The notes under the pieces were generated by a model that was not told where the DNA came from, made no database searches, and saw nothing but the letters and a program-made list of their open reading frames with translations. A stretch of 64,000 bases of DNA from Maribacter arenosus (lineage in GTDB: Bacteria > Bacteroidota > Bacteroidia > Flavobacteriales > Flavobacteriaceae): positions 558,001 through 622,000 of the forward strand of contig NZ_JABTCG010000001.1 in NCBI RefSeq assembly GCF_014610845.1. The letters are read 5' to 3'. Numbering within the stretch: the stretch's first letter is position 1; each line of letters opens with the position of its first letter. The translations under genes and the position numbers were made by a program. Below, piece by piece: positions 1 to 64,000 of this stretch.

Positions 1-1654
1 CATTGAGTTCGTATTCCGGTGTAAATATCCATTCTCCGGAATCCAATGTTATTTTATAGGTCAATTCCCCTGAACCAAAACCTAGGGCTGCAGGGTCGGC
101 ATGACATGATATGCAATTCCTCACGGCCTTGATAGTCGTATGTGGTGAATTAGGCGCGTACAATCGATGAAAGGAAATATCCTCCCCTGCTCGACCATTT
201 TCAAAACTACCCTTGTCCAAGGTCATGATCATTCCAGGAATAGCAGGTTCAAATTGTTTGCCTTCTCGTGACTCGCGCACACCGAGCGCTGGATAGGAGG
301 TTAAAAATTCTGCGACATGCTCTACCCATTGTCCGGTTACGTCTTTCTTATCCAATAGGTCAAATCCTTTAGGATCATCTTGGTCAAATACGTTATGGCA
401 GCCGATACACTTATTCGTCCAGGCCGAATGGCATGCGGCACAGCTCACATTCTTATGGGCATTGTCCCTTGAGCAGATTTCGGATTGTGGTTTTATTTCA
501 TGGATCTCACCGTCTTTCTTTCCGATTAAAAAAGCCTTATCTCCCTCCATATAGGTATTTACCAATGGATGTCCGTCTTTTTGGACGACCAGGATTGGTT
601 TATCGGAATGGGAATATTGTCTATGAAGGAATACCAATAGAGATTCATTGTCCAAGGAATCATAGGGAATTGTTCGTGGCTTTCCCTTATAATGACAATC
701 GGAACACTGCAATTTTACCGCTTCTTCCTCATGGGCATATAACTTGCCATCGCCCATAACTTCATGGCTCGAATGACAATCTATACACAACATATTGTTT
801 GTGTGGTGTACATCGGCCTCCATTTTGGCATACACCCTTAAATCTTCCAATACTCGATAATCGGGTTTGTCTTTTACTTCTTCCTTATCCAATAGTGTTT
901 CCCGCCAACCTTCATAGTTAGTCGATATTCGACTGGACCGACTATGGCAACCAAAACAATGCTGGTCATTCACGAAGATATCCGTTGCTGGGTGTATCTT
1001 AGGCAAGGATTTTTTGCCTGATTTAAGATATTCGGCCAAATCGGTCTTTGCATCATTAGAGTAATTTAAATGACAAGCGATGCAACCCCCGCCACGGCTC
1101 AAACTGTTTATAGCCCCAAATTCGGTTTTTTCGGCACCCAAGTGACAATTGGCGCAGAGATCCCTCAAATGTTTTTCAGAAGCCGTATATTTTATGTTTT
1201 CGATATGAAAATGATCATTAGGGGTTTCAGCTTCCCCAAAAATAAATTTATCAACTGCGACAATACCGCTATTCGTGGTCATGAGTGACATTTCTATTTT
1301 TGACAATTCACTGGGGTGGCATTTACCACAGGTTTCCCCAGCGTTACTAAGGTTGCCTGGAATTAGGACCATACCCCGGTGTGATTTATCCTTGTCAAAT
1401 TCCTTACCATCTCCCAAATGACAACTCACACAACCTATAAATTGTGGATTGTGGTACTCCGAAAATCCTTTGGTGTTTAGATGACATTGTAAACAGCTTT
1501 CTTCGGTTGCTGTAATGTCTATATAATCGGAAGTGCGCTGTATTCCTTTAAAAGGATAATCGAAAAACTTAATCGCTACTACAAAAAGTAATAACGCGAG
1601 TACTACCAATGCAATGCCAATTTTTTTTATATCCCCTATCGATTTTCTCTTCAT
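1..1654 (-). CDS. Multiheme cytochrome c (at least 11 hemes), 3' end outside window
   Basis: Reading the minus strand from the ATG at 1654 gives an open frame of about 551 codons that runs off the left edge. It starts with one membrane-spanning or uncleaved signal segment (about residues 11-32), then 11 CXXCH heme sites: CLQCH, CVSCH, CGKCH, CANCH, CIACH, CFGCH, CIDCH, CSDCH, CAACH, CIGCH and CISCH. It should therefore be a periplasmic, membrane-anchored electron-transfer protein or a multiheme reductase. It is divergent from the molybdoenzyme operon and shares its TGTAACAATTGTTACA palindrome, so the two are probably co-regulated and exchange electrons. Octaheme tetrathionate-reductase or MccA-like enzymes are possible relatives, but I cannot assign a subfamily. 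The plus-strand open frames at 433-759 and 1070-1288 are shadows of this gene. Confidence 0.9.
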   Translation of the reverse strand, partial: MKRKSIGDIKKIGIALVVLALLLFVVAIKFFDYPFKGIQRTSDYIDITATEESCLQCHLNTKGFSEYHNPQFIGCVSCHLGDGKEFDKDKSHRGMVLIPGNLSNAGETCGKCHPSELSKIEMSLMTTNSGIVAVDKFIFGEAETPNDHFHIENIKYTASEKHLRDLCANCHLGAEKTEFGAINSLSRGGGCIACHLNYSNDAKTDLAEYLKSGKKSLPKIHPATDIFVNDQHCFGCHSRSSRISTNYEGWRETLLDKEEVKDKPDYRVLEDLRVYAKMEADVHHTNNMLCIDCHSSHEVMGDGKLYAHEEEAVKLQCSDCHYKGKPRTIPYDSLDNESLLVFLHRQYSHSDKPILVVQKDGHPLVNTYMEGDKAFLIGKKDGEIHEIKPQSEICSRDNAHKNVSCAACHSAWTNKCIGCHNVFDQDDPKGFDLLDKKDVTGQWVEHVAEFLTSYPALGVRESREGKQFEPAIPGMIMTLDKGSFENGRAGEDISFHRLYAPNSPHTTIKAVRNCISCHADPAALGFGSGELTYKITLDSGEWIFTPEYELN

Positions 1655-1673
1655 AGACCCGTGGTTCCACTCA

Positions 1674-1681
1674 CAAAATTA
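1674..1681 (-). promoter_or_regulatory. -7 box of the multiheme cytochrome promoter
   Basis: On the minus strand this reads TAATTTTG, a perfect TAnnTTTG Bacteroidetes -7 element, about 20 bases before the cytochrome ATG. The centre of palindrome A (1721.5) lies 40.5 bases upstream of its edge. That is one helical turn further out than the site-B position seen at the two other promoters of this island. Function is inferred. Confidence 0.55.
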
Positions 1682-1713
1682 CAACTTAAATCAGTGGTAA
1701 TAAACTCTTCTTA

Positions 1714-1729
1714 TGTAACAATTGTTACA
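1714..1729. promoter_or_regulatory. Operator A1: perfect 16-bp palindrome TGTAACAATTGTTACA
   Basis: This perfect inverted repeat lies between the divergent cytochrome and molybdoenzyme genes. The identical 16 bases recur at 8244-8259 before the twin-rhodanese operon. The TGTAA-N6-TTACA form is typical of Crp/Fnr-superfamily operators, and a Crp/Fnr gene closes the island at 11590. It has no loop or T-run, so it is not a terminator. The exact duplication is seen directly; the regulator assignment is inferred. Confidence 0.8.
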
Positions 1730-1746
1730 CTTAAGATGCTGAAAAC

Positions 1747-1760
1747 ATGACATTTATCAT
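1747..1760. promoter_or_regulatory. Operator B1: ATGACATTTATCAT inverted repeat at about -41
   Basis: This is an imperfect palindrome (ATGA-N6-TCAT). Its first 13 bases are the exact reverse complement of 8289-8301. Its centre is 29.5 bases from the start of the TAAATTTG box at 1783, the same distance as at the rhodanese promoter. The position corresponds to a class II activator site around -41 that could replace the missing -33 element. The binding protein is unknown. Confidence 0.65.
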
Positions 1761-1782
1761 TAATCGGGTTCTACGATACCTA

Positions 1783-1790
1783 TAAATTTG
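1783..1790 (+). promoter_or_regulatory. -7 box of the molybdoenzyme operon promoter
   Basis: TAAATTTG fits TAnnTTTG. I see no TTTG at the -33 position; operator B1 sits there instead, consistent with activator dependence. Transcription should begin near 1794. A 10-codon open frame (ATG at 1800, stop at 1830-1832) then precedes the main start and could be a leader, but this may be chance. Confidence 0.55.
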
Positions 1791-1836
1791 CCAACTAGTA
1801 TGAAGATTATATCGACTACTATTGAAATTTGATCAT

Positions 1837-4080
1837 ATGGGTACATCAAGAAGAAAATTCATCAAAATTTCTGCTTTAGGTTTTGGTGGTGCGGCTGTCG
1901 CAGCCACCTCATTGGAAACTATTGGCCTAAATTCTTATTTAGAGGGATTGGCGTTGGAAAATTCCCTTGAAAAATTAAAACAAACCGCTACTTATTGCGA
2001 GGTCTGCTTTTGGAAATGTGCCGGATGGGTGCATTCTGATCGCGAGGGTAATATTCACAAGATCATAGGTAATAATATCGACCCCCATTGCAATGGCAGG
2101 TTATGTCCTCGTGGAACCGGCGGTGTAGGTATGTATTCTGATAATGACCGATTAAAGAAACCCTTGGTGCGAAAACTTATCGATGGGGAGGAGACTTTCG
2201 TCGAAACGAGCTGGGAAGAGGCATTGACCTTAATTGCATCAAAAATGAAAGCTATTAAGGAGGAATATGGTGCTGAAAGCATGGGATTATTAAAACATGG
2301 GGCTCCAGGATCACATTTTGAACATTTATTCAAGGCCTTTGGTTCTGACAGTATAGCCGAACCGGCATATGCACAATGTCGAGGCCCTAGGGAAACCGGA
2401 TTTGCGCTGACATTCGGTTCTTGGGTAGGCTCTCCAGAGCCAACGGATATCAGGGATACGAAATGTTTGGTTTTGATCGGTTCCCACATTGGTGAGAATA
2501 TGCACAATACCCAAGTGCAGGAAATGTCAGATGCCATTGATCAAGGAGCAACAATAATTACGGTCGACCCCCGACTTTCCACTGCAGCCAGTAAATCACA
2601 GCATTGGTTGGCAATTAAACCTTCAACAGATATAGCCCTACTGCTTGCTTGGATGAATGTACTCATCAATGAAAACCTATATGATAAGGCGTATGTGGAC
2701 AAGTATGGGTTGGGATTTGAGCAGTTGAAAGCCCACGTACAAGAGTATACCCCGGAATGGGCTTATGGAATTACAACGATCAAACCTGAGGAAATCAGAA
2801 AAACTGCCCGGATTATGGCGGCAGCAGCACCTGCGACCATAATTCATCCCGGACGACATGTTACTTGGTATGGTGATGATACCCAAAGAGCCAGGGCCAT
2901 GGCCATTTTAAATGGATTATTAGGGTCTTGGGGACGTAGGGGTGGATTTTATTTTAAAGAAAGTATCAGTGTTCCAAAATTCCCACATCCACCCTATCCA
3001 ACTCCAAAATGGGGATGGGAAGACATTGGTGAAAAATATCCATTTGCTGAAATGGGTATTACCAATGAATTAATTAGGGCTTCCATTCCTTCAGAAGAAA
3101 ATGAACATCCGATAAAAGCGTGGATGGTAGCCGGTACAAATTTGAACAATTCCATTCCCAATAAGAAATTATTGGAAGAGGCCATTGATGCCTTGGAGTT
3201 TATGGTCGTGGTAGATACCATGCCAATGGAAATAACCGGATATGCCGATGTTGTATTACCCGAATGCACCTATTTGGAACGTTACGATGGAATCAGGTCG
3301 GCGACCAATCGGGAACCATCCATTGCCCTGCGAATGCCAGCGGTTCCCCCAAGATTCGATTCTAAACCAGCTTGGTGGATCGCCAAACAATTGGGTGAAA
3401 AATTGGGGCTTCATGACTATTTCAACTACGACGATTATAAAGAAGTCATTGCATGGCAATTGAAAGAGATGGGCACTTCTTTGGAAGAGCTTGAAAAAAT
3501 TGGCGTGAAAAAATTCAAAAGAAAATCGGGTCCTATGTATTTGGAAGATGGGCAGAATTATGAATTTCTTACCGATAGCGGAAAGATCGAATTTTATTCC
3601 GCAGCCTTGGAAAGAAAAGGATTTGACCCTATGCCAAAATTTACGCAACACCCTGAACCGCAGCCTGGCTATTATAGACTAAACTATGGTAGATCTCCAA
3701 TGCACACATTTAGTAGAACTGTTAACAGCCCAAACCTGAACGACTTGAAGAGTGAGAATGATCTATGGGTCAATCCAAAGGTCGCCCGTATTTTGAATTT
3801 AAAAAAAGGGCAATATGTATGGTTAGAGAACCAAGATGGGGTTCAATCATCATTCCCTATTAGGGTTCGGGTAACAGAAAGAATCCGTTGGGATTCGGTT
3901 TATATGGTGCACGGTTTTGGCCATAACAATAAAAAGTTGGGCCGAGCCCATGGAAAGGGGGCCAGCGATACCCAATTGATCAGTCAAGTTGCCATAGACC
4001 CCATAATGGGCGGTACCGGAATGCGAGGAAACTTTGTAAAGATACTAACTGAAAATCCCACTAAAACGCTAGAAGTATGA
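1837..4080 (+). CDS. Tat-exported molybdopterin oxidoreductase, PsrA/PhsA type
   Basis: This is the catalytic subunit of a complex-iron-sulfur-molybdoenzyme. The ATG at 1837 puts a twin-arginine motif (SRRKFIK) and hydrophobic h-region at the very N-terminus, so I prefer it to the TTG at 1822. Residues 54, 57, 61 and 90 form the C-x2-C-x3-C-x28-C [4Fe-4S] site ending in LCPRG. Cys181 (in AQCRGPRE) is the likely molybdenum ligand. The rest carries the bis-MGD-binding domains, including a C-terminal molydopterin dinucleotide-binding region. It overlaps the next gene by 4 bases (ATGA). The FeS and NrfD partners give a PsrABC/PhsABC architecture, and the neighbouring sulfur genes suggest polysulfide, thiosulfate, tetrathionate or sulfite as substrate. 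Direction and substrate are inferred; arsenate-type relatives cannot be excluded. Confidence 0.88.
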   Translation: MGTSRRKFIKISALGFGGAAVAATSLETIGLNSYLEGLALENSLEKLKQTATYCEVCFWKCAGWVHSDREGNIHKIIGNNIDPHCNGRLCPRGTGGVGMYSDNDRLKKPLVRKLIDGEETFVETSWEEALTLIASKMKAIKEEYGAESMGLLKHGAPGSHFEHLFKAFGSDSIAEPAYAQCRGPRETGFALTFGSWVGSPEPTDIRDTKCLVLIGSHIGENMHNTQVQEMSDAIDQGATIITVDPRLSTAASKSQHWLAIKPSTDIALLLAWMNVLINENLYDKAYVDKYGLGFEQLKAHVQEYTPEWAYGITTIKPEEIRKTARIMAAAAPATIIHPGRHVTWYGDDTQRARAMAILNGLLGSWGRRGGFYFKESISVPKFPHPPYPTPKWGWEDIGEKYPFAEMGITNELIRASIPSEENEHPIKAWMVAGTNLNNSIPNKKLLEEAIDALEFMVVVDTMPMEITGYADVVLPECTYLERYDGIRSATNREPSIALRMPAVPPRFDSKPAWWIAKQLGEKLGLHDYFNYDDYKEVIAWQLKEMGTSLEELEKIGVKKFKRKSGPMYLEDGQNYEFLTDSGKIEFYSAALERKGFDPMPKFTQHPEPQPGYYRLNYGRSPMHTFSRTVNSPNLNDLKSENDLWVNPKVARILNLKKGQYVWLENQDGVQSSFPIRVRVTERIRWDSVYMVHGFGHNNKKLGRAHGKGASDTQLISQVAIDPIMGGTGMRGNFVKILTENPTKTLEV

Positions 4081-4610
4081 GATATGCCATGGTAATCGAC
4101 ACCAAAAAGTGTGTAGGTTGTAGTGACTGTGTAGTAGCATGCCAAACCGAGAACAATGTTCCCATAGGATACTGCCGGGATTGGATTACGGAACGCGTCG
4201 AAGGGACATACCCAAAGGTAGAATTGGAATTAAGGTCCGAGCGATGCAATCATTGTGAAAATGCGCCTTGTGTACGTTGTTGTCCGACAGGTGCAAGCCA
4301 TATTATAGATGGTGGTATCGTGCTGGTGACCCCCAATGAGTGTATAGGCTGTGGTGCCTGTATTGAATCATGTCCTTATGACGCAAGGTTCCAACATCCT
4401 GATGGTTATGTTGATAAGTGTACCTTCTGCCACCATAGATTGGAGAAAGGCCAACTCCCAGCTTGTGTTTCGGTATGCCCTACCAAATGCATGTATTTTG
4501 GCGATTTGGATAATCCCAATAGTGAGGTGTCACAATTACTCAAGGCAAGGAAACATAAAACCTTGGCGCCTGAAGCAGGTACAAAACCCCATGTTTATTA
4601 TTTAATATAA
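4077..4610 (+). CDS. 4x[4Fe-4S] ferredoxin subunit, PsrB/PhsB/NrfC type
   Basis: This 177-residue electron-transfer subunit carries electrons between the molybdoenzyme and the quinone-reactive membrane subunit. Four cysteine clusters are visible: CVGCSDCVVAC near the N-terminus, CNHCENAPCVRCC around residue 58, CIGCGACIESC around residue 90, and CTFC ... CVSVC with a following KC around 118-140. Together they bind four [4Fe-4S] centres. It has no signal peptide, as expected for a subunit that is co-exported with the Tat-tagged catalytic subunit. Its start overlaps the preceding stop by 4 bases, indicating translational coupling. Length and cluster order match the PsrB/PhsB family. Confidence 0.92.
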   Translation: MRYAMVIDTKKCVGCSDCVVACQTENNVPIGYCRDWITERVEGTYPKVELELRSERCNHCENAPCVRCCPTGASHIIDGGIVLVTPNECIGCGACIESCPYDARFQHPDGYVDKCTFCHHRLEKGQLPACVSVCPTKCMYFGDLDNPNSEVSQLLKARKHKTLAPEAGTKPHVYYLI

Positions 4611-4619
4611 GTCTTTAAA

Positions 4620-5561
4620 ATGGAAGAAGAATTATTCACAAGTGGTAGAAACATACCGAACATCGACCCTTCATTACAAATATGGCATTGGCCTATATCG
4701 GTATATCTTTTTTTAGGAGGTCTCGCAGCCGGACTCCTTTTTTTTGCGGCCCTGTTCACCGTATTAAAAAAAGATGGGGAAGTACCAGCAACGGTAAAGT
4801 ATGCAGTTATTATGGCACCCATCGCCTTGGTATTGGGGTTGATAGCCCTGTTTTATGACCTTACCCATAAATTTTATTTTTGGCAATTATACACGACTGT
4901 TAGAATAGAATCCCCCATGTCCTGGGGTGCATGGGTATTATTGCTCATTACTCCCCTATCCATGCTTTGGGTTTTCAGTTATTGGAAAGAGATTTTTCCT
5001 AAAATGGATATGAAGTTTGGTTTTTTAAGAAAATTCCAGTCTTTTTTGGTCAAGAATCGAATGAATATGGCCTATCTCCTTATTCCACTGGCAATTGTCC
5101 TGGGTATATATACAGGAATTCTACTATCGGCCTTTAATGCTAGACCATTATGGAACAATGCCATATTAGGGCCTTTGTTTTTGGTTTCCGGACTTTCTAC
5201 GGCCGCTGCCACCATAATATTATTCTCCAAATCACATAGCGAAAGAAGTCTATTTAGCAAGATCGATATTATCCTGATTGTTATTGAATTGGCCCTTATA
5301 GTTCATATGATCATGGGATATTGGGCAGGTTCGGAGGTTCAATTGGAAGCCATGGAACTCTTGATCAATGGTGAGTTTACGGTCATGTTCTTTGTTTTTG
5401 TGGTCATTCTGGGCTTGTTGGTCCCAGGATTCTTGGAAATATTAGAGTTGCGAGGTTATAAAGTTCCAGTTGTGGTTCCTGCCATTCTAATTCTTATTGG
5501 TGGTTTGGTGTTCCGATTTGTCATGGTTGAGGCAGGTCAATTAACAAGATATCTATATTAA
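4620..5561 (+). CDS. NrfD/PsrC-type integral membrane quinone-interacting subunit
   Basis: This 313-residue polytopic protein has about eight hydrophobic segments, consistent with the NrfD/PsrC family. These proteins anchor the periplasmic MoCo/FeS dimer and exchange electrons with menaquinone. Typical features include an N-terminal HWPISVYLFLGGLAAG segment and a last helix region with a conserved glutamate (VEAGQ). It follows the FeS gene by 9 bases and completes a PsrABC-like complex. MenB for menaquinone synthesis is encoded elsewhere in the window (40238-41083), compatible with a menaquinone partner. The family is clear; the substrate of the complex is not. Confidence 0.9.
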   Translation: MEEELFTSGRNIPNIDPSLQIWHWPISVYLFLGGLAAGLLFFAALFTVLKKDGEVPATVKYAVIMAPIALVLGLIALFYDLTHKFYFWQLYTTVRIESPMSWGAWVLLLITPLSMLWVFSYWKEIFPKMDMKFGFLRKFQSFLVKNRMNMAYLLIPLAIVLGIYTGILLSAFNARPLWNNAILGPLFLVSGLSTAAATIILFSKSHSERSLFSKIDIILIVIELALIVHMIMGYWAGSEVQLEAMELLINGEFTVMFFVFVVILGLLVPGFLEILELRGYKVPVVVPAILILIGGLVFRFVMVEAGQLTRYLY

Positions 5562-5576
5562 TATAAAGAGCATTCA

Positions 5577-6107
5577 ATGGATAAATCAAATTTTAACAAG
5601 CTACATGTATATTGGAACCCTTATTTCGGAGGATTCCTTTTAGGTCTTTTGATCATTTTCACCTTTTACATGACCGGGAGGGGCTTAGGGGCCAGTGGAG
5701 TAATGAAAAGTGGTGTTGTTACCATGGTCGATCAAGTCTCGCATGAACATACAATAAAGAATGCCTATTACAGCAAATTTGTAAGTGGGGACAAGTCCCC
5801 TATGAACAATTGGTTGGTTTTCGAAACTTTAGGGGTATTGGTAGGTGCTTTTATATCTGGCTCATTAGCAGGAAGAATAGGATTCAGGGTGCAACATTCC
5901 CCAAAGATTACCGTAAAAAGAAGATTGGTATTTGCTTTACTAGGAGGTGTCTTGTTTGGTCTGGGAGCACAAATAGCAAGAGGTTGTACCAGTGGGGCTG
6001 CCCTTAGCGGTATGGCGGTATTATCGACCGGTGGCTTTATTACCATGCTCTCTATTTTTGGGACTGCGTTCTTGTTCGCCTACCTATTTAGAAAAAATTG
6101 GATTTAA
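5577..6107 (+). CDS. YeeE/YedE sulfur transporter, first half (TsuA-like)
   Basis: This 176-residue membrane protein belongs to the YeeE/YedE (PF04143) family, whose characterised member TsuA takes up thiosulfate. TsuA is a single long polypeptide with three key cysteines. Here the transporter appears split over two genes (this one and 6127-6717). The conserved loop ARGCTSGAALSG near residue 140 carries one candidate relay Cys, and another hydrophobic hairpin lies near the N-terminus. It is 15 bases after the NrfD gene, so co-transcription is likely. Import or export of a thiosulfate-, sulfite- or polysulfide-like compound is inferred from family and context. Confidence 0.85.
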   Translation: MDKSNFNKLHVYWNPYFGGFLLGLLIIFTFYMTGRGLGASGVMKSGVVTMVDQVSHEHTIKNAYYSKFVSGDKSPMNNWLVFETLGVLVGAFISGSLAGRIGFRVQHSPKITVKRRLVFALLGGVLFGLGAQIARGCTSGAALSGMAVLSTGGFITMLSIFGTAFLFAYLFRKNWI

Positions 6108-6126
6108 CTATTAAAAAATTATAATT

Positions 6127-6717
6127 ATGGGACCATTGATTCCTAACGGCTTTTTATCTTATGAATGGAATATCATCATTGCCGTCCTTATTGGTTTGGC
6201 TTTTGGTTTTATCCTTGAAGCTTCTGGTTTTTCCTCTTCTAGAAAATTGGCCGGTGTTTTTTATGGATATGATTTTGCCGTATTGAAAGTATTTTTTACC
6301 GCCGCATTGGTATCGGTAATTGGATTATATTATATGGACTATCTAGGTTGGATAAACATGTCTATGCTCTATGTACATCCCACGTATTTATGGGGCGCGA
6401 TTATTGGAGGCGCTATTATGGGGATAGGTTTCGTTGCAGGGGGCTTTTGTCCGGGTACAAGTATATGTGCCGTTGCCATTGGTAAATTGGATGCTTGGGT
6501 ATATGTTATTGGAATTATGATCGGCATTCTGATTTTTTCCGAAGCCTTTCCCATTTTTGAAAAAATTTATAATGGTTACTATCTCGGCAATATTACACTT
6601 GTCGATAGCTTCGAGCTGCCTGCCAGCTGGATAATTTTGGCGGTAACCCTACTTGCCCTTGTGGCCTTCTTTGTTTCAGATATTGTTCGTAAACGGGTTA
6701 AAAAGGTGTTTTATTAA
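6127..6717 (+). CDS. YeeE/YedE sulfur transporter, second half (DUF6691-like)
   Basis: This 196-residue polytopic protein is the partner half of the split YeeE/YedE transporter. The signature loop GGFCPGTSICAVAIGKLDAWVY (around residue 105) contains two cysteines. With the Cys in the upstream half, the pair would offer three cysteines, as in TsuA. It starts 19 bases after the first half and precedes the first tailed rhodanese-like gene by 18 bases. A sulfur channel with periplasmic rhodanese-fold partners is a reasonable inference. Confidence 0.85.
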   Translation: MGPLIPNGFLSYEWNIIIAVLIGLAFGFILEASGFSSSRKLAGVFYGYDFAVLKVFFTAALVSVIGLYYMDYLGWINMSMLYVHPTYLWGAIIGGAIMGIGFVAGGFCPGTSICAVAIGKLDAWVYVIGIMIGILIFSEAFPIFEKIYNGYYLGNITLVDSFELPASWIILAVTLLALVAFFVSDIVRKRVKKVFY

Positions 6718-6735
6718 ATAAAAACAAGAATAATC

Positions 6736-7407
6736 ATGATCAACAGAAACTTAGCTAAAATCCTTTCCAAAAGATATATTATATTGGCCTCGCTGCTTTT
6801 TGTTGCCGCTTTGGGTCTGGTACTCTTACCGTCCTACCAAAAAAATGAAAATGTAACGGCAGAACATCTTTTGGCGAAAGTAATAAACCCCGAACGCTAT
6901 ATAACATCGGATGTATTGGCTGATAAGCTCATTTTAAAGGATCCGTCGATCCTTCTTATCGATGTGCGGGTAGTTTCCGAGTATGAAAAATACACCTTGC
7001 CCGGAGCCATCAATATACCTTTCGACTCTATTTTAAATCCAAATTATGAAGGGTATTTAAATCAGGACCAATATGACATTGTCTTATTCTCTAATGACAA
7101 TTTCAAGGCCGATCAAGCTTGGTTATTGTTGAATAGAAAGGACTATAAAAACCTCCATGTCCTAAACGGTGGTATAAACGGGTGGTACCACACCATTTTG
7201 AATCCGCCCAAACCTACCGAGGATATGCCTCAAGAGGCCTTTGAACTCTATAATTTCAGACAAGCTGCCGCCTTATATTTTGGTGTTGGTATAAAAACAA
7301 AAGTAAAGAAAGAGGCTACACCAATACCGGTAAAAAAAGTAGTGCCAAAAAAAGCTGTTGTCCCCGTAGTCAAAAAGAAAAAAAGAAAACCAGAAGGTGG
7401 TTGCTAA
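6736..7407 (+). CDS. Membrane-anchored rhodanese-fold protein lacking catalytic Cys, with C-terminal Cys tail
   Basis: This 223-residue protein has a positively charged N-terminus and one transmembrane helix (about residues 14-32), then a rhodanese-like domain (about 55-155; LLIDVRVVSEYEKYTLPGAINIP is diagnostic). The active-site loop, normally Cys-x5-R, reads VLFSNDNFK and contains no Cys. A Lys/Pro/Val-rich linker (about 185-212) leads to KKKKRKPEGGC at the extreme C-terminus. The final residue is the only Cys in the protein. The charge pattern places domain and tail in the periplasm. A terminal Cys on a flexible arm recalls the sulfur carriers SoxY (GGCGG) and DsrC (Cys next to the end), so a carrier role is plausible but unproven. 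Confidence 0.85.
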   Translation: MINRNLAKILSKRYIILASLLFVAALGLVLLPSYQKNENVTAEHLLAKVINPERYITSDVLADKLILKDPSILLIDVRVVSEYEKYTLPGAINIPFDSILNPNYEGYLNQDQYDIVLFSNDNFKADQAWLLLNRKDYKNLHVLNGGINGWYHTILNPPKPTEDMPQEAFELYNFRQAAALYFGVGIKTKVKKEATPIPVKKVVPKKAVVPVVKKKKRKPEGGC

Positions 7408-7419
7408 AAATATATCGAC

Positions 7420-8031
7420 ATGAAGGAATTGGAAAAAACTAAGCGAATCTCTATCTCTACCGTATTATTTATACTGGTGATCATTATTGGGGTCTTGACC
7501 TTTAAAATGCCGACAAATGTTTATAAGAAATCGAATGTCGAGACATTGGCCCTGCTCAAAACAGAGGATTATTTGGTGGCAAATACTGATATTGACCATT
7601 CAAATTCAGTACTGGTCGATATAAGGGACATCTTCGACTATTCGATAAACCATCTAGAAAATGCCGTAAATATTCCAACATCTGATATTTTAAATGAATC
7701 GAGCATTTCATTGTTCGATGAATTAAGGGATGCGGGTAAAACTGTCGTTCTCTATGGAAAAAATCCGAACGAGGCCAATAGTGCCTTTATAATATTGTAT
7801 CAACTGGGATACGAAAATATTAAAATATTGAATAGCACCACCCAATTGGTCGATAACGAGTTCCAGGTAAAAGATTATGATCTTGAGAAGCCCATTGCGA
7901 ACTATTTGGATATTTTCAAAAAAGTGGAACCAGAAGAACCTACCGTTGTAAAAAAAGCAGCTCCTAAACCACCTAAAAAAATCATTACAGTACAGAAAAA
8001 GAAAAAACGCAAACCTGAGGGCGGATGCTAA
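7420..8031 (+). CDS. Second membrane-anchored rhodanese-fold protein with the same C-terminal Cys tail
   Basis: This 203-residue protein has the same layout as its upstream neighbour: cytoplasmic basic N-terminus, one transmembrane helix (about 10-28), a degenerate rhodanese domain (VLVDIRDIFDYSINHLENAVNIP) and a Lys/Pro linker ending in KKKKRKPEGGC. The active-site loop reads VVLYGKNPNE, again without Cys, and the terminal residue is the sole Cys. The domains of the two proteins are quite divergent, yet the last 11 residues are identical while five of those codons differ synonymously. This argues for selection on the tail. It is the last gene of the operon, followed by a terminator. Confidence 0.85.
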   Translation: MKELEKTKRISISTVLFILVIIIGVLTFKMPTNVYKKSNVETLALLKTEDYLVANTDIDHSNSVLVDIRDIFDYSINHLENAVNIPTSDILNESSISLFDELRDAGKTVVLYGKNPNEANSAFIILYQLGYENIKILNSTTQLVDNEFQVKDYDLEKPIANYLDIFKKVEPEEPTVVKKAAPKPPKKIITVQKKKKRKPEGGC

Positions 8032-8114
8032 AATGTAAGTTCCCAGCTAGTGCTTTCGAATAAAAATATTCCTTTTCAGAAAGGAATGACTACCTAAGCT
8101 AACTCATTATTTAC

Positions 8115-8147
8115 AAGGTGGGAATCGATGAGATTCCCACCTTTTTT
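8115..8147 (+). terminator. Rho-independent terminator after the molybdoenzyme operon
   Basis: A 12-bp stem (AAGGTGGGAATC with GATTCCCACCTT) closes a 5-base loop and is followed by a T-run. It lies about 85 bases after the second tailed rhodanese gene. Confidence 0.9.
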
Positions 8148-8243
8148 GTATTCCGAACCTTTGGTTTTTTACCTTTCGTTTATGTCATAAAGTAACATGA
8201 TGTAAATATCTATCAATCAAGCTATTAATCAAAATATTTTTTC

Positions 8244-8259
8244 TGTAACAATTGTTACA
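8244..8259. promoter_or_regulatory. Operator A2: TGTAACAATTGTTACA, perfect palindrome extending to 22 bp
   Basis: These 16 bases are identical to operator A1 at 1714-1729. Here the perfect symmetry extends three more bases on each side (8241-8262). The centre is 72.5 bases from the start of the -7 box at 8324, against 61.5 at the molybdoenzyme promoter, a difference of one helical turn. It is probably bound by a Crp/Fnr-family regulator. Confidence 0.8.
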
Positions 8260-8287
8260 GAATGTACTGATTATGTATTACTAAAAT

Positions 8288-8301
8288 GTGATAAATGTCA
8301 T
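8288..8301. promoter_or_regulatory. Operator B2: GTGATAAATGTCAT at about -41
   Basis: Positions 8289-8301 (TGATAAATGTCAT) are the exact reverse complement of 1747-1759. The element centre lies 29.5 bases from the -7 box, identical to operator B1. Such a position suits a class II activator contacting RNA polymerase. Confidence 0.65.
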
Positions 8302-8323
8302 AAAGCTAGCTAGTTATCAGGCA

Positions 8324-8331
8324 TAATTTTG
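8324..8331 (+). promoter_or_regulatory. -7 box of the twin-rhodanese operon promoter
   Basis: TAATTTTG matches TAnnTTTG, 37 bases before the ATG at 8368. There is no good -33 TTTG, as at the molybdoenzyme promoter. Start of transcription would be near 8335. Confidence 0.55.
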
Positions 8332-8367
8332 TAGGCAAATTAACTTAATATTTTAAACCATAATCAT

Positions 8368-9366
8368 ATGAAAAGGCTATCTATTTTTCTAGTTGCTATT
8401 CTTATTTCGTCAGTTGCATTGCTGAGCAGTTTTACAAATAATGACCTCAATCGTTCTTCAATTGATCCACCTAATGAATTTGAGACCTTATTGAATTATT
8501 TCGAAACCAATAATAATTTCATCAATAGTCCGTCCTCCCCTGCTTTGGTCATGGCAGATGAAGTTAAAAAGAACATGAAGGATCCGAAATATCATATTAT
8601 CGATATTCGAACCGATAGTTGGTTTGAATATTCGCATATAAAAGATGCCAACAATGTTCAGCCAGAAGATCTGCTCACTTATTTTGAAACCAAAATCAGT
8701 CCTGCCGACTTTGACAAGATCGTATTGATATGTTATTCAGGCCAAAGCGCTGCCTATTTTACCAGTCTATTGCGTTTGGCCGGATATGATAATGTGTATA
8801 GCATGAAATGGGGAATGGGTTGTTGGCGATTGGATTTTGCAGAGGATACCTGGTTAAAAAACACTTCAGATGCTTTTGCCGACAAATTGGAAACCAATGA
8901 AAACGCAAAACCCGATAAAGGTTCATACCCTTCCTTAAATACTGGTAAAACAGAGGCACAGGAAATTTTAAGGGCACGATTGGAAAAAGCATTCGCAACT
9001 CCTTATAATGAGTATATCATAAAGTCAGAAGATATTTTTGCAAACCCCTCCGACTATTTTGTTTTGGATTACTGGGGTCAGGAAAAATACCAAAACGGAC
9101 ATATTCCAGGTGCGGTATTTTATGAGCCCAATGGGTCGTTGGCATCCACCACTGACCTCTCTACCCTACCTATTGACAAAAAAGTGGCTGTTTTTAGTGC
9201 TACTGGCCAAGAAGCAGCCTATGTGGTTGCCTACCTTAACCTTTTAGGATATGATGTAGGTAATGTCGCCTATGGGGCTAATGCCTTTATGAATAAGATC
9301 TTAAAAGAAAAAAACTGGGATGCTTTTACCAAAAAAGAAATCAACATGTTCCCAGTAATTGAATAA
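8368..9366 (+). CDS. Secreted twin-domain rhodanese (first domain active, second lacks Cys)
   Basis: This 332-residue protein has an N-terminal signal peptide (about 1-22) and two rhodanese domains. Domain 1 (about 60-175) has an intact sulfur-transfer loop ICYSGQSAA, whose Cys would carry the persulfide. In domain 2 (about 215-320) the corresponding loop reads FSATGQEAA, so the Cys is replaced by Ser. Twin-domain sulfurtransferases usually have one active domain, but it is normally the C-terminal one, so the order here is reversed. Periplasmic thiosulfate or polysulfide sulfur transfer is inferred. It is the first gene of the operon under operators A2 and B2, 29 bases before the next rhodanese gene. 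Confidence 0.87.
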   Translation: MKRLSIFLVAILISSVALLSSFTNNDLNRSSIDPPNEFETLLNYFETNNNFINSPSSPALVMADEVKKNMKDPKYHIIDIRTDSWFEYSHIKDANNVQPEDLLTYFETKISPADFDKIVLICYSGQSAAYFTSLLRLAGYDNVYSMKWGMGCWRLDFAEDTWLKNTSDAFADKLETNENAKPDKGSYPSLNTGKTEAQEILRARLEKAFATPYNEYIIKSEDIFANPSDYFVLDYWGQEKYQNGHIPGAVFYEPNGSLASTTDLSTLPIDKKVAVFSATGQEAAYVVAYLNLLGYDVGNVAYGANAFMNKILKEKNWDAFTKKEINMFPVIE

Positions 9367-9395
9367 TAAAATCAAACCACTTTAAATTTTACATT

Positions 9396-10394
9396 ATGAA
9401 AAGAATATCATTGTATTTAATCGGACTTTTATTGTTGCCCTCATTATTGTTTACCTCTTGTGATCGAGGGGATGATATTGTAGATAGTGAATCGACTCCC
9501 GCATTTACTTTACTTAAAAACCACATGACAGCAAATGGGTTGGATATCGACAACATAGATACCAATGCAGATGGTGAAAAGTTTGTAGTTGGAGCCCCCG
9601 CTGCGGCCGATTTAGATGCGTTCCTTGCAAAATATACCATTATCGACATCAGAAGTAATACAGATTTTATGGCCAATCATATTCAAGGTGCGAAAAATGT
9701 AGCATTTGCTGATATCTTAACAGAAGCGGCGGCCTCAACAAAACCAGTTTTGGTAGTATGTTATACCGGCCAAACAGCTTGTTATGCGACTGCCTTAATG
9801 CGTTTGTATGGTTATTCACACACCAGGGCTTTAAAATGGGGAATGAGCGGTTGGAACCCGGCTACCGCAGGTCCTTGGAACAATAATATAGGCAATGCTG
9901 CCGATGGTCATTCCAATTGGTCATTTTCAAATGCCCCCACTACAGAAGTATTCTCTGATCCCGTAATTTCCAGCTTTTCAACGGATGGTGCCCAGATTCT
10001 TAAAGACAGGGTTGAACAAGTCGTAGCCGATGGATTCAAAACAGTTTCTGGGGCAGATGTTTTGGCCACGCCAAGCAATTATTTTATCAATAATTATTTC
10101 AGCGAAGCTGACTACTTAGGATTTGGTCATATCGATGGTGCTTACCGTATTTTACCGTTAACCCTCGCAGATAATACCTATTTGGGTCTTGATCCCAGTT
10201 CTAACGCAAAAGTGGTAAGCTATTGCTATACAGGGCAAACTTCCGCAGTCTTAACGGCTTGTTTAAGAGTATTGGGATATGATGCCTATAGTTTAACATT
10301 TGGTATGAACGGCATGTTCAATTCTAACCAAGCATTCACATCTAATCAATGGGGTGGTGACAGCAATCCAAAAAATTTACCATTGGTTAATTAA
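9396..10394 (+). CDS. Twin-domain rhodanese lipoprotein, both domains with catalytic Cys
   Basis: This 332-residue protein has a lipoprotein signal ending LLFTSC; the acidic stretch after the Cys (CDRGDD) resembles Bacteroidetes lipoprotein export signals, so surface display is possible. Domain 1 carries VCYTGQTAC and domain 2 carries YCYTGQTSA, so both keep the catalytic Cys. It is co-transcribed with, and similar in length and layout to, the preceding rhodanese, suggesting duplication. Together with the upstream tailed proteins the island has six rhodanese-fold domains, three of which retain the Cys. The role is probably extracytoplasmic sulfane-sulfur transfer; substrate unknown. Confidence 0.87.
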   Translation: MKRISLYLIGLLLLPSLLFTSCDRGDDIVDSESTPAFTLLKNHMTANGLDIDNIDTNADGEKFVVGAPAAADLDAFLAKYTIIDIRSNTDFMANHIQGAKNVAFADILTEAAASTKPVLVVCYTGQTACYATALMRLYGYSHTRALKWGMSGWNPATAGPWNNNIGNAADGHSNWSFSNAPTTEVFSDPVISSFSTDGAQILKDRVEQVVADGFKTVSGADVLATPSNYFINNYFSEADYLGFGHIDGAYRILPLTLADNTYLGLDPSSNAKVVSYCYTGQTSAVLTACLRVLGYDAYSLTFGMNGMFNSNQAFTSNQWGGDSNPKNLPLVN

Positions 10395-10420
10395 TTGCAA
10401 ACCCTAAAAATTTAGATGTG

Positions 10421-11464
10421 ATGATAAACAAAATATATAGTGTCTTGGTAGTAGCGTTGCTATTTCTAGGAAACAATGCCTTTTCACAAGGTTGTGAAGG
10501 TGATATGCCCGGGGCATCGAGTGATTCCCTCAATGCGAACAAACCTATCTTATTTGGGTATTTACAATCCCAATATGATTATACTTTTTCCGATCCTGGT
10601 GAAAGCACCTTTGCTTTCAAAAGAGCTAGGATAGGAGTTAGAGGCCGGGCTTATGACGATTTTTCATACTATTTCATGCTCGAAACCAGTCCTTTTATTG
10701 GCAGTTCGGGTGATGCTTATATCATGGATGCCTTTATAACCTATGATAAATACTCTTGGGCCAAAATCTCTTTGGGTTCCTATAAACAACCTTTTAGTTT
10801 AGAGGTTGCAACTCCATGTCATAGTCTAGTAACTATCGATAGATCCATCGTGGCTGATCAATTGGTGGCACCACAAAGGGATTTTGGGATCGGCTTATTC
10901 GGCGGTAACCAGTACACTAAACTTAATTATGCCCTAGCTTTAATGAATGGTAGGGGTTTAGGGGTAGTCGATAACAACACAAATAAGGATATTGTGGGTA
11001 GAGCTACCTATAAAGTCACCAATTTCTTAACCTTAGGAGGTAGTTTTAGATATGGATACCCCAATACGAACAATACCACTAGAAGCACTTTTGGCGGTGA
11101 ATTCGCCGTGGTATTGAACAATCTCAAGGTTCAAGGTGAATATATTTATGATGAGGGTGATTATAACCGTGCCGCTGGTGGAGGTTGTGGTGCCACCCCC
11201 GTTGAACTGGGAGAAAAAAGGGATGGAGCCTATATCATGGCTTCCTATGATACCAAGTGGAATGTACAGCCCGTCTTTAAATATGAATACTTTGATCCAA
11301 ATATAGACGTGAAAAAAATTGGATATCAAGAAATGATGACCTTGGGATTCAACTATTTTGTCAACGATAAGATCAGATTACAAGTAAACTATCAAGCGCA
11401 CATCGAAACCCATATCAATGTGGATAACGATATGTTCTTGGCGCAGGTCCAGGTAAAGTTCTAA
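10421..11464 (+). CDS. Outer-membrane porin, phosphate-selective porin O/P-like
   Basis: This protein of about 347 residues has a signal peptide ending NAFSQ. It then shows alternating amphipathic beta-strands typical of OprO/OprP-family barrels: YLQSQYDYTF near the start, FKRARIGVRGRAYDDFSYYF, repeated glycine/aromatic strands, and a C-terminal strand ending in VQVKF with the terminal Phe needed for barrel assembly. It is the last gene of the twin-rhodanese operon, 26 bases downstream. A channel for an anionic sulfur compound (for example thiosulfate or tetrathionate) is inferred from context. The ATG at 10421 is preferred over the GTG just before it. Confidence 0.82.
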   Translation: MINKIYSVLVVALLFLGNNAFSQGCEGDMPGASSDSLNANKPILFGYLQSQYDYTFSDPGESTFAFKRARIGVRGRAYDDFSYYFMLETSPFIGSSGDAYIMDAFITYDKYSWAKISLGSYKQPFSLEVATPCHSLVTIDRSIVADQLVAPQRDFGIGLFGGNQYTKLNYALALMNGRGLGVVDNNTNKDIVGRATYKVTNFLTLGGSFRYGYPNTNNTTRSTFGGEFAVVLNNLKVQGEYIYDEGDYNRAAGGGCGATPVELGEKRDGAYIMASYDTKWNVQPVFKYEYFDPNIDVKKIGYQEMMTLGFNYFVNDKIRLQVNYQAHIETHINVDNDMFLAQVQVKF

Positions 11465-11511
11465 ACGCTCATAATCAGTTTTATTTTTGTTCATTCGTTT
11501 TAGTTTAACTG

Positions 11512-11550
11512 AAGAAACCTCCTAGAGTTCCGGGAGGTTTCTTGTTTTTA
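11512..11550 (+). terminator. Rho-independent terminator after the porin gene
   Basis: An 11-bp stem (AAGAAACCTCC with GGAGGTTTCTT) has a 10-base loop and is followed by a T-rich run. It separates the porin operon from the Crp/Fnr gene. Confidence 0.88.
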
Positions 11551-11555
11551 TTGGT

Positions 11556-11563
11556 TAAATTTG
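11556..11563 (+). promoter_or_regulatory. -7 box of the Crp/Fnr gene
   Basis: TAAATTTG matches TAnnTTTG, 27 bases before the ATG. Neither operator A nor operator B is present here, so autoregulation through those sites is not indicated. Confidence 0.45.
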
Positions 11564-11589
11564 TATGAATCATCTAAGTATAACAAACT

Positions 11590-12234
11590 ATGCCAAAACA
11601 AGTTTCTACTGTAAGTGACAAACTTAGAAAGGAATATTCTCATTTATTTGAAGATGAACTCTTGAATGAGATTTTCGAAGTGGGAGAATTTAATACAATC
11701 AAAAGAGGGGGTGTATTAATCGATATTGATGATGAATTGAAACATATTCCCTTGATCATAAAAGGAACCATAAAGATCAGTCGAAAAGAGAATGATAAGG
11801 AACTGGCCTTATATTTTTTAGAGCGGGGTGACACTTGTGCCATTTCCTTTGCAAATTGTCTTCACAAAAGGAAAAGTGTTTTTAAGGGCGTTGTCGAGGA
11901 CGACGCTGAAATGATCCTTCTACCTATTGATAAGATTGAAAAATGGTTGGTCACCTATGAATCCTGGCGACATTATATCATAGATAGTTACCATTTTAGG
12001 TTATTGGAAATGGTCGATTCAATAGATACCCTTGCTTTTTTGAAAATGAAGGATCGCTTGCTGAAGTATTTAAAAAACAAAGCTAAAGTTTCCAAGGAAT
12101 CGATTCTTGAGATAACCCATCAAGAAATTGCGAAAGACCTGAATACATCAAGAGTTGTCATTACACGGTTAATACAAGATCTTCATGATGAGGGGGTTAT
12201 TTTTTCAACACGAAATAAGGTTCGTGTAATATAG
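11590..12234 (+). CDS. Crp/Fnr-family transcriptional regulator
   Basis: This 214-residue regulator has an N-terminal cyclic-nucleotide-binding-like beta-roll, a dimerisation helix and a C-terminal winged helix-turn-helix (about 170-205). A Cys-x6-Cys pair in the sensor domain (CAISFANC) is typical of a flavobacterial subgroup and could sense redox or sulfur species. The recognition helix reads TSRVVITRLIQDL. Aligned by eye with E. coli Crp, Arg180 and Arg185 are kept while Glu181 is Val. That fits a TGTAA rather than TGTGA half-site, as in operators A1 and A2. It is therefore the likely regulator of the island, though the binding assignment is inferred. Confidence 0.88.
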   Translation: MPKQVSTVSDKLRKEYSHLFEDELLNEIFEVGEFNTIKRGGVLIDIDDELKHIPLIIKGTIKISRKENDKELALYFLERGDTCAISFANCLHKRKSVFKGVVEDDAEMILLPIDKIEKWLVTYESWRHYIIDSYHFRLLEMVDSIDTLAFLKMKDRLLKYLKNKAKVSKESILEITHQEIAKDLNTSRVVITRLIQDLHDEGVIFSTRNKVRVI

Positions 12235-12379
12235 CCTTAGAATCATTCAACTTTTTCTTTTTTGCCTTTTCGTTTGTATAATCATTGGCCATACTACAGG
12301 GACTCCTATATCCTATAGTAGAAACAATGATACTCTATTTAAAGATAGGCTTAAACATTTCCATGTTTAGAGGCGTTCA

Positions 12380-13300
12380 TTAAAATCTAAAAAAACGGGG
12401 AAAAACTATGAATTTCCTTTTTGTGTTGATAAAATAAACGCCGGTTAGCAGAATTATGGCGGCAAAGATGGACTGTAGCGTTATTTCCTCATTTAAAAAA
12501 TACCATCCCAAAGCTAGGGCAATAATAGGATTAACATAGGTGGAAGTAGCCACTTTCTCCGGTGAGACGACTTTCAGTAAATAATTGAACGAAGTAAAAG
12601 CCACAATACTGCCAAAAATAATAAGCAATATCATGGAATACTGTACAGGTTTTCCCCATTCAAGAGGTGAACTCCAAGTTTCACCAAAAATTAGGCTAGA
12701 TAATGCCAACATTATTCCCCCTATAAACATTTGATATCCGGTATTGACAAAATAATTTTTTGGCAAATCGGCCTTACCAACAAAAAGGCTGCCATACCCC
12801 CAACTCAACATGCATGCAAAAATCATAAGCATACCCATTACGGAATTCTCCTGACTCAGGACTTGTTTTTGGCTCACCAATAAATAAATACCTATAAAAC
12901 CCAAGATGACCCCAATTACCGACATCATCTGTATTTTCTTGCCTTGTAAAATGCGCATAAGTAGAAGTATAATCAATGGTTGGGCGGATATTTCCAAAGC
13001 AGCAAAACCGCTATCCACAAATTTTAGGGCCCAAACCACTACCCCATTTCCAAAGGTTAAAAATAAAAACCCTGCAATCGTAGTATTCCTTAGTTGTCTC
13101 CAACTAATGGCGATACTTTTCCCCATAATTCTGGCTATAATGAATATTAAAATGCCGGCAACAATAAAACGAATCGATGCCAGCATAAACGGAGGTAGTT
13201 CATTTACAGCAATTTTGTTCAATAGGTAGGTAGATCCCCAAATAACATATATAGAGAAAAATGCAAGGATAATCAGTAAGGGACTTTGGGATTTAGGCAT
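12380..13300 (-). CDS. EamA/DMT-family transporter
   Basis: This 306-residue membrane protein has ten predicted hydrophobic segments arranged as two five-helix EamA repeats. YVIWGSTYLLNKIAVNELPP at the N-terminus is a typical start of the first repeat. Members of this drug/metabolite superfamily export amino acids, purines or other metabolites, and the substrate here cannot be told. It is a single gene, convergent with the Crp/Fnr gene; the 145-base gap between them holds no feature I can assign. Confidence 0.88.
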   Translation of the reverse strand: MPKSQSPLLIILAFFSIYVIWGSTYLLNKIAVNELPPFMLASIRFIVAGILIFIIARIMGKSIAISWRQLRNTTIAGFLFLTFGNGVVVWALKFVDSGFAALEISAQPLIILLLMRILQGKKIQMMSVIGVILGFIGIYLLVSQKQVLSQENSVMGMLMIFACMLSWGYGSLFVGKADLPKNYFVNTGYQMFIGGIMLALSSLIFGETWSSPLEWGKPVQYSMILLIIFGSIVAFTSFNYLLKVVSPEKVATSTYVNPIIALALGWYFLNEEITLQSIFAAIILLTGVYFINTKRKFIVFPRFFRF

Positions 13301-13370
13301 GAAAATTTAGTGTGATCTTATTTTAAACAAGTAAAGATATCTTTTTTATCACGTGATTAAATGAAAGCAA

Positions 13371-13399
13371 AAAAAAAGAGGGTCGTACACCCTCTTTTT
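13371..13399 (-). terminator. Terminator of the VKAI-repeat gene
   Basis: GAGGG and CCCTC pair around a 7-base loop with A- and T-runs on the flanks, directly downstream of the minus-strand gene ending at 13420. Confidence 0.75.
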
Positions 13400-13419
13400 C
13401 AATCCTTTTGATAAATCCT

Positions 13420-14526
13420 CTAGTAAGCCTGTGGAATAGCTTTTATATGGGCATATATCTTTTGTCCGTTTATTTCCGTTTCAAGGTCTTCTTTGTTCAA
13501 TTTGATTCCTTTAACATCGTTCAATTCACCATCTGGTGAAATAGCCTTGACACCATAGAACTTACCCTCAGCATTTATTGCCTTGACATGAACAATATTT
13601 CCTTCACGCAACACCCCTTTTACATCTAGTTTAGTACCTTCTTTGGTAATAGCCTTGATATCGAACAAAGTTCCGTTATCCGAAATTGCCTTTATAGGTT
13701 TATATTCATCCGAACTGATGATCATTTTTATGGGGAGGTATCCATTCTCACCAACAATGGTTTTAATATCCATTAAACTTCTTTGATAGGAATCCTGAAT
13801 GGCCTTCACATCATAAATTGCGCCATTGGTATCGAAGGCTTTTATATCCAACACATAGCCTTCTGGATGAATGGCCTTGATATGCCACCTCCCATTGTTG
13901 CTTGCCTCACCTGCTTGGGGGAGCGCCTTAACGTGGGCATAAACAGCATGCCCATTGATCAATACCTCTGTCTGATCATCGGTCATTTTTACGCCTTTAA
14001 CGTCATTTAGCCTACCTTCAGGGGAAATGGCCTTTATACCATAAAAATCCCCTGCTTTGCTTATGGCCTTGATGTGGATGATATTTTTGGTCCTACTCAC
14101 ACCCTTGACATCCAAGGTATCCCCTTCGGGGGGCAAAGCCTTGATATCATATACACTGCCGTCATCGGCGAGTGCCTTTACTCGAGTATACTTATCACCA
14201 CTTACCAACAATTTCACAGGTAACTGTTTGTCGCCGACCAGTGCCTTTATATCCATAAAACTGGTCTGTTTGGTATGTTGAATGGCCTTGACATCAAAGA
14301 TGTTGCCATCCTTGTCTATGGCTTTGACATCGATTAACCTACCATCTGGATGAATGGTCTTAATATGCCAAATAACCATTTCATCGGTTATCGCCATATC
14401 CGATTCAATGGTTTTTGAAGTTTCCTTTTCAATTTCTTTACAATTGCTTAAAACAACTAATATTGCTAGAAGAAAAATGCTCCAGAATTTATGGAGTACT
14501 GATGAAATGTGGTATGCTTTTCCCAT
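13420..14526 (-). CDS. VKAI-repeat lipoprotein with internal duplication
   Basis: This 368-residue protein has an N-terminal hydrophobic signal and a probable lipidated Cys (SNCKEIEKE, with a Lys/Glu-rich export-type stretch). The rest is built from repeats of about 17-20 residues with a core of D-[VI]-K-A-[IL] followed by a Gly-containing turn. Two halves of about 150-160 residues (starting WHIKTIHPDGR and WHIKAIHPEGY) match along their length and both end AH[VI]KA[LI]PQA, so the protein arose by tandem duplication. The regular beta-like repeat suggests a propeller or solenoid at the cell surface. I do not recognise a characterised family. Confidence 0.8.
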   Translation of the reverse strand: MGKAYHISSVLHKFWSIFLLAILVVLSNCKEIEKETSKTIESDMAITDEMVIWHIKTIHPDGRLIDVKAIDKDGNIFDVKAIQHTKQTSFMDIKALVGDKQLPVKLLVSGDKYTRVKALADDGSVYDIKALPPEGDTLDVKGVSRTKNIIHIKAISKAGDFYGIKAISPEGRLNDVKGVKMTDDQTEVLINGHAVYAHVKALPQAGEASNNGRWHIKAIHPEGYVLDIKAFDTNGAIYDVKAIQDSYQRSLMDIKTIVGENGYLPIKMIISSDEYKPIKAISDNGTLFDIKAITKEGTKLDVKGVLREGNIVHVKAINAEGKFYGVKAISPDGELNDVKGIKLNKEDLETEINGQKIYAHIKAIPQAY

Positions 14527-14714
14527 GGTCGATTAATTTATTAGATTCTAAATGTACTATACTGTATGGCATTGATGAATGGTCTGTCAATGCAATAACT
14601 AACCAAAGTTACTATACGTATCTATCTAAGAAACTGATAATTATCATGTTGTCGGACTTGGTTCAATAAGGGAAGAAAAGAAGGATGTTGGGTAGAATCA
14701 GGAATAGATGAACA

Positions 14715-15857
14715 CTAGTTATAGTGGTCCCACCATATTGAGTTTGTAATATCTTGTTCGGCAATGTAGATAGGTTCCCCAATCCTTGGAACCAACACAG
14801 GAATCCTTAAATCAGATGCCTTTTCTAAAACGCGTTCAACAGGGTCTGTCCATGAATGCATGGCCAACTTAAAAGCTCCCCAATGAATGGGCATGATGTA
14901 TTTTGCCCTAATATCGACACCCGCTTGTGCCGTTTCTTCAGGCATCATATGGATTTCCTTCCACATTTCGTTGTACTGGCCACACTCCATCATAGCAAAA
15001 TCGAAAGGGCCATATTTGTCCCCTATTTCTTTAAAATGGGGGCCATAACCACTATCCCCACTAAAAAATATATTCTCGGTAGCCGATGATATGATCCATG
15101 AGGCCCATAGGGTGTTACCACGGTCATTGAACCCCCTGCCGGAAAAATGTTGGGCCGGAGTGCATCTGAAGGTCAATTCGTCAAAATTACATTCCTGCCA
15201 CCAATCCAATTCGGTTATTTCTTCCGCTTCAACGCCCCATGCCTGCAGATGGGAACCCACGCCCAATGGCGTAAAAAATTGGCCTACCTTGTCTTTTAAC
15301 TTACGTATTGAACCATGATCCAAATGATCATAATGATCATGGGACAAAATGACCGCATCTATTTGAGGCAATTTTTCAATTTCAATAGGCAATTCAACAC
15401 TGAACCTTTTACCACCCAACAATGGATGTGGTGCAGGAACATCGCCGAACATTGGATCTATTAGAATGTTCTTTCCGTTCATTTGAAGTAAAAAGGTAGA
15501 ATGGCCGAACCATACCAATCGTGTGCTGTCCTTGTATTGCACAATATTCAAAGAATCTATCTTTTGTACCGTTATATCTGAGCCAGGTCTTGTATTTGGC
15601 GATGGCCTGAAATAGCCTATCATGCTTTTTACGAATTTCTTGAAGTCCATGCTCATCTGAATATTGTCACGGTTGATGAACTTTCCTTCTTTAAAATTAG
15701 GGGACTTGGCGAATAACTCTTTTTGCTCCTTAGTTGCCTTACCCCCAAATTCAGGGCTGATATTTATAAAGGCTGTGGTGGTTATCAACACTACACCCGA
15801 TAGAATTCCAATTCCTAGCAACATTCGTTTTATTAGTATTAAAAATATTTTAAGCAT
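14715..15857 (-). CDS. MBL-fold metallohydrolase, NAPE-PLD/UlaG-like
   Basis: This 380-residue protein has an N-terminal transmembrane segment (about 10-30) followed by a metallo-beta-lactamase fold. The metal-binding motif LSHDHYDHLDH is intact. Further ligands are visible in QHFSGRG, FFSGDSGYG and MPIHWGAFKLAMHSW, the last typical of the NAPE-phospholipase-D-like branch. It is probably membrane-anchored with the domain in the periplasm. The substrate is likely a phosphodiester or lipid, but this is not certain. It is monocistronic. Confidence 0.85.
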   Translation of the reverse strand: MLKIFLILIKRMLLGIGILSGVVLITTTAFINISPEFGGKATKEQKELFAKSPNFKEGKFINRDNIQMSMDFKKFVKSMIGYFRPSPNTRPGSDITVQKIDSLNIVQYKDSTRLVWFGHSTFLLQMNGKNILIDPMFGDVPAPHPLLGGKRFSVELPIEIEKLPQIDAVILSHDHYDHLDHGSIRKLKDKVGQFFTPLGVGSHLQAWGVEAEEITELDWWQECNFDELTFRCTPAQHFSGRGFNDRGNTLWASWIISSATENIFFSGDSGYGPHFKEIGDKYGPFDFAMMECGQYNEMWKEIHMMPEETAQAGVDIRAKYIMPIHWGAFKLAMHSWTDPVERVLEKASDLRIPVLVPRIGEPIYIAEQDITNSIWWDHYN

Positions 15858-15933
15858 TTAAAAATTTCCTGAATAAAAACGCAAATGTAGTAAAATTGAA
15901 GTATGAATAGGCAGCGTCTTTTGCCAATATTAC

Positions 15934-15960
15934 AAAAAAAGAGGGCCATAAGCCCTCCTT
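15934..15960 (-). terminator. Terminator of the SnoaL-like gene
   Basis: GAGGGC and GCCCTC pair around a 5-base loop, with a run of A on the left that becomes a T-run on the minus strand. It lies just downstream of the gene ending at 15982. Confidence 0.78.
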
Positions 15961-15981
15961 TATTATCAAATCCCATAACGT

Positions 15982-16911
15982 TTATTTGGCATCCAAAACC
16001 TTTGTGCTTACATAGGCATTTGAGCCTACAATTTTACCATCTTCGTTGAAATTATGGGTATACATCGCTGGAACAATGAATTTTTTACCATCCGATTTTC
16101 TGGTCATTCTGAATTTCCACCAGGATTGTACCACTCTACCATCCCATAAGTCATATTCTAGATAATCTGGATACCCAACAACATCAATACTATTGAATTC
16201 ATAGGCTTCCCACATTTTTTTATTGCGTTCCTTGACTTCCTCAAGGGTCATTGTTTCACCATCGGGTAATTCCAAGGTATTAAAACGGCAATCATCGTCA
16301 AAGAAGCTGTATGCCACATCAAAATCGCTATTTTCAAAAGCCCCCATCATTCTTCGAACACTATTTATATTATCATGGTGATTGTATATCGTACCATTTT
16401 CCCGATCTGAATAGCTTCTCCCTATTTCCCAGAACATCCTATTTTCATAATAGTTGATTAGTACACTGATCTTCCCCTTATCGTCTAACTTATATAATCT
16501 ATGGAAGGGCATGTCTAATTTTACACCGGTCTTATTATGAATGGCCTTCATGTGGTCCCATGTTTGAACCCATGTATCACCATCCTTATATTCAATAGCA
16601 TCGGGAAAAGCCCCTTGCGATGGTTTTAATGATACATAGGATAAGTCTTCTGGAAGGGATTTTACCTGCTTTAAAAAGTCTTCCTTATCCTGCCCCTTTC
16701 TATCTTTATTGACGTTGGATCCATAATAGGATTTGAAATCATCGGACAGATACGTGGCTACTTTAGCATCATCACCAGCCATCCAGGCTTGTTGCATTTG
16801 ATCAACGGCCACCAATGCAGGGTGTTCTAAATAAACGGTGCCGTTTTTTTTCTTTTGTGAATAGCCCATAGCCACAAAAAGCGTAAGGGTCAAGAATGTT
16901 ACTTTTTTCAT
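15982..16911 (-). CDS. Secreted SnoaL/NTF2-like protein
   Basis: This 309-residue protein has a clear signal peptide (cleavage after GYSQ). Two cone-shaped NTF2/SnoaL-like domains are likely: one in about 25-170 (VDQMQQAWMAGDDAKVATYLSDD), the other in about 180-305 (MMGAFENSDFDVAYSFFDDD). SnoaL-like domains bind small hydrophobic ligands or act as isomerases; no catalytic residues can be assigned. It is a single gene flanked by terminators. Function unknown. Confidence 0.75.
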   Translation of the reverse strand: MKKVTFLTLTLFVAMGYSQKKKNGTVYLEHPALVAVDQMQQAWMAGDDAKVATYLSDDFKSYYGSNVNKDRKGQDKEDFLKQVKSLPEDLSYVSLKPSQGAFPDAIEYKDGDTWVQTWDHMKAIHNKTGVKLDMPFHRLYKLDDKGKISVLINYYENRMFWEIGRSYSDRENGTIYNHHDNINSVRRMMGAFENSDFDVAYSFFDDDCRFNTLELPDGETMTLEEVKERNKKMWEAYEFNSIDVVGYPDYLEYDLWDGRVVQSWWKFRMTRKSDGKKFIVPAMYTHNFNEDGKIVGSNAYVSTKVLDAK

Positions 16912-17093
16912 TTTAATAGAATGTTAGATTATACATTGTGAATACAACTTTTGCATCACTATTTCTATCGTAATGAAATAACTTTAAGGATATTTTTAAA
17001 ATCAAAAAGGACGAATACACCTTATTCCTGTCCCAAACCATGTGTTTATTTATCAGTTTGTGACCCTAACCCTCTTCAAATTATCAGAAATTA

Positions 17094-17120
17094 AAAGACC
17101 GCAAGGAATTTGCGGTCTTT
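17094..17120 (-). terminator. Terminator of the cold-shock gene
   Basis: A 10-bp stem (AAAGACCGCA with TGCGGTCTTT) surrounds a 7-base loop, downstream of the minus-strand gene ending at 17154. Confidence 0.82.
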
Positions 17121-17153
17121 AATACTAATTTCTTTTTGGGAACGGTTATGGCG

Positions 17154-17609
17154 CTAAATCTTTTTTACCCTAACGGCATTCATACCGCGCTGCCCTTTTT
17201 CCAATTCAAACGATACCATGTCGTTTTCGACAATTTCATCGATCAACCCACTGACATGGGTGAAGTGTTTTTCTTGGGTAACGCTGTCGATAATAAATCC
17301 GAATCCTTTTGATGAATCATAAAATGAAACCTTTCCGTTTCTTACAGGGTCGAATTTTTCCTCATCACCTTCTTCTTTTTTCGGAATACCAAGAATAATA
17401 TCTTCCGCCTCTATTTCGATCTTTTGGGAAGGATCGGGTGGTGTATCGGTTAGATTGCCATTATAATCCACATAAGCGAATTTAATACCCCCACCGCGCT
17501 CTTTGGATGCTGCTTTTCGGGCCAATTTTTTCTTATGTTTCTCTTCCCGCTTTTTTAAACGTTTTTTTTCCTTTTCACTTTTATTAAATGTCTGCTGCGA
17601 CTTCGCCAT
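17154..17609 (-). CDS. Cold-shock-domain protein with Lys-rich N-terminal extension
   Basis: This 151-residue protein has a C-terminal cold-shock domain (about 88-151) with RNP1-like KGFGFI and RNP2-like KHFTHVS. It should bind single-stranded RNA or DNA. The first 40 residues are highly basic (KSEKEKKRLKKREEKHKKK) and probably add nucleic-acid or ribosome affinity. An acidic linker (about 60-85) separates the two. This layout is common in Flavobacteria and is about twice the length of CspA. Confidence 0.88.
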   Translation of the reverse strand: MAKSQQTFNKSEKEKKRLKKREEKHKKKLARKAASKERGGGIKFAYVDYNGNLTDTPPDPSQKIEIEAEDIILGIPKKEEGDEEKFDPVRNGKVSFYDSSKGFGFIIDSVTQEKHFTHVSGLIDEIVENDMVSFELEKGQRGMNAVRVKKI

Positions 17610-17862
17610 ATTTTACTTCGATATTTTAGTTAATAATCTAAGAAAGGAAGGTCGCACAAATCATTCAATGATTTTAAAACAATCCGTAGTAAAACCCAAG
17701 ACCCAATTTTGAAACGAGGAATTTAACTTCTTAAATCACTGCAAATATAAGGTATTGCTTTTAATTGTGATAAAGCGTGCTTAATGTTGTCATTCTGAGC
17801 TTTCATTTTTACTTCATATTTTTCTTTTCAATAGAACTACGGCTATCGTTTTATAATAAAAA

Positions 17863-17892
17863 AGGTTGGGACGCGATTAAGCATACCAACCT
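17863..17892 (-). terminator. Terminator of the GerW-like operon
   Basis: AGGTTGG and CCAACCT pair around a 16-base loop, preceded by a run of A (T-run on the minus strand), about 35 bases past the gene ending at 17927. Confidence 0.6.
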
Positions 17893-17926
17893 CTAGTCAA
17901 TCCAATACTTGTTAGAACAGGCGGCC

Positions 17927-18295
17927 TTATACCGCTGCCTCTTCTTTTGCCCTATTTTTAACGATCTTTTCAATTAGATCAGGGACTTTTTCAAAGGCAG
18001 CTGCCAATCCATGTTTCTTTCCGGCTTCCAAGAAGGAGATTTCCCCACCTTTGGTTACCAAAAAGCCAATGGGTTCAATGCCCACGCCGGCGCCGGCACC
18101 CATTCCTTGACCTTTTTTTGTTTTGGCTTCGGTACCTTCACCTCCACCAGAACCAAATCCCATACCTACTTTGATCACAGGTACACATTTAAATTCCCCG
18201 AGATCGAACTGTTTACCAACAACAGTATCTGTATTGGCCTCAGACTTCATAAAGTCGGTAATCTTTCCTAATAATTCCTCAAAATGTAATTCCAT
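17927..18295 (-). CDS. GerW/YtfJ-family protein
   Basis: This 122-residue protein has the GerW (YtfJ) layout: an N-terminal helix with GKITDFMKSEANTDTVVGKQ, the segment CVPVIKVGMGFGSGGGEG, a Gly-rich tract with AGAGVGIEPIGFLV, and a short C-terminal helix. YtfJ/GerW is known from sporulating Firmicutes, yet the family is widespread in non-sporulating Bacteroidetes where its role is unclear. It follows the DUF2953-like gene by 11 bases, the same pairing (ytfI-ytfJ) as in Bacillus. Confidence 0.85.
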   Translation of the reverse strand: MELHFEELLGKITDFMKSEANTDTVVGKQFDLGEFKCVPVIKVGMGFGSGGGEGTEAKTKKGQGMGAGAGVGIEPIGFLVTKGGEISFLEAGKKHGLAAAFEKVPDLIEKIVKNRAKEEAAV

Positions 18296-18306
18296 GACAT
18301 ACTATT

Positions 18307-18807
18307 TTAGAAGTTAATAAATGATTTTAAGATGTGTATTGGTCTATTCTGCAAATGAAGTATCAGTTGGTTTTTACCTTCAAAATTTATTCTGAAATTT
18401 CCGGATTTCTGGTTTAGTAAAGCGAATAATGGATACAGTTTTGCATTTGTAATACAATTTCCCGTATCTAGTTCAACGTAAAATCGTTTGACCTCAAAAG
18501 ACCGCAATAATCGCAAACCCTTTCGAAAGCCCAATTGGCGTTTTTTTTTGATCCCAAGTTTTTTTGTAGTACTGGGCTTGATTGGAGTGCCTATTTTATT
18601 TATAGGGTAGAAATAGAAATTCATAAAAAAGGCCCGTATTCTAATCTGTATCAGTTCTTCCTTATGGGGCATTATATTCGCTTTCATAAGTCCTTTTACC
18701 CGAACGTAATATTCATTGGTGCCCGTATCTATATAAAGAACGAGTTGCACAAATAATAGATATACAATAATTGCGCTTATGACCAGGAGGATTATCGACA
18801 CTAACAT
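18307..18807 (-). CDS. Small membrane protein, DUF2953-like (YtfI-like)
   Basis: This 166-residue protein has one N-terminal transmembrane helix (about 4-26), then a mostly basic soluble part with beta-strand-like segments (FEVKRFYVELDTGNCITNAKLYPLF). Length, topology and its position directly before a GerW/YtfJ gene suggest a DUF2953 (YtfI-like) protein. Similarity is judged by eye and is moderate. The ATG at 18807 is preferred to the TTG just upstream. Confidence 0.6.
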   Translation of the reverse strand: MLVSIILLVISAIIVYLLFVQLVLYIDTGTNEYYVRVKGLMKANIMPHKEELIQIRIRAFFMNFYFYPINKIGTPIKPSTTKKLGIKKKRQLGFRKGLRLLRSFEVKRFYVELDTGNCITNAKLYPLFALLNQKSGNFRINFEGKNQLILHLQNRPIHILKSFINF

Positions 18808-18968
18808 CAAATATTTTAGGCAAAATTATATTGAAACACTGCAGTTCTGCAATGACTTAGGTCAACCCAATTAAAATTTAACAGTTTATACCAACAATTT
18901 TAAATTAACAATAAAAACCTAATAATCAGTTTGTTAGATAAATAAATCCACTACTCTATCTATACATA

Positions 18969-19000
18969 TTTGTTAAATATTATATAAAATGGTACCTTTT
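18969..19000 (+). promoter_or_regulatory. Probable promoter of the microprotein array
   Basis: TTTG at 18969-18972 and TACCTTTT at 18993-19000 are 20 bases apart and resemble the Bacteroidetes -33 and -7 (TAnnTTTG) elements, with one mismatch in the -7. Transcription would start near 19004, some 65 bases before the first microprotein. Confidence 0.4.
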
Positions 19001-19070
19001 TATACATAGTACTGTAACAAAACTGCAACCTTCTCGTCTGTATAGTGTAAGTCAATCAAAAACAACAAAA

Positions 19071-19187
19071 ATGGAAACGTTACATCCACATCAATTAAGA
19101 CCTAGAATATATTTTGAAATAGGCAGCGGTTGGAATACCGATTGGTTATACGATATAAAACTTAAAAACAATACAAACAACAACTAA
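19071..19187 (+). CDS. Microprotein of 38 residues, first in a tandem array
   Basis: The frame ATG (19071) to TAA (19185-19187) encodes METLHPHQLRPRIYFEIGSG and a further 18 residues rich in Trp/Tyr and ending in Asn repeats. It is not a clear relative of the three peptides that follow, but it starts the array: 11 bases separate its stop from the next ATG. The coding call rests on position, frame integrity and proximity to the conserved peptides. Function unknown. Confidence 0.45.
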   Translation: METLHPHQLRPRIYFEIGSGWNTDWLYDIKLKNNTNNN

Positions 19188-19198
19188 AAAAAGTAATC

Positions 19199-19312
19199 AT
19201 GAGAGCATCAAGTAGAAGAACAGCAACGGAAACAAGGGTTAATTCATTCTTTTCCACTTTAAAAGACACTAAAAGGGTTCAATGGGCAGGGTATCGGAAT
19301 TTTAACCGCTAG
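19199..19312 (+). CDS. Microprotein A of a paralogous 37-residue family
   Basis: This 37-residue basic peptide has the core T-x-T-E-x-R ... F-F-S-x-L-K-D-T-K-R-V-Q-W-A-x-Y-R. The same pattern recurs in the next two peptides (19385-19498 and 19565-19678), which supports real translation. It has no transmembrane segment or signal, and the many Arg/Lys plus aromatic residues would suit RNA, ribosome or nucleoid binding. That role is only a guess. I know no named family for it. Confidence 0.65.
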   Translation: MRASSRRTATETRVNSFFSTLKDTKRVQWAGYRNFNR

Positions 19313-19384
19313 TAGAACCAACATCATCAAATCAAAAAATAATCAGACCTGAAATCATTAATTGGGTCGTAAAGAACAGAAATC

Positions 19385-19498
19385 ATGAAAGCAACATTAA
19401 GCAAAACACCAACAGAGGCCAGAAAGTATACTTATTTTTCCAATTTCAAGGACAGTAAACGCGTACGTTGGGCAGAATACAGAAGCTATATTAGATAG
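19385..19498 (+). CDS. Microprotein B of the same family
   Basis: This 37-residue peptide contains TPTEARKYTYFSNFKDSKRV then RWAEYR. It is very similar to microprotein C while the codons differ at many third positions (Pro, Thr, Glu, Ala, Ser and Arg codons all changed), the pattern expected from purifying selection on protein. It is 72 bases after microprotein A; the spacer is A-rich with no stable structure seen. Function unknown. Confidence 0.72.
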   Translation: MKATLSKTPTEARKYTYFSNFKDSKRVRWAEYRSYIR

Positions 19499-19564
19499 CA
19501 CCATTAAAAAACAACAAACAACAACTAGAACCTGAATAACTTCAGGACATAAAAACAAAATATC

Positions 19565-19678
19565 ATGAGAACAATAATCACCTTACAGACACCCACCGAA
19601 GCTAGAAAGCATTCCTATTTTTCGAATTTCAAGAATAGTAAAAGGGTACATTGGGCAACACATCGCCACTTTAAGTAA
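19565..19678 (+). CDS. Microprotein C of the same family
   Basis: This 37-residue peptide contains TPTEARKHSYFSNFKNSKRV then HWATHR. It is the third tandem paralogue, 66 bases after microprotein B and directly before a strong terminator, so the array looks like one transcription unit of four short genes. Compared with B, substitutions are conservative (Tyr/His, Thr/Ser, Asp/Asn, Arg/His) or synonymous. Function unknown. Confidence 0.72.
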   Translation: MRTIITLQTPTEARKHSYFSNFKNSKRVHWATHRHFK

Positions 19679-19714
19679 CTTAGATCATGCATCGAAACCT
19701 TAAAGTAAAAAACA

Positions 19715-19746
19715 AGAGGGCCCTGACAGAATTGTCAGGGCCCTCT
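19715..19746. terminator. Strong bidirectional terminator between microprotein array and EF-G-like gene
   Basis: A perfect 14-bp stem (AGAGGGCCCTGACA with TGTCAGGGCCCTCT) has a 4-base loop. It can end the plus-strand microprotein transcript and the minus-strand EF-G-like transcript, whose gene ends at 19768. Confidence 0.88.
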
Positions 19747-19767
19747 CTACTTAGGTTGGTTAGCAAT

Positions 19768-21879
19768 TTACGATTCTGACTGTTGAACCAAACTTTTTTG
19801 CACATTCGATGGAACGGCTTGGAAGGATGAAAAAACAGACTTGAAGGTAGCCCTACCTTGTGTCATTGATCTTAAATTGGTCGAATAGCCGTAAAGTTCG
19901 GCCGCAGGAACCATGCATTTTAAAATTTGGGAATGGTCCTGTGTATCTATGCCCTGGATAATAGAACGTCTTGACTGCAGGTCGGTCATAACATTGCCTA
20001 CCATTTCCTCAGGTACTTTCACGGTCAATTCCTGAACGGGTTCCAATAAGTTCGGATTGGCATTCAGAAAAGCCTCCTTAAAGGCGTGGGCACCGGCTAT
20101 TTTAAATGAAATATCATTGGAATCGACAGAGTGCATTTTTCCATCATAGACCATTACCCTGACATCGCGTATATACGAACCTGTTAAAGGGCCAGTTTCC
20201 ATTACTTCCAAAATCCCTTTCATTATTGATGGTAAATAACGTGTATCTATAACCCCACCGACAATACAGTTATAAAAAACGAGCTTACCTCCCCATGGTA
20301 AATCGACCTCTTCTTTTCCCCTTATATTGAATCCCTCGGGTTCTGGCATGCCTTCATACCAAGGTTCTATTTTTAGATGTACCTGCGCAAATTGTCCTGC
20401 ACCACCAGATTGCTTTTTATGCCTATAACTTGCATTTGCCGATCGTTGTATTGTTTCACGATAAGCAATTTTAGGACGTTCAAATTTAGCCTCTATACCG
20501 TAGATATTTTTTAATACCCAATCAATGGTGGCCAAATGCAGTTCTCCTTGGCAACCTAAAATTACTTGCTTCAGCTCTTTTGAATACGATATGACGACCG
20601 TTGGATCCTGGCTATGGATTTTCTTTAAGGCTTCGCTCAATTTCTCCTCTTCCTTTTTATTGACCGCAGATACCGATTTTTTTGTTCTTGGTTCTGGGAA
20701 TTGGATCGGTTTAATAGTTAAGGGATTGCCCGCTTCATGTAAGGTATCGTTTGTTTCGGTGTATTTCAGCTTTAACGTAGCCCCGATATCACCAACGGTT
20801 AATTTTGAAACGGGTTCCCGTTTTTTACCATCCATGATAAAGAGCTGGTTCAAGATCTCGGTTTCATCATTTCTTGAATTCACCAATTTATCATTTTGAT
20901 TGACTTCTCCCGATTTCACCTTAAAAAAAGTAATCTGTCCCAAATTGGGTTGGTGTATGGTTTTAAATACGAAAAGTGAAGTCGGGGCTTCCTTTTTGGG
21001 TTCTACGGTTTTTCCTTCTACACTTTGTTCTGGTTTTAAATCAGCGGCTGAAGGGGCGACATTGTCAATGAACCCCATAAGTCGACCACTACCCATGTCA
21101 TTTAGCCCAGAGGTACAGAATACTGGGAAAACTTCATGGTTGAGCATGCCTACCTTGATACCCTGTCGCATTTCATCTTCGTTCAAGGTGCCTTTATCAA
21201 AGAAAAGTTCCATTAATTCCTCATCATTTTCTGCCGCTTTCTCAACTAACTCATTGTGCAGTAAATCTGCTAATTCTTTCTGGTCATCAGGAATAGGAAG
21301 TTTTTCCGGTTTTCCTCCCTCAGGCCCAAATTTGTACATTTTCATCTTTAAAACATCGATGATACACTGGGCACCATCGACTTTTATCGGATATTGTATC
21401 TTAACTAGGTTGTTACCTACCAAATTCTTAAGACTATTATAGCTTTGATCGAACTTTAGGCCCTCATGATCTATTTGATTTATTACAAATAAGGTTGGCT
21501 TTTGATATTTATCTACATAATTCCATATAATCTCTGTGCCGACCTCGACACCATGTTGTCCGTTGATGACGGTCACAATAGTATCTGCCACACGGATTGA
21601 GGCTATGATCTCACCGATGAAATCGTCCAATCCAGGAGTATCCATGATATTGATCTTGTACTGTCGCCATTCGGTATGCATAGGTGTGGCAAAAACTGAA
21701 TTTCCCCTTTCATGCTCAATTTCATGATAATCCGATACGGTATTAAAATTTTCAACGGTACCTCTTCTATTGATCAATCCGGCCTCGAAAAGCATAGTTT
21801 CTGCCAGTGTCGTTTTACCGGCATTATGGGCCCCTACAAGAACTACATTTTTTATGTGTTTATCATCGTATATCTTCAT
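19768..21879 (-). CDS. Elongation factor G-like GTPase (divergent EF-G paralogue)
   Basis: This 703-residue protein has EF-G domain order: a GTPase with P-loop GAHNAGKTTLAE (about 16-27), G3 DTPGLDDF and G4 NQID, then EF-Tu-like domain II, domain III, domain IV (about 480-595) and domain V. Switch I reads ERGNSVFATPMH instead of the canonical RGITI, and domain IV is divergent. This matches the EF-G2-like or TetM-distant paralogues that accompany a regular FusA rather than FusA itself. A role on the ribosome under stress or in recycling is plausible. A site-B-like element and a TAnnTTTG box lie upstream. Confidence 0.85.
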   Translation of the reverse strand: MKIYDDKHIKNVVLVGAHNAGKTTLAETMLFEAGLINRRGTVENFNTVSDYHEIEHERGNSVFATPMHTEWRQYKINIMDTPGLDDFIGEIIASIRVADTIVTVINGQHGVEVGTEIIWNYVDKYQKPTLFVINQIDHEGLKFDQSYNSLKNLVGNNLVKIQYPIKVDGAQCIIDVLKMKMYKFGPEGGKPEKLPIPDDQKELADLLHNELVEKAAENDEELMELFFDKGTLNEDEMRQGIKVGMLNHEVFPVFCTSGLNDMGSGRLMGFIDNVAPSAADLKPEQSVEGKTVEPKKEAPTSLFVFKTIHQPNLGQITFFKVKSGEVNQNDKLVNSRNDETEILNQLFIMDGKKREPVSKLTVGDIGATLKLKYTETNDTLHEAGNPLTIKPIQFPEPRTKKSVSAVNKKEEEKLSEALKKIHSQDPTVVISYSKELKQVILGCQGELHLATIDWVLKNIYGIEAKFERPKIAYRETIQRSANASYRHKKQSGGAGQFAQVHLKIEPWYEGMPEPEGFNIRGKEEVDLPWGGKLVFYNCIVGGVIDTRYLPSIMKGILEVMETGPLTGSYIRDVRVMVYDGKMHSVDSNDISFKIAGAHAFKEAFLNANPNLLEPVQELTVKVPEEMVGNVMTDLQSRRSIIQGIDTQDHSQILKCMVPAAELYGYSTNLRSMTQGRATFKSVFSSFQAVPSNVQKSLVQQSES

Positions 21880-22185
21880 GGAGTATTGGTTTTTAGTTGT
21901 CTTACAAATCTAGAATTTCATTCATTCGAATAACATGACATTTGTTAGTTTTTATACCTAAATATTGTTGTATTCTCTAGGTAAGGAGACCCTAGGTTGG
22001 ATTTTGGTATATAAACAGATAAAGTATCTCTTAAAAATACTAAAATGGTTTGAAATCATACGTTAAATCCACTGTATTTATAAAAACCGATCAAAGAGGA
22101 CCTTGTTGCAGAATACTTAAGGGCTAAATGTGTATTGGGCACTTTTGGAAAGAGTCTGGACAATTCTGAACATGTGGGGTATTAT
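21880..22185. other. Intergenic stretch with EF-G-like promoter
   Basis: On the minus strand, a perfect -7 box (TAGATTTG, 21905-21912) lies 25 bases before the EF-G-like ATG. A site-B-like sequence (CTAACAAATGTCAT on the minus strand, 21935-21948) is centred 29.5 bases further up, the same geometry as operators B1 and B2. The remaining 240 bases show nothing I can assign. Confidence 0.4.
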
Positions 22186-24351
22186 TTAGGGATTGAACCA
22201 GTAATTGAGTTTCAAAGTAAGGGACCATGTTCTTCCGGAATAAGGTGACAATAGATGATTATTTGTATAGACTATGAAGAGGTCCGAAGCCGGTTTATAG
22301 CGCCATTGGAATCTTGAATTCAAATTAAAATTCTTGGATTGTTCATTGTATTGAAAAAGATTGGAAAAGAACAACGTATTGGTAAAGGTGATATCCACTT
22401 CCGATCCAATAAGCCAGAATTCATTGGTATTCCATGGAGCCGGCATTTTTATACGATTGTAATTCAAATTTGCACTTAGGCTTACATAAGGTTGAAACCT
22501 GTATCCCAATTCCGTGGTTAGACTTGTTCTGTTGCCATCTTCATAATATCCACCAAAACGGGAATCAAAGGTGTAGGTGAATAAACTTTGGGGTTTGGAT
22601 GCGTACATCCACCCAAATGCATTCCATTGATGTTTGGTCCCGGTGGGTAGCTCCTCTTTCCCTAATCTAGTTGGATCAAATGGCGATAGTAATTCCACAA
22701 AGTCATCAGAGATAAAAAAATTGAAGCTACTCCGATTACGAAAATCAAAGGAATAAAGTAAGTAACTCGTATTGTCTGTTCGGGCAAAACTTTGGTCGAA
22801 ATAATAACCGGTGTTCAAAGTGGGCCCATGGCTTAATATTTTACCGGATTTAGGAAAGAATAGATATCCTAAATAAGACTGGAGCTTTATATACCCATTT
22901 CTAGGGACATAACCCACCTCGGCCCTATAACTTTCCCCTACGGATTCTTCTTGGATACGCCAATTCCATTTTCTGCTTTTATATTCCAAGTGTGCTGCCT
23001 GGGTTATACCATTACCCTGGTTACTGGGTGAGAAGGATTTCAATATGAAAGCCTTTCCATTCCATAGATTATTCGAAGAGGCCAAATTATATTCCATTCC
23101 TAGATTACGATTGAATTTCGGATACAGCGTGGTTAAGGAATCGCTTTCTTGCGGATAGTTGATTGATTCCATATTCACCAGCATGAAACCAATATTCGAT
23201 CTACTGAAAACTTTACGTTGAAGCGACAACACCCCGAAATTCTGACTGGGCAACCCCGTTTCATCAACAGCGGCGGTTTGCATATCCATAAGTCCCAATC
23301 GCCATTTTTCATTCAGGTTACCACTGACCCTTGCCCCTGCCCTGATCGGTACACCCAAACCGATACGTCTTGAAAAAAAAGGGCGAATGCTGGAATATCC
23401 GAAATTTGCAAATAAATCACCGTTTTCCAGAAAAAATTGTCGTTTTTCAGGAAAGAACAGTTCAAACCGATCTAAATTGGTGATCTGACGATCAACTTCT
23501 ACTTGGGAAAAATCAGGATTTACCGTCAAATCAAGGTTTAAAGACGAGGTAAGACTGACCTTCACATCGCCTCCCACCTTTTTGTCATACGTAGATCCCT
23601 CTTCGGTATTGATTACACTTCCCAATAGATAAGGTATCAAGGATATATTGGTTCCAGGCGATGGTGGGGGTGTGTCCCAGACCAAAACTCCGGTATAAGC
23701 CAATGAAGATGTGGGAAATTGTCGAGGGATGGGGGTCCAACTCGATTTTTCACTTGCTTTTAAATCCAAACGACTAAAATTGATACCCCATTCCTTTACC
23801 CCATCCTTATACCGAATCGATTTGAAGGGAACCGCCATTTCAAAGACCCACTTTTCCTCGTCGCGTACTACCTTGGATATCCATTTGCTATCCCAATTAA
23901 GATCAATACCACTTCCACTGTACATGGTACCATCCCATTGGGCACCTGCAGCATTTGAACCAAAGGAAAAACCTGTTGTTTGATTGTTGAAGGGATCTAA
24001 AAAGAGCAAAAAGTTATCATTCTTACCGAAGCTGAAATCCCTTCGTAGGGATTCCACGAAATTCTTCCCTTTAGTGGCATTGAAAAAAGTAGCGACAAGA
24101 TAGATATGCTTATCATCATATGCCATGCGAATTTCCGATTTCTCATTGGCCTTCCGTCCGTCCATGGGTAAAACCATAAAAAAATCATCGGCTACGTCGG
24201 TATCTTGCCAAGCGGGATCATCCGCCACTCCATCGATTTCAATGGGTGAAGTTGCCCTTTTGATATGTAAGCGAAACGATTCGTTCTTTTTTTGTGCCCA
24301 GCCCGAAAAACAAACAATGATGAATATTATGGCGGTAAATTGGCTTCTCAT
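22186..24351 (-). CDS. DUF5916 outer-membrane protein with CBM9-like domain
   Basis: This 721-residue protein has a signal peptide ending SGWAQ. Residues about 30-215 form a CBM9-like carbohydrate-binding domain (IEIDGVADDPAWQDTDVADDF, then DDKHIYLVATFF). The rest has the DUF5916 character: many amphipathic beta-strands consistent with a large outer-membrane barrel and an aromatic C-terminus (LKLNYWFNP). Members are often found near peptidases or polysaccharide loci, but their function is unknown. It lies between the EF-G-like gene and the GntR block and has no obvious operon partner. Confidence 0.85.
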   Translation of the reverse strand: MRSQFTAIIFIIVCFSGWAQKKNESFRLHIKRATSPIEIDGVADDPAWQDTDVADDFFMVLPMDGRKANEKSEIRMAYDDKHIYLVATFFNATKGKNFVESLRRDFSFGKNDNFLLFLDPFNNQTTGFSFGSNAAGAQWDGTMYSGSGIDLNWDSKWISKVVRDEEKWVFEMAVPFKSIRYKDGVKEWGINFSRLDLKASEKSSWTPIPRQFPTSSLAYTGVLVWDTPPPSPGTNISLIPYLLGSVINTEEGSTYDKKVGGDVKVSLTSSLNLDLTVNPDFSQVEVDRQITNLDRFELFFPEKRQFFLENGDLFANFGYSSIRPFFSRRIGLGVPIRAGARVSGNLNEKWRLGLMDMQTAAVDETGLPSQNFGVLSLQRKVFSRSNIGFMLVNMESINYPQESDSLTTLYPKFNRNLGMEYNLASSNNLWNGKAFILKSFSPSNQGNGITQAAHLEYKSRKWNWRIQEESVGESYRAEVGYVPRNGYIKLQSYLGYLFFPKSGKILSHGPTLNTGYYFDQSFARTDNTSYLLYSFDFRNRSSFNFFISDDFVELLSPFDPTRLGKEELPTGTKHQWNAFGWMYASKPQSLFTYTFDSRFGGYYEDGNRTSLTTELGYRFQPYVSLSANLNYNRIKMPAPWNTNEFWLIGSEVDITFTNTLFFSNLFQYNEQSKNFNLNSRFQWRYKPASDLFIVYTNNHLLSPYSGRTWSLTLKLNYWFNP

Positions 24352-24491
24352 ACAAAGAACTAATGTAGTTAATAATTAAGAAAAAGACTTGTAAAATATC
24401 GACTATTATCGGCGATAATTTGGCAATTTTAAATATGGTGAATGGTCATTTTTACGTATGTACCATACCAATATGAAAGATTTTGCGTTAA

Positions 24492-24503
24492 ATCGTATAC
24501 GAT
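24492..24503. promoter_or_regulatory. GntR (FadR-subfamily) operator ATCGTATACGAT
   Basis: This perfect 12-bp palindrome contains TCGTATACGA, which fits the FadR-subfamily pattern TnGT-N(0-3)-ACnA. It lies 15 bases before the ATG of a GntR gene and just before a TATATTTG -7 box (24508-24515), so autorepression is likely. Confidence 0.65.
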
Positions 24504-24507
24504 ATAG

Positions 24508-24515
24508 TATATTTG
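24508..24515 (+). promoter_or_regulatory. -7 box that would give a leaderless GntR mRNA
   Basis: TATATTTG fits TAnnTTTG. If the box spans about -11 to -4, transcription starts at or very near the GntR ATG at 24519, giving a leaderless message. A TTTG at 24482-24485 is 22 bases upstream, slightly longer than the usual spacing. Confidence 0.4.
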
Positions 24516-24518
24516 CAC

Positions 24519-25151
24519 ATGATTTCAAAAGTAATATTACGTGATCAAGTACGGGAACACCTGTTAAATCAAATGACCCTGGGTAAGTTAGAACCTGGAA
24601 AGACCATAAATTTGGCGGCCTTGTCGCGCAAGCTCGACGTGAGTGTAACCCCAATACGGGAAGCACTTACCCAATTGCAACAATCAATGCTCATCAAGGC
24701 TATCCCTAATAGGGGTTTTATCATTGCCGATTTAAACTATTCCGAAGCCAAGGACTTATATGAACTTGTAGCCGATTTGGAAGTCTTGGCCTTAGAAAAC
24801 TCGGTATTTGACGAAGCATCGATAGACGCCTTAAAACGAATTCAGGTCCAATTTAAAAATGCCAAGGATACATTGTCCCGTATTCATGCAAAGCTTGAGT
24901 TTCACAAGGTGCTAACCCAACATTATAAAAATGCCCTTGCCCAACAATTCATGACCGATTTAAAAACACGTATTATATTTTATGAAAAAGCCTTTATGTC
25001 CGATGATTCTATTTATGCAAAGTCAGACAACCAACATGATGGTATAATTTCGGCCATTGAGGACGACAATGTGCCCACTGCCGCGCTCATATTAAAAATG
25101 AACTGGATGCTCATACTGGATTATATTCAAAAGCAACTTCGGTTTATATAA
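24519..25151 (+). CDS. GntR-family transcriptional regulator (FCD-like)
   Basis: This protein of about 210 residues has an N-terminal winged helix (about 2-70; PGKTINLAALSRKLDVSVTPIREAL is the GntR signature) and an all-helical ligand-binding FCD-type domain. The start at ATG 24519 is chosen over TTG 24513 because it begins the first HTH helix directly. The regulator probably binds its own operator at 24492. FCD-type regulators usually sense sugar acids or other carboxylates, which fits the sugar-oxidation genes that follow on the other strand. Confidence 0.85.
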   Translation: MISKVILRDQVREHLLNQMTLGKLEPGKTINLAALSRKLDVSVTPIREALTQLQQSMLIKAIPNRGFIIADLNYSEAKDLYELVADLEVLALENSVFDEASIDALKRIQVQFKNAKDTLSRIHAKLEFHKVLTQHYKNALAQQFMTDLKTRIIFYEKAFMSDDSIYAKSDNQHDGIISAIEDDNVPTAALILKMNWMLILDYIQKQLRFI

Positions 25152-25516
25152 TCCTTTTTGACTGCTCAATAAAATCACAGGTATAAGAATAAAATAAGGT
25201 AAATCTATAAAGGCCATATGAAAATGACTTTTTATGCGTTTAAATAGTAATAATGTCTTTGAAAGAAAAACTATGAACTTCTTGTCGCCCCAAATCGAAG
25301 CCTTGTCAAAAAAGAAAATAAAAGAAGAAGCCCCATTGGCCAAAAGAGTCAATTCTTGTGGAATTTTTCAAGATTATGGATCGGGTTATTCCAATCCAAA
25401 ACAGAATGGGAAAACAAGTGATTCCAATGAACTGGACTAAACTCTTGCGACCTTGAAAAAAACGCAGGCATCAAACCGCCCTCTTTCAATTTTGTTACGA
25501 AACTCCTATCCAATCC
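25152..25516. other. Intergenic stretch between convergent GntR and NagB-like genes
   Basis: A 68-codon plus-strand open frame (25234-25440) is present; its Lys/Glu-rich peptide resembles no family I know and it has no promoter-like box. I do not call it a gene. I see no repeat or RNA here. Confidence 0.3.
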
Positions 25517-26227
25517 TCAGATAGCCTTAGAATCGATATAACATGTCACATTCGAATGCAGCCATAGGAAAGAAGCGGGTAACCAAGTCGATATTTTTTT
25601 GGAGAGGAATTTTTGAATGACCTCCTTTTTGTGCGCTCCCGTAATACATAGGATTATTTTCTTGGATTGTAGTATATCGGCCATACCCAGTGTTAAGCCA
25701 TAGCTAGGTTCCCCCCCCAATTCATTTATCATTTGATGGTTTAAGGATTCCGGAGCAAGCTTGGCCAAATGACTGTATGGTATTAATGAATCTGCGGGTT
25801 CATTGAATCCTATGTGGCCATTCTGACCAATTCCTAAAACACATATATCGATGGGACCTTTATGTTCGATTTCCGATTGGATTCTTCGGCATTCCTCTTC
25901 CGGGGAAACCGGATTCGAATCAAATGCAATGTATCGTGCTCGGGGTATACGCAAGGGCTGTACCAATTTTTCCTGAATATAGGATTCACAAGAGCTTGGT
26001 TCTTTTGAATCTATCCCTCCCCACTCGTCTAGTTTTATAATACTTAGATTCTTGAAACACTCGGGGTCCTTATCGAAATGCCTAGTAAGCCGTTCATAGA
26101 TACCTGTCGGGGAATTTCCTGTTGCCGTGCAGATCAATTGACTTGGATGTTCTTTTAAATCTATAATAATGGATTCGTAAGCACTTTGGCTCATTTCATT
26201 ATAATCGGCACAATATTTTAAGTTCAT
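25517..26227 (-). CDS. NagB-like glucosamine/galactosamine-6-phosphate deaminase
   Basis: This 237-residue cytoplasmic enzyme belongs to the glucosamine/galactosamine-6-phosphate isomerase family. The substrate-loop motif ATGNSPTG, the segment KLDEWGG and the signature GIGQNGHIGFNEPA with catalytic Asp/His/Glu residues are all visible. It should convert an amino-sugar 6-phosphate to a keto-sugar phosphate and ammonia. The ATG at 26227 follows the previous stop by one base; the 10 codons further upstream would overlap that gene and are not needed. It is the last gene of the sugar-oxidation series. Confidence 0.85.
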   Translation of the reverse strand: MNLKYCADYNEMSQSAYESIIIDLKEHPSQLICTATGNSPTGIYERLTRHFDKDPECFKNLSIIKLDEWGGIDSKEPSSCESYIQEKLVQPLRIPRARYIAFDSNPVSPEEECRRIQSEIEHKGPIDICVLGIGQNGHIGFNEPADSLIPYSHLAKLAPESLNHQMINELGGEPSYGLTLGMADILQSKKIILCITGAHKKEVIQKFLSKKISTWLPASFLWLHSNVTCYIDSKAI

Positions 26228-26228
26228 G

Positions 26229-26780
26229 TTAGGCCCATGCTTTATCACCCTTGACATAAGGGATACATCCTTTAAAACTTCCCGGTATCGGAAGATATCG
26301 CAATGCTTTTGTAGCCCCCGGTTCCGAAGTGAAAAATCCCCAAATCGTAAGTTGTTTCATCATGGAAAAAAAATGAGGAGGTTCCCCTTCGGATATGGCT
26401 TTGGCTTTTTTGTCCAAGAGTACCAATAAATCCTGCCGTAGATTTTGATCAAGTTCTAAAAAGCTACTGGAATAGGTCGTATGGGCCATTTGCTCTATAG
26501 TATCCATTCCTTCCTTGAAAATCACCTGCTCTTTTTTATCATAACAATCTGTCACGATGGCAACCATAAATGCACCTATCTTAGCTGCCTTTGCTCCTGG
26601 GGAACCATCGGTTTCTGGCAAAATCGTTTCACCAACCTCATCCAAGAAGGAAGTATCTGAATCGGAGAAAAGCGTTTTGTTTGTTATCTTTCGGTTACAT
26701 CCCGATAGAAAAAACTCAGCACCAATAAGCGTGCTACCCATGATACTGGTCGTAAGTATAAGAGCTTTTCTTCTATCCAT
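26229..26780 (-). CDS. Gluconate 2-dehydrogenase subunit 3-like protein (Tat signal)
   Basis: This 183-residue protein starts MDRRKALILTTS, a twin-arginine-type signal, with a possible lipidated Cys (FLSGC) soon after. The rest matches the small gamma subunit of membrane-bound sugar dehydrogenases (FLDEVGETILPETDGSPGAKAAKIGAF). In characterised enzymes this subunit carries the Tat signal and hitchhikes the GMC flavoprotein across the membrane. The GMC gene two positions upstream (27890-29590) lacks an export signal, so the same co-export is expected. Confidence 0.86.
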   Translation of the reverse strand: MDRRKALILTTSIMGSTLIGAEFFLSGCNRKITNKTLFSDSDTSFLDEVGETILPETDGSPGAKAAKIGAFMVAIVTDCYDKKEQVIFKEGMDTIEQMAHTTYSSSFLELDQNLRQDLLVLLDKKAKAISEGEPPHFFSMMKQLTIWGFFTSEPGATKALRYLPIPGSFKGCIPYVKGDKAWA

Positions 26781-26790
26781 AGTTAGGCAA

Positions 26791-27876
26791 TTAATTTCGT
26801 TTTTTCCAAAGCTTATAGGGCTTATCCACGGCTGACTTAAATGGCAGGAAAACTTTCTTATTGGTTCCCGCCGATTCGTAGGCAGCGAAAATAACCTCTA
26901 ACACTGCTCTCCCATCTTCTCCCGTCACGGCCGGTTTTTTGTCGTTCTTAACACAATCTACAAAATGGGCGAACTCTTGGGGAAAACCGTAATTCCAAAT
27001 TTCTTCATACATAGTGAAGCTCCATCCGACGGTGTTCCCCGCTTTTTCTACCGCATAGCCTACCCCTTTCTTACTATAGGTTTGAATGGAGTTTCCTTGA
27101 AGTACATCGGCGTACGCTACCCCTTCTGAACCATGGATTTCTGCCCGATCATCCATACCCCCTAGTTTTGTCCAACTCTCCTCCGCCATGGCGATAACAT
27201 CATTTTCAAATTCCAGGATAATGATCGAATTATCATCCCCTATGGTTTTATCTTGGTGTACACTGGTCGTCATTTGTGCATACACCGATTTTATGGGTTT
27301 CCTATCATTCAACCATCTAAAAAATTCAATGGCATGGCAACCCATATCCATGGTGACTCCACCACCAGACTTTTCGACATCCCAGAAATGATCCGCATGG
27401 GGACCATCGTGTTTTTCGGATTGTTTGAATAAAACTGGACGGCCCAAGGCCCCTTCATCCAACAATGCCTTAAGTCGTACATACTTAGGGGTAAAACATA
27501 ACTCCTCAGCATACATTAATTTGACATTCGCTTTTTTGCAGGCGTTGATCATTAGATCTGCCTCCGTCAGGTTCAGGCATAATGGCTTTTCCACGACCAT
27601 GTGTTTCCCGGCCTTTGCAGCTTTTAAGGCGATTTCACAATGCACATTATTGGGCGCCCCGATAACCACCATATCAATTTCTTCCATGGCCAATAGTTCA
27701 TCGAGGTCGCTGAAATGATTTGGGATCCCATGTTTGGCGGCAAACGCCTTGGCATTACCAGGAGTCGGTGACATTACGGCAATGATTTCCGCATCGGAAA
27801 CCGATTTTAAGGCTTCTGCATGAATGGATGAAATGAATTGTGAACCAATAAGTCCTACACCAACCTTTTTTTCCAT
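26791..27876 (-). CDS. Gfo/Idh/MocA-family oxidoreductase
   Basis: This protein of about 361 residues has an N-terminal Rossmann fold (VGVGLIGSQFISSIHAEAL) and the conserved VVEKPLCLN (EKP) motif of Gfo/Idh/MocA dehydrogenases. The C-terminal alpha/beta domain includes GGGVTMDMGCHAIEFFRWL with the catalytic His. It should oxidise or reduce a sugar or inositol derivative with NAD(P). The ATG at 27876 leaves a 13-base gap after the GMC gene; the upstream in-frame codons would overlap it. It probably acts on the product of the GMC dehydrogenase, possibly a keto-sugar. Confidence 0.87.
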   Translation of the reverse strand: MEKKVGVGLIGSQFISSIHAEALKSVSDAEIIAVMSPTPGNAKAFAAKHGIPNHFSDLDELLAMEEIDMVVIGAPNNVHCEIALKAAKAGKHMVVEKPLCLNLTEADLMINACKKANVKLMYAEELCFTPKYVRLKALLDEGALGRPVLFKQSEKHDGPHADHFWDVEKSGGGVTMDMGCHAIEFFRWLNDRKPIKSVYAQMTTSVHQDKTIGDDNSIIILEFENDVIAMAEESWTKLGGMDDRAEIHGSEGVAYADVLQGNSIQTYSKKGVGYAVEKAGNTVGWSFTMYEEIWNYGFPQEFAHFVDCVKNDKKPAVTGEDGRAVLEVIFAAYESAGTNKKVFLPFKSAVDKPYKLWKKRN

Positions 27877-27889
27877 TTTTTTATTTAAA

Positions 27890-29590
27890 TTATAAATTTC
27901 CTTTATTGAATTCTTTAGCGGCATAATTTGCAGCTCTAGCTGTAAGGGCCATATATAGAATAGAGGGACTCTGGTTTCCCGTACTGGTCATACAAGCCCC
28001 GTCGGTAACGAATACATTTTTACACAAATGCATTTGATTCCATTGATTCAAGAGGGAGTCTTTGGGATCTCGGCCCATTCTTACCCCTCCCATTTCATGA
28101 ATATCCAATCCCGGTGGTTGTTTGTTATCTTCAACATAGATTTCCGTACACCCTATTTTCTCCAGCATTTCCTTGCTCTGATTCAAAAAATCTAGTACCA
28201 TGCTCTCATCGTTCTGATCATAGTCCACATCGGTAACAAGAAGAGGAATTCCCCATTGATCTTTCTTTTCGGCACTCAGATATACCGAGTTGGACCTTTT
28301 GGGTACAGTTTCCCCTTGCATATACATATAAATGTACCAATCACCAGCTTCACTGATCGCATGCTTAAAATCGGCCCCAATCTGGATCTCACTATTCGGG
28401 AGTTCATTTTTTCGCACCCGATACGCACCACAGAAGGTCGTATAGCCGCCGACATAATCCAGTTCCTGTTCCTTCAAATTACGGTAATTAGCCAAAATGG
28501 GTTCGGTCGGATTTTTGCCATATACATATTTATCTTCAAATCCATCGATTTTTCCTCCTGCATAACCCCTATAAATATGAAAACAAATAAACTTTCCCAA
28601 AAGTCCATTATCATTACCCAAACCATTCGGAAATCGGGATGATTTTGAATTGAGTAAAATCAAATTGGTATTCAATGCCGAAGCATTTACGAAAATTATT
28701 CGTGCCGTAAAGACTATTTTCTCATGCGTCTGGGTATCGATTACCATAACGCCCGATGCTTTGCCGGTCGCTTCGTCATATATTATGGAATGCACTACGG
28801 AAAAAGGACGTATGGTGAGGTTCCCAGTCTTATCGGCCCATGGTAGTGTTGAGGAAACTGAACTAAAATAACCTCCAAAAGGACATCCCCTCATACATAA
28901 ATTACGTGCTTGGCACTTTCCGCGGCCTTGTTCCAAATGAATTTCCCGAGGTTCGCTCAATTGTGCCCACCTGCCTTGTACCAAATGTCTATCAGGATAG
29001 TGCTCGGATATCTTTTCACTCATATGTTGCTCAACACAATTGAAATCGAATGGAGGTAAAAATTCACCATCGGGCATGGCATCGATTCCATCTTTATTGC
29101 CACACACTCCAATAAATTTTTCGACATGGGAATACCATGGGGCAACATCCTCATAGGAAATAGGCCATTCGATTCCGTACCCATATTTACTAGGAGCTTT
29201 AAACTCATAATCACTCCAGCGTTGACACGCCCTACCCCACGTTAACGATTTGCCACCGACCTGGTAACCCCGTATCCAATCAAATGGTTTTTCCTGTACA
29301 TATGGGTGATCATCATCCTCTATAAAAAAATGGGCCGTACTAGCATCGAATCCTGCTGCTTTTGTAATTAGTGGATTCTTATCATTGAATTCCTTACTCA
29401 TCCGCCCTCGATATTTAAATTCCCAAGGGTGCAGATGTGCCGTAGGATAGTCTTTGAGATGTTCAATCTCCCTGCCCCTTTCAAGTACAAGGGTCTTCAG
29501 TCCTTTTTCACACAATTCCTTGGCGGCCCACCCACCGGAAATGCCGGATCCAACAACTATCGCATCAAAGGAATTCGATTCAGGTTCCAT
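27890..29590 (-). CDS. GMC-family FAD-dependent sugar dehydrogenase
   Basis: This 566-residue flavoprotein has the FAD-binding motif VVGSGISGGWAAKELCEKG at the N-terminus and a GMC C-terminal domain with DIHEMGGVRMG and TDGACMTSTGNQSP, including the catalytic His/Asn region. It lacks a signal peptide. With the Tat-tagged subunit 3 encoded downstream it should form a periplasmic or membrane-bound sugar dehydrogenase, as in gluconate, fructose or glucoside-3 dehydrogenases. The specific sugar is unknown; oxidation at C3 of a glycoside is one option. Confidence 0.87.
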   Translation of the reverse strand: MEPESNSFDAIVVGSGISGGWAAKELCEKGLKTLVLERGREIEHLKDYPTAHLHPWEFKYRGRMSKEFNDKNPLITKAAGFDASTAHFFIEDDDHPYVQEKPFDWIRGYQVGGKSLTWGRACQRWSDYEFKAPSKYGYGIEWPISYEDVAPWYSHVEKFIGVCGNKDGIDAMPDGEFLPPFDFNCVEQHMSEKISEHYPDRHLVQGRWAQLSEPREIHLEQGRGKCQARNLCMRGCPFGGYFSSVSSTLPWADKTGNLTIRPFSVVHSIIYDEATGKASGVMVIDTQTHEKIVFTARIIFVNASALNTNLILLNSKSSRFPNGLGNDNGLLGKFICFHIYRGYAGGKIDGFEDKYVYGKNPTEPILANYRNLKEQELDYVGGYTTFCGAYRVRKNELPNSEIQIGADFKHAISEAGDWYIYMYMQGETVPKRSNSVYLSAEKKDQWGIPLLVTDVDYDQNDESMVLDFLNQSKEMLEKIGCTEIYVEDNKQPPGLDIHEMGGVRMGRDPKDSLLNQWNQMHLCKNVFVTDGACMTSTGNQSPSILYMALTARAANYAAKEFNKGNL

Positions 29591-29703
29591 AATTGTACAT
29601 AAACTAGGGCATCAGTGCAGTAAAAAAGCCCTTATGATCTAATCATTAAAGTTCCAATCTTTTCTATTAAATACCAAAACCTTAACCCAAATAATTTAAT
29701 CGG

Positions 29704-30798
29704 TTAGTCTTTGGGAAACAAACCATTATCCAAACCTGGAATAAGGTGCAATGCATTTTTATAATATACTTTTTTCAATACTTCATCGGGTAGACCGAGA
29801 CCATACATGGCCCAAAAGGCATGGTATTTCTTATAATAGGGAAAATATTCATCCTCGGTTTCAAGTACCCTAAAATAGGTGGGGAATTCCTCCGGTTTCC
29901 AACTATCCTTCCCAAATAGAATTCGGTCTTGGTATTTAATGAAGAACGCTCGGGCAAATTTCGGCTGCCTCCCCAATTCTGCAATAACGGCTGCTATACC
30001 CACATACATATTCGGCATAGTATCCAATAATTCGCCTAATTTTTTCAGGTCATTGGCATACCAGCCCATGTGGGCATTGATGAATTTGGTATTCGGATGA
30101 TTCTTGAACATATTGTGTTGTTCTTGTATGATCTGTTCCCAAGGCGCGGGATCAGTGTCCGATCTTTTTCTGCGGGGATGGGTCTTTAACTCCAACCATC
30201 GTTCATTATCACTGTCCATAGGATCCCAAAACGATTTTGGATCGGCGGCATGTATAAGTACCGGAATGCCCATTTCCGCGCATTTTGCCCAAATAGGATC
30301 TAATCTTGGGTCATCGATAGCCAGACGTTTGCCATTGGTATCTTTATACCTCAATCCTAGACTTTTATAGATTTTCAATCCTTTTGCTCCATTTTTTATA
30401 TCGGTTTCCAATTGTTCAACGGCCTTTTCGGACCAGCCGTTGGAGCCTACACCGTCAAAATCCACATTGGCGAAAACAACAAAACGATTGGGGTATGTTG
30501 CCTTTATGTTTTGCAGCATGGTATTCAATCGCTCACCCGAACCTCCACTTAGATTTACCATAATGCCCTCATTGAGGGTGTCCATATCCTTAATCAAAGT
30601 AGCCAAAGTTTCAGCCGACATATCCCTTTGGTGGCTATGTACGTCTATAAAAGGAAATTTTGCCTTTTTCACCTTATGTTCTGGAACTACTAAGGTTGAT
30701 TTTGGATTATACGACTCAAATCCCATATCTTGGCCAATCATGATAGAATATGGCGTAACAATCGCTAGCATCACTATGAAAAAGTATTTAGAACCCAT
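29704..30798 (-). CDS. Exported amidohydrolase-family TIM-barrel protein
   Basis: This 364-residue protein has an N-terminal hydrophobic signal (cleavage after about residue 22) and an amidohydrolase-2-like fold. FIDVHSHQRD supplies the first metal ligands, VLIHAAD and INAHMGW further His ligands, and ILFGKDSW the final Asp. Relatives include decarboxylases and lactonases. It starts 4 bases after the MocA-like gene, so it is in the same transcript. Function in the sugar block might be lactone or acetal hydrolysis, but this is inferred. Confidence 0.82.
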   Translation of the reverse strand: MGSKYFFIVMLAIVTPYSIMIGQDMGFESYNPKSTLVVPEHKVKKAKFPFIDVHSHQRDMSAETLATLIKDMDTLNEGIMVNLSGGSGERLNTMLQNIKATYPNRFVVFANVDFDGVGSNGWSEKAVEQLETDIKNGAKGLKIYKSLGLRYKDTNGKRLAIDDPRLDPIWAKCAEMGIPVLIHAADPKSFWDPMDSDNERWLELKTHPRRKRSDTDPAPWEQIIQEQHNMFKNHPNTKFINAHMGWYANDLKKLGELLDTMPNMYVGIAAVIAELGRQPKFARAFFIKYQDRILFGKDSWKPEEFPTYFRVLETEDEYFPYYKKYHAFWAMYGLGLPDEVLKKVYYKNALHLIPGLDNGLFPKD

Positions 30799-30802
30799 TG
30801 GT

Positions 30803-31414
30803 TTATCTATTTTTTGATTGTTGTATCATATGTTGGTACGCTGCATAGGTATCTAGGTCTATCTCTTTTCCCTCTGCCGATAGGGCAATCACATCTTCGC
30901 GGTTTTTTGCTATGATTTCCTTGGCACCCGAATCACCATCCAACGTACTTAATAGCGGTATATATTTTTTATGGTAAAGCACAGGTACGCCGTTCCTTTG
31001 CTTGTAGGCCGTAGCTACAATGTTTTTAACCCCATCGGTAAAAGTGCTGATCATGGAATTAAGATAATTGGTATCGATCAAGGGTTGATCGCAAAGCATA
31101 AAAAGCAAACCATCATAGTGCTTATCCGATTTCGCCAAGTATTGTACCGCATGTGCAATTGAAGAACCCAAGCCTTTCTTCCAATCTTTATTGACCATGC
31201 ATTTGATTTTGGATAGGTCAATTTGTTCTTGGATCTTTGCTGCATTGGCTCCTAATACCACATAGACTTCATTGGCCATACTATTCATGGCTATTTCAAT
31301 GGCATGGCCTAGGAGCGTGGATTCGCCCCAAGGCAGCAATTGTTTTGGCTGTTGCATGCGGGAAGATTCCCCGGCGGCCAAGACAATCACTGCTATTTGA
31401 TTCTTTTTACCCAT
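30803..31414 (-). CDS. MocA-like molybdenum cofactor cytidylyltransferase
   Basis: This protein of about 203 residues has the NTP-transferase signature VIVLAAGESSRMQQPKQLLP at the N-terminus, then the conserved LCDQPLID and a C-terminal GDSGAKEII. MocA converts molybdopterin to the CMP form used by xanthine-dehydrogenase-type hydroxylases. The start codon overlaps the XdhC stop by one base (TAATG), a mark of coupling. The Psr-type enzyme at 1837 needs the bis-MGD form instead, so this gene probably serves another enzyme outside the window. Confidence 0.85.
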   Translation of the reverse strand: MGKKNQIAVIVLAAGESSRMQQPKQLLPWGESTLLGHAIEIAMNSMANEVYVVLGANAAKIQEQIDLSKIKCMVNKDWKKGLGSSIAHAVQYLAKSDKHYDGLLFMLCDQPLIDTNYLNSMISTFTDGVKNIVATAYKQRNGVPVLYHKKYIPLLSTLDGDSGAKEIIAKNREDVIALSAEGKEIDLDTYAAYQHMIQQSKNR

Positions 31415-32424
31415 TAGCAATGTATGGGACTCGATTTATGTTTAAGCATTATTGGATTTTGGTTGCGTACCACCGCCAAAATTTCAGCGAGAATGGCAAT
31501 ACATATTTCCTGGGCGGTTTCAGCGCCTATGTTCAATCCTGAAGGACCATAGATACTATCGAAAAAAGAGTCATCGATTTCGGGATGCCGTTCGATCAAT
31601 TCGCCCAATAATTTTTCACGCCGTTTTGCAGGACCTAAAATACCAAGATAGGCAGGCCGTATGTTCATGATCCTAAGGAGAAATTTCAAATCCTTTACAT
31701 AATTATGGGTCATGACCAACACAGCGGTTTGATCATCAATAAGATTAACTTCCAGGTTTTCTGCTTCTATACAGATCAGTTCCTCGGCTCCAGGAAAATC
31801 TACTAGGGTTTTACTTTCATAGGGTGCGGCCACAACGGTAACTTCCCAACCCATTAATGACGCGTAACGGCTTAATTGGACGGCATCGTGCTCGGCCCCT
31901 AGGATGATTAATTTAAAACATGGCTTCATCTCCTGAGTAAAAACCTGCAATCCCTTTTTTGATAGCGCTTTATTACCGAGGGAATGGGTTGTGTTATCCA
32001 AACGGATCGCCGATCCAATGGAATTATTTACGCCTTCATTATGTGAAAAGTAGGATATAACACTAAAAGGTTTCCTGATTTTTAGATGTTCATCAAACGA
32101 AATAAGAAATTCGTCATTAGGCATAAAAGGTTCAATCAGAATATATAACAAGCCCTCGCAGCCCAAACGGTATCGCCCGTCATAGGTCATCATTTTCGGA
32201 ATTCCATCATTAAATACGCTTTGGGCCTGTCGGATCACTTCTTTTTCGACACAACCCCCGCTCACGGCTCCGATGGCCTTACCATTCTCCATGATCAACA
32301 TTCGAACCCCAGGTCGTCTATAGGAAGAACCGTCGAGGTCCACAACCGTTGCCAGTACTGATTTTAAATGCTGCTCCTTCGCTGAAATATAAGCTTTTAC
32401 GATAGCCTTGAACTCGTGGGTCAT
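31414..32424 (-). CDS. XdhC/CoxI-family molybdenum-hydroxylase maturation protein
   Basis: This 336-residue protein has an N-terminal XdhC/CoxI domain (VLATVVDLDGSSYRRPGVRMLI, then GAVSGGCVEKEV) and a C-terminal Rossmann-like XdhC domain (KLIILGAEHDAVQLSRYA, YLGILGPAKRR). XdhC binds and sulfurates the molybdenum cofactor before insertion into xanthine dehydrogenase-like enzymes. It heads the minus-strand series xdhC, mocA-like, amidohydrolase. No molybdenum hydroxylase gene is in the window. Confidence 0.87.
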   Translation of the reverse strand: MTHEFKAIVKAYISAKEQHLKSVLATVVDLDGSSYRRPGVRMLIMENGKAIGAVSGGCVEKEVIRQAQSVFNDGIPKMMTYDGRYRLGCEGLLYILIEPFMPNDEFLISFDEHLKIRKPFSVISYFSHNEGVNNSIGSAIRLDNTTHSLGNKALSKKGLQVFTQEMKPCFKLIILGAEHDAVQLSRYASLMGWEVTVVAAPYESKTLVDFPGAEELICIEAENLEVNLIDDQTAVLVMTHNYVKDLKFLLRIMNIRPAYLGILGPAKRREKLLGELIERHPEIDDSFFDSIYGPSGLNIGAETAQEICIAILAEILAVVRNQNPIMLKHKSSPIHC

Positions 32425-32646
32425 GATGTTAAATTGTGAGTAATGTTACTCTTGTTTTGGAATGAAATAGAATGAAACATAAAAGTACATCCAAAAATGC
32501 TATTTCAAAAGGCTAAAAGGTATTCCCTTCTAATTTAATCCATAAAAAACCCAATGGATTTCACTTTAACAAGATTTAACAAACTTTTTCTATAGGTGTA
32601 TAATTTTAAATCCAATTGTACGTTCTGTGTGTTGAACCTCAAAATA

Positions 32647-33744
32647 ATGAAAATGAAATCCTCTTTTAGATACTTCAGCGTTTTTACAATGCTTTTTTTA
32701 GCCTTTTCATGTGGTAATGCCGATGACGATATAAACCTGGACTTAAATTTCGGAGATGGCCTCGGAAAGGGTAAACCGGTTGATGATTGTCTTGCCTTAG
32801 GTGAAAGCGACCTTGTGCTAAGCATACAAGAACAGTATACTACCTTGCCGGGCAAGGTCTCCATTTTGTTTAAAGTGTCCGATACCGATGGCAGCCCAGT
32901 TGCAGGATTGACCGCCAATCAATTTACGATTTATGAGCAAGGAAGAAATGATGCATGTTTTAATACCATTTCACAATCGGAATCACAAGCTAGAATCTCA
33001 TCCAATTCCCAAATATTCAATGCAAACACCATATTGGTCTTGGATTTAAGCAACAGTGTTTTGAGCAGTAGTCTTGATGAACTGAAGATGGCATCGGTTA
33101 GTTTTGTGAACAATGTGATGCCGACTGCATCTGAGGAGTCATATAAAATGGCCATTTATTGGTTCGATGGGGAAGATGAATTACACCTTTTGAACGATTT
33201 GACCAGTTCTAAACAGGAGTTGGTCGATGCAATCAATTCGATTACTGAAAATATCAGTAATGACCCATCTACCGACCTTTACGGTGCGGTGATAAAGTCC
33301 ACTACAATTGCTGAAGACTTATTAAAGGAGAGTATAAAGAATGAAATTATCGGTGCTGCCTCCGTGGTCGTTTTCACAGATGGCACCGACCAGGCTTCGC
33401 GATATACAGAAGCGGATGCATTGAAGAAAGTAAATGATGCAAGTGCGAATATATCGTTTTTCACTATTGGTCTGGGAGCCGAGATAGATACGCAGGTACT
33501 GACCGATATCGGTAAGACCTACAGTGTGTTCGCAGGGAATGCAGAGGAATTGGAAAATACGTTTAACGACATCTCGATCAAAATTTCGGAACGGGCAAAT
33601 AGTTTTTATCTTTTTGAATATTGCAGCCCTAAACGTGATGGAAGCGGGGATAATAATCTCGTCATCCAGGTAGTTGATGGCAACCAAAAAGGTGCGGTAC
33701 AGACAGAATTCAGTGCAAACGGATTCACCGGGGGCTGTGAATAA
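32647..33744 (+). CDS. von Willebrand factor A-domain lipoprotein
   Basis: This 365-residue protein begins with a lipoprotein signal ending LAFSC, followed by the acidic GNADDD, an export-type stretch that suggests surface display. After a short beta-rich region comes a VWA domain (about 125-310) with an intact MIDAS motif DLSNS and FTDGTD. It probably mediates metal-dependent protein binding. The ATG at 32647 is chosen because it directly precedes the signal peptide, although the frame is open further upstream. It is a single gene with its own terminator. Confidence 0.85.
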   Translation: MKMKSSFRYFSVFTMLFLAFSCGNADDDINLDLNFGDGLGKGKPVDDCLALGESDLVLSIQEQYTTLPGKVSILFKVSDTDGSPVAGLTANQFTIYEQGRNDACFNTISQSESQARISSNSQIFNANTILVLDLSNSVLSSSLDELKMASVSFVNNVMPTASEESYKMAIYWFDGEDELHLLNDLTSSKQELVDAINSITENISNDPSTDLYGAVIKSTTIAEDLLKESIKNEIIGAASVVVFTDGTDQASRYTEADALKKVNDASANISFFTIGLGAEIDTQVLTDIGKTYSVFAGNAEELENTFNDISIKISERANSFYLFEYCSPKRDGSGDNNLVIQVVDGNQKGAVQTEFSANGFTGGCE

Positions 33745-33765
33745 AATGCGACAAAATCAGTACCA

Positions 33766-33800
33766 AAAAAAAGCGTCCTAATTCTGGACGCTTTTTTTAT
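33766..33800 (+). terminator. Terminator of the VWA gene
   Basis: AAAAAGCGTCC and GGACGCTTTTT form an 11-bp stem with a short loop and a T-run. Confidence 0.88.
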
Positions 33801-33939
33801 GCACACTACCGAAAGTGTTTTTCATATATAAAAAGTAGGGTTTTTATAAACATAACTGTTTCATAAGTAACAACCCCATTTATATTGAATACCTACATCC
33901 TAAAAACTATGATAGTACTTAATTTAAAATTTGAAAATC

Positions 33940-34107
33940 ATGGATGTAATCAACGAAATTATTCAAAACAGTCCAGCCGGACTTCTTTCAAAAGGCCTTA
34001 AGAGTGCAGTCCTTTTGCTATTTGCAACAATTGTATCGGTTTTGCTCACAATGCTTGTAGTACTTATTGTTTACGGGCCTGAAATGACGATACGATTTGG
34101 GTATTGA
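33940..34107 (+). CDS. Membrane microprotein of 55 residues
   Basis: ATG at 33940 to TGA at 34105-34107 encodes 55 residues: an amphipathic N-terminal part (MDVINEIIQNSPAGLLSKGL), one long transmembrane helix (about 22-46) and a short tail. The codon use and clean frame suggest a real gene in an otherwise empty gap between VWA and carboxypeptidase genes. It resembles single-pass regulatory or stress microproteins only in layout; function unknown. Confidence 0.5.
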   Translation: MDVINEIIQNSPAGLLSKGLKSAVLLLFATIVSVLLTMLVVLIVYGPEMTIRFGY

Positions 34108-34198
34108 TACGCTTGTCCATTTTTAGTAGTCAGTATCCAATGCGAAGAATCAAGTACTCCTCACTAAATACCAGTGACTATAAATTAAATTACGTCTT

Positions 34199-35662
34199 TT
34201 ATCGATAAATCATCGCATTTTTAAAACTGCCCTTTCCTGTGCTTAGGTCGAATAAGAATCCATTTATTACCACATACACCGGTTTTCCGTTCTTCTCTAT
34301 CAGAAAAGTGGGATTAATACCCACCTGTAGTTGAAGTTTGGGAAGTTCATAGGTGCTTCCCACTAAATTTAGGGGAATTGGCGATTCTAACATAGCCAAC
34401 GGAATCTTCTCCAGACGAAGATAGGTATAACCTTCACGTAATAATTGCATTAGATCTAGCTGTTTTACATCGGAAATGGTTGCTAAGGTTTTAGGGTATA
34501 CTTTTCCTTGTTTTATACTTAAACCGTTCGCATCGAGGGTTTCGTATCCATAATAGGTTGAGAGATCTCCCTGATCAATGACCCGACTGCTGTACCAAAA
34601 ATCGGTATTCCCTTGCTTATCTACTTCCAAGCGGTTGATGCCCAAGTCGAGTATATAATCGGTGCCCAATAGATTGTAAGTTAAATTGGTAATTTTTAAA
34701 TCGAATAATTTTCGGTCATTTTCTGGAATTTCGCCATATGCCTCAATGGGTATATCCTTATAATTCCCTTTGGCAATTGTATAGATCGCAGAAAGAATGG
34801 AAACGTAATTCAGTTTTCTGATTTCCTGTTTTTCAATATCATTTGCATAGCCGCCAGACTCGATGAGTATAGTACTCGTACCCCATTTTTGGATGTTGTC
34901 ACCAAACGCCCTTGGTTCAAAATCATCGTTATACCGCCCTACCTGGCCCAGGGCATATTTTTGAATAATATTATTCATATAAACAATGATCTTCATGGCA
35001 TCTCCCCTACTTTCATTAATATCCTTTTCATAGTTATAGGCAGGTGCCAAATAGGAAATAGTTGCGGGTTTTTCAGTTCGCTCCGCATTGTAATAGGTGC
35101 TCTGATCGTGCAGGTTAAACCCAAAATCGGCTTGTAAGCTATCCCTAACCCGCTTTAAGACCTTGCTTTCAGGGGACTGTAAACGTAAGGCATCCCTATT
35201 GATATCGACGCCTAGAAGGTTTCTACGTTGATACCGCTCGGCCCCATCAGGGTTTAGCATAGGTAAAAAATGTAGGGTTAGGTTGCTGAGGATTTCTTTT
35301 TTCTCCTCCTTGAAATCGTCACTCTCCAAAAACTTGAAAATATCAAAAATAGCTTGTGTTGCCGTAGGTTCATCCCCGTGCATTTGGGACCATAAGAGTA
35401 CATGGGTGTTACCCGTACCGATACTGATCAAATCAAGGTCTCGCCCTTCAATGGACTCCCCCACTTTAGTAATACCGAAAAGTGGATTGGCCTCATATTG
35501 GGCAAGTAAGGGTTGTAGATCGCGATGTTTTATACGCCGTTTATCCAGTTCTTTTTCCTTATACGTATCGTACGAACCGTACAGCTTGGATGTTAAGTCC
35601 TGACTTTGGGTATGTGAGACACAAAAGAAAATAAGGTATAGGGTGATTACTTTTGATTTCAT
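34199..35662 (-). CDS. M14-family zinc carboxypeptidase
   Basis: This protein of about 487 residues has a signal peptide (MKSKVITLYLIFFCVSHTQS) and an M14 peptidase domain. Zinc ligands are seen in QMHGDEPT (H-x2-E) and NLHDQST (His), and the catalytic Glu in LIESGGY. The C-terminal region is beta-rich. The ATG at 35662 lies one base after the amidase stop, and the 60 codons upstream in the same frame belong to the overlapping amidase gene. Murein or peptide trimming in the periplasm is a reasonable role given the amidase and 3D-domain neighbours. Confidence 0.86.
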   Translation of the reverse strand: MKSKVITLYLIFFCVSHTQSQDLTSKLYGSYDTYKEKELDKRRIKHRDLQPLLAQYEANPLFGITKVGESIEGRDLDLISIGTGNTHVLLWSQMHGDEPTATQAIFDIFKFLESDDFKEEKKEILSNLTLHFLPMLNPDGAERYQRRNLLGVDINRDALRLQSPESKVLKRVRDSLQADFGFNLHDQSTYYNAERTEKPATISYLAPAYNYEKDINESRGDAMKIIVYMNNIIQKYALGQVGRYNDDFEPRAFGDNIQKWGTSTILIESGGYANDIEKQEIRKLNYVSILSAIYTIAKGNYKDIPIEAYGEIPENDRKLFDLKITNLTYNLLGTDYILDLGINRLEVDKQGNTDFWYSSRVIDQGDLSTYYGYETLDANGLSIKQGKVYPKTLATISDVKQLDLMQLLREGYTYLRLEKIPLAMLESPIPLNLVGSTYELPKLQLQVGINPTFLIEKNGKPVYVVINGFLFDLSTGKGSFKNAMIYR

Positions 35663-35663
35663 A

Positions 35664-36326
35664 TTATATGTTTTTGTGGGGAAGTGGCTTAAAATCGAGG
35701 TTTTTCGTTGCTTTTCGGACCTTGGCCATAAATTCATCCCCCGGATCTGATTTTTTCGTTCGATAGCCTTCATCTTTCTCGAGCCATAATCTATGGCCTT
35801 CAAATAAGGTGTATTCATGATGTCCGATGACATATTCGATATCATACTTATTGGTTAAATAGGTAACTAACCAAATATTCGATCTTAACTGTGCCTTGGT
35901 TAGCGGAGCTTCCTTGGTACCGCCAACGTTTTCTATTCCAATGGCGCAGTGGTTCAGCCCTATTACATGTCTACCCATGATGGTTTCTGGGAGCAATCTA
36001 TAAATAGTACCATTGCGATCGACCAAAAAATGGGCGGATACATTCAACCCGCTGACACTTTCTATGTCAGATCGCCAGTTCGGTAATTTCGGATCGTGAA
36101 ATGCATCAAAAGATTTTTCCAACGTCGGAATGGCCGTCCAATGCAAAACCACCATTTTAGGTGCAATGGTCGGAGCTTCTTGATTTAGGCCATACCTATC
36201 ACTTAGATAATTCAAGGTAAGGGATTCGCGTTCATCATTGAATAAAATGGGTTTGTCCACAATCTTTATTTTGGATGAACAGGACATCAGCATTGTAACC
36301 ATCAAAAAGATGAATAATCGTTTCAT
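35664..36326 (-). CDS. N-acetylmuramoyl-L-alanine amidase (amidase_2) lipoprotein
   Basis: This 220-residue protein has a lipoprotein signal (LMSC) and an amidase_2/PGRP-type domain. VVLHWTA gives the first zinc His, VIGHHEY the second and KSDPGDEF the third-ligand region. It should cleave the bond between MurNAc and the stem peptide. The ATG at 36326 sits directly before the signal sequence; the frame extends upstream but would overlap the 3D-domain gene. Its neighbours are a 3D-domain protein and an M14 carboxypeptidase, consistent with a cell-wall remodelling unit. Confidence 0.87.
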   Translation of the reverse strand: MKRLFIFLMVTMLMSCSSKIKIVDKPILFNDERESLTLNYLSDRYGLNQEAPTIAPKMVVLHWTAIPTLEKSFDAFHDPKLPNWRSDIESVSGLNVSAHFLVDRNGTIYRLLPETIMGRHVIGLNHCAIGIENVGGTKEAPLTKAQLRSNIWLVTYLTNKYDIEYVIGHHEYTLFEGHRLWLEKDEGYRTKKSDPGDEFMAKVRKATKNLDFKPLPHKNI

Positions 36327-36366
36327 TTGCGTATAAGTTTTCAACTGGACCGAGGTGTAATTAGTA

Positions 36367-36828
36367 TTAATATTCATTTTCAACTCCCTGTTTTAACTTA
36401 GTGGCCTTGCTTGAAGGTTCTCTATTTTCTTTCAATACGGCGTATTCTATACAAACTTTCCTTCTACCCCATTCCTTTGCTCTTTTTCTATCTTTTCCCA
36501 TGTAGATGTCGATTTTGTTCCGCCATCTATGATGCATCTTGTCGTTGACAAAGAATGTATCAGGAAAATTTTCGATACGTACCATGGTTCCATGTTTTAA
36601 CCCCTTCACTATTAAATCCCTTGAGACCGCCAAAGATTTCATTCCCGGCACCAATGTATCTCCCCAAGCTGTAATAGTAGGATCTTCATTGGTTTGTGAT
36701 TGCACCGAATTGTAGGCGGTTGCGGTAACTTCCAAAGGAATCCATATGTAGGGGTCGTTTTTCTTTTCTTCCTTACAGCCAATAAGTAGCGCCATTATAA
36801 GAAACCCAATAAAAGCATTGTCTTTCAT
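36367..36828 (-). CDS. 3D-domain lipoprotein
   Basis: This 153-residue protein has a lipobox ending LLIGC with a Lys/Glu-rich stretch after it (KEEKKN). The rest is a 3D domain (three conserved Asp), seen in VTATAYNS, AWGDTLVPGMKSLAVSRDL and NDKMHHRWRNKIDIYMG. This double-psi barrel is related to MltA and RlpA folds and occurs in cell-wall lytic enzymes. It is encoded between the cytochrome/FG-GAP lipoprotein and the amidase, with 4 bases to the former. Confidence 0.82.
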   Translation of the reverse strand: MKDNAFIGFLIMALLIGCKEEKKNDPYIWIPLEVTATAYNSVQSQTNEDPTITAWGDTLVPGMKSLAVSRDLIVKGLKHGTMVRIENFPDTFFVNDKMHHRWRNKIDIYMGKDRKRAKEWGRRKVCIEYAVLKENREPSSKATKLKQGVENEY

Positions 36829-36832
36829 GAAC

Positions 36833-38350
36833 TTATCTTGTTTTGTTTTCCAAAATTAGGAGGTCAATGCCTTTTTCCCTCCAAAAATTGGTTTTCTCCT
36901 CTGGAACCGGGGTAAACGCGTATGAAAAGGAGCTTAGGATAATATCTTCATCCCCATCCCCATCCACATCACCTGTATCCATAAGTAACCATCGGGCATA
37001 GTTGGATTCCTCTAAACTAGAATCCTCAAAAGTAAAATCAGCGGCATTCTTATTCTCCAAATAAACAAATGGGGATTCCTTAGGGTTTTCGTAGTCTGGG
37101 AAGGTTGATAACAAGCCAAAATCAACATCCCCATCTTGATCAAAATCCTTGGCGACGACCCTTGTGGCTCCATTCATGGGGTAGAAATATTTTTCTTCGA
37201 ATTGATTGTTGCCATCATTGATATGCAAACGCAGACCATGATAGGGTTTGGGAATATACGTTTTATCGGCATTATCCCCATGTACGGTAACGATGTCATC
37301 ATCCCCATCATTATCAAAATCGATCAGCTCAAACCAACTGCTGCCATAAATAGGACTAAAACGAATGACCTTATCCAGCCGGAACTTCAATCCATCCATT
37401 TGATAGAATATGGAAATATTTTCATCCCCTTGGGAAAATAAAGCGACAATATCCTTTTTTCCATCCCCATCGATATCCTTAACCACTGTACGAATCACGC
37501 CGGGAAGACCTAAGAGTACTTGCTTTTCAAATTCCATGGCATCGTTCTGTTTCAATAAGGTTAGCTTTCCCGTGAGATACCCAAACTCGCTGACCAATAA
37601 TTCATCCTTTCCGTCTCCATTAAGATCTTCAACAGCGGTATGAACCGGCCTATGCAAGATTTCCGGGATTTCGGTAAATACTCCTTCTTTTTCCATAAAA
37701 ATGCGACCAGAAGCGGTTTCTGATGGATTCAATTTACCCACTGTGGTGACGTAGGCAGCATTTCTAGACTTGCTAAACCAGGTTATCGGTCGTGGAAAAT
37801 GATTCATAGCTGCCAGTTTTTTTTGACGGAAATCGTACGTCAAAATTCGACCGGAAATATCCCCTAATTCAATCTTTTGCGTATGGGCATCAAAATTTAA
37901 GAAGGTGAACATTAATCCCGACAGGGTATCAAAGGTTGTTGGTCGGGGTATAAAGCCTTCTAGATGATCATGTGCGATTCTTTTATGGGGCATCATTAAG
38001 GAATCGGGTGCCTGCTCTATAATGTAGTCCTTTAACAATTGCCATTCTTCCTGTTCCAATAGGGGCGACAAAGCAAAGATTCCAGATTTCATCATGGCTT
38101 CCTGTTCCTTAAAGGAATGACCAGCGTATGGATTATAAGCCGAATCACGCATACCCATTCTCGCGCCCATTTCAGGTAATACCCTGTTTTTCCATAGTGC
38201 TTTGGGTAAAGATTGTATCGATGGTCTTAAATGACAAGAGGAACAGTTTGTATCGTACAACTCCAAGGCCTTTTTCTCTTTGTTCTCAGCGCAGGAGTAT
38301 AGAAAGGTAACGAATAAAGATAAGAGCAGGATACATTGAGTTATGCGCAT
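36833..38350 (-). CDS. Lipoprotein with cytochrome c heme site and FG-GAP repeats
   Basis: This protein of about 505 residues has a lipoprotein signal (FLYSC). A c-type heme motif follows (NCSSCHLRP, about residue 35). The remainder consists of FG-GAP/integrin-type repeats with calcium-binding DxDxDG loops: DLNGDGKDELL, DIDGDGKKDIV, DFDNDGDDDIV, DFDQDGDVDFG and DVDGDGDEDII. It likely forms a beta-propeller outside the cytoplasm with an attached heme. Such proteins are frequent in marine Bacteroidetes but uncharacterised. The ATG at 38350 is chosen because it abuts the signal; the frame continues upstream. Confidence 0.8.
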   Translation of the reverse strand: MRITQCILLLSLFVTFLYSCAENKEKKALELYDTNCSSCHLRPSIQSLPKALWKNRVLPEMGARMGMRDSAYNPYAGHSFKEQEAMMKSGIFALSPLLEQEEWQLLKDYIIEQAPDSLMMPHKRIAHDHLEGFIPRPTTFDTLSGLMFTFLNFDAHTQKIELGDISGRILTYDFRQKKLAAMNHFPRPITWFSKSRNAAYVTTVGKLNPSETASGRIFMEKEGVFTEIPEILHRPVHTAVEDLNGDGKDELLVSEFGYLTGKLTLLKQNDAMEFEKQVLLGLPGVIRTVVKDIDGDGKKDIVALFSQGDENISIFYQMDGLKFRLDKVIRFSPIYGSSWFELIDFDNDGDDDIVTVHGDNADKTYIPKPYHGLRLHINDGNNQFEEKYFYPMNGATRVVAKDFDQDGDVDFGLLSTFPDYENPKESPFVYLENKNAADFTFEDSSLEESNYARWLLMDTGDVDGDGDEDIILSSFSYAFTPVPEEKTNFWREKGIDLLILENKTR

Positions 38351-38558
38351 TGATTTGGCTTGATTTTTCTGAAATTTAAAATATTTATAGCTCCTATCGG
38401 GAAATGTAAAAAAGCCCAATTTCACTTCTTGGTGAACTTGATGTTTTTCTTATAGTAAGGCAATTTATAAAATATGTTTTAGGTAGTACGGGTTTGTATA
38501 AAGAAAAGGGTAAAAACAAATCTTAATATTATATTTGGCCATTAACAGCACCAAAGGC

Positions 38559-39887
38559 ATGAAATCATTAAAACGCATTCTTCTTATCGTACTTGTTATT
38601 TTGGCGGTACTCGTGTATATAAATTATCCTAAATTGAATATCATTTCGGGCTTTGCTGCCAAAAACATGGCCTCGAACCAGTTTATTGCGCATCGTAGTT
38701 TAGAAACCGTCACTTCTAACGATCATAACGTACCCATGATCAAAATGGCAGATGTTGAATTAATTGAGAAAGGTGCGGCTGCCACGGTATATGGGCTTAT
38801 GGAACGTGAAGCTATTTGTAAAGAAGGAGTGGGATGTATTCTTATCAATGATGATTTTGATCCTAGAACATACGACTATACACCCAATCGAATTCAAAAT
38901 AAAAGCGAAGTATCCTTCCCCTTTGGTAACCTTGAACCAAAAGACACCCTCTTCGGGAATGTGGACTATAAACAATTAGAAAAAGCGATTGATGGGGCTT
39001 TTGCCAATGCCGAGGTACAAAAAACACGAACCGTACTGGTTGCTTATAAAAATCATATTATCGCAGAAAAATATATTGATGGTTTTACCAAAGACACACC
39101 CATATTGGGCTGGTCAATGACCAAAAGTGTTTTGGCCACCTTATTTGGTATTTTGGATTTTGAGGGGAAAATCGATTTGGACCAACCCGCTCCAATCGCA
39201 TCTTGGCAAGATGACGAACGTAAGAACATTACCCTGAACCATTTACTGCGTATGCAAAGCGGTCTGGCTTGGGATGAGGATTATTCGGGGATTTCGGATG
39301 TTACTAGGATGTTATTTTTGGATGCCGATATGACCCTTGCCCAAGAAAAAAAGGAACCCCTCGCACGTCCTACCGAAATTTGGAACTATTCCTCGGGTAC
39401 CTCTAATTTACTTTCTGGAATTTTACGAGATCTTTTTGAAACGCACCAAGAATATTTAGACTTTCCATACAACGCTTTGATCGATAAGATAGGTATGCGT
39501 TCTATGATCATTGAAGCGGATATGAAGGGGAACTTTGTAGGGTCCTCATATGGATGGGCCAATACAAGGGATTGGGCCAAATTTGGAATACTCTATTTAA
39601 ATAAGGGAAATTGGAACGGGGAGCAACTTTTTGATTCGGCTTGGGTCGACTATGTAACCACACCTACGCTACATTCCAACGGTACCTACGGAGCCCACTT
39701 TTGGCTCAATGCGGAAGGTAAATATCCCGATGTTCCCAGAGACCTTTATTCTGCCAATGGGTACCAAGGGCAACACGTCTTCATCATACCTTCAAAAGAT
39801 TTGGTAGTGGTGCGTACCGGATTGGCTGAGTCGCCGGATTTTGATGTGAACGGCTTTTTAAGCGAGGTTATCGGGGCAATTAACTAG
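38559..39887 (+). CDS. Serine hydrolase, beta-lactamase/penicillin-binding-like (class C)
   Basis: This 442-residue protein has an N-terminal transmembrane anchor (about 5-25) and a beta-lactamase-type domain. The SxxK motif is SMTK (in GWSMTKSVLAT) and the YxN-type motif is YSSGTSN; a YG/H-type triad region appears near GAHFWLN. It is probably an exported esterase or D-alanyl-peptidase rather than a true antibiotic-resistance lactamase. ATG 38559 is preferred to the upstream TTG at 38535. Confidence 0.84.
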   Translation: MKSLKRILLIVLVILAVLVYINYPKLNIISGFAAKNMASNQFIAHRSLETVTSNDHNVPMIKMADVELIEKGAAATVYGLMEREAICKEGVGCILINDDFDPRTYDYTPNRIQNKSEVSFPFGNLEPKDTLFGNVDYKQLEKAIDGAFANAEVQKTRTVLVAYKNHIIAEKYIDGFTKDTPILGWSMTKSVLATLFGILDFEGKIDLDQPAPIASWQDDERKNITLNHLLRMQSGLAWDEDYSGISDVTRMLFLDADMTLAQEKKEPLARPTEIWNYSSGTSNLLSGILRDLFETHQEYLDFPYNALIDKIGMRSMIIEADMKGNFVGSSYGWANTRDWAKFGILYLNKGNWNGEQLFDSAWVDYVTTPTLHSNGTYGAHFWLNAEGKYPDVPRDLYSANGYQGQHVFIIPSKDLVVVRTGLAESPDFDVNGFLSEVIGAIN

Positions 39888-40237
39888 TTACCTTTTGCTT
39901 ATCGCTGATCAAAAATGATACGTGTTTATCCTTAAAATATCTTTTTTAAGGGAGTTCACCACATTTCTGCCTAAACTCACAACAATTATTCGTTTTTGCA
40001 GCGTATGGGTAATACATTTATATCATAATAATCAAGTAAATAATTTTTTCATTTTCATATAGTGTTCTCGTAAAAGGGTCTTGTCGGTAAAACGGTAAGA
40101 CCCTTTTTAGTTTAGGACTTATAGCGTGATTAGCGGTATACTGCCCTGCATAAGATGGGAACTGAGCTTTGAATACTGGATTTCCAGTACAATTTTCCGA
40201 TTACTTTGTTCCTCAGAAATAACTGGATTTTATTTAC
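39888..40237. other. Intergenic stretch with terminator
   Basis: The only clear feature is a hairpin at 40072-40107 (AAAAGGGTCTT with AAGACCCTTTT). It is T-rich downstream on the plus strand, so it may end the preceding transcript, though it lies 185 bases away. Nothing else was recognised. Confidence 0.55.
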
Positions 40238-41083
40238 TTACGGAATCCAATTGTTCTTTCCGAAATTAGGCTTGCGTTTTTCCAAGAAGGCATTGCGTCC
40301 TTCTTTGGCTTCTTCGGTCATGTAGGCCAAGCGCGTAGCTTCACCCGCGAAGACCTGTTGCCCCACCATGCCATCATCGGTAAGGTTCATAGCGAATTTC
40401 AACATTTTTATGGAGGTCGGTGATTTTTCCAAAATCTCCTGGGCCCATTCGTAGGCGGTTTCTTCCAACTCCTCATGAGGGATTACGGCATTGACCATAC
40501 CCATTTCATAGGCCGCCTGGGCCGTGTAACTTCTACCCAGAAAGAATATTTCCCGAGCTTTTTTCTGACCTACCATTTTTGCCAAATAAGCGGAACCGTA
40601 TCCCCCATCAAAACTGGTGACATCGGCATCGGTCTGTTTAAAAAGGGCGTGTTCTTTACTGGCCAAGGTGAGATCGCAAACCACATGAAGACTATGTCCG
40701 CCCCCTACGGCCCAGCCGGGTACCACGGCAATAACCACTTTGGGCATAAAACGGATCAAGCGTTGTACTTCAAGAATGTTCAAACGGTGCATACCATCTT
40801 CACCTACATAGCCTTTATGGCCCCTGGCCTTTTGATCGCCCCCACTACAAAAAGAGTATACCCCATCTTTGGTCGAAGGACCCTCGGCAGATAGCAATAC
40901 CACTCCTATCGAAGTGTCCTCCTGGGCGTCATAAAATGCCTTGTAAAGTTCACTGGTGGTCTTGGGCCGAAAGGCATTGCGTACGTTGGGCCTATTAAAT
41001 GCGATACGGGCGACGCCATTGCATTTTTTATAAGTGATATCCTCAAATTCCTGGGCAGTTTTCCAATTCGCTTTTTGCATCAT
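40238..41083 (-). CDS. menB: 1,4-dihydroxy-2-naphthoyl-CoA synthase
   Basis: This 281-residue crotonase-fold enzyme closes the ring of o-succinylbenzoyl-CoA in menaquinone synthesis. Diagnostic segments are VARIAFNRPNVRNAFRP, the CoA-binding CSGGDQKARG and GWAVGGGHSLHVVCDLTLAS, and the C-terminal FLEKRKPNFGK typical of MenB. Length matches the family. It is a lone gene here. Menaquinone is the respiratory quinone expected in this group and would feed the NrfD-type subunit at 4620. Confidence 0.93.
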   Translation of the reverse strand: MMQKANWKTAQEFEDITYKKCNGVARIAFNRPNVRNAFRPKTTSELYKAFYDAQEDTSIGVVLLSAEGPSTKDGVYSFCSGGDQKARGHKGYVGEDGMHRLNILEVQRLIRFMPKVVIAVVPGWAVGGGHSLHVVCDLTLASKEHALFKQTDADVTSFDGGYGSAYLAKMVGQKKAREIFFLGRSYTAQAAYEMGMVNAVIPHEELEETAYEWAQEILEKSPTSIKMLKFAMNLTDDGMVGQQVFAGEATRLAYMTEEAKEGRNAFLEKRKPNFGKNNWIP

Positions 41084-41390
41084 GTTGGTCTTTTATTTTA
41101 TAGTGCAAAATACTACAATTTGAAATAATTAGTTCGCCTTTGTACGATTACATATTAATTGACCCCTGGCTTATAAAGCATACTTCCCTGAAAAGAGCTT
41201 ACGGTTTTATTTATTTAAAACTTCTCTAAATATGGCATAGATTTACAATGAAATCATTTAAGCTTTTGAGCTAACTTGATGATATTTGGGTATACATGGT
41301 AAAACCAATTCTTGTCCTTTTCTGTTGGGCGCAAAGTGCTCACCCAAGGAATTCGGAATGTTTGTATTATAATTCTAGAATTGTTTAATT
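41084..41390. other. Intergenic stretch, nothing recognised
   Basis: This A+T-rich stretch lies between the divergent menB and antiporter genes and presumably holds both promoters. I see no convincing TAnnTTTG pair, operator or hairpin. Confidence 0.4.
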
Positions 41391-43535
41391 ATGATTTTAC
41401 TAACGATTTTTGAAACAACTTTACCATTAACAAATCCGGTATTTAAATTTCTAGTAATACTGGTGATTATTTTATTTGCCCCTATTCTCCTGAACAAACT
41501 TAAAATCCCTCATATTCTTGGGCTTATAATAGCTGGTGCAATAGTTGGTCCAAACGGTTTTAATATTCTTTTACGAGATAGTGGTATCATTTTATCCGGA
41601 ACGGCAGGTTTACTCTATATCATGTTTCTAGCTGGATTGGATTTGGATATATCTGAATTTAAAAAAAATAGTTCGAAAAGTTTATTGTTTGGTCTGTATA
41701 CCTTTTTAATACCAATGATATTAGGAATATTGTCAAGTATTTATATTTTAAATCTCTCTATACTTTCATCTGTATTGGTTGCCAGTTTGTATGCTTCCCA
41801 TACATTGATTGCCTATCCGATACTAAGCCATTTAGGAGTTACTAAAAATCGCGCGGTTATTATCACAGTTGGGGGCACCATGATAACCGATACCCTAGCG
41901 CTTTTAGTTTTAGCGGTCATAGTTGGTATGACCAAAGGTGAGGTAAATACCGCGTTTTGGACAAGTCTATCTATTTCCATTTTGATTTTTGGTCTAACAG
42001 TACTATTTCTTTTTCCGATAATAGGACGATGGTTTTTAAAGAGGTACGAAGATAAAACTTCCCAATACATTTTCGTTCTTACCATGGTTTTTCTTGGAGC
42101 AGTACTTGCAGAAGCAGCTGGAATTGAGGCTATTATTGGAGCATTTCTATCTGGTTTAGCTCTAAACAGATTAATACCAGCTACCTCCCCTTTAATGAAT
42201 AGGATTGAATTTGTTGGAAATGCTATTTTCATTCCATTTTTTCTAATCGGCGTTGGTATGTTAGTAGATTACCGTGCATTTATAACCGATTTTGAAACCA
42301 TTAAAGTTGCATTGGTCATGACCATTATTGCTACATCAGCAAAATTTATTGCCGCATGGTTAACTCAAAAGTCATTTAAATTTACCTCCGATGAAAGAAG
42401 ATTGATTTTTGGTTTAAGCAATGCCCAAGCCGCAGCAACACTTGCAGCGGTGATTGTTGGGTATAATATTACCATTGGAGAAACGGTAGCAGGAGAACCC
42501 ATTAGGTTGTTAAGCGAAAGTATTTTAAATGGAACGGTTATCATGATTCTGATTACATGTACTATTGCAACTTTGGCAGCACAGAAAGGGGGAAGAAACA
42601 TTTCATTGGATGAATCATCAATTATTTCAAGCATTGATAATGACATGGTTGAAAGAATTTTAATACCCTTAGGCAATCCTGATACAATTGAAGAATTAAT
42701 TCAATTAAGCACCATCATAAAATCGAAGGATAATAAAGGGTTATTCGCCCTTACAATTATAAATGATGACACCATTGATGAAAATCATGACATAAAGGCG
42801 AATAAAATACTAGAAAGAGCTGTAATGACCGCCTCGGCTGCAGATATTCAATTAAATAAATTGTTGAGATATGATATGAATATTGCCAATGGTATTACAG
42901 GGGTCATAAAAGAGCAAAATATTACGGATTTGGTTTTAGGCCTACATATTAAAAAAGGGATTTCAGATTCATTTCTTGGCAATCTATCCGAAGGCATATT
43001 ATCAAAATGTAACACTACTACTTTTATATATAAACCTGTTCAGCCCATTTCGACGATTAAAAGGCATATTATTATAGTTCCTGCGAATGCCGAAAAAGTA
43101 ATCGGTTTTCCATTCTGGCTTTCGAAGATTTGGAACATTTCTAAAAATACAGGTTCAAAACTTGTTTTTTATGCAAACGATGCAACTATAAAACTAATGA
43201 AGAAAATACAATCAATAAATCCAATTGATGCAGATTTTAAACACTTGGAAAACTGGAATGATCTCGAACTTATTTCACGTGATATTAAAATAGATGATAA
43301 TCTAATTATTGTTATGAGTAGGGTCAATAAGCCCTCTTACGATGAAAATATGGCAAACATTCCAGGATACCTGAACAAATATTTCCAATCAAATAGTTTT
43401 ATTCTCGTATACCCAAAACAAATTGGAATTACTGATAATGAGATAATCGACTTAAACAATCCCTCTTTAACTGAGCCAATCGAAAAACTTGATGAAATAG
43501 GAAAGAATATCGCAAAATTATTCCATCGAAAATAA
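41391..43535 (+). CDS. CPA2-type cation:proton antiporter with C-terminal soluble domain
   Basis: This 714-residue protein has about 12 hydrophobic segments in its first 400 residues (Na+/H+ exchanger fold; LGLIIAGAIVGPNGFNIL and FLAGLDLDI are typical of Kef-type CPA2 members). A soluble C-terminal domain (about 420-714) resembles paired universal-stress-protein folds and could regulate gating by a nucleotide. It is monocistronic and likely works in ion and pH homeostasis. Confidence 0.88.
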   Translation: MILLTIFETTLPLTNPVFKFLVILVIILFAPILLNKLKIPHILGLIIAGAIVGPNGFNILLRDSGIILSGTAGLLYIMFLAGLDLDISEFKKNSSKSLLFGLYTFLIPMILGILSSIYILNLSILSSVLVASLYASHTLIAYPILSHLGVTKNRAVIITVGGTMITDTLALLVLAVIVGMTKGEVNTAFWTSLSISILIFGLTVLFLFPIIGRWFLKRYEDKTSQYIFVLTMVFLGAVLAEAAGIEAIIGAFLSGLALNRLIPATSPLMNRIEFVGNAIFIPFFLIGVGMLVDYRAFITDFETIKVALVMTIIATSAKFIAAWLTQKSFKFTSDERRLIFGLSNAQAAATLAAVIVGYNITIGETVAGEPIRLLSESILNGTVIMILITCTIATLAAQKGGRNISLDESSIISSIDNDMVERILIPLGNPDTIEELIQLSTIIKSKDNKGLFALTIINDDTIDENHDIKANKILERAVMTASAADIQLNKLLRYDMNIANGITGVIKEQNITDLVLGLHIKKGISDSFLGNLSEGILSKCNTTTFIYKPVQPISTIKRHIIIVPANAEKVIGFPFWLSKIWNISKNTGSKLVFYANDATIKLMKKIQSINPIDADFKHLENWNDLELISRDIKIDDNLIIVMSRVNKPSYDENMANIPGYLNKYFQSNSFILVYPKQIGITDNEIIDLNNPSLTEPIEKLDEIGKNIAKLFHRK

Positions 43536-43728
43536 GGTCTAGCATCCATTAAATTATATTAACGGAAGCAGGGATATAGTTATGTTAATGGGCTGTAATC
43601 AGAATTACTTTTTGTGAATTGAAAGATTTGAGTACCACCTAAGGCTATCATTCCAATATATATCGATATTGAAACTTCCCCATTTCTTTTTCCAATCCTT
43701 TAGAATAAATAAGCCTTCTTTGAATCGC

Positions 43729-43953
43729 TTATGCCATTTTAGCCTTGTTTCTTTTAGTGGTAAAAGAAAGTTCTTTTTTAATTCTAGAGTTTTTGAATTT
43801 GTATAAGCGGGCAACTTCAGTAGTAGTTTCCTTGGCCGTAGTATTCACGATTGTCATTTCAATAGTTTCAACCTTAACCTCTTGGGTATTGTTTTGCGCT
43901 TGGGCAACGATTCCGAAGAAGATGATAAAGATGATGGTTGCTATTGCTTTCAT
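43729..43953 (-). CDS. Small secreted protein of 74 residues
   Basis: From the ATG at 43953, MKAIATIIFIIFFGIVAQAQ is a classic signal peptide. The mature part (about 54 residues) is Thr/Lys-rich with TIEMTIVNTTAKETTTEVARLYKFKNS and a basic C-terminus. The frame is open 15 codons further upstream, but that extension is Cys-rich and would spoil the signal. No family recognised. Confidence 0.6.
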   Translation of the reverse strand: MKAIATIIFIIFFGIVAQAQNNTQEVKVETIEMTIVNTTAKETTTEVARLYKFKNSRIKKELSFTTKRNKAKMA

Positions 43954-44312
43954 GACTTGTTTTGTTATATAATTATAACAGCAACAAGTGCATTTCACAG
44001 GGTAGCAAATCGCTGAATGCCCCTATTTATCGTTATTTGACCAAAATTAGGATTAAGTGCAAAATTCCCTCGATAAACGGGAAGTCCCTCAAAAACAGCT
44101 TACCGAAAAAAGGCGTATTTCATCGGTATAAAAACGAAGAATTGGTACGCTGTTTTTTGTTTTCTTCAATAAATCTCGATAATTATTTGGTATTTGCCAT
44201 GGTTTGGTGGCTGTTTGTCCAGCGACAACCTATCTTGTTCAGGATGTTCTTCCAAGGTACATTTAAGATGAAAACCATTCCAAAGCTCTGTGATCCCTTT
44301 TTAAAAATAGGT
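43954..44312. other. Intergenic stretch, nothing recognised
   Basis: A plus-strand open frame (43962-44387) crosses this region into the antisense of the FISUMP gene and looks spurious. No promoter, repeat or RNA was recognised. Confidence 0.35.
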
Positions 44313-45545
44313 TCAATCCCGAACACAACGCACCGAAAATCCGTAGTTTTTACTAAGATTGATGATATCCAACTCCCCCGGATCTAGTAGAATATACCGG
44401 GCCCATGCGCTGCCCTCATGATATTCGGTTGCGGTCCAAAAATAAGGGTATATTCCTATGTCATAGAAAACGCCATCCCTATTGCGTTTTCCGCCTGGTA
44501 ATCCTTTAAAAACCCCCATAGTCATTTTTTCCGCTGCTTTAAATGGCCCACCCAGTTCATCGATCAATACCTGATAATCGGCATAGGTGGCGACATGCCA
44601 TCCTTTTGGCGCAATATTTCTTGGATCACTGGCCGCATACCAGTTATAAAGTCGCCCGTAGGAGTCGACATGTTCGGCATTGTTGTCATAGTTGCAATAG
44701 GCACCTGTTTTCGTAGTATTCCATAACCCATTGTCCGAAATGTTTTCGATGGGATCTCCATTTTGATAGGATGTGGTTTTCAGGTTTTCGGCCATCCATA
44801 CCTGTGTTCCGATTGTCACTGTAGCATATACATTCCCTTCTACATCCGAAACGGTTCTTTTATAGGGCTTTACATAGACTGAGTTACCATAGGCGGTGCC
44901 TTCGCTATTTGTTGCATACGCCCGGACATAATAGGTGCTATCAGGATCCATACCGGTAATCTTACTTGTAAAATCGCCCTTTCCCTGCCCATCCAAAGTT
45001 TTATGGTCCAAAAGTGTTGGTAGGTTGTTCACACTCCAACAAACCCCTCTTGCCGTTACACTGCTTTTTCCTTCAAAAGTAATCGTACCCCCACTTTTAC
45101 CTGAGGTTGATGTTACATTTGAAATAGGGCTCGTGCGTAGTAAGGGAAGGTCTGAATTCTTGGTGATAAAGGATACCTCATCCCCATAAGAAGTACCATC
45201 TGTATTACTGGCATAGGCCCTGACATAGTAGGTAGTGCCTGGGGATAAATTGGTAAGCTCACTCACAAAACTACCATCGCCTGTGCCATCCACCGTCTTC
45301 TTATGCTGTGTCGTGGGCATCGGTTCAGTGCTCCAACAAATGCCCTTCGAATTCACTACTGCCCTACCGCTATTATAAACACGCCCTCCGCCAATTGCTG
45401 TCGTTTCACTGATAAAATTTATTTCATCGGTGGAAACATTATTTGCCGAACCCATGGTATCATGTGTCTCGCAACCCATAAAAACGACCATGACCATGAA
45501 CAGTATGTATGATAGATAATCCCAGATTTTTTTAAAGATGATCAT
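44313..45545 (-). CDS. FISUMP-domain lipoprotein
   Basis: This 410-residue protein has a lipobox ending VFMGC. Two fibronectin-like repeats of about 95 residues follow, each with the pattern GVCWS or GICWS ... LSPGTTYYVRAYASNTDGTSYG. The C-terminal half is a FISUMP domain (Fibrobacter major paralogous domain): IGTQVWMAENLKTTSYQNG, YGRLYNWYAA and GWHVATYADY. These surface proteins are common in Bacteroidetes, with unknown binding partners. Confidence 0.87.
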   Translation of the reverse strand: MIIFKKIWDYLSYILFMVMVVFMGCETHDTMGSANNVSTDEINFISETTAIGGGRVYNSGRAVVNSKGICWSTEPMPTTQHKKTVDGTGDGSFVSELTNLSPGTTYYVRAYASNTDGTSYGDEVSFITKNSDLPLLRTSPISNVTSTSGKSGGTITFEGKSSVTARGVCWSVNNLPTLLDHKTLDGQGKGDFTSKITGMDPDSTYYVRAYATNSEGTAYGNSVYVKPYKRTVSDVEGNVYATVTIGTQVWMAENLKTTSYQNGDPIENISDNGLWNTTKTGAYCNYDNNAEHVDSYGRLYNWYAASDPRNIAPKGWHVATYADYQVLIDELGGPFKAAEKMTMGVFKGLPGGKRNRDGVFYDIGIYPYFWTATEYHEGSAWARYILLDPGELDIINLSKNYGFSVRCVRD

Positions 45546-45634
45546 GTTGGAAATTAATGGCCTATACGATAAAGTTACTTTTTTTTCGCAAGATATGGGA
45601 GGTGTTCATCGGACAAGGTCGCCAACGGCTACTT

Positions 45635-48112
45635 TTAGAGTTCGATTTCCGTAAAGAGTCGCAAATCCCTAGAGGAAGAACCCGCACGTATGGTATAGTT
45701 ACCCTTTTCGATCGACCAACCCATATTATCCTCATCCCAGTATCGCAATTCGGATATAGGTATCTGTACCATCACGTCAACGATTTCTTCAGATTCTAGC
45801 GTAGGGGTTTTCCAAAAGGCCTTTAGCTCTTGGATTGGACGATCTATTGTCGAATTCGGTTTGGAAACATAAAACTGCACTACTTCTTTCCCAGGTAGAT
45901 TACCGATATTCTTAACTTTCAAAGTAACTGTAATCATACCATTCTCCTTATTAGCCTCTATATCGCTAAACTCAAAATCGGTATAGGAAAGGCCATATCC
46001 AAAAGGATAGGACACCTCTATTTTGGCTTTATCAAAATGCCTATACCCCACATAAACCCCTTCTTCATATACTGTATAATCTTTGTTTCTTATTTTTTTA
46101 TGTTCAGGCTTTTCTTCCTTTCCTAAGAACATATCCACAACCTTCATGGGTTCCCCATCCAAAGGAAAATTGGCATTGGAGGCATGGTCATCAAGATGGA
46201 TTGGAAAGGTCATAGGTAGCTTCCCGCTTGGATTCACTTTTCCTGCTAAAATATCAGCTACCGAGTTTCCGCCTTCCTGTCCACCTTGCCAGGCCAGTAA
46301 AATGGCATCAGGTTGATTTTTCCATGAAGCTGTTTCTATGACTCCACCAATATTGAGTATAACCACCACCTTCTTACTAGCTGCATGGTAAATCTCACAA
46401 GTACGTTTTATCAACCTACTTTCTAATTCCGTCAACAAGAAATCATCCGCTTCAACCCTGTCCCCTCCTTCACCCGCATTTCTACCTATTGATATAATGG
46501 CCATATCGGAAGTTCTTGCAATCTCATTCAATTGTTCCGTTGTGTAATCGATCTGTGGTGGGCTGTAAGGCGTCAACATGGCAGAAAAACCCTCGGGTTT
46601 AACAAATTCTTCCTCGTGCAATCCTTTGAATTCTTCAAAAATACCCTTAGCCTTTTCATTGATTTCAAATCCGACATTTTGCTGGCCTTGCCCCATAATG
46701 GCCTTGCTTTCAAGCGACATGGATTTCAGCTCTGCGCCAACGTTCAACAAGCCTTGCTCCAAAGAAATGGAATACGCCTCATTCACATCGCCAGAACCGG
46801 TTCCCCCTGCTATGAAGTCATACGAAGTTGAGCCCAATAGTGCTACATTGACATTTTCGGTAATCGGCAAAACGCCATCATTCTTTAATAGCGTCATGCC
46901 TTCTGAAGCAGATAGCCTGGTAATTTGTGCATGGGCTGCAAGATCGGGATTGTTGGTGTATTCGGAATTATCCATTTTATGTGATTCAATCACAAGTTTC
47001 AAAATACGTTTTGCAGATGTATCGATTACCTCGTCGGACAATGCCCCATCCTTATAGCCATTCAACAATGCTTTCCACTGTTTTTTGGTACCGGGTTCCA
47101 ATAAATCGTTCCCGGCTTTGATCTGTTCAACAGCATTTTGACCCCCAAACCAATCTGACATTACCAGACCATTAAATCCCCATTCGTCCCTTAAAACATC
47201 GGTAAGCAGATACCTGCTTTGGGAAGTATAGGTACCATTCACCATGTTATAGGATGACATGACCGTCCATGGTTGGGACTTTTTTACAATGAGCTCAAAT
47301 CCCTTCAAATAAATCTCTCGTAAGGCCCTTTCAGATATCTTGGTATCATTGAAATTCCTGTTGGTTTCCTGGTTGTTGGCCACATAGTGTTTCACCGAAG
47401 CACCTACACCGTTAGATTCTATTCCATTGACCATGGCCGCACCGATAAACCCGGTCAGCACGGGATCTTCGGAATAATATTCAAAATTCCGGCCACAAAG
47501 TGGATGCCGATGAATATTCGCTCCAGGTCCCAGAATTACATCAACCCCATATTCCTTGGCTTCATTCCCCATTGCTCTACCCACTTCTTCGACGAGGTCA
47601 ACATTCCATGTGGAAGAAAGCAACGTTCCTATAGGAAATGCGGTTGCATAATACGACCGCTCTTCCCCCTTGCGAGAAGGCTCAATACGCAGTCCAGCTG
47701 GTCCGTCGGAAAGGTAAACTGTAGGGATACCCAATCTCGGGGTTGGCACAATAGTCCCAACAGCTCCGGGAATTCCTTCACCCGGCTCAACCATTCCTAC
47801 TCCAGATGCCATACCCGAACCTTTAAGCAGATGTATTTTCTCCTCTATGGTCATTTGGGAAAGCAAATCAGATGCCCGTTCTTCGGTAGACCTTCGATCG
47901 TCTTCATAAATTTCCAAAGCCCCATTGTTATTTCGGTCAATGAACGTGTAACCATCTATGGTTATCTCCTGAAGGTCTTTATTTTCAACAAAGTCCTTTT
48001 CAAATGTGAGGAAGGAGGATTTAATATAGATCCATCCTATGAGCGCCAAGATCAACGCTAAAGCTATCAATGAACCCAACGAAATCAATGTAATTCTTAG
48101 CCCCTTTTTCAT
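45635..48112 (-). CDS. Glycoside hydrolase family 3 (beta-glucosidase-like)
   Basis: This 825-residue enzyme has an N-terminal transmembrane anchor (about 5-27), a GH3 N-terminal TIM barrel with KHYVANNQE and the nucleophile region GLVMSDWFGGQN, then a GH3 C-terminal domain (about 400-600) and a fibronectin-III-like C-terminal domain. It should hydrolyse beta-linked glycosides in the periplasm. The ATG at 48112 is preferred, since the upstream codons interrupt the N-terminal anchor layout. Single gene. Confidence 0.9.
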   Translation of the reverse strand: MKKGLRITLISLGSLIALALILALIGWIYIKSSFLTFEKDFVENKDLQEITIDGYTFIDRNNNGALEIYEDDRRSTEERASDLLSQMTIEEKIHLLKGSGMASGVGMVEPGEGIPGAVGTIVPTPRLGIPTVYLSDGPAGLRIEPSRKGEERSYYATAFPIGTLLSSTWNVDLVEEVGRAMGNEAKEYGVDVILGPGANIHRHPLCGRNFEYYSEDPVLTGFIGAAMVNGIESNGVGASVKHYVANNQETNRNFNDTKISERALREIYLKGFELIVKKSQPWTVMSSYNMVNGTYTSQSRYLLTDVLRDEWGFNGLVMSDWFGGQNAVEQIKAGNDLLEPGTKKQWKALLNGYKDGALSDEVIDTSAKRILKLVIESHKMDNSEYTNNPDLAAHAQITRLSASEGMTLLKNDGVLPITENVNVALLGSTSYDFIAGGTGSGDVNEAYSISLEQGLLNVGAELKSMSLESKAIMGQGQQNVGFEINEKAKGIFEEFKGLHEEEFVKPEGFSAMLTPYSPPQIDYTTEQLNEIARTSDMAIISIGRNAGEGGDRVEADDFLLTELESRLIKRTCEIYHAASKKVVVILNIGGVIETASWKNQPDAILLAWQGGQEGGNSVADILAGKVNPSGKLPMTFPIHLDDHASNANFPLDGEPMKVVDMFLGKEEKPEHKKIRNKDYTVYEEGVYVGYRHFDKAKIEVSYPFGYGLSYTDFEFSDIEANKENGMITVTLKVKNIGNLPGKEVVQFYVSKPNSTIDRPIQELKAFWKTPTLESEEIVDVMVQIPISELRYWDEDNMGWSIEKGNYTIRAGSSSRDLRLFTEIEL

Positions 48113-48387
48113 TGTATTATTTTTATTCCAGTATCCCACAAAGGTAATCATATCGGATTTCTACTATGCCATAAAGAGAGGATATTTACAACCAGAAAGG
48201 AGCAAAATCAGTGTTGTTGAAAACCATTGATAACTCCCTATTCTTACGTACTTAGCATGACCGAAATTTCTACTAACTTCGTTACCCGTGTTGAACTTGT
48301 TTCAACATCGGTGGATATAAATGATTAAAACCGATTCCTATCCTAATACATTGGCAAACATTTATGCTAACCTATAACCACTAAATT

Positions 48388-49584
48388 ATGAAGCGATTAC
48401 TTTTTTCACTGATTATCATTTCGATATTAACCGGATGTAAAACCCAGGAACAACAAAGTAAAATTGTAGTTGATTCATCACCCCTGAATGCCTATTTTCA
48501 AAAAAGCAATCTTCCTGCTGCAATTATGGGTTATAGCACTAAGGACGGAAAAATGGGCTGGTATGCATATGGTCCATCGGTATGGGGTGGAAAAGACACG
48601 ATACATGAAAATAATATCTTTAGAATCTATTCAATGACGAAGGCTATTGCGTCTGTTGCTGCATTACAACTCGTTGAACAAGGTTTGATAGATCTAGATG
48701 AGCCTTTGGATGAGTTAATGCCAGAAATGACCTCTATACCGATATTAACAATAGAAGGGGATATTGTTGAAGCCAGTAAAAGCATAACTTTAAGACATCT
48801 ACTAAACCATACTGCCGGATTTGGATATGATTTATTTGATGAGCGTCTGCAAACCTTTGATAAAACAGGATGGGAACACGATGACTTACCAAGATTGTTC
48901 GAAGCCGGTGAACAATGGCATTATGGAAGAAATACAGATTGGGTAGGAAAAATTATTGAAAAAATAAGTGGGGATAACCTCGAAGATTACTTAAGGAAGA
49001 ATATTACTGGACCATTAAAAATGAATAGTACTTGGTTTAATGTTCCTGATAACTTGAAAGAAAAGATTGTTTCCTGGGGAATGAGAGATTCCATTGGATT
49101 TAAAGAATACCCTCGCATTCCAGCAGTGCCCGTTACGGAATTTATTGGTGGTGAAGGTTTATTCGGGTGTCCTAAAGATTACCTCACATTTCTTACTTGC
49201 ATTATGAATAAAGGTAAATATGAAGGTGGTCAAATCCTTAAACCTGAAACAGTTGGGTTATTGTTCAAAAATGCGCTTCCCAACGGCCTTACCCTCAATT
49301 TTGATATCCCAGAAGGCGGACTGCCGGATACAGTAGGGCATTTTCTAGATGAATCGGACACCTTTAGTTTAGCTTGGGCAATTGAAAATAGCGATAATGA
49401 GATGGTGCGCACGAAAGGCTCGGCATATTGGGCAGGAGTTGCTAATTCCTATTACACGTTGGATAATGATAAAGGGATTGCGATCGTTTATTTTACGCAG
49501 TTTCTCCCTTTTAACGATAAAACATCTTATGGTTTTTATCGACTCTTTGAAAAGGAGTTCTACGCTAGTCTTAAAACTAAATAA
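48388..49584 (+). CDS. Serine hydrolase, class C beta-lactamase-like lipoprotein
   Basis: This 398-residue protein has a lipobox ending ILTGC. The class C fold is supported by the SxxK motif SMTK (IYSMTKAIAS) and a YxN-type element YGRNTD, plus LLNHTAGFGYD. It is an exported esterase or transpeptidase-like hydrolase. It is the second such enzyme in the window but not a close duplicate of 38559-39887. Single gene. Confidence 0.87.
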   Translation: MKRLLFSLIIISILTGCKTQEQQSKIVVDSSPLNAYFQKSNLPAAIMGYSTKDGKMGWYAYGPSVWGGKDTIHENNIFRIYSMTKAIASVAALQLVEQGLIDLDEPLDELMPEMTSIPILTIEGDIVEASKSITLRHLLNHTAGFGYDLFDERLQTFDKTGWEHDDLPRLFEAGEQWHYGRNTDWVGKIIEKISGDNLEDYLRKNITGPLKMNSTWFNVPDNLKEKIVSWGMRDSIGFKEYPRIPAVPVTEFIGGEGLFGCPKDYLTFLTCIMNKGKYEGGQILKPETVGLLFKNALPNGLTLNFDIPEGGLPDTVGHFLDESDTFSLAWAIENSDNEMVRTKGSAYWAGVANSYYTLDNDKGIAIVYFTQFLPFNDKTSYGFYRLFEKEFYASLKTK

Positions 49585-49761
49585 CAATCCGCTAAGCTAT
49601 GATAGCTATAAGTGACTATCCTGTCAAAGTCGTTCGGGAGGGTACCGAGGTCTAGGTTATTTACGAGAATCCTAAACGATTATTATCTTGGCTTATCCCT
49701 GAGCGCGGTGGTCATGTTCAGAAAGAAAAGTGCTAATCCATAAAATCGCTCATAAACCAAC

Positions 49762-51009
49762 CTATTCCTTGTTTTTTTCCTCGATCCATTTAGACAAATA
49801 CTTAGTGCTATTCAGTGTTTGGTGCCTTAATAGTGCTCCCAAGAAATTTGCTTCCCGGAGCTTTACTAGGTTGTTTTCAAGGGATTCAATGTTGTCCAAA
49901 AGCCTTTTATCCAATACTTTTCTGTTATAGAATGTGTTGATGATAGCTACCCCGTTTTCTTGTGATTGCCGCCAGTCGGATGCATGGTTGTATAGGGCAA
50001 CAGCAGCATTGGCAAAACTTTCGGCATCATCAGTAACCCAACCACTCCAAGGTAAATCCCCATGCATCCCCTCTGCTCCGATACTGGTGGTAATACTGGG
50101 CGTACCGTAGCCCATGGCATCTATCAATTTCCCTTTAATCCCAGCGCCAAAACGCAAGGGCGCCAAATTGATCCTGTGTTTTTTCATAACCTCTTCCACA
50201 CTTTCAATCCAGCCTTCGATATAAAATCCTGATGACGGATGATGCATTTCTTGCAACTGCTGCGGAAAGTAGCTACCGTATACATGTATCTTGGCATCGG
50301 GCAAGGCCTCTCGGATCAAGGGCCAAATCTCTTGTTTTAACCAAACCATCGCATCAATATTGGGGGCATGCTTGCCATTACCGATACAGACAAAGTCCTT
50401 TCGGGCATTGAAGCCTGGCCAATTGGCCATTTTGGAATCGGTAATGGGATCCAATTGAAAAGGTAGATGCAACAACAATTTTTTGTCGATGTTAACCGCT
50501 TGTTGCAACAGCTTCATTTCATAGGTGGAGATGATCAAAGAAAGGTCAGAACGATAGATAGCAGCCATTTCACGTTTGGTCATATCGTTCCGCAACCACT
50601 TTTCAACCGTAAAGCGGATATTCTTTTTAAAATGCCGCTCCCTTACTTGCCGTAGGGAATGTAGGTCTTCGGTATCGAGGATCCTCAGGGCATTCGGGGC
50701 GAATTCCGTGACACGCCAACCGAACTGCTCCTCAGTAAAAAAACGGTCGAACAAAACTATGTTGGGGGCTAACTCTTTTACATACGTATCAAAACCGGAA
50801 TCGTTCAAAAATATTTTTTGCACTTTAATCCCGAGGGCCTCCAGATCTGTCGAATATTTGGTTTTCGTTGCCGTACTGGCAAAGGTAATGTCATACAATT
50901 GTTCCTGAAAAATGCGTATTAATTGCATCATACGTCTACCGGCCGCCGTTGTAATAGGTTCAGGCCAAGTATAGCCGATAATAAGGAGTTGTTTTGGTAT
51001 TTCCGGCAT
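49762..51009 (-). CDS. Glycosyltransferase, GT4/GT-B fold
   Basis: This 415-residue protein has a GT-B layout. The N-terminal domain starts LLIIGYTWPEPITTAAGRR; the C-terminal nucleotide-sugar-binding part contains VCIGNGKHAPNIDAMVWL, IHVYGSYFP and LAPLRFGAGIKGKLIDAMGYGTPSITTSIGAEGM, typical of GT4-type enzymes. It is probably involved in surface polysaccharide synthesis; no other polysaccharide genes lie nearby. Confidence 0.83.
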   Translation of the reverse strand: MPEIPKQLLIIGYTWPEPITTAAGRRMMQLIRIFQEQLYDITFASTATKTKYSTDLEALGIKVQKIFLNDSGFDTYVKELAPNIVLFDRFFTEEQFGWRVTEFAPNALRILDTEDLHSLRQVRERHFKKNIRFTVEKWLRNDMTKREMAAIYRSDLSLIISTYEMKLLQQAVNIDKKLLLHLPFQLDPITDSKMANWPGFNARKDFVCIGNGKHAPNIDAMVWLKQEIWPLIREALPDAKIHVYGSYFPQQLQEMHHPSSGFYIEGWIESVEEVMKKHRINLAPLRFGAGIKGKLIDAMGYGTPSITTSIGAEGMHGDLPWSGWVTDDAESFANAAVALYNHASDWRQSQENGVAIINTFYNRKVLDKRLLDNIESLENNLVKLREANFLGALLRHQTLNSTKYLSKWIEEKNKE

Positions 51010-51118
51010 CGGATTTATAGGGTTTATCGATGTATTGAATGGCTACAGCAATCATGGACCGTACTTTTTGGTCCATTGTTCGCTGCATTTCGAATCACCA
51101 ACTTTACTTAGGCCTGGA

Positions 51119-52630
51119 TCACATCCGCTCAGCGAATAGTTTGGAAATCCTTGAACGTAATCTACGTTCATAATCCTCTTCTAACCATTCTTTGTAATTC
51201 TTGGTGTTGTTCATTATGCAATAGGAATATTGACGTACCCGATAGGCGATTTCCTCTTTCAAGGATTTGGCCAGTATACGGGCATCAAAGACATCCTCGG
51301 CATTTTCAACGCAAATTTTGGCATGTTGTTCTATACTGTTTTCCAAAACAAGTTTTGATTTTAAACCTTGGGCAAAGATCTTTTTGTATTCGGCCTTTAC
51401 ATCGAACTCAATATTTTTGGAAGCTGCAAATTTTTCACGTAACTCTTGTGGCATCTCGTAAACGAACTCCCGTTCAATTTCCTCATCGTTCTTTATGTTT
51501 TCAAGATAGAAATCAGGGAAATGGAAGATTTCCTGCCAATCGATAGGCGCATTCCACATCCCGAAACGGGCGACATTATTTCCTAAGTCTACCACGGTAA
51601 ATTCCTCCTTGTCAGGCAATATCCTAGAGCCCCGACCGATCATTTGAAAGTATAGGGTCAAGGAACGGGTAGCCCTATTTAGCATTATGGTTTCAACGGT
51701 AGGTTCATCGAAACCAGTGGTCAAAATACTGACCGAGGTGAGAATGGCATCAGGGGTCTCTGAAAACCATTTTAGAATTTCCCTCCTCTCTGCAGCTGAA
51801 TTTTTATTGTCTAAGTGCCTAATGGGGAGACCGGCTTTTTTGAAGGTCTCATACACATAGATCGAGGTATTGATACCATTGTTGAAAATAAGGGTCTTTT
51901 TCCCTTTCGAAATCTCATTATAGGCACTCAACAGTTTGCCCAACATGCTTTGGTTACCATAGAGTTCATCCGATGACTTTACCGTATAATCCCCGTTAAT
52001 CCCAAGCTTTAGACCCTGCAGGCTCACATCATAATTATACATATTGGCCTTCGCCAAGAACTTTCTTTTTATCAATGAGGCAATAGACTCGCCCACGATC
52101 AACTTTTTATAATTGTCCTTCATCGGGAGTTTGATGTTGGAACTTAATGGCGTTGCTGTAACCCCTAAAATGACAGCATTCTCAAAATATTTAAAGAGCT
52201 TGCGGAACGAGTTGTAGTGGGCCTCATCGATGATCACAAGGCCTATATTGTTGATTTCAACCTTATCGTCCTGTAAACGATTGTTCAAGGTCTCTACCAT
52301 GGCCACAAAACACATATACTTGTTTTGGTCTCTCAGCTCCTTTACCTCACTATTGATGATTTTGTTCTTGACCCCAAAACCACTGAGCATGCGGGAAGTC
52401 TGTTGGCTTAATTCTATGCGATGTGTTAGTACAACGACCTTTTTATTGGTTTTGGAGATATACCGTTTGGCTATTTCAGAAAAAACAACCGTTTTGCCCC
52501 CACCCGTTGGCAATTGGTATAGCAGATTAACATTATCAGGTGCTTCCTCCAAATAATCGAAAATCGTATTGAGGTCTTCCAGCTGATAATCGTATAGCGT
52601 CTTTTCCGTTGTATTTTTTTGTATCTCCAA
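51119..52630 (-). CDS. DEAD/DEAH-box SF2 helicase-like ATPase
   Basis: This 503-residue protein contains SF2 motifs: I (LPTGGGKT, about 42-49), II (IDEAH), III (GVTATP) and VI (QMIGRGSR), with domain 2 in about 220-360. The C-terminal 130 residues are lineage-specific. The only reasonable start in the frame is a TTG at 52630; no in-frame ATG lies upstream before a stop. Relatives act on duplex DNA or RNA. No defence-system partner is adjacent. Confidence 0.84.
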   Translation of the reverse strand: MEIQKNTTEKTLYDYQLEDLNTIFDYLEEAPDNVNLLYQLPTGGGKTVVFSEIAKRYISKTNKKVVVLTHRIELSQQTSRMLSGFGVKNKIINSEVKELRDQNKYMCFVAMVETLNNRLQDDKVEINNIGLVIIDEAHYNSFRKLFKYFENAVILGVTATPLSSNIKLPMKDNYKKLIVGESIASLIKRKFLAKANMYNYDVSLQGLKLGINGDYTVKSSDELYGNQSMLGKLLSAYNEISKGKKTLIFNNGINTSIYVYETFKKAGLPIRHLDNKNSAAERREILKWFSETPDAILTSVSILTTGFDEPTVETIMLNRATRSLTLYFQMIGRGSRILPDKEEFTVVDLGNNVARFGMWNAPIDWQEIFHFPDFYLENIKNDEEIEREFVYEMPQELREKFAASKNIEFDVKAEYKKIFAQGLKSKLVLENSIEQHAKICVENAEDVFDARILAKSLKEEIAYRVRQYSYCIMNNTKNYKEWLEEDYERRLRSRISKLFAERM

Positions 52631-53001
52631 ACAGGTATTTTTGTAATTCTTATACTGGATTTCCTTTTCGCTTCGGCAAAGTCCAATTTTGCAAAATTAA
52701 CAGAAATAAATACCTGCACGAAATTTAAAAGCGGAAATTCTCGAAAAATAAAAACGGCATTCTGAAAGAATTTCTCTACATGGTTGATGAAGAACGATTT
52801 AACCCTTAAACTACAACGATTAATTGAAATTGGATTCTTGCCGGTGTTTGACCTGAACCAAGTTGAAGCCTCGAAAAGACGATCCTGTCGTTTCCTTTAG
52901 GATGGTGATCGCAGGTGAGAATAAGTCAATGGGTATAAACTCAATCCAAAACCGCATTGTTTCACACCAATCACCGTTCGGGATGTCAAGTCCAGTATAT
53001 T
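52631..53001. other. Intergenic stretch, nothing recognised
   Basis: This gap before the helicase holds a short plus-strand open frame (52863-53051) that runs into the antisense of the next gene and looks spurious. No RNA, repeat or clear promoter was recognised. Confidence 0.35.
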
Positions 53002-53931
53002 TTAATACTTTTTGGTATCGGATACCCGATTCAATAAGGCTTCGCCACTGATTAGCCTACGGTAATTCTCAATGATTTGGGGCACCACCGAATTGGTATC
53101 TGAAACGCTGGCGTAATGCGGGGTCATATGAACCTTGGGGTGTTCCCAAAAAGGATGATCCGAACGCAAAGGCTCTTGATGGTACACATCTAAACAAGCC
53201 CCCGCTAGATGACCATTATCGAGCATTTTCAGAAGGTCCTCATCAACAAGATGACCACCGCGGGCCACATTGATAACGTGCGCCCCTTTTGGTAATTGAT
53301 TAAAAAGTTCAGCATTCAGGATACCCGTAGTTGAAGGGGTCAAAGGTAACAAACATACCAAGATCTGGGTCGATTGCAGAAATTCCGCCTGTGCGTGGGA
53401 ACCCGTAAATGTCTTGACTCCCTTTATATTCTTTTCTGAACCGGACCAGCCTTGGACCCTAAAACCAAAACGGACCAAATCCTTGGCCAGTACCGATCCC
53501 AAGGCCCCAAGTCCCATTATTCCGACGGTCATATCGGCAATGCGCTTGTACGCGATAGGTTTCCAAATCGTATTACCTTGATCCACCTTATAGTGATACA
53601 AATTTTTTAACTGGGCAAGGATCAAGGCAATAACATGCTCGGACATATCCATCGCCAAGTATTCATCAACCACCCGCGTTATTGGAATATGGGAAGGCAA
53701 CTGTGGATCTTCGAATAAGAAATCTACCCCCGCACCGCTAGATGCGATACATTCCAAGTTGGGATACCCCACGATAGTGCCTTTAGGATGTTTCCAGACC
53801 AACGCCATTTTTATGGCTTCCCTTGGGTGGTCTTCCAAATAACTATAAACAGGTATTTGGGGTGCATATAATTGCAATGCTTCCTTCCACATACCTATTT
53901 TGTCGTCTTGTCTAATAATTACTATTCCCAT
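53002..53931 (-). CDS. 2-hydroxyacid dehydrogenase, GhrA-like
   Basis: This protein of about 309 residues belongs to the D-isomer-specific 2-hydroxyacid dehydrogenase family. The NAD-binding motif is GIMGLGALGSVLAKDL, and the catalytic Arg/Glu/His regions are VNVARGGHLVDEDLL, HQEPL and HPFWEHPKVHMTPH. GhrA-type enzymes reduce glyoxylate or hydroxypyruvate. The start at 53931 lies one base after the DUF6155-like stop. Confidence 0.88.
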   Translation of the reverse strand: MGIVIIRQDDKIGMWKEALQLYAPQIPVYSYLEDHPREAIKMALVWKHPKGTIVGYPNLECIASSGAGVDFLFEDPQLPSHIPITRVVDEYLAMDMSEHVIALILAQLKNLYHYKVDQGNTIWKPIAYKRIADMTVGIMGLGALGSVLAKDLVRFGFRVQGWSGSEKNIKGVKTFTGSHAQAEFLQSTQILVCLLPLTPSTTGILNAELFNQLPKGAHVINVARGGHLVDEDLLKMLDNGHLAGACLDVYHQEPLRSDHPFWEHPKVHMTPHYASVSDTNSVVPQIIENYRRLISGEALLNRVSDTKKY

Positions 53932-53932
53932 A

Positions 53933-54442
53933 TCAATCCAAAATATCAAGAGCCCGGGAAAAACCTTCCTCGTTACCCCACTTGTTTTCTTGCGTAAAAT
54001 TGTATGTTTTGACGATCCTATCCCTAAAATTAGGTAATAAAGCATTTAAAGAAATATAACGGACCATTTCGTTGAACGAATTCAGCATGCTCTTATAAAA
54101 CGAATCTGGTACATTGCGATCCATAGAAAAGGCTTGGGCCACTTCAAGATTATATAACATAAGATCGGCCACCAAGTGTGACTCCACTCCCAATTTGATG
54201 AAATGTTTAATATATTTCTGCGCCACGGAACGGCGTGCTTTGGGCCGCCTTCTTTTTAAAGGAAAATATTCGTTCGAAATCTTAGCCTTGGCCTCTTGGA
54301 TCATTTTGTCCTCTTTCGGATTGAAAATGAAATCGTAATATTCTTTTACTACCGGAAATCGGGTATAAAGATCCATGAGCTGTGCTTCTAGCTCTTTCTT
54401 TTTCAGATCTGTCAAATATTTTTTAAGAGCTCTTTTACTCAT
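53933..54442 (-). CDS. DUF6155-like protein
   Basis: This 169-residue cytoplasmic helical protein begins MSKRALKKYLTDLKKKELEAQ and contains DFIFNPKEDKM and RRSVAQKYIKHFIKLGV, which I associate with the DUF6155 family common in Flavobacteria. No function is known. It precedes the 2-hydroxyacid dehydrogenase by one base, so the two are probably coupled. Confidence 0.7.
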   Translation of the reverse strand: MSKRALKKYLTDLKKKELEAQLMDLYTRFPVVKEYYDFIFNPKEDKMIQEAKAKISNEYFPLKRRRPKARRSVAQKYIKHFIKLGVESHLVADLMLYNLEVAQAFSMDRNVPDSFYKSMLNSFNEMVRYISLNALLPNFRDRIVKTYNFTQENKWGNEEGFSRALDILD

Positions 54443-54624
54443 ACCATGTTCTTGGATTTCAAAAATACACTTTGCTCTTAGAAAACAACAGTCCAGTTCG
54501 ACCTAAAATCAAAAACTTCTCATAAATATTGTATAACATTCACGGTATCCTTTGGAAAAGACAGAATTTTAATGTATTATGAACTCTTGTATAATGTTCA
54601 ATTTAAAACACTAATCACACACAT

Positions 54625-55488
54625 ATGAGGCAACTTAAGATCATCAAGCAGGTAACCAATAGAGAGTCAAAATCATTGGATAAATACTTGCAGGATATCA
54701 GTAAAATTGAATTGATAAACGCTCAGGAAGAGGTAGAATTGGCACAACGAATACGTACAGGGGATCAAGTTGCCCTTGAAAAATTGACCACGGCCAATTT
54801 ACGATTTGTAGTTTCGGTAGCCAAACAGTATCAAAACCAAGGTCTAAAACTGCCCGATTTGATCAATGAAGGCAATTTAGGACTCGTTAAGGCCGCTAAA
54901 CGTTTTGATGAGACCCGAGGGTTTAAATTCATCTCCTATGCCGTCTGGTGGATACGTCAGTCTATCTTGCAGGCCCTGGCAGAACAATCAAGGGTGGTTC
55001 GACTTCCTCTGAACAAGATAGGATCGATAAATAAAATAAAAAAGACTTTTTCTTATTTGGAACAGGCCCATCAACGCCCACCTTCCCCTGAGGAAATTGC
55101 CAAAGAACTTGAAATGACCGTTACCGAAGTTAAGCAATCGCTTAAAAATTCGGGGAGACACGTCTCCATGGATGCCCCACTAAGGGAAGGGGAAGATTCC
55201 AATCTTTATGATGTGTTGCGTTCCGGGGAATCACCAAGGCCCGATAAGTTATTATTGCAACAGTCACTGAATACCGAGATCAACAGGGCGCTGGATACCT
55301 TGTCTCCAAGGGAGGCCGATGTTGTGAAACTCTATTACGGTATTGGTGACCAGCAATCAATGACCTTGGCCGAAATTGGCCAAACATTCGACCTTACCCG
55401 AGAGCGTGTACGCCAAATAAGGGAGAAGGCCATTAGAAAGTTACGTCATAATTCCCGAAGCAAACTTTTAAAAACCTATTTAGGATAA
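54625..55488 (+). CDS. rpoD: Primary sigma-70 factor (RpoD)
   Basis: This 287-residue sigma factor is short because it lacks region 1.1, as in Bacteroidetes. Region 1.2 ([19 protein letters not shown]), region 2 ([31 protein letters not shown]), region 3 and region 4.2 ([20 protein letters not shown]) are complete. It directs transcription from promoters of the TAnnTTTG type listed here. It stands alone with its own terminator. Confidence 0.93.
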
Positions 55489-55511
55489 TTTGGGTTATAA
55501 GTAAAATAAAT

Positions 55512-55545
55512 AAAAGCCCTGACGTTACCGTCAGGGCTTTTTATA
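55512..55545 (+). terminator. Terminator of the sigma factor gene
   Basis: AAAGCCCTGACG and CGTCAGGGCTTT form a 12-bp stem with a 4-base loop and a T-run. Confidence 0.9.
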
Positions 55546-55562
55546 TAGTATAATTGCCCCAT

Positions 55563-55913
55563 TTAATGTGCATATCTGGATTGTACCAATCCTAAATATT
55601 CCTCAACCCCTTGTCTAAGCTCATTGAAGTTGGCATATTGTTCTTTTACCTTATCCAAATAACCCTTAACCGATTCCTTATGTCCTTTTAGGGAATTAAT
55701 AATTTCTTTGTTCGTCATTCTGATGGATTCCAATCCGTTTTTCAACGATTCTATCCGTTCAAAATGACTATAAGTTTGAGGTTCACAATAGTACGCGTTC
55801 AGCTTGTTGCGTAATTGGTCAACATCCATCAAGTTACGTTCCAATTGAATAACCAGCATATTTTCCTTGGGTTCAAGGCTTGTAGAACTTACAGTGTGAG
55901 AGCGTGCGTTCAT
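55563..55913 (-). CDS. Hypothetical helical protein of 116 residues
   Basis: This cytoplasmic protein is predicted to be mostly helical, with coiled-coil-like heptads in IESLKNGLESIRMTNKEIINSLKGHKESVKGYLDKVKEQYANF split over about 50-95. It has no signal or membrane segment. I recognise no family. Confidence 0.6.
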   Translation of the reverse strand: MNARSHTVSSTSLEPKENMLVIQLERNLMDVDQLRNKLNAYYCEPQTYSHFERIESLKNGLESIRMTNKEIINSLKGHKESVKGYLDKVKEQYANFNELRQGVEEYLGLVQSRYAH

Positions 55914-56063
55914 AGGATTTGATTTATGGGGTTAAACAAAAACTATTTCTTTGATGCATTAAGTTACAAATTAATTTGCTTTCATCTACATTCTAAAGAG
56001 CACATTATCAATATTTAACGGTTTATTAGCAATTATTAAAAGTAAGATTTCCCTTTAAAGTAT

Positions 56064-56092
56064 AAAAAAAACCTCTGATATTTTAGAGGTTT
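56064..56092 (-). terminator. Terminator of the 113-residue secreted protein gene
   Basis: AAACCTCT and AGAGGTTT pair around an 8-base loop, with a run of A on the left serving as a T-run on the minus strand. Confidence 0.75.
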
Positions 56093-56119
56093 TGTTTAAT
56101 TCGAGCTAGTTTTAAATGG

Positions 56120-56461
56120 CTAATTATCCATGCCTTCTTCCTCAAATTCGATATCGGCCAAAGCCTTGTTCAATTGATTTGAGAATGGATTTTTATGGAG
56201 TGCCTTCAAAAGTCGTTGTCTGCGTCGCTCTGTAATGGTCAAGGTATCCAAAATACGTTTTCGACGCTCCAAGGTATTTTTGCGTTTCTTCTTTAACTGT
56301 TTACGCTCATCAACGCTTAAAACCAAATCTGGCTCGTACAGTTCCATGACCGTATGTTTTTTTACCTCGATTTTTGAAGGTTGGTACTCCTGTGCGATTA
56401 CATGATTAAATCCCATAAGAAAGATTACGCAGCCAACTATCCCATATCTGGTGTTTTTCAT
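56120..56461 (-). CDS. Small secreted protein of 113 residues
   Basis: From ATG 56461 the protein has a signal peptide ending GFNHVIAQ, and a mature part very rich in Lys/Arg (ERKQLKKKRKNTLERRKRIL). No domain recognised. Some adjacent codons upstream are open, but the signal begins at this ATG. Confidence 0.6.
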   Translation of the reverse strand: MKNTRYGIVGCVIFLMGFNHVIAQEYQPSKIEVKKHTVMELYEPDLVLSVDERKQLKKKRKNTLERRKRILDTLTITERRRQRLLKALHKNPFSNQLNKALADIEFEEEGMDN

Positions 56462-56652
56462 TTTAATACCATGCTTTCCCATCCTCCAATATACAAAAAA
56501 TGGGGTTTGGGCCTTACGACCTCAATATCGCATTTAACGAGTATATCGGCCTATTTATCGACAAAATCATCCTTGCTCGGGTCTGTTCGTAATTTGTACG
56601 ACGAATCTAATCCGAGTTTTCTACATTAAACGAGTTAAAATCACACAAAAAA

Positions 56653-56699
56653 ACCGATAAGACCATTTACAAAGGAATATGGTCCTATCGGTTCTTTTA
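56653..56699 (-). terminator. Terminator of the 115-residue secreted protein gene
   Basis: ACCGATA ... GACCAT and ATGGTC ... TATCGGT form a broken stem with a short A+T loop, directly downstream of the minus-strand gene ending at 56719. Confidence 0.7.
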
Positions 56700-56718
56700 G
56701 CCTAAAATAAAAAGTGGT

Positions 56719-57066
56719 TTAAGGTTGTAACTTTGTCTTGGCCTTGATATACTTCTTATACTGCCCTTTGGAAAGCAATGCTTCCATATCCTCATTCTCT
56801 TGGGAAGCCAATTGTTTTAACATGACCAATTTATCCGTATCCGAAACATTCAATTTCCCCACTTTTGCCCTTTTCATAAGATATCCGGTAAGGGTTTGCT
56901 CAAAAACTTCCAATTGATCGGCCTCCAGTCCAACCTCAGCCGTATATTTTTTTGTCAATTCCTTAGCCTTGGCCTTAATGACACCATCACCTTCCTGTGG
57001 AAAAGTGTTGGCGGCACCTATTTGGGTTAATAACATTGCCGTGAAAAGTAAAATAATTCGTTTCAT
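56719..57066 (-). CDS. Small secreted protein of 115 residues
   Basis: A signal peptide (MKRIILLFTAMLLTQIGAANT) precedes a helical, Lys-rich mature part (KELTKKYTAEVGLEADQLEVFEQTL divided over about 35-60). It resembles small helical periplasmic proteins of unknown function that are common in Bacteroidetes. It is divergent from the TerC gene. Confidence 0.65.
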   Translation of the reverse strand: MKRIILLFTAMLLTQIGAANTFPQEGDGVIKAKAKELTKKYTAEVGLEADQLEVFEQTLTGYLMKRAKVGKLNVSDTDKLVMLKQLASQENEDMEALLSKGQYKKYIKAKTKLQP

Positions 57067-57271
57067 ATTTTTATTTTTTAATGAACATGCTTTGATGAAA
57101 GTCTTTTTAATTCCTGAAAAGGTAAAAAAAATCGGTTTATTATGGCAGCGATTCTGCCTTTTTTATTGCTATTGCAATTTTTGGGCCAAATAAGAAACTT
57201 CTCGAAAAAGTTCATTATTCCAATTCAAAAATACTACTTAACTTCGTGCCTTCTAAATTTAGGATTGAGTT

Positions 57272-58219
57272 ATGTGGGTTTGGATATTATTCATCTCTTT
57301 GGTTATTGTTTTCCTTGCATTGGATTTAGGTGTTTTCCATAAAAAGGAACATGTTATCAAAAGTAAGGAAGCCGGTATTTGGACCGCCATTTGGGTCACG
57401 GTGGCATTATCATTCAGTGGAGTGATCTATTGGTTGTTTTCATCAGGAATGGTGGATAATCCTACGGGGCTTACACCGAACAATGCCGTTCTTAAATATA
57501 TAACGGGCTATCTTATTGAACTGTCCCTGAGTATCGATAATGTTTTTGTCATTGCCGTTATTTTCCAGGCGTTTAAAATTCCACCACTATACCAACATCG
57601 GGTTTTGTTTTGGGGTATTCTTGGAGCCATCGTATTTCGAGGGTTAATGATTCTTTTTGGGGTGGCACTGATCACCAAATTCGATTGGATCATTTATGTT
57701 TTTGGGGTATTCCTGTTGTATACGGCGTTTAAAATGTTGAGATCTGACGATTCGCATTTCGAACCAAAGAAATCCTGGGTCTTTAGGCAAATCAAAAAGA
57801 TATACCCTATTACCAGTACCATTAAGGACAATCACTTTTTTGTAAAACGGATGGGCATCACCGCCGCTACCCCTTTATTTGTAGCGCTCATCATCATCGA
57901 ACTGACCGACGTATTGTTCGCTTTGGATAGTATTCCCGCAATTTTGGCGATAACCGCAGATCCATTTATTGTTTTTAGTTCCAATATTTTAGCGATACTT
58001 GGACTCCGCTCCATGTATTTCCTTATTTCAAGAATGTTGGCGAAGTTCCGTTTTATCAATTATAGCCTTGTGGTGATCTTGGCCTTCGTGGGACTCAAAA
58101 TGTTGTTTTCCCACAACATCGAATTACCAGAATGGGTTTCCTTGACCGTTATTTCGGTTTCCCTGGTAGTTGGAATTATGGCTTCCTTGCTTATACCTGA
58201 AAAATCCGTAAACGAATAA
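57272..58219 (+). CDS. TerC/Alx-family membrane protein
   Basis: This 315-residue protein has about nine hydrophobic segments and the TerC signature: DLGVFHKKEHVIKSKEAG near the N-terminus, LIELSLSIDNVFVIAVIFQAF and ELTDVLFALDSIPAILAI with the paired Asp residues that bind metal. Members act in metal or pH homeostasis (Alx-type manganese export). It is a single gene. Confidence 0.9.
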   Translation: MWVWILFISLVIVFLALDLGVFHKKEHVIKSKEAGIWTAIWVTVALSFSGVIYWLFSSGMVDNPTGLTPNNAVLKYITGYLIELSLSIDNVFVIAVIFQAFKIPPLYQHRVLFWGILGAIVFRGLMILFGVALITKFDWIIYVFGVFLLYTAFKMLRSDDSHFEPKKSWVFRQIKKIYPITSTIKDNHFFVKRMGITAATPLFVALIIIELTDVLFALDSIPAILAITADPFIVFSSNILAILGLRSMYFLISRMLAKFRFINYSLVVILAFVGLKMLFSHNIELPEWVSLTVISVSLVVGIMASLLIPEKSVNE

Positions 58220-58281
58220 AAGGTATACGTTTAAAACCCCAAAGGCCATGGATTGTAAAAGACTAATCCAGTATCTATTGG

Positions 58282-58542
58282 TTAGGTCAATTTAGCTTGT
58301 ACTTTCTTGGCAATAATATCAAGGGCATCATTAACAGTTTGCATCCGATCCATATCCTCATTTTCCAATTGTATATCAAAGGCGTCTTCCACATCCAATA
58401 CGATATCCACCAAATGGGCCGAATTTATATTCAATTCATCTAAGAAATTACTAGTTGGGACAATTGCATCAACCGATAAGTCTTCCGGTAGGTACACTTT
58501 TATAATGTCCCTTAAGATATGAAATTTGGTTTCTTCCCCCAT
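58282..58542 (-). CDS. Acyl carrier protein of the type III PKS cluster
   Basis: This 86-residue helical protein from ATG 58542 has the ACP fold with LDELNINSAHLVDIVLDVED. Ser41 takes the place of the phosphopantetheine attachment Ser, in NSAH rather than the usual DSL. It is the last gene of the minus-strand cluster and is distinct from a generic housekeeping ACP, so it probably carries the cluster-specific acyl chain. The 18 codons upstream in frame are not needed. Confidence 0.82.
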   Translation of the reverse strand: MGEETKFHILRDIIKVYLPEDLSVDAIVPTSNFLDELNINSAHLVDIVLDVEDAFDIQLENEDMDRMQTVNDALDIIAKKVQAKLT

Positions 58543-58629
58543 AACAGCAGTTTTTTGGTTAATAAAGTTTGAGGCATGGTACTGAATTGACCTCACATTT
58601 TTTCAAACCTAGCCTCTTAGTACAATACA

Positions 58630-59901
58630 CTATTGAAACTCCTTAAATATAACACAAGCATTGACATCCCCAAAACCAAAACTGGCCTTAGCGATGATCT
58701 TGGGATGTAGGGGCATCGATTTATGTGGAATTCTAGTCTCCGAGATGACATCGAGGATCTCAGGATGGACATCCTCACAGTTTACGTTCCCAAAAATCAT
58801 ACCTTCTTTAAACTGCAATACAGTACCCACGCATTCTATACTCCCAGCGGCGGCCAAGCAATGCCCTATGGTACCTTTAAAGGAGTTGATATAAGGGAAA
58901 TCAAATCCTTTCCGTTCTAGGGCAGCGCTCCAATTCCCAATTTCAACCGCATCTTTTGAAGTGGCCGTCAAGTGTCCATTGATAACGTCTATATCATTTG
59001 AAGTTATTCCAGCATTTTTAATCGCATTGCTGATACAACGTTGTACAGCAACACAATTGGGCGCGGTCATTGATCCCTCACCCCTTTGACCACCACAATT
59101 GATTTCGCCTCCCAAGACCTCTGCATAAATCCTGGCACCTCTTTTTTCAGCACTTTCCATAGATTCCAGTACCATGGCCCCTGCCCCACTGCCAGGAACA
59201 AATCCTTTTGCTGAAGCGCTCATAGGTCGGCTTGCTTTGGACGGAGTCTTGTTATACGTTCGGGGCAATACACGCATGGCATCAAAGCCGCCCCAAACAT
59301 AAGGGCCACTATCACTACAACTACCTGTAAGCATAATGTCTGCCTTTCCTGCAGCAATGCGTTCATAAGCCATTAATACCCCTTCTGTTCCCGTCGTGCA
59401 GGCAGAGGAATTCGTGGTAACTTGATTTCCACAGCCCAAAATGCCCCCGAGGTACGCACTTATTCCACTTGCCATGGTCTGCAATACCGTAGTACTCCCA
59501 AGTCGCCTCACCTGTTTATCATCTACAAGGTGTATGGATTCGCGAAACTTATCTACCCCAAGAATACCTGTACCGAAGAGCACACCGTGTTCCCAACGAG
59601 GTTCATTGGTGGTGTTTTTATCCAACCCTGCATCCAACCAAGCATCAACGCCTGCAATCACACCATACACAATTCCTGTTGCGTTCAACCCTCTTTGTTG
59701 TAATGGGGTGAAATAATTGTTCAATATATTATCCTTCACCAAAGGCTCTGCAGCAACTTGGCATCCAAAATCCAATTCTTCCAGTTTTGATTGAAACCGG
59801 ATACCGCTTTTACCATCCCTTAAGGCATTGGTAAAATCGAATAGTCCTACCCCATTGGGAGCACATACCCCCAATCCCGTAATTACTACGCGCCTATTCA
59901 T
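58630..59901 (-). CDS. Beta-ketoacyl-ACP synthase (KAS II-like) of the PKS cluster
   Basis: This protein of about 423 residues has the thiolase-fold KAS active site: Cys168 in TNSSACTTG, the first His in NGHLTATSKDAVE and the second in GTIGHCLAAAG. All three are intact, so it should be condensing-competent. It elongates ACP-bound chains with malonyl-ACP. It lies between the dehydratase (overlap of 8 bases) and the ACP. Confidence 0.9.
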   Translation of the reverse strand: MNRRVVITGLGVCAPNGVGLFDFTNALRDGKSGIRFQSKLEELDFGCQVAAEPLVKDNILNNYFTPLQQRGLNATGIVYGVIAGVDAWLDAGLDKNTTNEPRWEHGVLFGTGILGVDKFRESIHLVDDKQVRRLGSTTVLQTMASGISAYLGGILGCGNQVTTNSSACTTGTEGVLMAYERIAAGKADIMLTGSCSDSGPYVWGGFDAMRVLPRTYNKTPSKASRPMSASAKGFVPGSGAGAMVLESMESAEKRGARIYAEVLGGEINCGGQRGEGSMTAPNCVAVQRCISNAIKNAGITSNDIDVINGHLTATSKDAVEIGNWSAALERKGFDFPYINSFKGTIGHCLAAAGSIECVGTVLQFKEGMIFGNVNCEDVHPEILDVISETRIPHKSMPLHPKIIAKASFGFGDVNACVIFKEFQ

Positions 59902-60340
59902 CAACATCCCTCTTTAACATTCCTGCCAATATTCCTTTACATACCAGACTTTCTTTTGAATCGTACATACGTACATCGCATTTTAATTTATGGAATCTAT
60001 AATAGATTTTTTTTGAAACCACCTTTACTTTCTCCCCTGGCATTACAGGTTTATAATACTCCATTTGGGAACTACTAAGCCCAATTTTTAAGTTTGGTGT
60101 TCCTTTTGACCCATTCAAAAGAAAGATACCTAAACAGACCAAACCTATTTGGGCACAACACTCGGTCAGGATAACCCCTGGTGTCACGGGGTTGTCCTTA
60201 AAATGGCCTCTATAAAAATCCAATTCCTTTCGAAACGTAAAATTCCCTTCTACGCCCATATCATCGATACGCTCCACGGTATCGACAAAAAGGAAAGGAG
60301 CTACATAAGGCAGTTGGTCTACGATTAAATCTGTATTCAT
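59894..60340 (-). CDS. FabZ-like hotdog 3-hydroxyacyl-ACP dehydratase
   Basis: This 148-residue hotdog-fold protein has GHFKDNPVTPGVILTECCAQ, containing the catalytic His and Glu of FabZ/FabA-type dehydratases. It removes water from 3-hydroxyacyl-ACP. It is encoded between the enoyl reductase and the KAS, with short gaps, in the same transcript. Confidence 0.87.
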   Translation of the reverse strand: MNTDLIVDQLPYVAPFLFVDTVERIDDMGVEGNFTFRKELDFYRGHFKDNPVTPGVILTECCAQIGLVCLGIFLLNGSKGTPNLKIGLSSSQMEYYKPVMPGEKVKVVSKKIYYRFHKLKCDVRMYDSKESLVCKGILAGMLKRDVDE

Positions 60341-60356
60341 AGGGTATTGAGTTAAT

Positions 60357-61136
60357 TCATCTTAAGCTTTCGCCCCCATCAACCTTTATAGTAGTCCCTG
60401 TAATCCATTTAGCTTCATCCATGGTAAGCAAATAGACTACATTGGCAACATCCTCAGGGGTGGTCAGCCTTTTGTTGGGATTACGTTCCAATACTTTGGA
60501 TTTGATTTGTTGATGGCCTGGAATCATTGCAAAGGACTTGGTTTCGGTAACTCCTGCTTGAATGCAATTGGCCTTAATGCCAATTGGCGCAAATTCCAAA
60601 GCAATGTTTCGTGTAAGTGCTTCCAATGCCACCTTGGCCACCGATACCGCACCATAACCCGGTAGTGCCCGTGTATTGCCCTCACTGGTAAAGGATATAA
60701 TGCGGGTGTCCGCTGAAAACAAATTGGCATACACCAAATCTTTTGTCCAGTCATATAGACTCAAGGCCATAGCCTCAAAGGTTATTTTTAAGTCTTGATC
60801 GTTCAAGGCTTGGGGTCTGTCTGCATACATAGGTTTTAAACTTCCTTTCGCTATACTGTGCACCAACACCCCGATTTTATGACCTTCAGGAAGCAAGGCC
60901 TGAATCTCATGGATCAGTTCCTTTCGCTTATCGCTTTGGACGGCATCCGTATTAAATGCCTTGCATTGAACCCCAAACGTGGATATTTTATTAAATTCAA
61001 TGTTAATTTCCTCCAAATCCGCTCTTCTATCCCGGTGAATAACAATGATATGAAAACCATGACGAGCCAATTTTTTAGCCGTAGCCAATCCTAAACCGCT
61101 ACTCCCTCCCAATATAAGTGCCCAATCTTTCTTCAT
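60357..61136 (-). CDS. FabL/FabI-like SDR enoyl-ACP reductase
   Basis: This 259-residue SDR has the nucleotide-binding motif ALILGGSSGLGLATAKKL. The catalytic pair is Tyr-x6-Lys (GYGAVSVAK), typical of enoyl-ACP reductases of the FabI/FabL type rather than the Tyr-x3-Lys of ketoreductases. The C-terminal segment LTTPEDVANVVYLLT and TIKVDGG fits the family. It would saturate the enoyl intermediate made by the dehydratase. No separate ketoreductase gene is visible in the cluster. Confidence 0.85.
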   Translation of the reverse strand: MKKDWALILGGSSGLGLATAKKLARHGFHIIVIHRDRRADLEEINIEFNKISTFGVQCKAFNTDAVQSDKRKELIHEIQALLPEGHKIGVLVHSIAKGSLKPMYADRPQALNDQDLKITFEAMALSLYDWTKDLVYANLFSADTRIISFTSEGNTRALPGYGAVSVAKVALEALTRNIALEFAPIGIKANCIQAGVTETKSFAMIPGHQQIKSKVLERNPNKRLTTPEDVANVVYLLTMDEAKWITGTTIKVDGGESLR

Positions 61137-61166
61137 TTTATGTTTGTTTATTCCTGTACTATAACG

Positions 61167-62222
61167 TTACCACTCCAGAAGTACCCTTTGGGCTGAAAAA
61201 CCGGGCCCAAAACTCAAAATAAGTCCCTGATCGCCTTTGGGTATTTCTTTTGCCATAAAGCGTTCCAAAACATAGAGCACGGTCGCACTGCTCATATTAC
61301 CATAAAGTCGTAACACCTCTCGGGTATCATCAATATTCTTACCCAGTGCACCAAAAAGTTCTTCAACGGTCTTGACTATTTTCTTGCCCCCTGGATGAAA
61401 GATCAAATGGTCTACTCGATTAATGTCACTTCCATTTTTCTCTAGAAAAGGGTGTACTATAGCCGGAAAGTGTTGCGCAATCGTCTCTGGTACCGCGGGA
61501 TCTAATATCATTTTTAATCCGTGATTGGTCAAATCAAAACCCATGAGATGGGTGGCATCCTTAAAATGGTACATTTCCTCCCCTATAATACGTGGGCCTT
61601 GTGCATTGTCCTCGGAAGACAGAAGTACACAGGCCGCGCCATCACCGAATATAGCCGCACTTACCATATTTGCCATTGAATAATCATTTAATTGAAACGT
61701 AGCTGTTGGACTCTCCACGGATACCAGAGCAATTCTTTTGTTTGGGTTTGATTTTAGAAAATTATGGGCATAAATCAAACCTGAAACCCCAGCGGCGCAG
61801 CCCATTTCCGTTACAGGCAACCGAACAATATCCTGTCGCAAATCCAAGGCATTGATCAAATAAGCATCCAGCGAAGGTATCATGATGCCAGTACAGCTTA
61901 CCGTAATGATATAATCTAATGAATCTGGTCGCCAATCTGCCTTTTCCAAGGCTTTTTTTAATACGGTTGTTCCCAAATTCTTAACTTCACGAATATAAAT
62001 AGCGTTCTTCTCCTCCAAAGAAGTAGATAGAAATACCTCTTCTATAGGCATAATACCATATCGCTTATCCACGGCAGCACCTTCAAATATTTTAACCACC
62101 TTACGTTTAAATCGCGGATCCTGTCCTTGCAACCATATTTCAACAAATGGCAATATATCCTTTGTTTCCCGGCAGTATATCGGCAATTCTTTAGTTACGG
62201 CAACAATTCGTGATTTATTCAT
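61167..62222 (-). CDS. Type III polyketide synthase (chalcone-synthase-like)
   Basis: This 351-residue protein shows the chalcone-synthase-like triad: Cys142 in MGCAAG, His276 in FHPGGKK and Asn309 in YGNMSSAT. It should condense a starter acyl chain with malonyl-CoA units to give a resorcinol or pyrone. It overlaps the methyltransferase gene by 8 bases. The neighbouring ACP/KAS/dehydratase/reductase set suggests that the starter is a dedicated fatty chain, as with alkylresorcinol and phenolic-lipid systems; the product is inferred. Confidence 0.9.
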   Translation of the reverse strand: MNKSRIVAVTKELPIYCRETKDILPFVEIWLQGQDPRFKRKVVKIFEGAAVDKRYGIMPIEEVFLSTSLEEKNAIYIREVKNLGTTVLKKALEKADWRPDSLDYIITVSCTGIMIPSLDAYLINALDLRQDIVRLPVTEMGCAAGVSGLIYAHNFLKSNPNKRIALVSVESPTATFQLNDYSMANMVSAAIFGDGAACVLLSSEDNAQGPRIIGEEMYHFKDATHLMGFDLTNHGLKMILDPAVPETIAQHFPAIVHPFLEKNGSDINRVDHLIFHPGGKKIVKTVEELFGALGKNIDDTREVLRLYGNMSSATVLYVLERFMAKEIPKGDQGLILSFGPGFSAQRVLLEW

Positions 62223-62943
62223 AGGAACTCGATTGTTGCTTCTTTCTTAGAATCCAGACATATCGAAAAGCCCATTTCCAAGCAATTTCATGATCGACAT
62301 TGGGCAACGAATTGGCCAGTTCCCAAAGTTCCGATTTCTGAAAGGCCCGCCTTATGGAGATCAATCCGTCTATCCTAGCAACTTTTGTTTTTATAAAAAT
62401 AAGGCTAAAAACTTTAAATAGATAATAGGCAATGACACTGCGCTGTAGGTCATTTATAACGACCCCAATAGTCGATAACCGGGTAAACTTTTGGATAAAA
62501 TTCAGTATTTCAGGATTTTTAAAATGATGCATGGTCAAGGTGGTAATTACAATATCACAGCCAAAATCGGAAAAATCTGCGCTAAGGATATCCTTTGCAT
62601 GGTAGGTTATTTCCGGAAAATTTGCCGATGATGATCTTGCCAAGGTCAAAGCATCGCTATTGAGGTCCACCCCAATCAAGTGTAGTTTTATATTTCGCTT
62701 TTTGGCGGTCTTTGCAAGCTCACGGAGCATATTTCCTTCAGCACAGCCTATATCCAAAATCGTATATGATTTTTTCGGATATTCCTGAATCAGCCTCAAT
62801 ACAGCGTTTAGTGTAATGGAGTAACCACCTAGCAAACGATTCACCCTATTTATATCCTTTAAAACAATAGCCAGTTCTTCTATCGTTCCTTGGTAGTCAT
62901 CCAGTAGCTCTTTCCGGTCGCTTCGGTTTCTAAAATCGCTCAT
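62215..62943 (-). CDS. Class I SAM-dependent methyltransferase of the PKS cluster
   Basis: This 242-residue protein has SAM motif I ILDIGCAEGNMLREL, then LIGVDLNSDALTLARS and DIVITTLTMHHF. It probably methylates the polyketide product (O- or C-methylation). It overlaps the PKS gene by 8 bases and shares one base with the FAD-oxidoreductase stop, so all three are translationally coupled. Confidence 0.85.
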   Translation of the reverse strand: MSDFRNRSDRKELLDDYQGTIEELAIVLKDINRVNRLLGGYSITLNAVLRLIQEYPKKSYTILDIGCAEGNMLRELAKTAKKRNIKLHLIGVDLNSDALTLARSSSANFPEITYHAKDILSADFSDFGCDIVITTLTMHHFKNPEILNFIQKFTRLSTIGVVINDLQRSVIAYYLFKVFSLIFIKTKVARIDGLISIRRAFQKSELWELANSLPNVDHEIAWKWAFRYVWILRKKQQSSSYE

Positions 62944-64000
62944 TATTCTATAATTTGCCCATGGGTTTTTTGAATTAGGAACCCCAAAAGGTTTTTTGAA
63001 CTCCCTACCATTCTTACACCAACCTCAAAATACCTTTTTCCCAGTAATAAATATTGTAGTTTTCTTCCATACCACAATCTCTGTTTAAAAGTTCTATTCC
63101 AAACTTTCGCATAGTCATGCTCCATTTGTGAGCGGCTGTATGCGGCTTTACCAAAATATTCGCCTATAACCGTTGAAGCAAGTTTAGCACTATGGATGGC
63201 CATCGCCATGCCATTACCGCAAAGCGGGTGAATGAGTCCTGCTGTGTCACCACACATCAAGATATTGTTGACAACAGGCGATTTCTTTTGAAATGAAATT
63301 TGGGCGATGGTTTTGGGACTGTCAAATACGGGTTGGGCTTCGTTCAGGAATTGTTTCAAAAACTTGTTTTCAGCTACTACATTTTGATTGAACTTCGCAA
63401 TATCATTATATCTTTTAAAACTCTGGTAATTGGCCAAGTAGCAAAAGTTAACCGCACCGCTCTCGGTTCTTGATAGGCCTCCATATCCACCTTCGAAGTT
63501 ATGAAGTGCGACCAAGTTCTGTGGAAAACTTGGATGGTAAAAGTGCCCTTTGACTGCCAACCAAGCATTTTTCTTAAAACTAAAATCACGCCCTAGGGAT
63601 TTGTCTAAAACCGACCGTTTGCCATATGCGCCAATGACCACTTTGGCATAAAACATTTTATTACCGGCCTTAATATTAAATCGGTCGTTTTTATATTCAA
63701 CTTCGGTCACTTTCAAAAAGTTGCATGAAACGCCCTGTTCAATCGCTTTTTGGTACAACAGGTTGTCGAAGGCATATCGGCTCATGCCCATACCCCCTAA
63801 AGGCAATCGGGCCACTGCCTTATACCCATTGACCGTACTTATTTCGAAGTCGGTAATTTCAACGGCACCTTCTGCTGATAGATCTATTCCCAATCGTTTT
63901 AAGTACGGACGTACTTCATTGGAAATATATTCCCCACAAACCTTATGATGAGGATAGGTATTGGTTTCAAAAAGAACCACTTCGTACCCCTGGCAGGATA
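62943..64000 (-). CDS. FAD-dependent oxidoreductase (GGR/monooxygenase-like), 5' end outside window
   Basis: The open frame continues to the right edge, so the start is not in the window. The GTG at 63980 is internal: no GxGxxG FAD motif precedes it, and the codons before it (SCQGYEVV) are in frame. Visible features include the FETNTYPHHKVCGEYIS segment typical of geranylgeranyl-reductase-like flavoproteins, GAYGKRSVLD, and the second FAD motif ILMCGDTAGLIHPLCGNGMAMA. In phenolic-lipid clusters a flavoprotein often hydroxylates or oxidises the ring, so an oxidation step is inferred. Confidence 0.85.
   Translation of the reverse strand, partial: SCQGYEVVLFETNTYPHHKVCGEYISNEVRPYLKRLGIDLSAEGAVEITDFEISTVNGYKAVARLPLGGMGMSRYAFDNLLYQKAIEQGVSCNFLKVTEVEYKNDRFNIKAGNKMFYAKVVIGAYGKRSVLDKSLGRDFSFKKNAWLAVKGHFYHPSFPQNLVALHNFEGGYGGLSRTESGAVNFCYLANYQSFKRYNDIAKFNQNVVAENKFLKQFLNEAQPVFDSPKTIAQISFQKKSPVVNNILMCGDTAGLIHPLCGNGMAMAIHSAKLASTVIGEYFGKAAYSRSQMEHDYAKVWNRTFKQRLWYGRKLQYLLLGKRYFEVGVRMVGSSKNLLGFLIQKTHGQIIE

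Follow-up and report, generated by a model that had tools for sequence, protein, structure and literature searches.

What task is left to a rhodanese without its catalytic cysteine? The question is raised by two adjacent genes of Maribacter arenosus, P1 and P2, which lie in a window of 64,000 nucleotides (the whole stretch of DNA analysed here) from a genome of 4.17 Mb. Each encodes an anchored rhodanese-like protein, both proteins end in the same tail, KKKKRKPEGGC, and both stand behind genes for a molybdoenzyme and for the two halves of a sulfur transporter.

Two rhodanese-like proteins and their locus

Between positions 1822 and 10394, the + strand carries in order PsrA, PsrB, PsrC, YeeE_A, YeeE_B, P1, P2, R3 and R4. 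These genes, and the sites within P1 and P2 that matter for what follows, are:

1822..4080, + strand: PsrA/PhsA-type molybdopterin oxidoreductase (Pfam and NCBIfam matches; Tat-like signal SRRKFIK, by eye)
4077..4610, + strand: PsrB-type iron-sulfur subunit
4620..5561, + strand: PsrC/NrfD-type membrane subunit
5577..6107, + strand: YeeE_A, C-terminal half of a split YeeE/YedE transporter (PF04143 176-309)
6127..6717, + strand: YeeE_B, N-terminal half of the split YeeE/YedE transporter (PF04143 7-149)
6736..7407, + strand: P1 (223 aa), with an N-terminal anchor helix, a Cys-less rhodanese domain, a Lys-rich linker and the terminal Cys223
7090..7092, + strand: codon of P1 Ser119, at the place of the catalytic Cys
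7372..7404, + strand: P1 tail KKKKRKPEGGC, residues 213-223
7420..8031, + strand: P2 (203 aa), a P1 paralog on the same plan, with the terminal Cys203
7756..7758, + strand: codon of P2 Gly113, which takes the position of the catalytic Cys (assigned by eye)
7996..8028, + strand: P2 tail KKKKRKPEGGC, residues 193-203
8368..9366, + strand: R3, a tandem rhodanese with a signal-like start and one active-type CYSGQS loop (by eye)
9396..10394, + strand: R4, a tandem rhodanese with a lipoprotein-like start and two CYTGQT loops (by eye)

On the 3' side of R4 come a porin-like protein, recognised by eye, and then a Crp-type regulator. At the other end of the locus, a multiheme c-type cytochrome (window 2-1654, - strand) runs off the window and is encoded away from psrA. 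Its visible part has 11 CxxCH motifs, and most full-length relatives have 12. Relatives are found in 26 of 39 PsrA-holding loci, a few of them partial and some in the other orientation, and the cytochrome is likely to be the electron partner of the Psr enzyme. Farther along the window, a 368-aa protein made of repeated VKAI/VKGV/IKAI units is encoded at 13420-14526 (- strand). An Rfam scan of the window gives nothing at the gathering score.

The nearest named full-length match of P1 is a protein of Maribacter luteus (78% identity), and P1 and P2 are 30% identical to each other. In a Pfam scan at E<=0.001 both match PF00581 (Rhodanese) alone, with 54.0 bits for P1 and 45.8 bits for P2 against a curated cut-off of 22.2; every NCBIfam match of the two proteins and of four relatives falls far under its cut-off. 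The catalytic Cys is missing from both domains. The active-site Cys of 6mxv aligns with Ser119 of P1, and Gly113 takes this position in P2. Each protein has one Cys, and in each it is the final residue. Translation and Pfam thus bear out the plan given in the initial annotation, namely an anchor, a rhodanese domain without the catalytic Cys and a sole Cys at the very end, except that this last trait belongs to P1, P2 and their near relatives, many other relatives having a second, non-catalytic Cys. Reading both genes also confirms that the 11-residue tails are identical despite five synonymous codon differences (Arg AGA/CGC, Pro CCA/CCT, Glu GAA/GAG, Gly GGT/GGC and Gly GGT/GGA, in P1 and P2, respectively). 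The pattern EGGC followed by a stop codon occurs in the genome three times forward and never in reverse. Two of the three sites are P1 and P2. The remaining one terminates an ORF of 50 aa, in favour of which nothing was seen.

A family with a cysteine near its end

A P1 ortholog (E<=1e-35) is present in 25 of 299 genomes from the family to which its own genome belongs, that genome counted. All 29 rows of the P1 alignment, A1, keep Ser119-Asn120 and Cys223. When used as a profile at E<=1e-12, A1 matches 6 of 395 genomes at the class level and 60 of 395 at the phylum level, with the own genome in both counts; at least one of the matched genomes (G816, locus L159) holds an ordinary rhodanese. Such ordinary rhodaneses (L084 10908, L089 5789, L159, L166) were dropped before the family was counted, and L156, a YeeE_B fusion that ends in GGCS and is better matched by A2, was left out. 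The family then consists of 97 distinct proteins, P1 included. At the catalytic position these have Ser (54), Ala (24), Gly (16), Asp (1) or Cys (2). The Cys in the active-site loop that characterises an active rhodanese is absent from P1, from P2 and from 95 of the 97 relatives. The two proteins that have it, L069 (YCEDN) and L117 (YCENN), carry a terminal Cys as well, and are possible evolutionary intermediates. The last Cys is the final residue in 85 proteins and the second-last in 11, where it is followed by G, S, A or T. One protein, L154, has no Cys tail, but its gene is frameshifted and the tail is readable in another frame. The combination of anchor, Cys-less rhodanese domain and Cys tail, for which the initial annotation suggested searching, is therefore widespread in the phylum, with 96 of the 97 proteins Cys-tipped and with split YeeE and PsrABC as companions.

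A terminal Cys that arises by chance can be set aside. Loci of at least 5 kb contain 911 genes that encode 150 aa or more. A Cys is present in the last two residues of 112 of their products, and 108 of these 112 match A1 or A2. Among genes matching neither profile, such a Cys is seen in just 4 of 774 (5 if the genes are sorted by tail pattern instead). Genes with a near-terminal Cys at some of the control YeeE loci encode SBF-family transporters and a DNA alkylation repair protein, and are unrelated to the family.

Because A1 includes the tail, and can thus favour tailed proteins, a profile free of both anchor and tail was applied to the ORFs of the loci already collected, mostly by the tail-including profile. 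It gives 173 matches. A terminal Cys is missing from 36 of them, namely from five P2 proteins, from L154 and from 30 further proteins. Among these 30, 25 are active-type by motif and two on reading (L131 1079-1453, CATGSR; L005 1393-1893, CSVGVR), and the kind of the last three, proteins of 559-562 aa in L041, L042 and L138, is unsettled. No untailed P1-type protein other than the frameshifted L154 comes up. A search by transporter yielded seven loci that lack an A1 match; six of them (L160-L165) have a tailed protein and L166 has another type of YeeE, in a sample that is not blind, because five of the seven were chosen for a frame of fusion length. Twenty other Sulf_transp loci, most with short halves and some ending at contig ends, hold no family member. 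The initial annotation had expected that no homologue would lack the terminal Cys while keeping the same neighbours. For P1 this holds apart from the frameshifted L154. For P2 it does not, since 5 of 34 loci have an untailed P2 among the same neighbours, which argues against two tails being strictly required.

In the 96 tails, the residues directly before the Cys are GG in 69, and the remaining tails end in EGC (19), MGC (4), GLC (2), DGC (1) or FQC (1). One family member, L138 3165-3863 (+ strand), ends in EEEDLRFQC, with no Gly adjacent to its Cys. The last 31 residues of the 96 proteins hold on average 7.8 Lys+Arg against 2.6 Asp+Glu, and the arm that leads from the end of the rhodanese core to the tip spans 48-77 residues in the 95 relatives measured.

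By the charge rule, the N-terminus of the anchor lies inside in 59 of the 63 unfused proteins and in 31 of the 34 fusions, two of the fusions (L075 and L142) having a doubtful helix assignment. P2 of L038 and L039 has a lipoprotein-like start, as do, by eye, the R4-type proteins; the R3-type proteins begin with signal-like sequences, also by eye. Taken together, the charge rule and the lipoprotein-type starts suggest that the rhodanese domain probably lies on the periplasmic side of the membrane. The AlphaFold model of P1 has a mean pLDDT of 47.9, and little in it is supported beyond the N-terminal helix.

The transporter, the Psr enzyme and the paired tails

The two genes before P1 encode separate halves with one conserved Cys each, as expected of a split YeeE/YedE transporter of the PmpAB/YedE1E2 kind. 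Cys137 of YeeE_A and Cys108 of YeeE_B are each kept in 80 of the 80 loci compared, and they align with Cys residues of 8J4C and 6LEO, the alignment of YeeE_B being weak (E 0.15). In YeeE, Cys293 counts as the first Cys, Cys91 as the second and Cys22 as the third; the fourth, Cys17, belongs to the cytoplasmic partner YeeD and lies beside Cys22 (PMC11073785). Equivalents of YeeE Cys293 and Cys91 are present in PmpA and PmpB (PMC11582611), and the split YedE1E2 imports zero-valent sulfur, for which both Cys are required (PMC10812762). In 34 of the 97 family proteins, the rhodanese is fused behind YeeE_B in a single chain, and all 34 have a YeeE_B match. The fusions L112 and L118, as read, have a hydrophobic helix between YeeE_B and the rhodanese, and Pfam matches both the transporter and the rhodanese domain in L112 and L160. 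TusA, the usual cytoplasmic acceptor, was also looked for; PF01206 has no match in the whole genome of M. arenosus (G000), with the control positive in 11 of 14 genomes, so that sulfur, once imported, would need a different acceptor. In L181 and L182, a split YeeE-like pair is followed by an SBF-family transporter, with ArsR-like and arsenate-reductase-like genes nearby (by eye).

PsrA was searched in 41 genomes, all but two controls having been chosen for a transporter locus without Psr. In 37 of the 41, which have a tailed protein and the transporter, no PsrA is found at E<=1e-60. The four positive genomes are the two positive controls (G741, G965) and two that hold a second, Psr-linked locus (G695, G732). 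The reverse situation is seen in G181, where PsrABC-P1-P2 with identical tails occur and PF04143 has no match at E<=0.001 (the genome is 99% complete and the locus lies at a contig end). In G223, PsrABC-P1-P2 are adjacent, and no PF04143 match lies closer to them than about 24 kb. Since the tailed protein occurs with either client alone, a shared carrier fits better than a part of one machine. Psr status is known for 75 of the 97 proteins, L154 not counted, of which 37 are Psr-linked and 38 Psr-free. An acidic residue stands before the G(G)C in 32 of the former and in none of the latter (Fisher 3e-16), but on the tree this pattern goes back to three independent changes (sign test p 0.25), and for this reason no association is claimed.

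The initial annotation had also placed active rhodaneses among the partners. The company of split YeeE and PsrABC is upheld by these comparisons; the link to active rhodaneses is weaker, with R3/R4-type genes in 14 of 46 loci, some of these loci being short. Tails of this kind do occur on four active rhodaneses of other genomes (L014, L045, L099, L100). In L099 (5693-6868, - strand) and L100 (6549-7727, - strand) an active tandem rhodanese has a KKKEV(T/S)GGCG tail like that of both dead paralogs there, and L045 (715-1968, - strand) encodes a triple active rhodanese of 417 aa with a lipoprotein-like start and the tail HGSHGGEEGC. The R3-type active rhodanese L089 5789-6811 (- strand) ends in APGCD, with the Cys second-last, in a genome that also has a tailed P1 and P2.

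The two tails of a genome go together. Over 11 residues, P1 and P2 tails of 29 genomes share an identity of 0.887 within genomes and 0.636 between them (p<=5e-5; 20,000 permutations, maximum 0.737), the five untailed P2 being excluded so that 29 of the 34 pairs are used. For 17 representatives with less than 70% body identity, the values are 0.856 within and 0.552 between. The rhodanese bodies do not co-vary (0.277 within versus 0.274 between genomes), and the earlier impression that the tails resemble each other beyond the likeness of the folds is thereby substantiated. In 22 of the 29 cases, the partner from the own genome is the best or tied tail match. Compared with the P1 tail of the nearest relative having less than 85% body identity, the tail of the same-genome paralog is closer in 14, equal in 10 and farther in 5 (n=29).

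A proposed mechanism, its rivals and known systems

It seems fairly probable that P1 and P2 are membrane-tethered periplasmic carriers, whose Cys-tipped arm hands sulfane sulfur to the split YeeE transporter and to PsrA. The inactive rhodanese domain would serve as a scaffold or docking domain, and the Lys-rich arm, presumably flexible, would carry one Cys at its tip. Polysulfide or thiosulfate in the periplasm may load this Cys with sulfane sulfur, as may active rhodaneses, R3 and R4 among them. The Cys would then give the sulfur to the split YeeE, where Cys137 of YeeE_A and Cys108 of YeeE_B could relay it onward to the cytoplasm. The Psr-type molybdoenzyme, where present, may be a second client of the arm, and both the hand-over and its direction are part of the proposal. 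Since the transporter Cys are aligned and conserved, and the tether is 48-77 residues long, the tip Cys could reach the outer Cys and start the relay. As the Cys-tailed design is common in the phylum, beside the importer or fused to it, sulfur is probably handed both to the importer and to the sulfur-converting enzyme. A bolder version, which we put forward tentatively, is that these are phylum-wide, transporter-dedicated carriers in which the rhodanese Cys has moved to the tip of a tether that serves the outer face of the split channel; sulfur would pass from the tip Cys to YeeE_A Cys137 and then to YeeE_B Cys108, the arm would also feed Psr, and the tail shared within each cell would be an address code tuned to its clients.

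Several alternatives have to be weighed against a carrier of sulfane sulfur. With the help of its Lys patch, the arm might take up whole thiosulfate or polysulfide (as a Cys-S-thiosulfonate or Cys-polysulfide) and otherwise be the same carrier. The basic tails would suit such a cargo, thiosulfate is the substrate moved by YeeE proteins (PMC11073785), and Cys-S-thiosulfonates are formed by DsrE3A and TusA (PMC4175335); the split pair that has been studied moves zero-valent sulfur, however (PMC10812762), and we find this cargo rather unlikely. That the tip Cys carries no sulfur at all, and acts as a thiol reductant or disulfide partner which frees sulfur from the transporter or PsrA, or clamps them, is doubtful. 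A long arm that ends in a thiol would be capable of both, and a DsbA-like protein with a C-terminal CxxC has been proposed for SoxT1A (PMC11582611), yet a single-Cys protein cannot cycle a dithiol alone, the fold is one of sulfur transfer, and similar tails are found on active rhodaneses in four genomes (L014, L045, L099, L100). The fusion to YeeE_B and the close proximity of the transporter genes would also agree with a tail that gates or plugs the YeeE pore, its Cys sensing sulfur in a regulatory manner. We regard this as very improbable, because tails are kept in G181, where YeeE was not found, and in G223, where the Sulf_transp matches lie elsewhere.

On a more trivial reading, a recent gene conversion made the P1 and P2 tails identical, and their identity has no functional meaning. 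The tails are simple and rich in Lys, short repetitive tracts are readily converted, and in some genomes few tail codons differ (L086 3/15, L100 3/16, for example). Over all pairs, the tails share 364 degenerate codons, and 162 of these differ; were they independent, a rough pooled codon usage would predict 185 differences. Recent conversion is therefore not the whole explanation, and an older conversion may have helped by once equalising the tails. The tip Cys is also kept in single-copy and fused forms, and conversion without function appears highly unlikely to us. A last reading makes P1 and P2 di-Gly sulfur carriers of the ThiS/MoaD/QbsE-like kind, whose final Cys would be cut off to expose Gly-Gly. 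A GG directly before the Cys, as in 69 of the 96 tails, would agree with this; the other 27 keep the Cys without GG, the Pfam scan shows no beta-grasp domain, and this reading is scarcely credible.

The sulfane-sulfur carrier that we favour can be set beside known systems. The initial annotation likened the tails to the arms of SoxY and DsrC, and the comparison is sound as to the Cys arm and the way it would work; by the Pfam scan, P1 and P2 belong to neither family. SoxY, the periplasmic carrier of the Sox pathway (as SoxYZ), has one near-C-terminal Cys on a mobile arm with the motif GGCGG. P1 and P2 end in GGC, and two relatives in KKKEV(T/S)GGCG, which is a likeness of motif only: PF13501 is not matched, the fold is that of a rhodanese, and members of the family are membrane-anchored or fused to the transporter. 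DsrC/TusE is cytoplasmic and has a flexible C-terminal arm with a near-terminal Cys. Its fold differs too, and P1 and P2 have no DsrC match in Pfam. Sud of Wolinella is a periplasmic polysulfide-binding rhodanese thought to hand sulfur to Psr via the Cys of its domain. P1 and P2 are likewise rhodanese-fold proteins near Psr, but by description they are set apart from Sud, as they have lost the domain Cys and keep a constant Cys at the arm tip instead.

YeeD/TsuB is a small Cys protein dedicated to YeeE, with natural YeeE-YeeD fusions (PMC11073785); it works on the cytoplasmic side, has a TusA-like fold and decomposes thiosulfate, whereas P1 and P2 are probably periplasmic, have a rhodanese fold and lack PF01206. 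In a Bacteroidetes/Chlorobi relative, psrABC is accompanied by a "rhodanese-related sulfurtransferase" and by a DUF395 sulfur transporter that has two Sulf_transp domains (PMC6338057). By its description the cluster looks the same, and the relevant passage is silent on a lost active site, a terminal Cys, a fusion or the tails of paralogs. SoxT1A/SoxT1B is a YeeE-like importer that, similarly, is believed to depend on a partner in the periplasm for the presentation of sulfur; the feeders proposed there are SoxYZ with DsbA or SoxS, and the presentation of sulfur is left open (PMC11582611). SaoC, a transporter-associated "Cys-Cys-COOH selenoprotein" named for its C-terminal Cys, is comparable by description, and is listed with ABC transporter subunits (PMC13188914). 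Among the titles and abstracts that searches of the open-licence literature brought up, none describes a rhodanese that bears a terminal Cys arm and is linked to YeeE.

The way in which YeeE-type importers are offered reactive sulfur from outside is unsettled (PMC11582611), and this family provides a concrete and common candidate, with natural fusions that unite the carrier and one half of the channel in a single chain. If the proposal is true, a SoxY-like Cys arm would have evolved on one more scaffold, and the name "rhodanese sulfurtransferase" would be corrected for proteins that have no rhodanese Cys.
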